Shown here piece after piece: positions 1 to 39,451 of a stretch of DNA of 39,451 bases; position 1 is the stretch's first letter, and every line of letters starts with the position of its first letter. Origin of the DNA: Chloroflexota bacterium (lineage in GTDB: Bacteria; Chloroflexota; Anaerolineae; DUEN01); assembly GCA_013152435.1 (NCBI GenBank), contig JAADGJ010000034.1, positions 1-39,451 of the forward strand, given 5' to 3'. The notes under the pieces are model-generated. The model did no database searches, was not told the origin of the DNA, and worked only from the letters and a program-made list of their open reading frames with translations. The position numbers and the translations under genes were made by a program.

Positions 1-929
1 TTCTTCTCCAGTGGCACGCCGATCGCCTGGCCGTCGCCGTAGTCGGACAGGATGAAGCCGCCCGTCGGCGTGCTCCACTGCTCCAACAGCAGCCGGGCCT
101 CCTCCCGGATCTCCTCCGGCCCCTTAAACGGCAGCGTCGCCTGGATGTCGCACAGGGACTCGAAGCAGATGCGACCCCGGAACCGCTGGCCGATCTCCTC
201 GATGCCCAGAGCCCGGGGTTGCTGGAGATTGATCACGTCCAGTCCGATCTCGATCAGCGATTCGATGATCTCGTTGACCTTGCCGCATGTGTGCATCCAC
301 ACGTGCCAGCCGTACCCGTGGGCGGCGTCGAAGATGCGCTTGTAGCGCGGCTTGAAGAACGCATCCCAGAACGCCGGGTTGATGAAGGTGGCCTTTTCCG
401 TGCCCCAATCGTCCGTGAAGGAGAAGCCGTGGATCTGGCCGGGGAATCGGGAGGCGATGTTCTCCATGATCCTCAGGTCGATCTCGACGATGCGGTCGGC
501 CAGCTGTTCCATGCGCGGCCGTTCCAGATAGAGATCGGCCAGCGTGTTCTCGAACCCGCGCAGGGCGTGCATGCGCTCGAACAGCAGCATGAAGATGCCG
601 GTGATCACGTATTTCCCATCCGAGCCCTCGAATTTGGCCTCCATCCCCTCGTAGAAGCCGGGATCATCGGGATCGGGCCAGCGGTAGCGATCCCAGTCCG
701 CCCAGTTCGCCAGGGGATGTCCCTTCACCTGACCCATGTTCGCCATGTCGGAGCGCACCCAAACGCATCCCCACTCGTCCACCGTCTCCTGTTGGGTGTG
801 GTCTCCCGTGCCGATCTGATTCCAGCCGACCGGGTGGGTATCATCCAGGCCCAGCGTGGCGAACCGGAGGGGAAGGCGCTCGGGGAAATCGAACTCGATG
901 GCTCGACGGACCACCTCGTAGGATGACAT
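1..929 (-). CDS. Uroporphyrinogen decarboxylase (URO-D) superfamily protein, 3' end outside window
   Basis: The minus strand is open from an ATG at 929-927 to the window edge (309 codons, no stop seen). An AAGGAG sequence lies six bases before the ATG. The protein begins MSSYEVVRRAIEFDFPERLP. The later stretch HTCGKVNEIIESLIEIGLDV, then a QQPRALGIEEIG segment and LPFKGPEEIREEARLLL, match the URO-D/MtaA-CmuA type barrel, in which HxCG lies in the late active-site region. The N-terminal arginine pattern of true HemE is not evident, so a corrinoid or methyl-transfer relative, or one of the many uncharacterised URO-D-like proteins of carbohydrate-rich loci, is more likely than heme synthesis. It is divergent from the methyltransferase-like gene at 1064. 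The family assignment is firm; the substrate is unknown. Confidence 0.82.
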   Translation of the reverse strand, partial: MSSYEVVRRAIEFDFPERLPLRFATLGLDDTHPVGWNQIGTGDHTQQETVDEWGCVWVRSDMANMGQVKGHPLANWADWDRYRWPDPDDPGFYEGMEAKFEGSDGKYVITGIFMLLFERMHALRGFENTLADLYLERPRMEQLADRIVEIDLRIMENIASRFPGQIHGFSFTDDWGTEKATFINPAFWDAFFKPRYKRIFDAAHGYGWHVWMHTCGKVNEIIESLIEIGLDVINLQQPRALGIEEIGQRFRGRICFESLCDIQATLPFKGPEEIREEARLLLEQWSTPTGGFILSDYGDGQAIGVPLEK

Positions 930-1063
930 CGCCATCTCCTTCCCTCCTTTGGAGGATCGCTCGGATAAGCGGAGGACTCCTTTCCCTCCATCCATTCTAT
1001 CCGGTTTGGGGACACTTGTCTATCTGGCTCGCTCATGCGATACTCGGTGGGGGAGGTCGCATC

Positions 1064-1882
1064 TTGTTCGATCCCGCGTTTGATGATACCCGCTGGACCT
1101 GGGATTGGCTCGACATCCCGCTGGTACAGGTGCCGCCCGGCCGTTACGCGAACGGATATCGGGTCCGCCGCGAATGGCTGACGGAGGCGATCATCTGCGG
1201 ACGTCGGTATCGCCTGCCGCGCCCGCTGGACTGTCGTGGCCTGTACGATCCCTCCGGCGTCCTCTGGATGTCCGATACCCCGCAGGAACGCATGATGATG
1301 TACAACAACGCGCAGGCCTCGGCCGGGCATGTCCTGATCGGCGGGCTGGGGTTGGGCCTGTACCCCCAGTACGCGGCCGCGCGCGCGGCATCGATCACCG
1401 TCGTGGAGCGATCGCCGGATGTCGTCGCGATCGTGTGGCCGGTGATCGAGCCCGCCCTCACCCGGGCGATGGGAGGCGTTCGGCCTCGCGTCATCATCGC
1501 CGACGTGGCGCGCTTTTTGGAGGAGGCTCCCGCCTCCCGCTACGATACGATCTTTCTGGATACGTGGGAGGACCTGGATGCCATCCGCCTGCCGTGGATC
1601 AACCGGCTGCGGGATCAGGCGATGCGGCATCTGACGTCGAGCGGCCGGGTGCTGTTGTGGGGGTATGCCTGGATGGTGCGCATGTTCCAGGCGGCCTGCG
1701 CCGATCTGCTCCGTCAGCCGCCGGATGCCCGAGAGGCGTGGCTGGCCGATCACGCGGCCGGCAGGCCGGAGGTGATCGCGCTGTTGACCCCGGTGGTGGA
1801 GCGCTTCGCCGGGCAGGTGGTGTCTGATCTGGAGGCCGCCCTGGCGTGGTGTCGGACGTACATCGTGGACGCTCGGGCCTGA
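1064..1882 (+). CDS. Class I SAM-dependent methyltransferase-like (spermidine-synthase-like fold) protein
   Basis: The open frame extends upstream to 923, but that would overlap the divergent gene. A TTG at 1064 has an excellent GGAGG seven bases upstream, so I start there (272 aa). The Rossmann-type glycine motif is HVLIGGLGLGLYPQYAA. It is followed by ITVVERS (acidic residue at the end of strand 2), VIIADVARFLEEA and YDTIFLDTWEDLD, in the order expected for class I methyltransferases. The segment PQERMMMYNNAQASAGHVL just before motif I resembles spermidine-synthase-like folds. No polyamine-specific signature is visible, and the substrate is unknown. It may instead be a non-catalytic relative. 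The start codon is inferred; the coding call is supported by sustained motif structure. Confidence 0.72.
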   Translation: MFDPAFDDTRWTWDWLDIPLVQVPPGRYANGYRVRREWLTEAIICGRRYRLPRPLDCRGLYDPSGVLWMSDTPQERMMMYNNAQASAGHVLIGGLGLGLYPQYAAARAASITVVERSPDVVAIVWPVIEPALTRAMGGVRPRVIIADVARFLEEAPASRYDTIFLDTWEDLDAIRLPWINRLRDQAMRHLTSSGRVLLWGYAWMVRMFQAACADLLRQPPDAREAWLADHAAGRPEVIALLTPVVERFAGQVVSDLEAALAWCRTYIVDARA

Positions 1883-2125
1883 TCTCCTCCCTCTCGCCTG
1901 CCTCGCGTCGTGGAGGTGATGCCAAGCGCCTCGTGAATGTGTTCCATCGCTTTCTCAACCTTTCTTGCGTCCCATCCCCTCCTTTTGTCCCATTGCTCGC
2001 GTAAAAATCTCATAAGAGAATGAACGTGCGGCTCACCTCGTTGATACGCGTTGCCCTTGGGGCCTGTTGGGTGATGCCGTAGGTCCTCCGATGCCCCTGG
2101 GCGTTACTTGCGTTAGGAGGGAAGC

Positions 2126-5100
2126 ATGAGAGGGATGGGTAGCCGACGATGCCTTGTGTGGTTGTTGTTGGTGGGTATGCTGATGGCGGTCGGCGCGATC
2201 ACGGTGACCGCTGCATCGCCTCCGTCCGTTGACCGGCCCACATCGTTGATGGGGCAGGTGATCGGCCTGACGGATTCGTACATGATCGTGCGGACGCCCG
2301 ATGGCATCTCGCAGGAGGTACGCTTCTCGCCACGGTGGCGGGTGCTGACCTCCAGGGGATGGGGAACGGGCGATCTCGCCGTGGGCCAGTGGGTGCGGGC
2401 GCGTGTGCGTCCTCAGCCGGATGGGACGCTCGTGACGGCTTACGTGCGGGTGTTGAATCGTGTGCCGCGCTCGCAGGCGCCGACGGGGAAGGGGCAGACC
2501 CCTGAGCGGATGGGGGTGGAGCCCATGGCCGTGCAAGCGGCGCTTTGCGGCGGCGCTGGTGGTACCCAGCCCACCGGCGATTGGCCGATGCTTGGGTGGA
2601 GCCCCGAGCGCAACTTCTACAGCCCCACCGAGCAGCGGCTGGCGCCCCCGCTCTCGCCGGTATGGCAGCTCTACAATGGGAACTACTGGGTGCTCAATAA
2701 CCCCGCCATCGTAAACGGCATCGCTTACACGGGCGGGTACGATGCCTTCTACGCGTTGGATCTGGCCTCTCAGACCGTTTTGTGGACGCAGGCTTTGCCG
2801 GCCGATAATGAACTCTCCTCGCCTGCCGTGGTCAACGGCGTGGTCTATTTCGGCGTGTGGACCGGCGATGTGTACGCGCTGAACGCCAGCACGGGGGCGA
2901 TCCTCTGGCAGCACAACGTCGCCCCGTCGGATACCTCTCCGCAGATCTACTCACCGGCCGTAGTGGGCGGCGTGGTCTACGTGACCGTAGAGGCCTATCG
3001 GCCGGATCCGAACAACCCCTCCTTCACGCCCCATGTGCTTTCCGTGTACGCCCTGGACGCGGCCTCCGGCGCCGAGCTGTGGCACACGGATGTGGCCTCA
3101 GTGGACGGCTGGAGCGCCATCTCCGATCCTGTGGTGGTCAATGGCGTCGTCTATGTGGGCACGCGTGATCAGGGGACGTTCGCCCTGGACGCCAGCGATG
3201 GTAGCATCCTCTGGCACGCCCCCCATGTAGCCGGAGCCGTGCGTGCCAACGTCAACTTTGATGGCTATGTGATCGTGCACAACGGGCGGGTGGTGATCCC
3301 CTTTACCTTCGGGACCTATCCGAACCAGTGGGATGTGTTCTATGCGTATGATGCGGCCACGGGCCAACAGGTGTGGACGTATCAGCCGACCAACCCCGCC
3401 TATCGTTTCAACTCCGCCGCGTTGGCCTACAATGGCGTCATCTACGAATGGCTCATCGCCCCCGGCGATACCACTCAAAAGGACCTGGTGGCCATACGCG
3501 CCTCGGATGGGTATCAGCTCTGGCGTCGCCATTACGTGGACAACGGCGACGATGGTGGGTGGTGGTGGCAGTCGGCGGCCAACGGCGTGCTCTATCGCAC
3601 CTCCGCCGCGCTGCTGTTGAAGGCGTTCGACATGACGGATGGCGCCGAGTTGAGCTCCTTCGACACCGGCACTTCCATCGAGGTCCCTGCCGCCATCGGC
3701 GCCGGACGGTTGGTGGTGCCGGATGAGACGGGCACGCTGTGGGTGTTCGGCGGGGAGACGGGGACCCTGGGCATCTGCGGGGCCGTGTTCTCGGACAACA
3801 ACCTGAACGGCGTGCGGGACACCGGCGAGCCCGGGATTCCCAACGTGACGCTCAACCTCACCGGCACGGACGAGACGGGGAACACGGTCGCCCTGACCGT
3901 CACGACTGACAGCCGCGGTGAGTATGGCTTCCTCAACCTGACCCCCGGCACCTACACGGTACAGGAGATCGATCCCCCAGGCTATCGATCGGTCGCGGCC
4001 ATCCCAGGCTCCACTGGCGGCGTCGCCGTGGATGCCAATACCATCGCCGATATCCCGCTCCCGGCCAATGCCTCCAGCGTGGATAACGACTTCGGCGACA
4101 TCCAACCGGTCGATATCCTGGGCACCGTCTTTGAGGATCTGAACCTCAACGGCCAGTATGACGCGGGGGAGCCGCCTCTGGTGGGGATCACGGTGACCCT
4201 GACCGGTGGCGCCGAGCCGTTGGTGACCGTCACGGACGGCTCGGGCGCCTTCGCCTTCCTGGAGGTCCTCCCGGGCAGCTACGTGCTGCATGAGGAGAAC
4301 CCGGCCGGATACTTCAGTACCACGACCGACGATCTGCCGGTCACGGCCATCTACCCGGGCCAGGTGTATGAGGGGAACAACTTCGGCGATGCGCGCTATG
4401 TCCAGGTCGGCGGCGTCGTCTTTGAGGACATGAGCCTGGATGGCGTGCGCGATGCGGGCGAGGTCGGCCTGGTGGGCGTGTCGGTGGTTCTCACGGGGAC
4501 GGACTATGCCGGGCAGCCCGTGAACCTGCAGGCGGCCACGGGGAACGACGGGAGTTACCTGTTCGATCAGGTGCTGCCGGGCACCTATCAGGCGTTGGAG
4601 ACCGACCCGGCCGACTACTTCAGCACTACGGAGAATAGCGTAGCGATCTCGGCCACCGTGCCCGGCGAGCTATATACGGCGGACTTCGGCGACGCGCCCT
4701 ACGTCCACGTCTCGGGCACCGTGTTCGATGATCCCGATCTGGATGGCGTGCAGGGCTCCGGAGCCGGCCTGGCCGGCGTGCAGGTCGATCTGCGCGGCGC
4801 GGCGTATGATGGGCAGCTGGTCGGCTACACGGTGACCACCGGGCCCGATGGGACGTACGCGTTCCCGCCGCTGCTGCCGGGCGACTACAACGTGTTCGAG
4901 ACGAACCCGGATGGGTACTTCAGCACGACGCCGGACACCGTGCCCGCGCCTGCGAGCGTGCCGGGCACCGCGCTGACCGTGGACTTCGGCGACGCCCGCT
5001 ATGCGACGCTGAGCGGCGCCGTCTACTTCGATCGCGATCAGAATGGCGTGTGGGACGCGGGCGAGCCGCCTTTGCCCGGGCCGACGGTGACGCTTTCGGG

Positions 5101-8100
5101 CACGGACTACACCGGACAGCTCGTCTCCCAGTCGGCTGTGGCCCAGGCGAACGGCGACTTCTCCTTCGTCCAGCTCAAGCCGGGGACCTACACGCTGATC
5201 GAGACGGATCTGCCCGACTTCCTCAGCACGGCGGCCAACGTGGGGAGCGCGGGCGGGACGGCCGCGGACGCCAACACCATCGCGAACATCTCCCTGGCTG
5301 CCGGCGTGGACGCGATCGACTACCGATTCGGGGATGTGACGCCGCCGCCGGAGGTGACGGTCCAGAAGGACCTGGTGACGCCGGCGGATGGCGAGGCACG
5401 GCCCGGCGATGAGATCGTATTCCGGGTGGTCGTGACGAACACCGGCCCGACCACCCTGACTCAGATCCCCTTGCGGGACGAGTTCGGGGCTGGGCTGAGC
5501 TATCTCAGCGCGACGGTATCCCCCGATGTGGTCGGCGATGGTGTGCTGACCTGGGACGATCTCACGGCCGCGCTGGGGCGTGATCTGGCGCCCGGGGAGG
5601 GGGCCGTGGTTGAGATTCGCTTCCAGGCCCTCAATAGCGGCGCGGGCACGACGAGTTCCGATCCCTCCTGGCTGACCCCTGCCGCGGAGGCGTCCGAGAG
5701 CATCGACCCGGAGTGTGTGCTGAGCATCTACCTGAATCCCACGTGCGATGGGTGGTCGGTGGAGTTTGAGCGGACGGTGAGTGAGCCGATTCCGTGGCGG
5801 GTGAAGGTGGACGGCAGGGTGATCGCGGAGGGGACCACGCGTGGGGATGAGACGGTGAGCGGCACCTGGCCTGCGTGGGTGGACCTGTCGCAGCCGCATA
5901 CCTTCCGAGCGGAGATCAAGGAGGGCTCCCGCTGGTATGGGAAGTCCACGCAGACGCCCATCTGCGAGAAGGAACGTCGGGTTCGCAACGTGGCGATCGT
6001 CACCGGCGCGCTGGATGAATGGGGTGTGACGGCACCGGAGGCCATGGATGACGCGTGGGTGAGCATCGAGAGCGAGCCACCGTCACCGCCGGAGGTGGAG
6101 GTTGAGAAAGAGCTGGTGACGCCGGCGGATGGCGAGGTGGAGCCCGGCGAAGAGGTCGTGTTCCGGGTGACGGTGAAGAACGAGGGTGAGAGCGCCCTGG
6201 TGACGATACCGTTGCGGGATGAGTACGAATCAGAGTGGTTGCGCTATGTGGATGCCTCGCCGGCGCCGGACGCCGTCTCCGATGATGGCGTGCTGACCTG
6301 GGCTGATCTCACGGCCGCGCTGGGGCGCGACCTGGCGCCCGGGGAGCAGGTGAGCATCGACGTTCGGTTCCAGGCGTTGGCCGGGGAGGATCCGTCGGGG
6401 ATGTCGCCGGATCGCTCGGCCTTCGAGGCGGATGCGTCGGGGCAGACCGATCCAGAGTGCGTGTTCAAGATCTACCTGTACCCGCGATGCGATGGGTGGT
6501 CGGTGGAGTTTGAGCGGACGGTGAGTGAGCCGATTCCGTGGCGGGTGAAGGTGGACGGCACGGTGATTGCGGAGGGGACCACGCGTGGGGATGAGACGGT
6601 GAGCGGCACCTGGCCTGCGTGGGTGGACCTGTCGCAGCCGCACACCTTCCGGGCGGAGATCAAGGAGGGCTCCCGCTGGTATGGGGAGTCCGGCAAGACC
6701 CCCATCTGCAAGTTGCGCCATCGCACGCGCAACGCGGCGACCGTCGACGGCGCGGTGGACGAGTGGGCGCAGGTCGCCCCGAGCGCATCTGATGAGGCCT
6801 GGGTGACCATCCGCCTGGCGACGCCCTCTCCGCCCTCGTGCGAGGATCTCTCCCTCCACAGCCTGCGCTTTAAGGAGAGGGACCCGAGCCAGATCCTCGC
6901 CACCATTCGCAACGCCAGTTCCGTGCCGGCCCGGTTGGACCGGGTGACGTTCTACTGGCCCAGCCATCCCGTCTATCCTCGTATGCGGGTGGACTGGCTC
7001 AAGCTGAACAACAAGATCATCTGGGATGGGAGCAGCCGGAAGCATCCGCTCGAGGTGGAGCTGCATAGCTCGGCGCGGAAGCGCACTGTGGCGCCCGGCA
7101 AGGAGGCGAAATGGGTCGCGGATATCGACTACGGCCCCAAGCGGATGGACCAGGCCTTCCGCATCGAGCAGTTCGGCCTGGAGATCGCGGTGAACCTGAG
7201 TGGCATCCAGTGTAAGCTGGAGCTCCCGCCGGAGCCGCAACCTCCGGTCTCCTGCGAGGACTTCACCGTGACCGACCTGCGCTTCGATCCGGATCACGGA
7301 GATACCTTGCTGGCCACCGTGCGCAATGAGACCGGGGTGCCGATCCTGCTCAATCGCATCGTCTTCGACTGGCCAAAGCTCGAGGACTATCCCAAGATGC
7401 AGCTTGACTGGTTCAAGCTGCGGGGGAAGAAGATCTGGAACGGCAACAGCAAGAAGCATCCGACGGATGTGAAGCTCGTCGGCTCGCGGGCCAAGCGTGC
7501 GCTCGAGCCGGGCGAGGAGGCCACGTGGGCGGTGAACATCGATCACGGCCCCAGGCCGCTGGCCAGCTCCCTCCGCATCGAGCAGTTCGGCGTCACCATG
7601 TATGCGCAGGTGGGGGATTCTCAGTGTGTGGCATCTGTCGAGCCCACCGCCTCGCCGACGCCGGAACCTACGTCGACGCCAGAGCCGACAGACACACCGG
7701 AGCCGACGGATACACCGGAGCCCACGGACACACCGGAACCCACGTCGACTCCGGAGTTGACGCCGACGCCGACATCGATGCCCTCTATAGGTGGGCCACC
7801 GGTGGATGGGAACCCGGGCGATGTGGCGGGGGGCGATCAGATCTGCCTCTATCAGGCCGACGATCCCACCCATCAGCTGGCTCGCATTCAGTACATGCAG
7901 GTCGTTGCCAGCGATGGGACGCCGCAGCTTCACGTGGCCCTCATCCTCGACAAATCCTTTGTGGACAACACGTATGGGGCCAATTCGCTGGGGTACTATG
8001 ACAAGAGAGGGCGTCCTAAGCAGCATAAATTCCGGCATCTCGTGGGCAGCGACCACGCACAGCTTTACTTCGAGGACGCCAACGGCCGGCGCGTGCTTGA

Positions 8101-8473
8101 GATCAAGGTCGACTACATCAGTCGCTCCGATGCCTTCCCGTCGGGATACGGTTCGCTGGGGGTGCTCGGGGGGGACGGCGGGGTGATCCTGGGGGATCCC
8201 GCGTGGGTCCTGGCCACCGGCACATCCCTCAGCTATAACTTCAACGAGTTGGGGTATGTGCTGACGCAGGACTCGCCGGCTACGGACGCGAACTATACGC
8301 CGAACCCCGCGTACCCGGATTGGATCTACGACGTGGTGTACGAGATGCGCATCGACATGGCGGCCTTTGGGCCGGCCGGGCTGGGGAATATCGGCATCGA
8401 TCACGTGCACGCCTCACCCAGCAAGGCGGGGGTGAATTCCCTGCCCGTCGTGTCCGGCCCTTGTGTTCCATAA
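2126..8473 (+). CDS. Giant secreted multidomain protein: PQQ-like propeller, five SdrD-B repeats, two DUF11 units, Thr/Pro linker, C-terminal domain
   Basis: 2115 aa; AGGAGG lies five bases before the ATG. Residues 1-30 form a Sec signal peptide (two Arg, hydrophobic core, TAA cleavage region). About 38-110 is a small beta domain resembling DUF5666. About 151-545 is a PQQ/BamB-like beta-propeller with repeats such as PAVVNGVVYFGVWTGDVYAL. About 548-1070 holds five SdrD B-like repeats, each starting like GTVFEDLNLNGQYDAGEPP, probably Ca-binding. About 1073-1568 holds two 248-residue DUF11-type units, each with a Cys-containing insertion. About 1571-1838 holds two copies of a CEDL/CEDF beta module. 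About 1839-1888 is a TPEPTDTPEPT linker, and 1889-2115 is a C-terminal domain I recognise only as a recurring uncharacterised one (HVHASPSK near the end). No LPXTG motif or C-terminal membrane anchor is seen. Likely an extracellular or surface adhesive or structural protein; the role is inferred. Confidence 0.9.
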   Translation: MRGMGSRRCLVWLLLVGMLMAVGAITVTAASPPSVDRPTSLMGQVIGLTDSYMIVRTPDGISQEVRFSPRWRVLTSRGWGTGDLAVGQWVRARVRPQPDGTLVTAYVRVLNRVPRSQAPTGKGQTPERMGVEPMAVQAALCGGAGGTQPTGDWPMLGWSPERNFYSPTEQRLAPPLSPVWQLYNGNYWVLNNPAIVNGIAYTGGYDAFYALDLASQTVLWTQALPADNELSSPAVVNGVVYFGVWTGDVYALNASTGAILWQHNVAPSDTSPQIYSPAVVGGVVYVTVEAYRPDPNNPSFTPHVLSVYALDAASGAELWHTDVASVDGWSAISDPVVVNGVVYVGTRDQGTFALDASDGSILWHAPHVAGAVRANVNFDGYVIVHNGRVVIPFTFGTYPNQWDVFYAYDAATGQQVWTYQPTNPAYRFNSAALAYNGVIYEWLIAPGDTTQKDLVAIRASDGYQLWRRHYVDNGDDGGWWWQSAANGVLYRTSAALLLKAFDMTDGAELSSFDTGTSIEVPAAIGAGRLVVPDETGTLWVFGGETGTLGICGAVFSDNNLNGVRDTGEPGIPNVTLNLTGTDETGNTVALTVTTDSRGEYGFLNLTPGTYTVQEIDPPGYRSVAAIPGSTGGVAVDANTIADIPLPANASSVDNDFGDIQPVDILGTVFEDLNLNGQYDAGEPPLVGITVTLTGGAEPLVTVTDGSGAFAFLEVLPGSYVLHEENPAGYFSTTTDDLPVTAIYPGQVYEGNNFGDARYVQVGGVVFEDMSLDGVRDAGEVGLVGVSVVLTGTDYAGQPVNLQAATGNDGSYLFDQVLPGTYQALETDPADYFSTTENSVAISATVPGELYTADFGDAPYVHVSGTVFDDPDLDGVQGSGAGLAGVQVDLRGAAYDGQLVGYTVTTGPDGTYAFPPLLPGDYNVFETNPDGYFSTTPDTVPAPASVPGTALTVDFGDARYATLSGAVYFDRDQNGVWDAGEPPLPGPTVTLSGTDYTGQLVSQSAVAQANGDFSFVQLKPGTYTLIETDLPDFLSTAANVGSAGGTAADANTIANISLAAGVDAIDYRFGDVTPPPEVTVQKDLVTPADGEARPGDEIVFRVVVTNTGPTTLTQIPLRDEFGAGLSYLSATVSPDVVGDGVLTWDDLTAALGRDLAPGEGAVVEIRFQALNSGAGTTSSDPSWLTPAAEASESIDPECVLSIYLNPTCDGWSVEFERTVSEPIPWRVKVDGRVIAEGTTRGDETVSGTWPAWVDLSQPHTFRAEIKEGSRWYGKSTQTPICEKERRVRNVAIVTGALDEWGVTAPEAMDDAWVSIESEPPSPPEVEVEKELVTPADGEVEPGEEVVFRVTVKNEGESALVTIPLRDEYESEWLRYVDASPAPDAVSDDGVLTWADLTAALGRDLAPGEQVSIDVRFQALAGEDPSGMSPDRSAFEADASGQTDPECVFKIYLYPRCDGWSVEFERTVSEPIPWRVKVDGTVIAEGTTRGDETVSGTWPAWVDLSQPHTFRAEIKEGSRWYGESGKTPICKLRHRTRNAATVDGAVDEWAQVAPSASDEAWVTIRLATPSPPSCEDLSLHSLRFKERDPSQILATIRNASSVPARLDRVTFYWPSHPVYPRMRVDWLKLNNKIIWDGSSRKHPLEVELHSSARKRTVAPGKEAKWVADIDYGPKRMDQAFRIEQFGLEIAVNLSGIQCKLELPPEPQPPVSCEDFTVTDLRFDPDHGDTLLATVRNETGVPILLNRIVFDWPKLEDYPKMQLDWFKLRGKKIWNGNSKKHPTDVKLVGSRAKRALEPGEEATWAVNIDHGPRPLASSLRIEQFGVTMYAQVGDSQCVASVEPTASPTPEPTSTPEPTDTPEPTDTPEPTDTPEPTSTPELTPTPTSMPSIGGPPVDGNPGDVAGGDQICLYQADDPTHQLARIQYMQVVASDGTPQLHVALILDKSFVDNTYGANSLGYYDKRGRPKQHKFRHLVGSDHAQLYFEDANGRRVLEIKVDYISRSDAFPSGYGSLGVLGGDGGVILGDPAWVLATGTSLSYNFNELGYVLTQDSPATDANYTPNPAYPDWIYDVVYEMRIDMAAFGPAGLGNIGIDHVHASPSKAGVNSLPVVSGPCVP
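5344..6831 (+). repeat. Two 744-bp in-frame tandem units (DUF11 plus inserted domain) with a 204-bp nearly identical core
   Basis: Two consecutive 744-bp units (about 5344-6087 and 6088-6831) encode DUF11-type modules. Bases 5744-5947 and 6488-6691 are exactly 744 apart and differ at only five of 204 positions by my count, while the flanking parts of the units have diverged much more. This suggests a recent duplication or gene conversion confined to the inserted Cys-bearing segment (CDGWSVEFERTVSEPIPW in both copies). Confidence 0.85.
7658..7775 (+). repeat. Low-complexity ~15-bp tandem repeat encoding a Thr/Pro/Glu linker
   Basis: Units of about 15 bp of the form ACACCGGAGCCGACG are repeated about seven to eight times inside the giant gene, coding TPEPT/TPEPTD. 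This is a typical flexible extracellular linker, likely prone to copy-number change, and it separates the C-terminal domain from the repeat region. Confidence 0.8.
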
Positions 8474-8509
8474 ATGTGCCGCCGGTCGGGTTGGCCGTAT
8501 GCAGCAGGA

Positions 8510-8531
8510 GGGGGGAGCCGAGGCTCCCCCC
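8510..8531. terminator. Hairpin terminator between convergent genes
   Basis: GGGGGGAGC and GCTCCCCCC form a nine-base-pair stem around a CGAG loop, followed by CTTT on the plus strand. It lies 37 bases after the stop of the giant gene and 43 bases beyond the stop of the convergent pyruvate kinase gene, so it could serve both. The U-tract is short. Confidence 0.65.
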
Positions 8532-8573
8532 TTTGGCTATTCTCCAGTGGCCACTACCCAATATAGCGCCGCT

Positions 8574-10349
8574 TTACCTCGTCTGTTTGGGTCCGTATGT
8601 GATCGAAGGGCCCTCCTTCCGCTCCTCGATCACGCCCCGCAGGGGATCCAGCAGCACCATCTGTCCATCCTTCAGGCGGTCCAGCGCGTCGCCGACCCCG
8701 ATCACGGCTGGCACACCCAGCTCTGTGGCCAGCAGCGCCCCGTGACATTCCAGATTCCCCTCCGCCAGGATCAGGCCTGCAGCCCGGCGCAGCAGCTCGA
8801 TGAAGGTCCGATCCGTGCGGTGGGTGGCGATGATCTCGTTGGGTTCTACCCGGGTATCGGGTGGGAGCGGCGGCTCCAGCCGCCGAATGTGCCCGATCAC
8901 AGAGTGGCTGCCGATCCCCTGACCGCGCGCCAGCACCCGGGCGATCTCCTGCACCTTCATGAGGTCGGTGGTGCCCGGGGCGCTGCCCGCCGATCCGGCC
9001 GTGACCACCACGGTGTCCCCCTCGTTGACGTATCCGTGCTCTCGGGCCGCCCGCACCGCGTCCGCGATCATGGCGTCCGTGCTCCTGGCGCGCATGGAGA
9101 ACAACGGCTCCACGCCCCAGTACAACGTCAGCTGGCGTTGTGCGATGAGGCTGGGAGTGACCGCGACGATAGGGCAGGGCGGGCGGAATCGGGATAGGAG
9201 CCGGGCCGTGTAGCCGCTTGCCGTGGGGGCGATGATGGCTGCGGCCTTCAAGTTGATGGCCGTGTCCACGCTGGCGTGGGCTACCGCCTCGGCGACCACG
9301 CGCGGCCAGCGGGGCGCCCGGTTCACGGGGCGGAGGGCCTGTTCCGCCGCCTCCGCGATGCGGGCCATCGTTCGTACCGCCTCGATGGGGTATTTGCCGA
9401 TGGCCGTCTCGCCGGACAGCATGATGGCGTCCGTGCCGTCCAGGATGGCGTTGGCCACATCGGAAGCCTCCGCCCGCGTGGGGCGTGGGTTACGGATCAT
9501 GGAGTCCAGCATCTGGGTGGCCGTGATGACGGGCACGCCTGCCTGATTGCACTTGGCGATGATCTCCTTTTGGATCATGGGCACGGCCTCGGGCGAGGTC
9601 TCGATGCCCAGATCGCCGCGGGCTATCATGATCCCATCCGCCGCTTCGATGATGGCATCGATGTTCCGCACGGCCTCCGGCTTCTCGATCTTGGCGATCA
9701 CGGGGATAGGGCGCGCCAGGTCGCTGAGAGCGACGATCATTTCCTTCAGGGTGCATACCTCATCGGCCGTGCGCACGAAGGACAGGGCGATCCAGTCCGC
9801 CTGATGGGCTACCGCGAATTTCAGATCTTCCTTGTCCTTCTCCGTGATGGCCGGGATGTCCAGCGGGACGTTGGGCAGGTTCATCCCCTTGTGGGATGTG
9901 AGCACGCCGCCGGTGATCACCTCGCATCTCACCTCATCCGCATCTATCTCACGCACGCGCAGCTCCAGGAGCCCGTCGTCGATGAGGATGCGATCGTCAG
10001 GGTGCACGGATCGCGGCAGCTCGGTGAATTGGACGGGGATGCGGCCGGGCTGTCCTATCTCCGGGGCGGTGGTGAGCACCACCGTGGTGCCCGGCTCCAG
10101 CCGTATGCCCCCGGGGGGCAATTCGCCCACGCGCAGCCGGGGGCCCTGTAGATCGACCAGGATGCCCACCGGGTGGCCGACCTTCTCCGCCGCGGCCCGG
10201 ATACGGTGGATGTCCTCCTCATGGGAGGCCTGATCTCCGTGCGAGAAGTTGAGCCGGGCCACGTCCATGCCCGCTTCGATCAGCCGGACCAGGATCTCCG
10301 GGTCCCGGCTGGCCGGTCCGATGGTGCACACGATCTTCGTTCGCAACAT
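8574..10349 (-). CDS. pyk: Pyruvate kinase with C-terminal PEP-utiliser-like domain
   Basis: Converts phosphoenolpyruvate and ADP to pyruvate and ATP, the last step of glycolysis, in the cytoplasm. I start at the ATG (10349) giving MLRTKIVCTIGPASRD, with GAGGTGG upstream; an in-frame ATG 33 bases earlier lies in a repeat and is not needed. The protein has 591 aa. Visible features are NFSHG (34-38), the substrate loop near LVDLQGPRLRVGE, the signature VIAKIEKPEAVRN with catalytic Lys220, and the metal-binding Glu/Asp in MIARGDLGIE (241-250). About residues 480-575 (ECHGALLATELGVPAVIGVG) match the extra mobile phosphohistidine-like domain known from Bacillus and Geobacillus enzymes, which explains the length. 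Confidence 0.97.
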   Translation of the reverse strand: MLRTKIVCTIGPASRDPEILVRLIEAGMDVARLNFSHGDQASHEEDIHRIRAAAEKVGHPVGILVDLQGPRLRVGELPPGGIRLEPGTTVVLTTAPEIGQPGRIPVQFTELPRSVHPDDRILIDDGLLELRVREIDADEVRCEVITGGVLTSHKGMNLPNVPLDIPAITEKDKEDLKFAVAHQADWIALSFVRTADEVCTLKEMIVALSDLARPIPVIAKIEKPEAVRNIDAIIEAADGIMIARGDLGIETSPEAVPMIQKEIIAKCNQAGVPVITATQMLDSMIRNPRPTRAEASDVANAILDGTDAIMLSGETAIGKYPIEAVRTMARIAEAAEQALRPVNRAPRWPRVVAEAVAHASVDTAINLKAAAIIAPTASGYTARLLSRFRPPCPIVAVTPSLIAQRQLTLYWGVEPLFSMRARSTDAMIADAVRAAREHGYVNEGDTVVVTAGSAGSAPGTTDLMKVQEIARVLARGQGIGSHSVIGHIRRLEPPLPPDTRVEPNEIIATHRTDRTFIELLRRAAGLILAEGNLECHGALLATELGVPAVIGVGDALDRLKDGQMVLLDPLRGVIEERKEGPSITYGPKQTR

Positions 10350-10367
10350 GAGCCACCTCGTTGGACA

Positions 10368-11473
<1,106 letters not shown>

Positions 11474-11512
11474 GGGGCTCTCGTCCTTGCATCCGGATGT
11501 GAATCCATTTCC

Positions 11513-11543
11513 TGTAGGGACGGGTCTCAGACCCGCCCCTACA
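11513..11543. repeat. Palindromic GTAGGG-type dispersed element
   Basis: TGTAGGGACGGGTCT, one base, then AGACCCGCCCCTACA form a 15-bp stem with a single A/C mismatch. It lies immediately after the stop of the DUF4091 gene (11544) and upstream of galT. It shares GTAGGG...CCCTAC ends with the elements at 13789 and 16793. It may act as a weak terminator hairpin, but its dispersed family suggests a small non-autonomous repeat. Confidence 0.65.
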
Positions 11544-13313
11544 TCATCCCGTTTTCAAGGCGGCGATGATCTCAGCACGGGCGGCCGCGTAGTCGGCCGG
11601 GTCCAGCGAGTACAGCGCTTCCGGCGGCGTGTGGTCGACGTCGGCGAAGTCGGCCAGATCTTTGGCGCGCATCACGCGAGCGAAGGCTCGATCCAGCGCT
11701 TCGGCGACCGTCGGATCTTCAGACGCCCGCTCCCGGGCCATTGCGATCAGCTCGAAGTCCTGGATGCCGGCCAGCAACATCTCGGTGCGCAGGGTGCGCA
11801 CCGGCCTGCCGTCGTGTCCGGGGTAGACGAAGAACATATCGCCCGTGCGCCATCGCGGGAAGCGGAAGCCAGGGCGTCTCCACGGATCCGCGGGCCAGCA
11901 GGTGAATGCCCAACGCAGGAACCCGTCCAGCTTTTGCCAGGCGGTGAACCAGCCCTGCACGCGCCCTTCGATGGAAGGGGACGTGACGAAGTTGTTCGGC
12001 CGTTCGGGCACGCAGCAGACGTACCAACAGAATCGGTCGCCGCGCTCCTGGACGATCTTCTGCAACCGCTGGCTGGTCTCGGCCTGCTCGCCCATGCCGT
12101 GCAGCACGGGTACCCAGTCGGCCACGTCGTCCAGGAACTCGTCCATGAACTCCATGTGATAGAAGGGGATCTTGATCTTGGCGCCCGGCAGGACCTCGTG
12201 CAGGAAGTCCACTCGCTGACGGAACAGCGCCACGTCGCTGGGCTCGTCGGCGGTGAAGCGGGTGATCTCCCACCAGCCGCGGGCTTTCAGATGGTCGCCC
12301 AGGGCGCTCAGGTATTGGCGCAGCTCATCCTGATGGCGCAGCCAGGTAATGCGGCCGCTGCCCTCGTCGTAGCAGGCCAGCCGGATGTTGTCCGGGTGAT
12401 CGACCAAGGGGCGGCCGAACTCGTCCCCCCACGCGGCCAGCAGCCCAAGCACCTCGATCTCCTGGTCGATCCCCAGGCGCATGTACGTCTCCACATAGCG
12501 ATCGAGGCGGGAGAAGTCGAAGCGCAGCGTGCCGTCCGGACGGCGATAGATCCCCACGATGTTGTACTCGTGCAGGTTCGAGGGGTAGTCCGTGTCGTGT
12601 CGGCAGTTCTGTCCCGCCCACGGGCTGTCGGAGGCGATGATGGTGATCGCCTTCTGGCCCAGGCGGGCCAGCTCGGTGGCGTAGCGCTCGATCAGCTCCC
12701 AATGCGTCTCGGACCAGAGGGGCACGCGATGGCCGCGGGCGATGCCGGTGGGGTGTTGCCAGAGATCCAGGTGATGGCGAAAGTCTCGTGGCTCGGGCAG
12801 TGCCAGCGGGACGAGGTCCAGCGTCACCTCCGCCCGGCCCACTACCTCCTCATCCTCAAAGTCCTCCGCTCGCAGCAAAGTGATGGGGAGGGTATAGCGG
12901 CCGGCGGGCGCGTCGGCCGGGAGGCGAAAGCTGAGCCAGAGCGCCTGGGACATCCCCGCGAGTACCTCGATGCTCTCCTGGTGTAGGAGTGGATCGGCGA
13001 TCAGGAGCTTCCCGGTGTCCGCCGGGACCAGGCCTACCCAGTGGGTCGTCACCGCGTCCGGCCATGTGCTCCCATCCGGGCCGGTGAGCGGCCCCACGGC
13101 CACGCGCAGACGGGGTGTGGGCGTCCAGTGCAGCAGCGGGGCAGTGCCCCAGGTGGCGAGCACCGTCTCCTCCGGCTGAATCACCAGTTGGCAGGCCACG
13201 GTCTCGTTACGCAGCGCCTGCAGGGAGAAGGTATGGCGATCCCAGCTCAGCGACGTGGGGGCGTCGGAACGGTATTTGTAGGTGTCATACGTGAGCGTAT
13301 AGCGAATTGTCAC
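11544..13313 (-). CDS. DUF4091-domain protein, GH123-like glycoside hydrolase candidate
   Basis: 589 aa. The GTG start at 13313 has AAGGAGG about five bases upstream, which decides the start. No signal peptide is visible. Residues about 1-150 form a beta-rich N-terminal part, followed by a barrel-like region containing FTADEPSD. Asp356-Glu357 there match the adjacent Asp-Glu pair used in substrate-assisted catalysis by GH123 beta-N-acetylgalactosaminidases. The C-terminal segment ([12 protein letters not shown], then [18 protein letters not shown]) is the DUF4091 signature. It is probably a cytoplasmic glycosidase for an amino-sugar or related glycoside. Activity on GalNAc is not shown by the sequence. 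Neighbouring galT fits galactose-type sugar use, but co-transcription is uncertain. Confidence 0.85.
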
Positions 13314-13347
13314 AATGCCTCCTTAAAGTTAACCTTCAGCTCCTGCT

Positions 13348-13719
13348 TCATAATGGCACACCTTCCTGCTCGATGGTAGATCGTAGAGAAGGTGGTATTT
13401 CCTCTCCCATGACCAGGCTAACCTCGATTCCCGGGTCGATGTCCAAAAGGAGGGAGACCACGCGATAGTACTCACGCGGATCAAGGCCCCACGCGGCTAG
13501 ATCCACGTCGGAATGCATGTCGAAAGGGCCACCACGGGCTAGGGAGCCGAATAATATCACCTTGGTGGCGCCAAATTCCTCCTTTAACATCTCCGCCGCC
13601 TTGCGGGCGACGACCATGGCCCGCTCACGTCGTTCGGCGAGGGCTCGTTGCCTCTGAGCCCAACGCCGCCGGGCCCCCTCGCGATATTCGGCCCATTTCT
13701 CCGCCGTGATCTCGCTCAT
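13348..13719 (-). CDS. MNT-type nucleotidyltransferase-domain protein
   Basis: 123 aa. The motif ILFGSLARGGPFDMHSDVDL contains the GS and DxD elements of the polymerase-beta nucleotidyltransferase fold; a third acidic residue is probably the Glu in GIEVSLV. The N-terminus (KWAEYREGARRRWAQRQRAL) is a long charged helix. Small proteins of this type often act as MntA-like antitoxins that AMPylate a HEPN toxin, but no HEPN-like reading frame is adjacent: the DUF4091 gene lies downstream and a palindromic repeat and mutS upstream. It is therefore an orphan or has a different role. The ATG at 13719 follows a weak GAGG. Confidence 0.8.
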   Translation of the reverse strand: MSEITAEKWAEYREGARRRWAQRQRALAERRERAMVVARKAAEMLKEEFGATKVILFGSLARGGPFDMHSDVDLAAWGLDPREYYRVVSLLLDIDPGIEVSLVMGEEIPPSLRSTIEQEGVPL

Positions 13720-13788
13720 GATCTCAGGCCCTCACGCGTGCGCTTGAAAATCGGTCAAGACAAGAACGGCACGCTCTCCCATTTTATT

Positions 13789-13816
13789 GTAGGGGCGACG
13801 CATGCGTCGCCCCTAC
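13789..13816. repeat. 28-bp perfect palindrome of the GTAGGGGCG family
   Basis: The left half GTAGGGGCGACGCA is exactly complemented by TGCGTCGCCCCTAC with no loop. It lies between the nucleotidyltransferase gene and the stop of mutS (13820). The layout is the same as the 21568-21597 palindrome (GTAG-GGCGA...CATG...TCGCC-CTAC), with compensating differences between the halves. Confidence 0.8.
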
Positions 13817-13819
13817 TAC

Positions 13820-16612
13820 CTACCCGGTTTGGCTGCGCAGGCGCTGCTGAAGCTCGTTGAGCAGAACCAGCGCCTGCACGGGCGTCAGGTTGGCGATGTC
13901 CGCCTGGTATAGCTCTCGCAATGTGGCCACGATCACCTCGAGCGGGATAGGAGCATCCGGCGGGTGAGGCAACGAATCGATCAGGCTATCCGAGATGGCG
14001 CGAGCCGGTTGATAGGGGGCAGCCACCTCGCCGACCGAGGGTTTTCTCTCCTCTTCTCTCGCGGCATAGATCTCCCGCCCTCGCTCGGCCTCCTCGCCGG
14101 GCTCGTCAGATGTATGCCCCAGCTCTCGCGGCCCCATCGCCCCGTTGCGCTCCATCTCGGCCAGCACCGCCGCGGCCCGCTGGACGACGCGTTCGGGCAG
14201 CCCCGCCAGCTTGGCAACGTGGATCCCGAAGGAGCGCTCCGCGCCGCCAGATACCACCCGCCGCAGGAACACGATCCCATCGCCCTGCTCGGCCACGGCC
14301 ATCGAGTAGTTGCGCACGGCGGGCAGGTGATCGGCCAGCGCCGTCAGCTCGTGGTAATGGGTGGCGAAGAGACAGCGGGCGCCCAGCGTGTTGTGGACGT
14401 CCTCCACCACGGCCCAGGCGAGACTCATGCCATCGTAGGTGGACGTGCCGCGCCCCACCTCGTCCAGGATGATGAGCGAGCGGGGTGTGGCATGCCGCAG
14501 GATGGCCGCCGTCTCGGCCATCTCCACCAGGAACGTCGATCGCCCCTGGGCGATGTCGTCGGTCGCGCCCACGCGGGCGAAGATGCGATCCACGACGCCG
14601 ATGTGGGCACTTTGCGCGGGGACGAAGGACCCGATCTGGGCCATCAGGACGATGAGGGCGGCCTGCCGGATGTAGACCGACTTGCCGCTCATGTTGGGGC
14701 CGGTGAGGATGATCACCCGCTGGTTTTCGTCCAGATGCAGGTCGTTGGGCACGAAACGCTCGCCGTCCGGGAGCAGGTGCTCGACGACCGGATGGCGTCC
14801 CTCGCGAATGTCGATGACCTCCCCGTCATCCACGGTGGGCTTCACGTAATTGCCGCGCGCGGCGGCCTCGGCCAGCGCGGCCAGCACGTCCAGCTCGGCC
14901 AGGATGCGGGCGGAGTGGATCAACCGGGCGGTGTGCGTCGCCACCTCCCCGCGCACCTGGATGAACAGATCATACTCCCGATCCTTGATCCGGTCGCGGG
15001 TCAGCAGGATGTCCGCCTCCCGGGCCTTGAGCGTGGGCGTGACGAAGCGCTCAGCGTGGGTGATGGTCGCCTTGCGCTCGTATTCGGGGGGGACCTCGTT
15101 GGCGCGGCTGCGCGGCACCTCGATGAAGAAGCCGAAGATGTCGTTGTACCGGATACGCAGGGTCTTGATGCCGGTGCGCTCCCGTTCCTGCGCCTCCAGC
15201 TCCGTCAGCCAGGCCTCGGCCTCCTCCGCGTGCTGGCGCAGCGCGTCCAGATCGGAGTCGAAGCCATCGCGGATGAGGCCGCCATCGCGGACCAGGATAG
15301 GCGGCCTGTCCACGATCGCCTTACCGATCAGCTGGGCGACGTCCTGAAGCTCGTCCAGTTGATCCCGGAGGGCACGCAGTCGTGCCGCCTCCGCTCGCTC
15401 CAGGTGGCGGCGAATGGTCGGGATGCGCTCCAGGGCCCGACGCAGCGCCACCAGGTCCCGCGCGTTGGCGGACCCAAAGCCGACGCGCCCGGCCAGGCGC
15501 TCCACATCGTACAGGCCGTCCAGGGCGGCGCGCAGGTCGTGACGCAGCAGGGCGTCGTTCACCAATGCCTCCACCGCGTCCAGTCGCTCCTGGATGCGGT
15601 CTACGTCCAGTAGCGGCTGGGTGATCCACCGGCGCAGCAGCCGGGCGCCCATGGCGGTGAGCGTGTGATCGAGCACGCTGAAAAGGGAGCCGCGCGAGGA
15701 GCCGTCCCGCAGGTTGAGCGTGAGCTCCAGGTTACGGCGGGTGACCGAGTCCAGGGTCATGTGCTCGCCAGGGCGGTAGGTGCGCAGCTCGGCGATGTGA
15801 GCCAGGCCGGTGCCGCCGGAGAGCGCACCGGTGACGGGGATGTCCCCTAGCTGGCTATCGCGCAGGTAGGCGAGGATGGCGCCCGCGGCCGCCTGGGCCA
15901 GCGGCAGGTCATCGCAGCCGTATCCCTCCAGGGAGGCGACGCCAAAGTGGTCGAGCAGGGTCTGACGGCCGGCGATCGGCGTGCATCGCTCGTCGGCCAG
16001 GGGGGAGAGCCGGGCGGGGCCCAGGGCTCGCAGCCGGGCGGTGAACGGTTCGTCGGATGCCAGCGCGGCGGGGAGGACGATCTCGGCCGGCGCCAGGCGG
16101 GCTAGCTCCTCCTGAAGCGCCCCGAAGGCGTCGTCGCCGTCCAGTTGCGTGGTGATGAACTCCCCCGTCGAGAGGTCCAGCGCCGCCAGCCCGTAGCTCT
16201 CTCGCTCGCGAGCATCCCGGATCACCGCGGCCAGGTAGTTGTTGGCCTTCTCCTGTAGCAGCACGTCCTCGACCACGGTGCCGGGCGTGATGACCCGCAC
16301 GACGTCTCGTCGCACCAGCCGTTTGACCCGGCGGGCGTCCTCGAGCTGCTCCACCAGGGCGATCTTGTGGCCGCGCTCGATCAGCCGGGCGATGTATCCG
16401 GTCACCGAGTGGTGGGGCACGCCGCACATGGGCAGGCGGACTTCCTTGGAGAAGGATCGGGAGGTGAGGACCAAATCTAGCTCACGAGCCGCGATCTTAG
16501 CGTCCTCATCGAACATCTCGTAGAAGTCGCCCAGCCGGAACATGACCAAGGCGTCCGGGAAGCGCGCCTTGATCTCCCGGTATTGGCGGAGCATGGGCGT
16601 GACTTTGGCCAT
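13820..16612 (-). CDS. mutS: DNA mismatch repair protein MutS
   Basis: Recognises mismatches and small loops and starts mismatch repair as an ATPase dimer. I start at the ATG (16612) giving MAKVTPMLRQYREIKARF, with AGGTG upstream, rather than a longer frame from 16657; the protein has 930 aa. The mismatch-reading Phe-X-Glu is seen in GDFYEMF (Phe30, Glu32). The Walker A motif GPNMSGKS lies near residues 638-646, and Walker B LIILDEVGRGTSTYDG near 711-725. A C-terminal region after about 800 (charged, then ANLTPVQALVLLNELQQRL) is the usual dimer or tetramer segment. No mutL is in the window. The opposite-strand open frame at 13964-15613 is a shadow of this gene. Confidence 0.97.
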   Translation of the reverse strand: MAKVTPMLRQYREIKARFPDALVMFRLGDFYEMFDEDAKIAARELDLVLTSRSFSKEVRLPMCGVPHHSVTGYIARLIERGHKIALVEQLEDARRVKRLVRRDVVRVITPGTVVEDVLLQEKANNYLAAVIRDARERESYGLAALDLSTGEFITTQLDGDDAFGALQEELARLAPAEIVLPAALASDEPFTARLRALGPARLSPLADERCTPIAGRQTLLDHFGVASLEGYGCDDLPLAQAAAGAILAYLRDSQLGDIPVTGALSGGTGLAHIAELRTYRPGEHMTLDSVTRRNLELTLNLRDGSSRGSLFSVLDHTLTAMGARLLRRWITQPLLDVDRIQERLDAVEALVNDALLRHDLRAALDGLYDVERLAGRVGFGSANARDLVALRRALERIPTIRRHLERAEAARLRALRDQLDELQDVAQLIGKAIVDRPPILVRDGGLIRDGFDSDLDALRQHAEEAEAWLTELEAQERERTGIKTLRIRYNDIFGFFIEVPRSRANEVPPEYERKATITHAERFVTPTLKAREADILLTRDRIKDREYDLFIQVRGEVATHTARLIHSARILAELDVLAALAEAAARGNYVKPTVDDGEVIDIREGRHPVVEHLLPDGERFVPNDLHLDENQRVIILTGPNMSGKSVYIRQAALIVLMAQIGSFVPAQSAHIGVVDRIFARVGATDDIAQGRSTFLVEMAETAAILRHATPRSLIILDEVGRGTSTYDGMSLAWAVVEDVHNTLGARCLFATHYHELTALADHLPAVRNYSMAVAEQGDGIVFLRRVVSGGAERSFGIHVAKLAGLPERVVQRAAAVLAEMERNGAMGPRELGHTSDEPGEEAERGREIYAAREEERKPSVGEVAAPYQPARAISDSLIDSLPHPPDAPIPLEVIVATLRELYQADIANLTPVQALVLLNELQQRLRSQTG

Positions 16613-16929
16613 AGCACCTGCCTGTTTCGCTCGGAGAATGCAAAGGGATGATAACACCGGGCGAGGAGATGGTCAACGTGGGAAAGCAGCCGGCAGCAGG
16701 AAGCCGGTAGCCGGTAGCGATCGAGGGTGAACTCGAATCCCCGGGGCGAGCGTGGGGCGGACATAGGGCTTTTCAGCGTTCTCACAGACCTTCGTAGGGG
16801 CAAGCCCTTGTGGCTGCCTTGGGTGCCCACAAGGGGTACCCCTACGGCTCGGTTGACGTCCTGCCATAGCCTCCTCATGAATAAGGAGGTGCCTCCCGCT
16901 CTCGGTAGTCCACCTACAAAACAGGAGGG
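16613..16929. other. 317-bp intergenic region between divergent mutS and hicB
   Basis: No gene is supported here. It contains a short iterated AGCCGGTAGCCGGTAGC stretch (16697-16719), with a loosely similar stretch at 17405-17440, and an imperfect inverted repeat at 16793-16846. The hicB ribosome-binding site is at its right edge. Promoters for mutS and hicB must lie here, but I see no clear -35/-10 pair. Confidence 0.6.
16793..16846. repeat. Imperfect inverted repeat with GTAGGGGC ends
   Basis: The left arm begins CGTAGGGGCAAGCCCTTGTG, and the right arm reads CCCACAAGGGGTACCCCTACG. Both share the CCCTTGTGG / CCACAAGG core also found in the element at 39190-39240. About 54 bp, with a short loop around TTGGG. 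It belongs to a dispersed hairpin-forming repeat type, probably non-autonomous. Confidence 0.65.
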
Positions 16930-16935
16930 ATGGTG

Positions 16936-17163
16936 ATGATAAAACAGTTTAAGATCATCGTTGAGAAACATCCTGATGGTTATGTCGCTTATCCGCTTGG
17001 ATTGAAGGGGGTCGTTGTGGGCGAGGGGGATACATATGAAGAGGCATTGGCTGATGTGAAATCCGCTATTGCTTTTCACATTGAGACCTTTGGGGCCGAG
17101 GTGCTAGAGAGCGAGTCCTCCGTTTTGGAAGCTTTCGTCGCTGAGACGGAGGTTACCGTGTGA
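16936..17163 (+). CDS. hicB: HicB-like type II antitoxin
   Basis: An AGGAGGG block overlaps a possible first ATG at 16930, so the ATG at 16936 (MIKQFKIIVEKHPDGYVAYP) has the better spacing; 75 aa. The pattern of a partly degraded RNase-H-like fold is visible: IIVEKHPDGYVAYPLGLKG, then GEGDTYEEALADVKSAIAFH, with the family's usual G-T/D-EEA helix. HicB antitoxins neutralise the HicA mRNA interferase and can bind their own promoter. Here the downstream partner, overlapping by up to four bases, is decayed, so this antitoxin is probably a relic or acts on other HicA proteins. No separate DNA-binding domain is seen at the C-terminus. Confidence 0.8.
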   Translation: MIKQFKIIVEKHPDGYVAYPLGLKGVVVGEGDTYEEALADVKSAIAFHIETFGAEVLESESSVLEAFVAETEVTV

Positions 17164-17340
17164 TGGCCAGGTCCCCTGTGGATGCTCCTCTCCGTCAAGT
17201 GGTTAGGGCATTGGAATGTCTAGGGTTTCACGTTGTGAGAGAGGGGAACCATCGACGGATAAAGGGATCCACATTGCGCACGATTTCTAAACCAGGCGGG
17301 GATCTCCCGAGAGGAGTTTTTGAGGGCTTACGAGAAATGA
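17160..17340 (+). pseudogene. hicA: Decayed HicA toxin (internal deletion plus +1 frameshift)
   Basis: It starts at GTG 17160 or ATG 17163, overlapping the hicB stop. The translation runs RQVVRALECLGFHVVREGNH and then RRIKGSTLRTI. Family members normally have about 20 residues (an IxM...NPDGT...LTxPNH stretch) between the first GNH and RRIKGSTLR, so an in-frame deletion joining two NH codons is likely. After TI the frame breaks at AAACCA (17289-17294). Removing one C restores AGISREEFLRAYEK and a stop at 17338-17340, the typical HicA ending. In the observed frame the stop is at 17361-17363, inside the terminator stem-loop. Two independent lesions argue for a true pseudogene. The family comparison is from memory of HicA sequences. 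Confidence 0.72.
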
Positions 17341-17343
17341 GAC

Positions 17344-17380
17344 TCAAAAACCCGGCTTCTTGAAGAAGTCGGGTTTTTGA
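17344..17380. terminator. Strong bidirectional stem-loop terminator
   Basis: TCAAAAACCCG and CGGGTTTTTGA flank an inner CTTCT/AGAAG stem with one mismatch between the stems. Poly-A on one side and poly-T on the other make it usable from both strands. It separates the hicBA remnant (+) from the end of the glycoside-uptake locus (ThuA stop at 17432, -). Confidence 0.85.
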
Positions 17381-17431
17381 TATGTCGCTTTTATCGCCAT
17401 TGGCTGCCTGCTGTCGGCTACCAGCTAACGG

Positions 17432-18076
17432 CTATCGAGTGGCCCAGAGCATGCCGCGCTGCACGATGGTTCGGGCTTCGGGCACGTCGAAGTCGCTGGC
17501 TACATGGCCCAGAGAGCAGTAGAAGACCTTCCCCTGCCCCCAGCGTCGCTTCCACGCCACCGGCATGACGACCCCTTCAATCCACGGCAGGATATCCCCT
17601 CGGAAGGTCGTCGTCGCCAGCACCTCGTTGGAAGGGTCTACATGCATGTAGTACTGCTCGGAATGCATCTGAAAGTCCTGTAGTCCGGCCACGATGGGAT
17701 CATCCGGCCTGGTGATGTTCACCTCGTAGTCGATGACGCCGCCCGGATGGGCGACCCACTGCCCGCCGACCATGAACTGGTAGTCCGGGTTGTTTCGGAA
17801 CGAGTCTCCCGCGCCGCCGTGCCAGCCGGCGAACCCCACCCCGCTAGCGACGGCGTTCAAAAGCCCCTGCTCCTGCTCTCGGGTGATCGTGCCCATCGTC
17901 CAGACCTGCACGATCAGATCCAGCGATTTCATCTTGGCTTCGTCGAGGTACACGTCCAACGTGTCGGCGATCTCCACCTCATACCCCTGGTCTCGCAGCC
18001 AGGGCGCGAAGATGTCCACACATTGCTTGGGCTCGTGCCCCTCCCATCCTCCCCAGACGAACAGGGCTGACTTCAT
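17432..18076 (-). CDS. ThuA-like (trehalose-utilisation) domain protein
   Basis: 214 aa. The start [19 protein letters not shown] (ATG 18076) has GAGGAG eight bases upstream; the longer frame back to 18406 is non-coding. The protein is a single ThuA domain with a class I glutamine-amidotransferase-like fold: [20 protein letters not shown], then [14 protein letters not shown] with the conserved His, [13 protein letters not shown], and the C-terminal [10 protein letters not shown]-like segment ([17 protein letters not shown]). ThuA proteins are linked to disaccharide use, including 3-keto-disaccharide pathways, but their biochemistry is poorly defined. It is last in the minus-strand locus, 41 bases after the phosphatase gene and before a strong terminator, which supports a carbohydrate role. 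Confidence 0.88.
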
Positions 18077-18117
18077 CTTCTCGTCTCCTCTGTGGTGCGC
18101 GTCTCGGACGCCTGTCT

Positions 18118-18810
18118 TCACGTGACCAGTTCCGCGGGCAGGTGATCGATCCGGTTGATGTAGCGGATGTCCAGATGCCCGTCCTTCCAAAAGTCGATGC
18201 GGGTGATCGCCGTGTTGTGATGATGGTAGAAAACGTGGCGGCCGGGCAGTTGGTTGAACAGCGCTTTGAGCAACGCGTCGATGAAGCCGCCGTGAGAGAT
18301 CATGACGATACGCTCGTCGTCGGCGGCCCTCGCGTGGAGCGCGTGGGCGACCCGGATTGCCCGCGCCTGGCAGGCCGGCCAATCCTCTCGGCCGCCTTTC
18401 CACCATCCCTCCCCGGTCAGCGCCTCCGGCAGCACGTAGTGGGGAAAGTCCGCCAGGATCTCCTCTCGGGTCATCCCGGGGTATCCCACGATGCCGCCGT
18501 CCTCCCCGTGATCCAGGTAAATGCCACCGCGCTCGTGGATCTCGATCCAGACCTCAGGGGCGAGGCCGAGGGCGTCCCCGATGGGGCGGGCCGTCTGCAA
18601 TGCGCGACGCATGGGACTGCAATACAGCTTCGTGATGGGGAGATTCACGGGCGAACCGGGGTGATCGAGCACGGTTTCCGTGAGATAGCGGGCGAGGAAC
18701 TCTGTTTGTCTGACTCCGACTTCCGTGAGGGGCGGATCACAGCTTCGCTCCCTCAGATCGGCCAACGCGTTGTTGGTCGATTGACCGTGGCGGATGATGT
18801 AAAGCTCCAT
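18118..18810 (-). CDS. Histidine phosphatase (phosphoglycerate mutase-like) family protein
   Basis: 230 aa from ATG 18810 ([14 protein letters not shown]); an in-frame extension to 18861 runs into an intergenic hairpin and is not used. The RHG motif has phospho-accepting His8, and the second catalytic His is in [14 protein letters not shown]. The segment [20 protein letters not shown] supplies the third active-site region. The central part ([20 protein letters not shown]) resembles broad-specificity phosphatases rather than glycolytic mutases. It may dephosphorylate a sugar phosphate released in this locus, but the substrate is not shown. The start has only a weak ribosome-binding site: AGGAG is some 17 bases away. 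Confidence 0.9.
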
Positions 18811-18848
18811 TGGCTCTCGGTCTGTTCTCCTGCGGGTGTGATTTGTAA

Positions 18849-18884
18849 GATCGAGGATCACCCACTGGACGATGATCCTCGATC
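18849..18884 (-). terminator. 12-bp perfect stem-loop between GH116-2 and the phosphatase gene
   Basis: GATCGAGGATCA (18849-18860) and TGATCCTCGATC (18873-18884) pair perfectly around a 12-base loop. It lies 16 bases after the GH116-2 stop on the transcribed minus strand and is followed by TTACAAAT. The U-tract is poor, so it may attenuate transcription or stabilise the upstream message rather than terminate fully. Confidence 0.5.
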
Positions 18885-18900
18885 CTATGTGACGAGCCCG

Positions 18901-21526
18901 TTAGCCCAGTTCCGATTGGATGGTCAGAGCCTGGCCGGCGGTAAGCTCCAGCGGCTCCGAGAAGACGATCACGATGGTCCCATCCTCCTGGGTAAACGAG
19001 ATGGGGATTGCGTGATCTTCCTTCATGGCCGTTATCGATTGTACCACATGTTGCGTATGCAGGCACAGGATTTTGATCATCAATGAGCCATGGGCCAATT
19101 GAAGGATATCCGTCTGAACGCCCTCGTGGATGTTTTGTGTGAACGTGCCCCACCCGTCGCGGGCGACGAAGGGCGCCCGGAAGTCCTCCGGCGTGATGAT
19201 GGGAGCGAACCCGATCTCGGCTGCGCCCGCGTCGTATCGATATCCCGACGCGGCCTCCAGCAACGCCCACGAGGCCATGGCCCGCACGTAATGGTCGCCG
19301 CACTCGATGTCGTTCCACGGGTTCTGCTTGCGGCCGTCGTAGCGGGCGCGCGTGGCCTCCACGATGCGCAGAGCCTCCTCGACTCCCCCTTCGTACAGCA
19401 GCAGTCCCGCCACCTCGTACTCGATCCCGGTCCACACCTCATCCGAGTAGAGGGTCGGGACCTCCGGCCGGCCGCCCTTGGGCCAGGTGCAGTTCAGCAA
19501 ACCCTGATCGTCCTCAGTGACGAAGACGCGCGGCCGTTGCACGTGGTCGCGGAAGTGCTCCCGGAAGTTGTAGCGGAAGATGGACCGAGCCGCCTGTCGC
19601 ACATGTTCCGGATCCAGCACGTGGCCCAGTCCCAGGATGTGTGCCCACCACTGCCCCAGCAACTGATCTGAGTGGCAGCCAAGGCCCCAGTTCTGCTCCG
19701 GATACCTCTCCAGGTCCACGTCCTGGATGTAGTACTCACCGTTCCACAGCCGATCGTCCAAAGCCTCCCGACCGCGCTCATAGACCGCGCGGCACTCGAC
19801 GGCCAGGTCTTCCTCCCCCTGCAGGCGGGCCATGGCCTCCACGGCCCGCAGCGCGGCCAGGTAGAGCGTGCCGATGAACGTGTTGGCGCCATAGATGGAG
19901 ATGTCGTACGTGTTGGGCTGCTCGCCCTCGATGACGCCGCTCCGGTCTGGGTCGTGCTGAGTCCAGACGTAGTGCAGCGCCCGCTTCACGGAGGGCCAGA
20001 CGTGCACCAGCCAGTCCGCGTCGCCGCATGCTCGATACTCGCGATACGTCTTCAGGATGGCGCCCAGCAGCCCGTCCAGAGCCGGATGGGCCGGGCCGCC
20101 GATCTCGCGATCCCAGACGCGTGGCAGGTACGTGGGGAGCAGCACCCGATGCGGCAGATAGCCCGACGGGTGTTGCTGGATATCCCATTCCGTCTCGCGC
20201 ATGGTGCGCTCCAGCGCTGGGAACAGCCGGGCCAACGCCATCTCGTAGTTCCAGACGTGGGTGCAGTTCAGCGGGCAGCAGCCGCCGATGGGCTCGTGAT
20301 GGGACGTGGAGGCGCCGTGGCATCCCTCGAACCCGAAGAAGCGGCCGTCCTCCGCCCAGAAGCAGGTCGGAGAGCGGATAATGCTCATTTGAGATGTGAC
20401 CGCGTCGATGAGCGCGTAGGGGAGCGTCGTGTCGTAGAACGTGTCACGGGCCGATCGCGTCTGTTCGACCAACCGATTCAGGTTGTCCCGGACGTATTCC
20501 GCCACGTCCAATGCTGACCGGAACCAGTTGTTGTACTGGTTGCCCAGCCAGAACTTGCTCTTCTCATCGTCGAAGTTGAAGAACTGGCGTTGGGACCAGT
20601 TGACGTAGCGATTGGGGAAGTACCATGTGATAAGGAACGTCACGGTGCGGGATTCGCCTGGGGCGAGCGCACAGCCAGCGCGCCGTTCCAGGTGCGACCG
20701 ATCGCGCTGGGCGTGCTGTCGGCCGCGTTACTCAGCCGGCCGTCGGAGCTGAAGTCGGCCCACAGGGCGTCTAGGTCATCCCACTGGGTCAGGTAGGTCG
20801 TATCCGGAGTCAGGGCCGCCAGCGCCATGCTACCGTAGCCGTCGTCGTCCTCGGGTAGGCGGTTCGTCTGCATATGGATGGCGGTCATGTCGCGTAGCTG
20901 GACCAGCGTGTTGAAGTTGCCGCCGTAGAGGAAGCATTCGTTGTCGAAGATCGGCGTGACCCCGTGCCGACCGCGTTCTGGAGCGTGGCGGCCACGGAGG
21001 CCAGCATCACCTCGTCAGTTGGATTCGTCACCGTGATGTGGAAGAGGATGGCGGGGAGGCCGGAGTCTTTCGCGTTGAGTGGGATAAAGGGGCTGAACGC
21101 CTCCATGCTGACCTCGAGTGGCAGCGCCGGATCGTGATATCTCAGCTCGGCGATGGGATATTCGCCGATGAACTCGGTGCCCTCGACGCCCGGGAGTTGT
21201 CGCAACAACTTCCGATGCGCCAGGGGCACTAGATGATCGTTGGACGTCGGCGGCGGCGCTGGACCTTCGACATCATACAGCGCGTCGGATTGGAGTACAT
21301 GGGCGGTCGGCTCCTCGGGCGGGCGGGCTCGCCGCGCCCATGCGGCGAAGAAGGAGTGGGGAACGCACGCCAGGTGGTTCACCTGATTGTGGATCTGCCA
21401 CTGGCGCAGGGAGCCGTCGCCACACAGGGCGATGGTGCCGGTGCCGATGCCGCCCAGAGGCATGGCGATGGCGCGCAGGGATTCGCCTCGATAGATCTTG
21501 CGTTGGCGCGAGACGGATATGGCCAT
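18901..21526 (-). pseudogene. Second GH116 glycosidase (GBA2-like), interrupted by two -1 frameshifts
   Basis: Start MAISVSRQRKIYRGESLRAI (ATG 21526, GGAGGAGG upstream). Frame one runs to the C4 run at 20960-20963. The middle frame runs (VTPIFDNECFLYGGNFN...) to the G4 run at 20660-20663. The third frame runs (ESRTVTFLITWYFPNRYVN...) to the stop at 18901. Adding one base at each run gives 875 aa, close to the 890-aa neighbour. Family residues are present: FGFEGCHG (probable nucleophile Glu), CTHVWNYE, PNTYDISIYG (acid/base Asp) and a C-terminal ECGDHYVRAMASWALLEA. No signal peptide, so cytoplasmic. GH116 enzymes cleave beta-glucosides or beta-xylosides, and GBA2 cleaves glucosylceramide. With intact catalytic residues it is either a sequence-error victim or very recently broken. 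Confidence 0.88.
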
Positions 21527-21567
21527 AGAATTTCCTCCTCCTTATGGGGATGGATCACGTTTCGTCG

Positions 21568-21597
21568 GGTAGCGGCGATTCATGAATCGCCGCTACC
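21568..21597. repeat. 30-bp perfect palindrome overlapping the GH116-1 stop codon
   Basis: GGTAGCGGCGATTCA is exactly complemented by TGAATCGCCGCTACC. On the minus strand it encodes the last residues GSGDS and the stop codon of the upstream GH116. It has the same plan as the palindrome at 13789-13816, so it appears to be a dispersed element that landed at the 3' end of this gene. Confidence 0.8.
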
Positions 21598-24252
21598 TAG
21601 GCCGATGCGCACGGTCAGGGATTGGCCTGCCGAGACCTGGGTCGGCCGCGAGAGAGCGATCTCGACGGATCTCCCCTCCTGCGCGACCTCGATCGCGACC
21701 GGCTGGCAGGCTATCTCCACCCCCGCTGTGCTTACCCTCTTCCCCTGGGAGATCTCGTACCGCATGGCTCGCACGGGGAGCCTGCCTGCCAGGACCTCCC
21801 ATCTCACGACCTGCTCGGCTCCCCGGGTCGTCTGGGTGACGGTCCCCCAGCCGAACGGGGTCGTCCAGATGGATCGGAAAGACTCCGGCTTCCAGCGCGG
21901 CGCGAGTTCCAACGATCCCGACACGGCGGAGTAGTGGAACCCGCCGAGCGCCAACAGGGCTGCCCAGCTCGCCATGGCGCGGGCGTAGTGATGGCCGCAC
22001 TCCTGCTCGTTCCAGGGGTTACGTCGGTGGCCATCGAATCGCGCCCGTATGGCGTCGATCACGGCGAGACCCTCTTCTACCAGCCCCTCGTAGATCATGT
22101 GCGCCGCGGCCTGGTACTCGAAGCCGGTCATCACCTCGCTGAAGTACGGGAACGGCACCCCGGGGCGGTCGCCGTGGGGCCAGGTGCAGATGAGCAAGGC
22201 GCCCTCGTCCGCGAGCGCGAAGGTGCGCATGACGTTCCAGTGATCGTAGAGATCGCGGCGGAAATTGTATCGGAACAGGGACTGCAGCGCGGCCTTCACG
22301 TTCTCCGGCTTCAGCAGGTACCCCAACCCCACGACATGAGCCATATATTGCCCCACCAGCTGGTCGATGAGACAGCCGTTGCCCAATTGGAAATCCGGGT
22401 CGGCCAGATCCGTCTCCCCCATACCGACGCGCAGCTCCGGGCGCGTCTCGTCCAGGCTGGCGGGCGTGCGGATCTGCTGGACGTAGTACTCGCCGTTGAA
22501 GAGGTGCTCATCGATCCATGCGCTGCCCTGCTCGAAGAGCTGACGGCACCGTCGAGCGAACTCCGTGTCTCCAACCGCTTTGGCCATCTCCTCTGCCGCT
22601 CGCAGAGCGCCTAGATACCAGATCCCCGTCAGCGGATTGGGGCCGAAGAACTCGACGTCATAGGTGTTGTGCTGGACGCCCTCCATGATGCCGTCCTGAT
22701 CGGCGTCCCATCCACCCGGCAGCCAGCAATAGCGGATCAGGGATCGGATGGTCGGCCAGTGGCAGGACAGGAAATCGGCGTCCCCGCTGAGCTGCCATTC
22801 CCGATAGCACTTCATCACCACGCCCATCTGTCCGTCCGCGGCCGCGTGGGCCCAGGGCTCCCCGCCCAGAGGCAGGCGCAGACGGAAGCAGTTCATCCCA
22901 CTCTCCAATGTCCCGTGCTCAAGCTCCAGCTCGCGCATGTTGCGGGCCAGCTCGGGGAAGACGAAGGCGGTTGCCTGTTCGTAGTTCCACACGTGGGTGC
23001 ATGAGCCGAAGCAGCATCCCTCGCCGTCACAGCATCCCTCGAACCCGAAGAAGTTCCCGTCCGCCGTGCGGAAGCAAGTTTGGGTGCGCAGGGTGGAGAG
23101 GTTGTTGAGCGCCGCCTCCTTGACCGACTGGGGCAGGTCGGTGGAGACGAACGCGCGCACGAAGCGCAGGCTCTCCTCTTCCAGTTGCGGAAGTTGCGGC
23201 GTCACCTGCAGGGCCACATCCCAGGCATCGGCGTAGCGCTTGGCGCACTCGTTCCCGATCCAGCCGCCGCCCTCATCCAATGTGTTCCATCCGCAGCCGG
23301 CCGCCGTGCGATGGGGGAAGTGCCAGCACAGCAGGAAGGTGATCGCCGTCCGGCTCTTGGGCTCCACCCAGGTGGTCACCCCCAGCGAGCCGATCTGCCC
23401 CTCCCCTTTCGGGCTAGGGGGAACGTCCTCCGGGTCATCGAAGCGGCCGTCCGTGCTGAAATCGTCCCAGAAGGTGAGCAAGTGGCGATTCCAGTGGGTG
23501 GGGCCCCAGGTGCGCCGCCATGATGCCTCCTCGGCCAGCACGACGAGCGCCATGGTCCCATCCTGGGGCGTGCGCGGCGGCACGCGTTCAGAGCGCATGA
23601 GTAACCCACAGAGCGAAGTGCCGTCGTTGGCTGTTCCCCGGCGTACCTCGTTGACGTTGCCGCCCAGCAGGCTGCCCAGCGCCCCGGGCGCGACCGTCGG
23701 GCCGGTTCCGCAGGAGCAATCCTCCATGCCGATGAAATTCAGCAGGCTGCCTGCCACGCTGGCCTGCACGGGGTGGTCGCTTGGGTTCACCAGCACGTAT
23801 CGAAGCACGGCGACGGGCAGGCTCGAGCGATCGGCATCCAGCGGGATCAACGGGTTGAAGGCCTCGAGGTGGACGGTCAGGGGGACGTCCGGGTCGCTGA
23901 GCGTGTATCGAGCGAAGGGATAGGCCGCGTCCAGGGCCACATGGCGCATCCTGGGCAGCCCCGCCGTGGGATTCCCGACGCCGAAGCTGCCGCTGTATGG
24001 CGGCTGGAGCACCCCTTCGAGCGCTCTCGTCACCGCGGGGCCTCCTTCCGCCTGGGCGCGCAGCGCGAAGAACGTGTAAGGCGGCGTGAGCCCCTTGGCC
24101 GGGCGGTTGAAGATCTCGAAATCGCGTAGCTCGGCGCGTCCCCCCAGTGAGATCGTTCCCGTGCCTATGCCGCCCAGGGGGAAAGCGATCTCCCGGAGCG
24201 TTTCTCCTTCATAATGGGTCAGTACCGGCCAGATCGTGGAGGGATCGGACAT
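21580..24252 (-). CDS. GH116 family glycosidase (beta-glucosidase / glucosylceramidase-like)
   Basis: 890 aa; ATG 24252 with GAGGA seven bases upstream. The N-terminal beta-sandwich domain (to about residue 330) starts FPLGGIGTGTISLGG, a typical GH116 opening. The (alpha/alpha)6 barrel follows: FFGFEGCC with Glu405 as probable nucleophile, GSCTHVWNYEQA, and HNTYDVEFFGPNP with Asp532 as acid/base. The 127-residue spacing equals that between Glu335 and Asp462 of the archaeal SSO1353 enzyme as I recall it. The C-terminal ECGHHYARAMASWAAL is conserved. There is no signal peptide, so it should act on imported glycosides. It is fourth after the two permeases and the DUF624 gene and is followed by a second GH116. 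The last five residues come from a palindromic element. The exact substrate cannot be read from sequence. Confidence 0.93.
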   Translation of the reverse strand: MSDPSTIWPVLTHYEGETLREIAFPLGGIGTGTISLGGRAELRDFEIFNRPAKGLTPPYTFFALRAQAEGGPAVTRALEGVLQPPYSGSFGVGNPTAGLPRMRHVALDAAYPFARYTLSDPDVPLTVHLEAFNPLIPLDADRSSLPVAVLRYVLVNPSDHPVQASVAGSLLNFIGMEDCSCGTGPTVAPGALGSLLGGNVNEVRRGTANDGTSLCGLLMRSERVPPRTPQDGTMALVVLAEEASWRRTWGPTHWNRHLLTFWDDFSTDGRFDDPEDVPPSPKGEGQIGSLGVTTWVEPKSRTAITFLLCWHFPHRTAAGCGWNTLDEGGGWIGNECAKRYADAWDVALQVTPQLPQLEEESLRFVRAFVSTDLPQSVKEAALNNLSTLRTQTCFRTADGNFFGFEGCCDGEGCCFGSCTHVWNYEQATAFVFPELARNMRELELEHGTLESGMNCFRLRLPLGGEPWAHAAADGQMGVVMKCYREWQLSGDADFLSCHWPTIRSLIRYCWLPGGWDADQDGIMEGVQHNTYDVEFFGPNPLTGIWYLGALRAAEEMAKAVGDTEFARRCRQLFEQGSAWIDEHLFNGEYYVQQIRTPASLDETRPELRVGMGETDLADPDFQLGNGCLIDQLVGQYMAHVVGLGYLLKPENVKAALQSLFRYNFRRDLYDHWNVMRTFALADEGALLICTWPHGDRPGVPFPYFSEVMTGFEYQAAAHMIYEGLVEEGLAVIDAIRARFDGHRRNPWNEQECGHHYARAMASWAALLALGGFHYSAVSGSLELAPRWKPESFRSIWTTPFGWGTVTQTTRGAEQVVRWEVLAGRLPVRAMRYEISQGKRVSTAGVEIACQPVAIEVAQEGRSVEIALSRPTQVSAGQSLTVRIGLGSGDS

Positions 24253-24282
24253 TGTGGTTTCCTCGCCGTGTAGGTATGGAGC

Positions 24283-24987
24283 CTATCGGCCTCTTGTCTC
24301 CTCATCGGCCTGGGCCATCTCCTCATCCACGACCATTCGGCAATTGTTGACGATGAAGATGCCCCATACGGCCGGGAGGATGAAAAGAAGCCCGGGGCTG
24401 ATGTAGAAGACGGCGAAGGCGAACAGGACGCCCATCGCGAGCAGGCCAAGCGAGTTGTGGATGTGACGGCTTGCCAGGATCAACGCGCTGCGAAGGGCCG
24501 TGTATAAGTCCGCGTCATATAACGCGATCACAGGAAAGGCGTAGAGGTAGAGCGTCGTGAGAATGATCAAGGCGGATGCATCCGCGGCCAGCCCCAGCCA
24601 GGCTATCAATGGCACCCGGGGGTGTGAGAGGATGGGAAGTGTTAACAGCATGGCGAGCAGTGGAAGGCAGCCCAGGAGCCCCAGTCCGACGCTGCGAGCC
24701 CAGAAGCGCGGCCAGGCCCTGAACATGATGCGAATGCTCGACCTGGGCCGGAGCACCATTTCCGCCTCATGCGCCAGGAGAGCGGTCCAGCCCGGGGCTG
24801 TGATCACCACGCCGATCATCAGAGCTGGCATCCACAGGCCGAGGGTCGCGAGGAAGAATGCCGGCGCCCAGCAGATGGAGAACAGCAGGCTGGCGAGCAA
24901 CATGGAGGGGAGGTTCTCCCAAAGCTGCTGAACCGTCAGCCGGACGTAGGTGTGCCGGCTCAGGTGCCGCGGATCCTCCGGTCTCAT
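24283..24987 (-). CDS. DUF624 / YesL-like integral membrane protein
   Basis: 234 aa with about five to six hydrophobic segments (for example SMLLASLLFSICWAPAFFLA, GLLGCLPLLAMLLTLPIL and LLAMGVLFAFAVFYISPGLL). The pattern of paired helices and a loop with ALYDADLYTALRSALILASR near residues 150-170 fits the DUF624/YesL group, which is often encoded next to oligosaccharide ABC importers. Its function is unknown; a role in assembly or regulation of the importer is only suggested by context. It lies 31 bases after the permease gene and 30 before GH116-1, as part of one operon. Confidence 0.75.
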   Translation of the reverse strand: MRPEDPRHLSRHTYVRLTVQQLWENLPSMLLASLLFSICWAPAFFLATLGLWMPALMIGVVITAPGWTALLAHEAEMVLRPRSSIRIMFRAWPRFWARSVGLGLLGCLPLLAMLLTLPILSHPRVPLIAWLGLAADASALIILTTLYLYAFPVIALYDADLYTALRSALILASRHIHNSLGLLAMGVLFAFAVFYISPGLLFILPAVWGIFIVNNCRMVVDEEMAQADEETRGR

Positions 24988-25018
24988 CGGCGTGTTGATG
25001 GGCTCCCTTTCTCATGTT

Positions 25019-25909
25019 TCATGCTTTCAATCCGGTGAGCGCGATTCCCCTGATGACGAAGCGTTGGGCCAGCAGGAAGAACAGTAACACTGGGAAGATG
25101 GACATCATGATGCCGGCCAATACGTGGGCGCGATTGCCCATGCCCATGTACCCTTGCAGGGTCACGAGGGCCAAAGGGAAGGTCAGTTTGTCCCAGGATC
25201 TGAGGAAGAGCAAGGGGCCATAGAAATTGTTCCATGATCCGAGAAAGGTGAAAATCCCCAAGGCTGAGAGCCCCGGCCCGACGAGAGGCAGCATGATTCG
25301 CCAGAAGATTCTGAAGAACCCGGCGCCATCGATCTTGGCCGCGTCCATGAGATCCTCGGGTAGCGTCAGGAAGAATTGACGCAGTAAAAACACGCCGAAC
25401 GCGCTGGTCATGCTGGGCAGGATAAGCGCCCAGTGGGTATCCATGAGGTGCAGGGATCGGATGAGGATGAAGACGGGCACCGTGGTGACCTGTGCCGGCA
25501 CCATCATGGAGGCCAGGAACAGGAAGAAGAGGGTATCTCGCCCGGGGAAGCGCAGACGGGCGAAGGCGAACGCTGCCAGTGCACACGTGAAAAGCTGGCT
25601 CCCCGTAACGATCAGGGCGATCTTGAGGCTGTTCCAGAAGAAAAGTGGGAAGTTGATCTTCTCCGACCGGATGACGGCAAGGTAGTTGTCCCATCGCCAC
25701 GCGGTGGGCAGGAAATCCGGTGGTAGCTCGAACGACTCACCGGGATTGCGCAGCGAGGTGGAAAACATCCACATGATCGGCGCGATCTCGATGATGGCCA
25801 TGGCGATGAGCAATGCCCAGATGATCGTCTCGCCGGCGTAGAAGCCAGCACGCTGGAGCGCGAATTTTCGGAGATACGTTTTTGGATCTGTCGCACGTGC
25901 GGTGGCCAT
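25019..25909 (-). CDS. Carbohydrate ABC transporter permease (MalG/LacG type)
   Basis: 296 aa, about six membrane helices. The first is preceded by a short cytoplasmic N-terminus (TYLRKFALQRAGFYAGET), and the first extracytoplasmic loop carries the PGESFELPPDFLPTAWRWDN block usual for this permease type. The EAA loop that docks the ATPase is MDAAKIDGAGFFRIFWRIML. The C-terminus, QRFVIRGIALTGLKA, is a hallmark of the MalG group (usually RFIVRGLTAGAVKG-like). It pairs with the MalF-type permease 41 bases upstream. No ATPase gene is nearby, so a shared MsmX-type ATPase is expected. Confidence 0.94.
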   Translation of the reverse strand: MATARATDPKTYLRKFALQRAGFYAGETIIWALLIAMAIIEIAPIMWMFSTSLRNPGESFELPPDFLPTAWRWDNYLAVIRSEKINFPLFFWNSLKIALIVTGSQLFTCALAAFAFARLRFPGRDTLFFLFLASMMVPAQVTTVPVFILIRSLHLMDTHWALILPSMTSAFGVFLLRQFFLTLPEDLMDAAKIDGAGFFRIFWRIMLPLVGPGLSALGIFTFLGSWNNFYGPLLFLRSWDKLTFPLALVTLQGYMGMGNRAHVLAGIMMSIFPVLLFFLLAQRFVIRGIALTGLKA

Positions 25910-25949
25910 TGGCAGTCCCTGTCACCTCGATTGAAGGCGTGTACACATC

Positions 25950-26900
25950 CTACTCATAGTGGACCCATTTCCGGCTTATCCAGAGCTGGAACAGCGTCAG
26001 CGCTACCAAGACGACGAGCAGCGAGAGCGCTACTGCCGACGCGTATCCCATCTCGTACCGCTTAAAGGCCATTTCATAGATGTACATGGCGATGGTGCGC
26101 GAGGCGTCGCCCGGACCTCCTTCGGTCAACACGTAGGCGTTGTCGAAGATCTGAAAGGCGCCGATCAGAGAGATGACGATGCAGAAGAAAGCGGTGGGGG
26201 TGATCAGCGGTAATGTGACGTAACGGGTCAGCTGCAAACGATTTGCCCCGTCGATCTTTGCTGCCTCATAAAGGACGTCCGGGATCCCCTGCAGGCCGGC
26301 GAGATAGAGTACCATGAGATAGCCGCAACTCTTCCAGACATCATAGAGGATAACGGAGGGGATGGCCCATCGCATGCTGCTGAGCCAGGGAACGGGTTCC
26401 AGCCCGACCTGCTGGAGCAGGTAATTGAGGATACCGCGGTCTTGCGTCAGGATGAACCGCCAGACGACGGCTAGGGAAGCGGTCGTGGTCAGAACGGGGA
26501 AGAAGAACGCCGTGCGAAGAAGGTATCTGAGTACTCCCGGCATCTTGCGGTTCACGCCCATGGCCAACAACAGGCCCAAAACGTTATTCAGCGTCGTCGC
26601 ACCGATCGTGATGTAGAGGCTGTTCCGGTAAGTGATGAACATGCGTTTATCATGCAACAGGCGTGAGAGGTTCTCCAGGCCGACCCATTGGGGTGGCGCC
26701 AGGAGGGAGTAGTCTGTGAACACCAGCGCGACCGAGGCGAGGATCGGCACGATTAGGAATGCCATCAGTAAGAATACAGCGGGAAGGATGAAGAGATATC
26801 CGGAGATCGCTTCATGAACCCATGTCCGCATTGTGTGGTCCGCAGGAGATCGCATAGCGGCTGTAATTCTCCGAATGCGATCCATGCTCGTCTGGGCCAT
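25950..26900 (-). CDS. Carbohydrate ABC transporter permease (MalF/UgpA type)
   Basis: 316 aa from the ATG at 26900 (MAQTSMDRIRRITAAMRSPA), which has GGAGGAG just upstream; an ATG 27 bases earlier lacks one. About six helices, with the first typical segment YLFILPAVFLLMAFLIVPIL. The EAA loop is YEAAKIDGANRLQLTRYVTL. The segment FQIFDNAYVLTEGGPGDASR is the conserved periplasmic loop of this family. It forms the heterodimeric channel with the next gene. Upstream, between this gene and the binding-protein gene, lie a hairpin terminator and a TATAAT box, which suggests partly separate transcription. Confidence 0.94.
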   Translation of the reverse strand: MAQTSMDRIRRITAAMRSPADHTMRTWVHEAISGYLFILPAVFLLMAFLIVPILASVALVFTDYSLLAPPQWVGLENLSRLLHDKRMFITYRNSLYITIGATTLNNVLGLLLAMGVNRKMPGVLRYLLRTAFFFPVLTTTASLAVVWRFILTQDRGILNYLLQQVGLEPVPWLSSMRWAIPSVILYDVWKSCGYLMVLYLAGLQGIPDVLYEAAKIDGANRLQLTRYVTLPLITPTAFFCIVISLIGAFQIFDNAYVLTEGGPGDASRTIAMYIYEMAFKRYEMGYASAVALSLLVVLVALTLFQLWISRKWVHYE

Positions 26901-26935
26901 ATCTCCTCCACCGTGGATAGGCGTCATCCGAGGAC

Positions 26936-26941
26936 ATTATA
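26936..26941 (-). promoter_or_regulatory. Possible -10 box for an internal permease promoter
   Basis: TATAAT on the minus strand, 36 bases before the chosen permease start and after the hairpin at 27065-27097. No convincing -35 is present (GTGGGC at 17-bp spacing). It would let the permease/GH116 part be transcribed past the upstream terminator. Confidence 0.35.
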
Positions 26942-27064
26942 CACCCCAAGAAGGGGATGCCCACTACGACGGTGAACCGATTTGCCTGCCCTACCTGGGT
27001 GTATGGGGCTTGAGGTGGCGATGAGCCCGTGCCAAACATGAACTCGCCCGGTAATCGGCGAAAA

Positions 27065-27097
27065 CTCCTGGGGGATCGCGTGGGGATCCCCCAGGAG
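27065..27097 (-). terminator. 13-bp perfect hairpin after the binding-protein gene
   Basis: On the minus strand CTCCTGGGGGATC and its perfect complement surround a seven-base loop and are followed by TTTTCG. It lies about 54 bases after the stop of the binding-protein gene and before the permeases. Such hairpins commonly leave more transcript for the binding protein than for the permeases. Confidence 0.75.
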
Positions 27098-27150
27098 CAA
27101 GGATGCGCCGACTAGCTCGGAACGCTCGATCCATCATCTGGTCGGGGTTT

Positions 27151-28536
27151 TCATCCGACCCGGAACGGCTCGTCGCCCATCTTCTCCTTGAGTTTATCCA
27201 TCTCCGCCTGGAGTTCCTCGTGTGCTGCCTGCACCGCCTCTTCAACGCTGACCTCACCGTTCCAGATGCCCTGGTAATGGCGGTTGAGCAACGGCTCGAT
27301 GATGTTGAAGTTGGGCGGTGAGACCACGGTGTCGGCGTAGTCCAGTGATTCGTAGAAGATCGCCGTGTTCGGTGGCCCATACTCTCGGAACTCGGGCGTC
27401 TCAGCGACGGAGCGAAGCGTGGGAATATTGCCGCCGAGCTTCACCATGTCCATGGAGGCCTCACGGCCTGACAGGAGCGTCAGAATATCCCATGCCTCGT
27501 CGGGGGTCTTGCACGCGTTGGTCATCCCCCAGCCGTCCGTGCCGGCGACGGTCCGCAGTGGGCCAGACTTATGGGGCTGGTACTGAAGGTCGTATGTCTC
27601 GAAGCCCGCGTTAAGGGAACCTCCGATGCACCAACGGCCGCAGGTCCGCATGGCCAGATGCCCGGAATGGAACTGTCCCCACTCGTCCCACCCGGCCGGG
27701 TTGGGAGCCACCTTGTGCTTCAAGATCAGGTCGGCCAGGAACTGGAGCGTCTCGGCGACCTTCGGGTCGAGCATGTTCGAATCGCGCCAGTCGTCAGTCA
27801 GAGGGCTGGTATCGTTGACAAAGTACCAGGCACACATCCCGAACATGCCCCCGCCCCAGAAGGAGTAGGCGTACAGGTCCTCAGCCGTGCCCTTGACATC
27901 GGCGATCTTCACGCAGGTTTCCAGGAAGTCGTCCCACGTCCAATCGGGGGAGGGGGGATCCACGCCCTTCTCCTCGAAGATGGCGGTGTTGTAGTACATG
28001 ACCATGTTGTTCCACGAGAAGGGGAATTCCATTTGCTGCCCCTTCCATTGCAACATCTCACGCAGCAGTTCGTGGGTGTCGTTCATGAGCATGTCCTGGG
28101 CCTCGGGATCGGCATCGAAGAATGGATCGAGCGGCCGCAGGACTTTGGTGGTGGATAGCAGGGGAATCCCCTCGACGGCGATCATCACCAGATCGAGCTG
28201 CTCGCCGCCGGCGATGCGCGTGATGATGAGGTCCGCATATCCGGACCATCCCCCTGGCATGTCGGTCTGATCCACTCTCAACTCGATGTTCGGGTATCGT
28301 TCCTTCGCCCGTTTCAAGGATCCGTCCCAGGTTTGCACGCCCATCTGGGATGTGGCGACGATGGTCACGGGCTCTGCGGCAGCTTTGGTCGGTTTCTCCT
28401 CCTGGACTTGTGGGGCGGCTTGGGGCATTCCTGCACATGCCGCAACCAGTGCGCCTGTGAGCGTCGCCGCGGAGAGGCGGAGCATCTCTCGGCGGCTCAC
28501 CTTATGACTTGTGAAGGGAGAATCTCGCCTTGCCAT
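27151..28536 (-). CDS. Sugar ABC transporter substrate-binding lipoprotein (extracellular solute-binding protein family 1)
   Basis: 461 aa; GGAGGAG six bases before the ATG (28536). The N-terminus has a twin-arginine-like VSRREML (13-19), a hydrophobic stretch and the lipobox VAAC with Cys34, so it is probably Tat- or Sec-exported and lipid-anchored. After an Ala/Pro/Lys linker, the mature protein begins PVTIVATSQMGVQTWDGSL. The middle (FPFSWNNMVMYYNTAIFEEKG, then PSPDWTWDDFLETCVKIADV) is the family 1 sugar-binding pattern, and TDGWGMTNACKTPDEAWDIL lies in the later lobe. It captures an oligosaccharide or glycoside and delivers it to the two permeases. It is first in the minus-strand locus and divergent from the response regulator gene. 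Confidence 0.94.
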   Translation of the reverse strand: MARRDSPFTSHKVSRREMLRLSAATLTGALVAACAGMPQAAPQVQEEKPTKAAAEPVTIVATSQMGVQTWDGSLKRAKERYPNIELRVDQTDMPGGWSGYADLIITRIAGGEQLDLVMIAVEGIPLLSTTKVLRPLDPFFDADPEAQDMLMNDTHELLREMLQWKGQQMEFPFSWNNMVMYYNTAIFEEKGVDPPSPDWTWDDFLETCVKIADVKGTAEDLYAYSFWGGGMFGMCAWYFVNDTSPLTDDWRDSNMLDPKVAETLQFLADLILKHKVAPNPAGWDEWGQFHSGHLAMRTCGRWCIGGSLNAGFETYDLQYQPHKSGPLRTVAGTDGWGMTNACKTPDEAWDILTLLSGREASMDMVKLGGNIPTLRSVAETPEFREYGPPNTAIFYESLDYADTVVSPPNFNIIEPLLNRHYQGIWNGEVSVEEAVQAAHEELQAEMDKLKEKMGDEPFRVG

Positions 28537-28819
28537 TTCTTCTCCTCCTGACTTGTGACTTATGAGTGATCCAGCAGACCGAGCCTCCGAGTCCCATGGA
28601 CAAAAATGACCGGCATCGCCAGCAGTTTCCTCAAGCCTCCTGATCCGTGAGATGGACTGCAGGCTGAGATCCCGGTTGTTGACCTGGGTGATTTTGACGA
28701 GAATGGCCAGAGGTGAATGCGGAACACGATTGCCAGCTGACTTGTGCTCATTGTATAATGTAATATAGATTTCTTACTCGATGGGTGACATTGGGCCTGA
28801 ATTAGGACAGAAAAGGGAC
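28537..28819. promoter_or_regulatory. Divergent intergenic control region with TGACTTGTG repeats
   Basis: The 283 bases between the divergent binding-protein and response-regulator genes hold no supported gene. The nine-mer TGACTTGTG occurs at 28505-28513 (inside the binding-protein gene start), 28549-28557 (just before its ribosome-binding site) and 28738-28746 (within the promoter spacer of the regulator gene). It is a candidate operator. No clear promoter for the minus strand was found. Confidence 0.4.
28730..28759 (+). promoter_or_regulatory. Sigma-70-type promoter for the response regulator gene
   Basis: TTGCCA (28730-28735), 18-base spacer, TATAAT (28754-28759). Initiation is expected near 28766, which would leave only about 15 bases before the upstream candidate ATG at 28781 and about 54 bases before ATG 28820. 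This supports the latter start. Confidence 0.75.
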
Positions 28820-30061
28820 ATGCTGCCCCGAGAGCAATTCCTGAAACACCTACGTGGCGCCTTAAATCATCTGTACGATGATCCAGGCTATCTGCGCCGT
28901 TCTCCTTTGGCTACCTTGTTGGGCGTGGCCGATCGATTCGACGCGCCGGCGGCCTTGCGACGCGTCCTGATTGAGGCGATTGAGTCCCTCGAGCCTGTGG
29001 GGGATGAGATGTCGCAGTCCCCTGCCTGGCAGATCTATGGTGCTCTCTATTACCGGTATGTGCAGCAGTTAAGCCGACAGCAGGTTGCAGATCAGCTGGG
29101 CATCAGCGTCCGCCAGCTGAGCCGCTGGCAGCGTGCGGCTCTGGAGACCCTGGCCGATACGCTCTGGGAGCAGTTCGACCTGGAGGCCAAGTTCTTTGAG
29201 AATGCGGGGAGCTCTTTCGAGCAAGAACCGGTGGCTATACCCACCGTGGACGAGGAGCTGGCTTGGTTGAAGGAGGTCCCGCCGGAAGCTCCGGTGGATC
29301 TTCACCAGACCCTGCTGGCAGTGCTGGATCGGATCCAGCCACTGGCCACGCAATATGGAGTTCACCTGGAGGTCATGCCTCTGGGAGATCTTCCCTATCT
29401 TGCCGTGCATCAGCTGGCTCTAAAGCAGGTCCTTTTGAATCTGATCAGTGTGGCCATCCATCGAGCTTCTGGCGGTACGATCGTCGTCTCCGGTAGGCGG
29501 TTGCACCAGGAGGTTGAGATCGAGATCCGGTGCGCTGAAGCCCATCCCGGGGATGCGCCGGTTGTTGATGATGATCAGGCCAGCGTGGAGATGGCGCGCT
29601 ACTTGGTGGACATGTGTAGGGGTAAGCTGAACTTGTCGATCGACGGGGGGAAGTTTAATGCCAGGCTCACGATCCCTGCTCTGGAACAGCTGCCCGTGCT
29701 GGTTATCGATGATAATGTAGACACCCTGAGACTCTTACAGCGATACACCTCAAATACCCGATATCATCTTGTCAGTACAGATGATCCTGATCAGATTCTG
29801 GACCTGGTTGAGAGGTTTTCCCCTCGTATTATCGTATTGGATGTGATGATGCCTCGGGTGGATGGCTGGGAGTTGCTGGCTTTGCTGAAGCAGCATCCGC
29901 TTACCCGCCATATCCCCATCATCGTGTGCACGATCCTTCCTCAAGAGGAACTGGCCGACTCCCTTGGTGCCGATGGCTATGTGCGTAAGCCAGTCAAGCG
30001 GCAGGCCTTCCTGGTTGCCCTTGACCGGCTGGCTGAATGGTTGGAGCCAGTATCTCGCTGA
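28820..30061 (+). CDS. Atypical response regulator: HTH, decayed HATPase-like region, C-terminal REC
   Basis: 413 aa from ATG 28820 (MLPREQFLKHLRGALNHLYD), preceded by AAAAGGG; an ATG at 28781 has no ribosome-binding site. Residues about 60-120 form a helix-turn-helix resembling sigma region 4 (QQVADQLGISVRQLSRWQRA). About 185-260 resemble the N-box part of a histidine-kinase ATPase (LKQVLLNLISVAIHRASGG), but the key Asn is Val and no DxGxG loop follows, so ATP binding is probably lost. About 292-413 is a receiver: VLVIDDNVDTL, phospho-acceptor Asp341 in IIVLDVMMP, and Lys in YVRKPVKR. This three-part architecture recurs in Chloroflexota. It is divergent from the sugar-uptake genes and convergent with the kinase, so it likely regulates that locus. 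Confidence 0.88.
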   Translation: MLPREQFLKHLRGALNHLYDDPGYLRRSPLATLLGVADRFDAPAALRRVLIEAIESLEPVGDEMSQSPAWQIYGALYYRYVQQLSRQQVADQLGISVRQLSRWQRAALETLADTLWEQFDLEAKFFENAGSSFEQEPVAIPTVDEELAWLKEVPPEAPVDLHQTLLAVLDRIQPLATQYGVHLEVMPLGDLPYLAVHQLALKQVLLNLISVAIHRASGGTIVVSGRRLHQEVEIEIRCAEAHPGDAPVVDDDQASVEMARYLVDMCRGKLNLSIDGGKFNARLTIPALEQLPVLVIDDNVDTLRLLQRYTSNTRYHLVSTDDPDQILDLVERFSPRIIVLDVMMPRVDGWELLALLKQHPLTRHIPIIVCTILPQEELADSLGADGYVRKPVKRQAFLVALDRLAEWLEPVSR

Positions 30062-32300
30062 TGACCTGGATGCAATCCAGGAGGATAGGGCCTGAGAGCC
30101 CGCCGTTACGTGTCACGGTCAACCTCTCGCTCACCACGGGACCACCGGTCGGATCTTTGCATGAAACCACGATGACCGGGATCTCTCGTATTGTGGGATC
30201 TTGGCCCTTCTCGTGAAGCACCCGGAACCCATCCTTTCCTGGCATGATCAGGTCGAGCAGCATGGCGTCAGGTCGCCGCTGGCGTAGCAGATTGAGCGCT
30301 TGCTGTCCGTCCCTGGCCTGCAAGATCCGGTAACCGCGTCGAGTTGCAGATAGCATACGTGTAAGAAGTTGTAGCTGTCCCGGCTCATCATCTACAAGCA
30401 GTATGGTCTCCACCTCCCCGCCCAGGTCCTCCAGCGCGGAGAGCAGCTTCTCTCGGGTGATCGGCTTCAACAGGTAGCGCGTGACACCCAACTGCCTGGC
30501 GGCCTCATCCTCTCCGGGTGCCCAACAGGTCATCACCGGCGTTCCGTACGGCAGGTCTGCCAGCCGATCCATCATGGCCGATGCATCTTCCAGCGGGGAG
30601 AGGTTGGCGATGAGCGCTTGAGCCGGCGAGCGCTTCAACTCATGTATCGCTTCTTCAGGGCTCTGGACAGAGACGATCTCGACGTTATCGCTATAACGGC
30701 GAAACAGCCGTTGCAGCATCTTCCCTTTCTCTAGAAGAACGAATCGAGGGTTCACCACCGGCGCAGGGGCTTCCGACCGCCTGGTGCGGACCCGGTACTC
30801 ATACCTGCTATATGGGCTGAACCATCGTTTTATGTCGTGGGCAGCATGAGCCGTGGGGGTAGGAGGCTCTATGGGTAGGCTGAAGGTGATCGTCGTGCCG
30901 ACCCCATTCCCGTTTGCCCCAAGCTGGCCCTGCGAGTGGGCAACGGGCGAAGGGCTCTCCACCCATATCTTTCCCCCGTGCATCTCTACGAACCGCTTGC
31001 TGATGCTCAACCCCAGGCCACTACCGCCATAACGGCGGCGTATGGAGCTGTCTGCCTGCTGAAAAGGCTCGAAAAGCCGTTCTCGATCTGCCAGGGGAAT
31101 GCCAGGGCCGGTGTCGATCACGCTGATCATCATGTGGCCTTCCTCGCGCCAGATCTTTACCCAGGCCCCACCCCGTTCGGTGAAACGGCCGGCGTTGCTC
31201 AGCAGATTGATCACCACCTGGCGGATACGCGTCCGGTCGCAAAAGATCAAGGGCAAGTCAGGGGGAAGCTCCACTTCCAAGGAGAGCCCCTTCGACTTGA
31301 ACAGAGGTTCCACAACTCGGGTGGCCTCTTCGATGATCTCATAGGGGGAGGTCCATTCCTTGCTCAGCGCCATGCGCCTGGCTTCGATCTGGCTGAGATC
31401 AAGCACGTCGTCCACCAGTTTGGCCAGATGTTGGCTATTACGTTGGATGACAGCGATATCGGCGAGAAGAGCGGGGGGCAGTTTCTCGCCGTACACTTGG
31501 GGCGACTCGGTGATCATCTCGCTGAAGCCGATGATCATGTTCAGCGGCGTGCGTAACTCATGGCTCACGTTGGCCACGAATTCCTCTTTCGCCCGGCGTG
31601 CCTCTTCAGCGACCCGGTACATCACCCGCAATCGATCCGACAACCTGGCCAGTTCCCCATTCGCCTGGATCAGGTCTTCCTGGACTTGTCGGAGCTTCGC
31701 TTGTCGATCACGGGCCTCCTCCATTTTCTGTCGGGCTTGTTCAAAGCTGAAGAGAGACCACTGCGTTACGGTGAGCAGCGTTTGGGTCGCGGCCCCGCCG
31801 AGCAGCCCGGCGAAGATCCCGCCCACGATGACCGAGGCGGCGTATCCGTTGGATATCGGGATCCATCCTAAGCCGGGGCCAAGCCCCAGCACCAATCCGA
31901 TCGCCAGGCCCTCGGCGAGCAAGCCAGCCGTCCAGCCCAGGGTAACCGAGGCCATGAGCGGCAACAATACGTATAGGAACACCACCTCGGATTGTCGGAA
32001 CAGGTAGATGATGAGCGTGATGGCTGTCGCGATCCCGAGGTGCCAGATCGCTTGAGCGAGGAGGTAGTATCTCCCGAGCAGCCAGAGGGACAGAGCGCAG
32101 GTCAGGATGATGACCCCGGTGACGGGGATGAAAGCGAAGCCCAGATGCCTTCCTACATCATCCGCGATCAGGAACTGCCAGATCAAACAGGCGCCGCCGG
32201 TGACGAGAATGATGTTGCGTGATGTGGATCGCAATAGATCGGTTACCGAGGAGACGAAGTTAGGATCAGATTTCAGCGAGATGCGTAGTGCGTGCCACAT
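29994..32300 (-). CDS. Hybrid sensor histidine kinase with two C-terminal receiver domains
   Basis: 768 aa; GGGGAGG precedes ATG 32300. Residues about 29-176 form six or so membrane helices, about 185-240 a coiled coil, then the phospho-acceptor SHELRTP with His247. The ATPase domain has NLLSNA (Asn365, Asn369), DTGPG (396-400) and GGSGLG (425-430). A first receiver (about 518-625) lacks the phospho-acceptor Asp (ANLS at that place) but keeps LLKPI. A second receiver (631-750) has VDDEP and Asp683 in LLDLIMPGKD, but lacks the usual Lys, ending TRNGGLSGPILLDCIQVI. The sensor region is membrane-embedded with no large outer domain. The last 68 bases overlap the 3' end of the response regulator gene on the other strand. 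Likely the partner kinase of that regulator. Confidence 0.93.
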   Translation of the reverse strand: MWHALRISLKSDPNFVSSVTDLLRSTSRNIILVTGGACLIWQFLIADDVGRHLGFAFIPVTGVIILTCALSLWLLGRYYLLAQAIWHLGIATAITLIIYLFRQSEVVFLYVLLPLMASVTLGWTAGLLAEGLAIGLVLGLGPGLGWIPISNGYAASVIVGGIFAGLLGGAATQTLLTVTQWSLFSFEQARQKMEEARDRQAKLRQVQEDLIQANGELARLSDRLRVMYRVAEEARRAKEEFVANVSHELRTPLNMIIGFSEMITESPQVYGEKLPPALLADIAVIQRNSQHLAKLVDDVLDLSQIEARRMALSKEWTSPYEIIEEATRVVEPLFKSKGLSLEVELPPDLPLIFCDRTRIRQVVINLLSNAGRFTERGGAWVKIWREEGHMMISVIDTGPGIPLADRERLFEPFQQADSSIRRRYGGSGLGLSISKRFVEMHGGKIWVESPSPVAHSQGQLGANGNGVGTTITFSLPIEPPTPTAHAAHDIKRWFSPYSRYEYRVRTRRSEAPAPVVNPRFVLLEKGKMLQRLFRRYSDNVEIVSVQSPEEAIHELKRSPAQALIANLSPLEDASAMMDRLADLPYGTPVMTCWAPGEDEAARQLGVTRYLLKPITREKLLSALEDLGGEVETILLVDDEPGQLQLLTRMLSATRRGYRILQARDGQQALNLLRQRRPDAMLLDLIMPGKDGFRVLHEKGQDPTIREIPVIVVSCKDPTGGPVVSERLTVTRNGGLSGPILLDCIQVISEILAPTIQPAGQGQPGRPAA

Positions 32301-32350
32301 AAGAGCCTCCCCTCTAGCATCCCGAAGCCATCAGGCACGCGAGACAACGG

Positions 32351-32451
32351 AGCACCGGCGAGCGTCGTCCGAATCCTTATCCTCAAAGAGGGCTAAAGCC
32401 TTCTCTCGCCGGTGCTATGATTTTAGCATAGCACTTCTTCGAGTTTATCAA
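32351..32451 (-). promoter_or_regulatory. Structured leader and promoter-like region upstream of the kinase gene
   Basis: On the minus strand, TTGATA (32451-32446) is followed by a TATGCTAAAAT stretch containing possible -10 boxes at spacings of 15 (TATGCT) or 20 (TAAAAT). That stretch lies in the hairpin GTGCTATG / CATAGCAC (32434-32412). Next AGCACCGGCGAG (32416-32405) can pair with CTCGCCGGTGCT (32362-32351), enclosing two small hairpins (GGCTTTAGCC and CCTCTTTGAGG). The two large stems share the AGCAC sequence, so they are mutually exclusive. About 50 bases remain to the kinase start. No known riboswitch class was recognised. Confidence 0.45.
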
Positions 32452-32534
32452 GGCTAAGTTCTATGGATCTTCGCCCAGGTAAAGCAACATATGGATTCTG
32501 GTCTCTGGGAGATTGAGCAAGCTCCCAGGGGAGG

Positions 32535-33905
32535 TCACGCGATCCCGCCGGAGGCCAGCTCGTACTTGCCCTGGATGCCTTTGACCTCCACCTGGGCGGC
32601 CCCTCGCCGGAAGTAGCTGCCGAAGGCGCGGGCCAGACGGCGCGCCTCCTCCGGGTACTCGTCGATCAGGTTCCTCCGCTCGCGCGGGTCCTCGATCAGG
32701 TTATACAACTCGTCCGGCTCCCCCTCCGGCCGCCGGATGTAGCTCCACGTCTTATCACGGATACACCGATCGGGCGCCTCGTGGTAGCCGGTGATGATGA
32801 CGTCGCGATGCTCATCCGCGTCACCGCGCAGCACCGGCAGGAAGCTGCGGCCGTGCATGGCCGACGTGTTGTGCGCAAGGCCCAGCAGATCCAGAATCGT
32901 GGGCAGCATGTCGTGGAACTGGACGATGGCCTGGGTGCGACGGGCGCCCTCGCCGCCGGGCAATCGGATCATGAACGGCACCTTGAGCAGCTCGCTATAC
33001 ATGCGGTCGCCGCCCTTAAGGAACTTGCCGTGATCGGCCAGGGGATGCCCGTGATCCGCCAACAGGACGATCACAGAGTCGTCGTAGTAGCCCAGCTCCT
33101 TCAACGCATCGAACAACCGGCCCAGGCAGTGATCCACGAACGCGGCTTCGCCCGCGTATAACCCCTGGATGTATCGGATCTCCTCGGGGGTGGCCCACTC
33201 CTCCGCCGGCCCGCCCATGGGCATGATGAGCCGCTTGCCGTTGTAGTTAGGATCCGTGTAGGTGTCGAAGCGAGCCGGTGGATCCCACGGCTCGTGCGGG
33301 TCGAAGGAGTCGATCCAGAGGAAGACGCGCTTGTGGACCCGGTTGTGCTTCAGCCAGTCGATGGCCTCGTCCACCACCTTGGCGGGGAACCAATCTTCCT
33401 CGCGAGTGAAATCGTCGGTGTTGGCGAGGAATTGGGCCACCCGGCCGCGCCACACCTCGTCATAATGCTCGTTGACGTAGTCATCCAGATTGCGGCGCGG
33501 CGGATGGGAGGTCCACGGGTCGTACTCCTGTCCCCGGATCCAGCGATACATGTGGAAGCCGCGGTGGAAGTTCATGCCCGGCGCCCGATAATGGTAGCAG
33601 TCGGAGATGAGACCGCACACGTATCCCTCGGCCCGCAGGATCTCGGCGATGGAGAGGTCCTCCTTGGTCAGAGGCTGCCAGGGGCGGAAGGGCAGCGTGG
33701 CCTGGCCGGTGAAGAGCTGCGTGCGCACCGGGATGGTTGGCAGCGCCTCAGGGTACGCGTTGTCGAAGACGATGCACTCCCGGGCGAACGCGTCCAGGTT
33801 GGGCGTCTGGCAGGCCGGGACGCCCTCGAAGACGGGCTGTCCGCCATTGTAGAAGCTGATGTGATCCTGTCGGAAGCTGTCCAGCATGATGCCGATGACG
33901 TTCAT
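32535..33905 (-). CDS. Sulfatase / alkaline-phosphatase superfamily hydrolase with Thr nucleophile position
   Basis: 456 aa; GGAGGG before ATG 33905; no signal peptide, so cytoplasmic. The metal-site start is VIGIMLDSFRQDH (Asp9), and the late metal site is VLLADHGHPLADHGKFLKGG near residues 280-295. The nucleophile region reads ALPTIPVRTQLFTG. Where formylglycine sulfatases have Cys or Ser before x-P-x-R, this protein has Thr57, so it cannot carry formylglycine there. Thr is the nucleophile in other branches of this superfamily (nucleotide phosphodiesterases, phosphonoacetate hydrolase), so a phosphatase or phosphodiesterase activity is possible. The rest (HEPWDPPARFDTY, EEIRYIQGLYAGEAAFVDHC) follows the sulfatase pattern. 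It is transcribed alone, between the kinase and glycosyltransferase genes. Confidence 0.88.
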   Translation of the reverse strand: MNVIGIMLDSFRQDHISFYNGGQPVFEGVPACQTPNLDAFARECIVFDNAYPEALPTIPVRTQLFTGQATLPFRPWQPLTKEDLSIAEILRAEGYVCGLISDCYHYRAPGMNFHRGFHMYRWIRGQEYDPWTSHPPRRNLDDYVNEHYDEVWRGRVAQFLANTDDFTREEDWFPAKVVDEAIDWLKHNRVHKRVFLWIDSFDPHEPWDPPARFDTYTDPNYNGKRLIMPMGGPAEEWATPEEIRYIQGLYAGEAAFVDHCLGRLFDALKELGYYDDSVIVLLADHGHPLADHGKFLKGGDRMYSELLKVPFMIRLPGGEGARRTQAIVQFHDMLPTILDLLGLAHNTSAMHGRSFLPVLRGDADEHRDVIITGYHEAPDRCIRDKTWSYIRRPEGEPDELYNLIEDPRERRNLIDEYPEEARRLARAFGSYFRRGAAQVEVKGIQGKYELASGGIA

Positions 33906-33965
33906 GGCTCACCCTCCGTAGTTCTTTGGGGCAAAGCGCTGCTTTGTCCCGGCTTTGTCACTCCT

Positions 33966-35852
33966 CTAGCGTGTGGAAATGGATGCCAGCTCCACATGGT
34001 CGGCCCCCTCGGCCGTCAGAACGCGTGGCGCGCCTGACTGCCCGGGATCGTAGATGCCCGCGAGCACCCGATACGTGCCCCGGGGCAACGTCTCCGGCAG
34101 GAAGATGGCGTAGCTTACCGCCGGCTTCCCCACATCGGCCGCACGCAGCGGCGGGTCGATCTGCGCGATGGGGATCAGCGGGCCCTCCGCGGGCACGAGA
34201 TGGATGAACAGCTTCTCCGTGCCCGCCAACGCATTGCCCCGACCCTCCCATCCCAGATGGACCACCAGCAGCCCGCCGGGGGTTAGCGTCTGCGGCTCGA
34301 CCGCGGCGGCCTGCAGCGTCAGCCCGTTCGCGAAGGTCACATCGAGCGGATGCATCCGCTTGGGGTCTGGCCGGACGTAGAGCTGCAGCGGCCACACCCC
34401 CACCTGCCGCTCGAGAACCCGGGCGTATGCCCTGGCCAGGGCCGCCTGGGCGATCCCCGCGTCGTCCCACAGGGGGCTGGGCTGGACTGGAAGGATCACC
34501 CAACCCACCCCCTGGGCGATCAGCTCCGCCACCTCCTGATCGGCGCCGTCCGCGTCGTGTGCGGCGGGCGGCAGGACGACGTGCTCTATCGGTCCTCTGT
34601 AATAGTACCACAGCGTCGGATCGGGGAAGTTCTGCGCGATGCGCACCCGGTCCGCGGGCACCCCTATCGTCCAACGCTGGATGGTCTCGGCCAGCGCCCG
34701 CCAGCCAATGGTCTTGCTGTACGCCGGGGCGGTGTAGTAACGGCCCAAGGAACCCAGCGCGCCGAGGGTCATGATGGCCAGGATGAGCAGCCCCGAGGCC
34801 TGGCCGATGGTACGCAACGTGCGTGCTTGCTTAGATGAAGGCGCACGGGTAGACACAGCCGCCGCCACGAGCAGGTAGAAGGGGGGCGTCGCGGCGATCA
34901 GGTAGCGCTCGTTGAAGATCGGGCGGCTCCGCGCGCTGAGCCAGGTGATCCCCACCGGGATGACGAGATAGAGGGCCAGCAGCCAGGCCGCATCCCGCTT
35001 GACTCCGCCAGCCTGTATCAGACGAAGGGCGCCGCCCAGCGCCAGAACCCCGCCGAGCAGGGCGTAGAGGGGGCGTCGTCCCGTCGGCACCGTCTCCCCG
35101 ACGGCGAAGACGCTGAAGGCTCGCCAGAGCGCCTGGACGAGCCCAGGCGAGTCCCCGTTCCCGCCATAATGCGCGATCGTATCTCTCGCCAGCCAGAGCC
35201 ATGGCGCGTACAGGGCGGCGATGGCCAGTTGCGCCGTCGCCCAGCGGGGGATTTCGCCGCGATGTTGGGGCCTGAGCCATGCCCGGCCGAACACGAAGAC
35301 GTTCTGCGCCACGAGCACGAAGCCCGCGAAGTAGTGCACCTGCAGGGTGGACCAGCTGACCAGCGCGTACGCGAGCCAGAGGGAATGCCGCGGCCGCGCG
35401 GTCATCTCCATCGCCAGCCAGGTGCTGGCGGCCGTCAACGCCAGGCTCATGGTGTACATCCGGGCGTCCTGGCTATGCCAGATGGCGTACGGGCTGGTCG
35501 CGAGCAGGAGGGCGCCAACGCCCGCCGTCCCTCGGGGAAGCCCCAGGCGTCGACCGAGCCGGTACACGATCCCCACCGCCAGGGTGCCGAACCAGGCGCT
35601 GATGAACCGAAGGGCGAACTCGCTGTGTCCGGCCAGGGAGAGCCAGCCCTTCTCGATGAGGTAGCTGCCCACCGGGTGAGGCTCCCCCAGCGTCAACGTG
35701 GCCCGGATCATGTCAGACACGGGGCGCAGGCTGAAGAAGTAGCCGAACGCCTCGTCCCCCCGTAGCTCCTGAGCGCCCAGCCGGAAGACCCGCAGGGCGA
35801 ACGCCAACAGGATCACGGCGAGGATGGAGACTCGCTCGCCGACGCGCCTCAT
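33966..35852 (-). CDS. GT39-like membrane glycosyltransferase (GT-C fold)
   Basis: 628 aa. I start at ATG 35852 (MRRVGERVSILAVILLAF), which overlaps the stop of the upstream gene in ATGA and has GGAG upstream; a longer frame to 35894 lies within that gene. About nine to ten membrane helices. The first periplasmic loop has ELRGDEAFGYFFS with the acidic pair typical of GT39/ArnT-like enzymes, and AIWHSQDARMYTMSLAL is the second conserved region of this group. A soluble C-terminal beta domain follows residue about 490 (ANGLTLQAAAVEPQTLTPGG, then PRGTYRVLAGIYDPG). It transfers sugars from a polyprenyl-phosphate donor to an unknown acceptor. Translationally coupled to the YfhO-type gene. Confidence 0.88.
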   Translation of the reverse strand: MRRVGERVSILAVILLAFALRVFRLGAQELRGDEAFGYFFSLRPVSDMIRATLTLGEPHPVGSYLIEKGWLSLAGHSEFALRFISAWFGTLAVGIVYRLGRRLGLPRGTAGVGALLLATSPYAIWHSQDARMYTMSLALTAASTWLAMEMTARPRHSLWLAYALVSWSTLQVHYFAGFVLVAQNVFVFGRAWLRPQHRGEIPRWATAQLAIAALYAPWLWLARDTIAHYGGNGDSPGLVQALWRAFSVFAVGETVPTGRRPLYALLGGVLALGGALRLIQAGGVKRDAAWLLALYLVIPVGITWLSARSRPIFNERYLIAATPPFYLLVAAAVSTRAPSSKQARTLRTIGQASGLLILAIMTLGALGSLGRYYTAPAYSKTIGWRALAETIQRWTIGVPADRVRIAQNFPDPTLWYYYRGPIEHVVLPPAAHDADGADQEVAELIAQGVGWVILPVQPSPLWDDAGIAQAALARAYARVLERQVGVWPLQLYVRPDPKRMHPLDVTFANGLTLQAAAVEPQTLTPGGLLVVHLGWEGRGNALAGTEKLFIHLVPAEGPLIPIAQIDPPLRAADVGKPAVSYAIFLPETLPRGTYRVLAGIYDPGQSGAPRVLTAEGADHVELASISTR

Positions 35853-38185
35853 CTTCTCCGTCCCCATCGCCAGCGCCAGATGCTGACGACGCACAACAGG
35901 GCCAGCGAGAGCTCGCTGATGAGCAGCCCAAGCCGAACGCTATCCGGCCGATAGATGAGCTCGACCTCCCACTCGCCGGCGGGCACCGGGATCCCCAGGA
36001 ACGTCAGATCCGCGCGGAACACGGGGAGCGTCTGGGCACCCTCATCGCGTCGAAGAGCCCGCCAGCCGGGCATCCAGTTCTCGCTCACGATCAGCAGCCC
36101 CTCGCGGTCGCTTCGCCCCCGCACGAGGAGCCGATACGGCGCGAGGCGCTCCAAACGGATGGTGCTTTCCCCGGCCGGGGGCGATGGCCCCACCTCGGCA
36201 TTCTCGAGAGTTGTCCTGTCTCGAGCTTCCACGGGGAGCACGGCCGTGGTCTCCAGATCGAATTGGTGATCGGCCAGTAGGCGTTTGGTCTCCTCATCGT
36301 CCGCGAAGACCACGTCATGGGTCACCCAGGCGCGCGGGTTGGGCTCCTTCAGGCGATGTAAATACGTCGTGTCGGTCTCCTGGGGGAACTCCGCCAGCAG
36401 GGTGCTGGGCTCGAACAGCTCCCGTCGCCAGGTCAGCACGTGCTCCACCCCGGTCAGGCGCCACATGCGATCCAGGGGGAAGTCCTCGAACAGCATCGCG
36501 TAGCGGGCCAGGCGCAGCGGGCTGCTCCCCCACACGTCCTCCACGCGGGCGACCATCCCGTAGTCCTCGTAGACCCGGTACTCATTGTACACCCGCCCGG
36601 GCAGGCCCAGGTTCGCCGTGGCTCGCTCCGTCACCGCGGCCTGCACAGCTTCGGCCTCCGGCGGGAGGCTCGTCCAGGCCGCCGGGCCGCCCTCCGCCAA
36701 GTTCGTGGTGAAATTGGCCAGGAAGAGATCGCTCACGATCAGGAGCGTGAGGATGGGCACCCGCCAGCGTGCCGCCCGCTCCGTCGCGATCGCCAGGCTT
36801 GACGCCAGGGCGAACGCGCATACGGCCCCGGCGATGGCCAGGGACTCACGAAGGGGGACGGCGGTATGCCCGGGGCGCTGCCAGCCCAGCCCGAAGACGA
36901 CAACCCCGGCTACGATGACGCCCGCGAAGGTCCACGCGACCGCCCGCCGCGTGCGCGCGGGGAGGCGGCCGAGGGAGGCGGCGCCGTATCCGGCCAGGAC
37001 GCTCAGCCCGAAGGCGACGCCGTAGGCCGCCCGCTCCTGCCCGCGGAAGAGACGGCCGCCGGGCGCCCACCGGTAGAACAAAGGATATAGAAACCCGTTG
37101 CCGCCGTAGGAGAGGAGCAGGAAGAACAGGGCGACGCCGGCGAAGAAGAGGATACCCCAGCGGGCGGGCAGAAAGCCGGAGGACGCCTTCCGTCTGTCGC
37201 CGGAGAGGACGTGGGCCGACGCCATGAGGGCCAGGCCGAGCGCTGCGACGCTCACGTAGAGCGGCGAGAACCAGGTGAGCACGCCGGGGAGCAGCAATTG
37301 CCACGTGTCTCGCAGGGGGAACCCGCCGCTGAGATAGGCGTAGTCCGCGTGGGCGCGCGTGCTGAGCCGGGCGAACTCGACGCTGGGCCATAGCTGGGCC
37401 GCGCTGACCCCCAGGGCGAGCAGGGCGAAGCCCACCACGCCCAACACGCGATGGGCGATCTCCCGCGAGGGCAGGCCGCGGCGGACCGTCCAGGTCAGGA
37501 GGAGGACGATCCAGGCGCTGACGGCGTAGCTCAGGAACAGGAACGTCTGCGCGTGGCCGGCCAGGAGGGCCATCGCATACGCCAGTGCGGCCCCGGTCCA
37601 CCATCGCCACTGGGTGGGGCGGCTCATCCCTCGCAGTAGAAGCCACAAGACCAGCGGCAGCCAAATCGCCGTGCGCAGAATGGCCAGCTGCAGCGGTGGA
37701 TAGCCGGTGAGATAGCCGGAGAGGGCGAACGCGCAGCCGGCGAGGAAGGCCGCGCCTCGATGCCCCGTCAGATCGCGCGCCAGCAGATAGGTGAAGAAGC
37801 CCGCCAGCGCGAGGTGAAGGGCGGCCTCCGCCTCCAGAAAATACAGGCGCGCCCCGGGCGTTCCCCAGGGAAGGGTGAGCAGGAGGATCAGATCGCCCAG
37901 CGGGTAGAGGACGGCCGCCTGGATGTCGGCCAGGAAGGGGTGGCCGGAATAGGTGTAGGGGTTCCAGATCGGCAGGCGGCCGGCCAGCAGCTCCTCACGC
38001 AGGAAGAGGCTAAAGGGGAGGAAGTGATGGGTGAAGTCGCCGTCCGGGAATCGGCGCAGGCCCAACAGCAACGGCGCGTAGAAGATCGCGGCCAGCAGGA
38101 TGTAGCCCGCGAGGGCGAGGCCGTCGGCTCTCTTGCGCCGGCGAGGGCCTTGAAGCCATCGACGTACGACCTCGCTTGCCTCCAC
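35849..38185 (-). CDS. YfhO-family integral membrane protein
   Basis: 778 aa; GTG start at 38185 with GGAGG eight bases upstream. Twelve or so membrane helices (AGYILLAAIFYAPLLLGLRR first). The first outer loop, DGDFTHHFLPFSLFLREELL then IWNPYTYSGHPFLADIQAAV, is the YfhO pattern, which resembles GT-C glycosyltransferases with an early acidic residue. A periplasmic region (residues about 500-745) holds SPLRLARYAMLFEDFPLDRM and the terminal VSENWMPGWRALRRDEGAQT and VPAGEWEVELIYRPDSVRLG, which are family-typical. In Gram-positive bacteria YfhO relatives glycosylate cell-surface polymers; here the role is inferred to be surface glycosylation. It overlaps the GT39-like gene by four bases. Confidence 0.9.
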   Translation of the reverse strand: MEASEVVRRWLQGPRRRKRADGLALAGYILLAAIFYAPLLLGLRRFPDGDFTHHFLPFSLFLREELLAGRLPIWNPYTYSGHPFLADIQAAVLYPLGDLILLLTLPWGTPGARLYFLEAEAALHLALAGFFTYLLARDLTGHRGAAFLAGCAFALSGYLTGYPPLQLAILRTAIWLPLVLWLLLRGMSRPTQWRWWTGAALAYAMALLAGHAQTFLFLSYAVSAWIVLLLTWTVRRGLPSREIAHRVLGVVGFALLALGVSAAQLWPSVEFARLSTRAHADYAYLSGGFPLRDTWQLLLPGVLTWFSPLYVSVAALGLALMASAHVLSGDRRKASSGFLPARWGILFFAGVALFFLLLSYGGNGFLYPLFYRWAPGGRLFRGQERAAYGVAFGLSVLAGYGAASLGRLPARTRRAVAWTFAGVIVAGVVVFGLGWQRPGHTAVPLRESLAIAGAVCAFALASSLAIATERAARWRVPILTLLIVSDLFLANFTTNLAEGGPAAWTSLPPEAEAVQAAVTERATANLGLPGRVYNEYRVYEDYGMVARVEDVWGSSPLRLARYAMLFEDFPLDRMWRLTGVEHVLTWRRELFEPSTLLAEFPQETDTTYLHRLKEPNPRAWVTHDVVFADDEETKRLLADHQFDLETTAVLPVEARDRTTLENAEVGPSPPAGESTIRLERLAPYRLLVRGRSDREGLLIVSENWMPGWRALRRDEGAQTLPVFRADLTFLGIPVPAGEWEVELIYRPDSVRLGLLISELSLALLCVVSIWRWRWGRRR

Positions 38186-38225
38186 AGGGTAGCCCTCCGC
38201 GGACGCCTGGGGCCCCGTCTGGGCG

Positions 38226-38999
38226 TCAACCCCGGACGAGTGCCATCACCTGATCGAACAGAATGCCGTTGGTGGCGATGGCCTCCCGGCCATAGATGGT
38301 TGGGACGCCGTTCCAATCGGTGAACGTTCCCCCCGCCTCCTCCAGGATGACCTGGAGCGGCCCAGAGTCCCACACCTCCATGGCTGGATCGACCATGATT
38401 TCCGCCCGGCCGGTGGCCACCAGCGCGTAGCCGTAGGCGTCGCCCCAGGTGCGTTGGATATAGGTGGCGTCGATCAGTCGTTGCCAGGCCTCGGCCTTTC
38501 CATAGAGGGAAAAAGTGTTCAGGTCGCTGGCCAGCAGGGTGGCGTCCTTCAGATCGCTGACCGTGGAGACGCGGGCGCGACGTCCGTTCCAGTAGCACCC
38601 CTCCCCCCGGGCGGCGTAGACCGTCTCCCCCAATGCGGGGAAGTGAGCCACGCCGATCAGCGGCGCTTGGCCGTCGGTCAGCGCGACGAGCACGGCGTAT
38701 AATGGCACCCCATGCACGAACGACTTCGTGCCGTCGATGGGGTCGAGGATCCAGGTTAGGCCGGAGGGGGTCTCCTGAGAGCCGAACTCCTCGCCGATGA
38801 TCCCATGGTCCGGCCAGTAGCGCTCAATCAGCTCCCGCAGCTTCTGCTCGGCCTGTCGATCCGCGATGGTGACGGGGGTGTTGTCCGCCTTGCGCTCGGC
38901 TGCGACGCCGGCCTGGAAGTATCCCAGCGTGACGCGGCCGGCCTGCCAGGCGGCATCCAGGGCGAACTCCAACAGGGAACGCAGCGGTGGTGTGTGCAT
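38226..38999 (-). CDS. hisN: Inositol monophosphatase family, HisN-type histidinol-phosphatase
   Basis: 257 aa from ATG 38999 (MHTPPLRSLLEFALDAAWQA) with a weak GGGGTAG upstream; the frame to 39044 is longer but lacks a ribosome-binding site. Metal-binding motifs are HGIIGEEFG, WILDPIDGTKSFVHG and EVWDSGPLQVILEEAGG, all characteristic of the IMPase superfamily. DGTKSFVHGVPLYAVLVAL together with RTWGDAYGYALVATGRAEIM is the pattern I associate with HisN histidinol-phosphatases rather than SuhB or CysQ. It would remove phosphate from histidinol phosphate in histidine synthesis, in the cytoplasm. No other his genes are nearby, so the precise substrate is less sure than the family. It is first in a minus-strand group with the two membrane glycosylation genes, 40 bases before the YfhO gene. 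Confidence 0.87.
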   Translation of the reverse strand: MHTPPLRSLLEFALDAAWQAGRVTLGYFQAGVAAERKADNTPVTIADRQAEQKLRELIERYWPDHGIIGEEFGSQETPSGLTWILDPIDGTKSFVHGVPLYAVLVALTDGQAPLIGVAHFPALGETVYAARGEGCYWNGRRARVSTVSDLKDATLLASDLNTFSLYGKAEAWQRLIDATYIQRTWGDAYGYALVATGRAEIMVDPAMEVWDSGPLQVILEEAGGTFTDWNGVPTIYGREAIATNGILFDQVMALVRG

Positions 39000-39189
39000 A
39001 AATCTACCCCGAGACGTGGTGTGGAATCGGCGGGAGTATAGCACCGTTCGAGAGACGAGGCAATCGATCGTCCTCTCGAGATGATTTCTCTTTTCCCTCC
39101 CTCTGCGCCCTCGGCATCTCCGCGGTGAGATGTGGGTAACGCCGCGCAGAGCTTTTCAAAGCTCAAACACCTGCCCCTGAAACCCTACC

Positions 39190-39240
39190 GTAGGGGCGCC
39201 CCTTGTGGGCGCCTGAGGCAGCCACAAGGGCTGCCTCTAC
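39190..39240. repeat. Imperfect inverted repeat, GTAGGGGC...CTCTAC type
   Basis: The left arm GTAGGGGCGCCCCTTGTGG is mirrored by GCCACAAGGGCTGCCTCTAC. It shares the CCCTTGTGG/CCACAAGG core with the element at 16793-16846, so the two are copies of one repeat family about 22 kb apart. Confidence 0.7.
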
Positions 39241-39278
39241 AATCTAAAGTAACGCCCGATCCCATAGAGGCCTATTTG

Positions 39279-39305
39279 GTAGAGACGCAACGCCGTTGCG
39301 TCCCT
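39279..39305. repeat. Small inverted repeat GAGACGCAAC...GTTGCGTCCC
   Basis: GACGCAAC (39284-39291) and GTTGCGTC (39295-39302) pair around a GCC loop, flanked by GTAGA on the left. The plan is similar to the other GTAG-type palindromes. It lies only 38 bases from the previous element. Confidence 0.6.
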
Positions 39306-39451
39306 TTGGTATCAACTTAAGCCCCACGAGGGCATGCTTCCACGTCCCCAGGGAGGCTCAAGGGGGCGCAGCCCCTTTATAGGGTCATATCCCGAGTCTT
39401 TGCGCCTGTCCATACGTGCTCCAAGCGGACAACAGTCCGCTCTGTGTCGCC

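Follow-up and report, generated by a model that had tools for sequence, protein, structure and literature searches.

Two tandem units in a single large open reading frame of a Chloroflexota bacterium carry a core of 204 bases that is nearly identical between them, whereas the sequence on either side has clearly diverged, and segmental gene conversion between the units, over a tract of about 204 bases, is very probably the cause. Homology between the units extends along their whole length; homogenisation, at synonymous as well as replacement sites, is seen in the core alone and stops abruptly at its edges. We infer from this pattern the recombination step itself, together with its dependence on RecA-type recombination. 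A preliminary description of this DNA had left the choice between local gene conversion and strong constraint at the nucleotide level; the first of these is supported by the homogenisation of silent sites within sharp limits, and the second is not supported by the several lines of evidence given below. The features discussed are listed in the table, with positions referring to the window, by which is meant the whole 39,451-nucleotide stretch that was analysed.

Table. Features of the repeat gene and their positions in the window
Feature	Positions	Strand	Remarks
Open reading frame, 2115 aa	2126-8473	+	Holds both units and both cores
Tandem unit 1	5339-6079	+	DUF11 interrupted by a small Ig-like domain (alignment, AlphaFold2 model)
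Inserted Ig-like domain, copy 1	5714-5971	+	86 aa, no Pfam match above cut-off
Near-identical core, copy 1	5744-5947	+	Proposed conversion tract, 68 codons
Tandem unit 2	6080-6811	+	Layout as unit 1 (alignment)
Inserted Ig-like domain, copy 2	6458-6715	+	
Near-identical core, copy 2	6488-6691	+	5 differences from copy 1
Neighbouring tandem domain d1	6836-7219	+	Within-gene control, 128 codons
Neighbouring tandem domain d2	7250-7633	+	Within-gene control, 128 codons

The 2115-aa protein is organized with a hydrophobic, signal-like N-terminus, beyond which no segment exceeds the hydropathy threshold applied, followed by a PQQ_2/BamB-type propeller, SdrD_B (prealbumin-like) repeats, the DUF11 units, a tandem domain pair (d1 and d2), a Thr/Pro/Glu-rich linker, and a C-terminal part. 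Pfam matches are to the propeller, to SdrD_B in five stretches, and to DUF11 (PF01345) in two stretches, the last with a score of 52.5 bits against a curated cut-off of 24.6. No Pfam best stretch is reported for the d1/d2 pair, which is also present in the congener G001, and the linker is encoded by a short tandem repeat (18 and 36 bases) at 7656-7756. The Pfam matches listed for the protein include the stalk-type SdrD_B and DUF11 domains and no named adhesive domain. This architecture most likely belongs to a secreted or surface-exposed fibrillar protein with a stalk formed by the DUF11 and SdrD_B domains, and, by analogy with the DUF11 and SdrD_B proteins cited below, it is probably an exported fibre. 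Elsewhere in the window, a 57-base repeat at 79% identity (20320-20376 and 23032-23088) lies between two minus-strand frames matching the GH116 catalytic region (18901-20643 and 21580-24252), and a MutS-type gene (13820-16657, minus strand) is situated ∼5 kb from the repeat gene, probably by coincidence.

A recount of the two cores bears out the five differences in 204 bases given in the preliminary description, at a spacing of exactly 744 bases. The differences (5817, 5824, 5899, 5908, and 5942 in copy 1 numbering) comprise three synonymous changes and two amino-acid replacements. Four mismatches abut 5744 on the upstream side and another four abut 5947 downstream, and around the core the units are ∼70% identical (69.5% upstream of it, where unit 2 shares 60% amino-acid identity with unit 1). 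The units had been described as 744 bp long, and the spacing of the cores agrees with this, but other homologous blocks are spaced by 741 and 747 bases as a result of small in-frame indels; the blocks beyond the core indicate that the units are homologous throughout, small indels apart. With a repeat finder, the pair appears as one repeat of 300 bases (86% identity), accompanied by two further blocks at 76% and 82%.

The preliminary description had proposed comparing synonymous sites inside and outside the core, and this comparison gives a Ks of 0.065 and a Ka of 0.013 within it (68 codons), against 0.69 and 0.33 in the rest of the aligned units (169 codons), in line with the clear flanking divergence already noted there. 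Amino-acid constraint alone is rejected as the explanation, because synonymous divergence is ten times lower inside the core than outside. Where both copies encode the same residue with a degenerate codon, the codon is identical in 58 of 61 cases inside the core and in 65 of 97 outside (Fisher test, P = 2e-5), and chance identity from codon usage would account for about 31 of the 61. A maximal-segment permutation over all nucleotide columns reaches the observed value in none of 20,000 shuffles; with silent codons only it is reached in 93 of 100,000, which is significant but not extreme. Outside the core no further mosaic is significant (permutation P of 0.37 for the upstream blocks and 0.51 for upstream and downstream sequence together), and thus one tract is seen and not a repeated pattern. 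Repeated conversion along the whole unit is rejected on the same upstream permutation, the silent identities of the upstream blocks being 18/21, 8/16, 16/19, and 10/21. Foreign origin of the core was also considered and rejected, as its codon usage and GC3 match those of the rest of the gene, as was a third donor copy, since no further copy of the segment is present in the genome assembly.

The draft status of the assembly raises the question of whether the units were duplicated, collapsed, or mixed during assembly, and the window is contig C34 of a 149-contig, 4.97-Mb draft whose contamination is estimated at 4.02; moreover, the contig of the congener breaks at the equivalent place. Nonetheless, the copies differ at five sites, the longest exact run common to both at the 744-base spacing is 74 bases (starting at 5825), and the copies have different flanks at either end. 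The length of this exact run and the differing flanks make a simple false duplication unlikely, and an assembly artefact of any of these kinds is very improbable, although a whole unit may possibly be missing or extra in the assembly.

Strong constraint on the nucleotides themselves, through RNA structure, an overlapping gene, or a regulatory site, is extremely unlikely to be what holds the cores identical. Conservation is higher in the inserted domain than in the sequence preceding it, with amino-acid identities between the window and G285, another genome of the class, of 0.63 and 0.34-0.39, respectively, and selection thus adds to the amino-acid identity of the copies. However, synonymous sites of the domain are strongly diverged wherever else they can be compared: the proportion of synonymous differences in the core (ps) is 0.65-0.82 for all pairs among the window, G285, and the Caldilineaceae locus L007, except the window's own pair. 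The two cores of G285 have 64% of their residues in common and a Ks of 1.8-2.1, showing that the family does not conserve these nucleotides. Opposite-strand frames of 112 and 146 aa do span the two cores and have ends at 5728 and 6472, a distance of 744 bases, but frames of such size are numerous in a window of 64% G+C. RNA structure in the core was rejected, since the predicted fold is weaker than that of shuffled sequences (z = +1.71) and Rfam gives no match in the window at gathering thresholds, and the ordinary codon usage of the core likewise argues against constraint.

Comparison with the congener, which is one further genome of the genus with an incomplete copy of the gene, bears on the age of the event. 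At the amino-acid level, the d1 and d2 domains group by position, with identities of 0.60 (d1) and 0.58 (d2) between orthologues and of 0.44 (window) and 0.42 (congener) between paralogues. Their synonymous sites are not grouped by position, with a Ks of 0.80 between the window paralogues, 1.07 and 0.82 between orthologues, and 1.47 between the paralogues of the congener; the C-terminal part has an orthologue Ks of 0.94. The orthologue values of 0.82, 0.94, and 1.07, which come from three other segments of the gene, the core of the congener being missing, far exceed the core Ks of 0.065, and from this difference the homogenisation of the core looks younger than the species split. Within this genome, Ks values of 0.7-0.8 could lie close to a plateau imposed by shared codon usage, which leaves the ratio of the age of the tract to that of the units uncertain. 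Over 48 codons from 5924, which include the last 8 of the core, the window copies have a ps of 0.34 to each other and of 0.69 and 0.58 to the congener; the closer relationship within the window suggests that duplication of the units, or older exchanges between them, may also post-date the split. The congener contig (G001:C121; L004/L047) includes just the 3'-terminal 24 bases of the core before it stops, and this stop may be an assembly break at the repeat or chance; protein and DNA searches of G001 found of its core only this stump at the contig end.

By gene conversion, the present arrangement would have started from an old tandem pair of units, in each of which a small Ig-like domain sits in DUF11 ahead of the closing strands. 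The units would have diverged first, and a segment of about 204 bases from one copy, with either as the donor, would later have overwritten that of the other by homologous recombination with no net change in unit number, the five point differences having gathered since. A distinctly unlikely route to the same end is unequal crossing over in two steps, in which the array gains a hybrid unit and later loses one, the exchanges falling at the two edges of the core. The units are indeed tandem and in register, and changes in repeat number by intragenic recombination are proposed for periscope-type surface proteins (PMC8201768), but two exchanges and a transient unit are required, and no intermediate is seen. 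The end product would equal that of gene conversion, and a single genome cannot separate the two.

The proposed conversion tract falls within the inserted Ig-like domain and covers 68 of its 86 residues. Alignment shows that the units of the window follow DUF11 up to a strand ending in RFQAL, continue into an extra stretch, and then resume with the closing strands. Seven DUF11-like stretches were located in the Caldilineaceae locus L007, of which six, assigned by eye and alignment and not by scanning, were used in the alignment for this layout and for structure prediction; in G034, too, a DUF11-like stretch is found without the extra stretch. The AlphaFold2 model of unit 1 (9 sequences; mean pLDDT of 86.6 and pTM of 0.62) places strands at residues 6-97, a low-confidence linker at 102-124, a separate seven-strand domain at residues ∼129-205, and the closing strands at 214-243. 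Modelled alone (3 sequences), the inserted domain again has seven strands with a mean pLDDT of 90.7; four of the five models are at 90.1-90.7 and one is at 51.1. The tract leaves out the first ten codons of the inserted domain, and in these the copies have diverged, with 6 of 10 residues identical; this suggests that the domain was probably present in both units before the event.

The inserted domain has few recognizable relatives. The best Pfam match of the window copy is to DUF7414, at 13.3 bits against a threshold of 27, and a sequence search of solved structures gave nothing convincing (best E of 0.0048 over 24 positions). A Foldseek search of the PDB with the domain alone returned no matches at E ≤ 0.001, with glycosidases frequent among the weaker matches listed. 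With the whole unit, the fold search gave 73 matches at E ≤ 0.001, and among the 50 of these that are listed, 49 have an rmsd above 18, and the other, with an rmsd of 3.2, is the CLIPPER domain of a fibrillar adhesin (9ifr). Among the titles and abstract openings listed in literature searches, there was no publication on the gene or the inserted domain. By inference, the domain could decorate the stalk or bind something. A more specific proposal, which is tentative and rather unlikely, is that it is a binding module whose copies are kept alike by recombination, leaving the fibre bivalent while the DUF11 stalk drifts.

Profile searches indicate that the inserted domain is rare, with matches in four of the 396 genomes sampled from the class (G000, G285, and G340, with a weak and partial match in G136 at E 6.5e-4), one of which is the genome studied here, and in 1 of 400 genomes of a phylum sample, again this genome; both counts are lower bounds, with a limited number of candidates scored per genome (at most 13 in the listed matches). 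The congener is outside the four class matches, with only its stump detected at E 0.02. There were no matches to the domain in a plasmid collection at E 0.01, and none of 31 pattern matches in viral contigs held. Of 29 pattern matches in a collection of genome contigs, one locus, from a Caldilineaceae MAG, was retained; it shares coordinates with the G340 match, and G340 belongs to the same class as the window. Its sequence (L007) codes for one copy of the domain, near the N-terminus and outside DUF11.

The closest parallel is in G285, in which the domain occurs twice in a 1778-codon open frame (L046), both times behind the corresponding DUF11 strand. This position is common to two genomes that belong to different families of the class. 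The first G285 copy is followed by an SdrD_B-like insertion and then a DUF11-like closing segment; after the second, no closing segment is seen and the next domain starts directly, so that the nested layout is present in both units of the window and in one of the two in G285. The SdrD_B-like domain (L046:3098-4120, minus strand), recognized by eye, seems to sit as an insert behind the Ig-like domain, giving a double insertion.

Homogenisation by gene conversion is a known process, of which the present case is one further instance. It nevertheless illustrates clearly how recombination can homogenise a single domain while the parts of the modular protein around it diverge. An external control is provided by the diverged pair of G285 and a partial internal one by the neighbouring tandem pair d1/d2. 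The case also draws attention to a small and rare domain, lying within DUF11, that is absent from Pfam.

Segmental gene conversion is known in bacterial antigens such as vlsE of Borrelia burgdorferi (PMC4534519), and as described for that system, a short tract of one copy overwrites the matching tract of another and yields a mosaic product. The present case differs from vlsE in that the exchange is between two domains of one open frame, a single tract is involved, and its effect is to homogenise; no silent cassettes were found, as the assembly contains no further copy, and there is no sign of antigenic switching. The protein shares with the periscope proteins described in PMC8201768 its large size, surface type, tandem folded domains, and local stretches of very similar DNA that could recombine, but it has two units, near identity extends over only 204 of ∼740 bases, and in place of the high identity over the whole unit that marks periscope proteins there is 86% over 300 bases and 76-82% in two blocks. 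DUF11 and SdrD_B are termed stalk domains of fibrillar adhesins (PMC9210967), and in Litorilinea aerophila, also a member of the Chloroflexota, a protein with 49 DUF11 domains, GhlA, is described for grappling-hook-like filaments (PMC13319060). The protein described here resembles GhlA and the fibrillar adhesins of these accounts in its tandem DUF11 domains and very large size, although it has two DUF11 stretches, each broken by an Ig-like domain, alongside SdrD_B repeats and a propeller.
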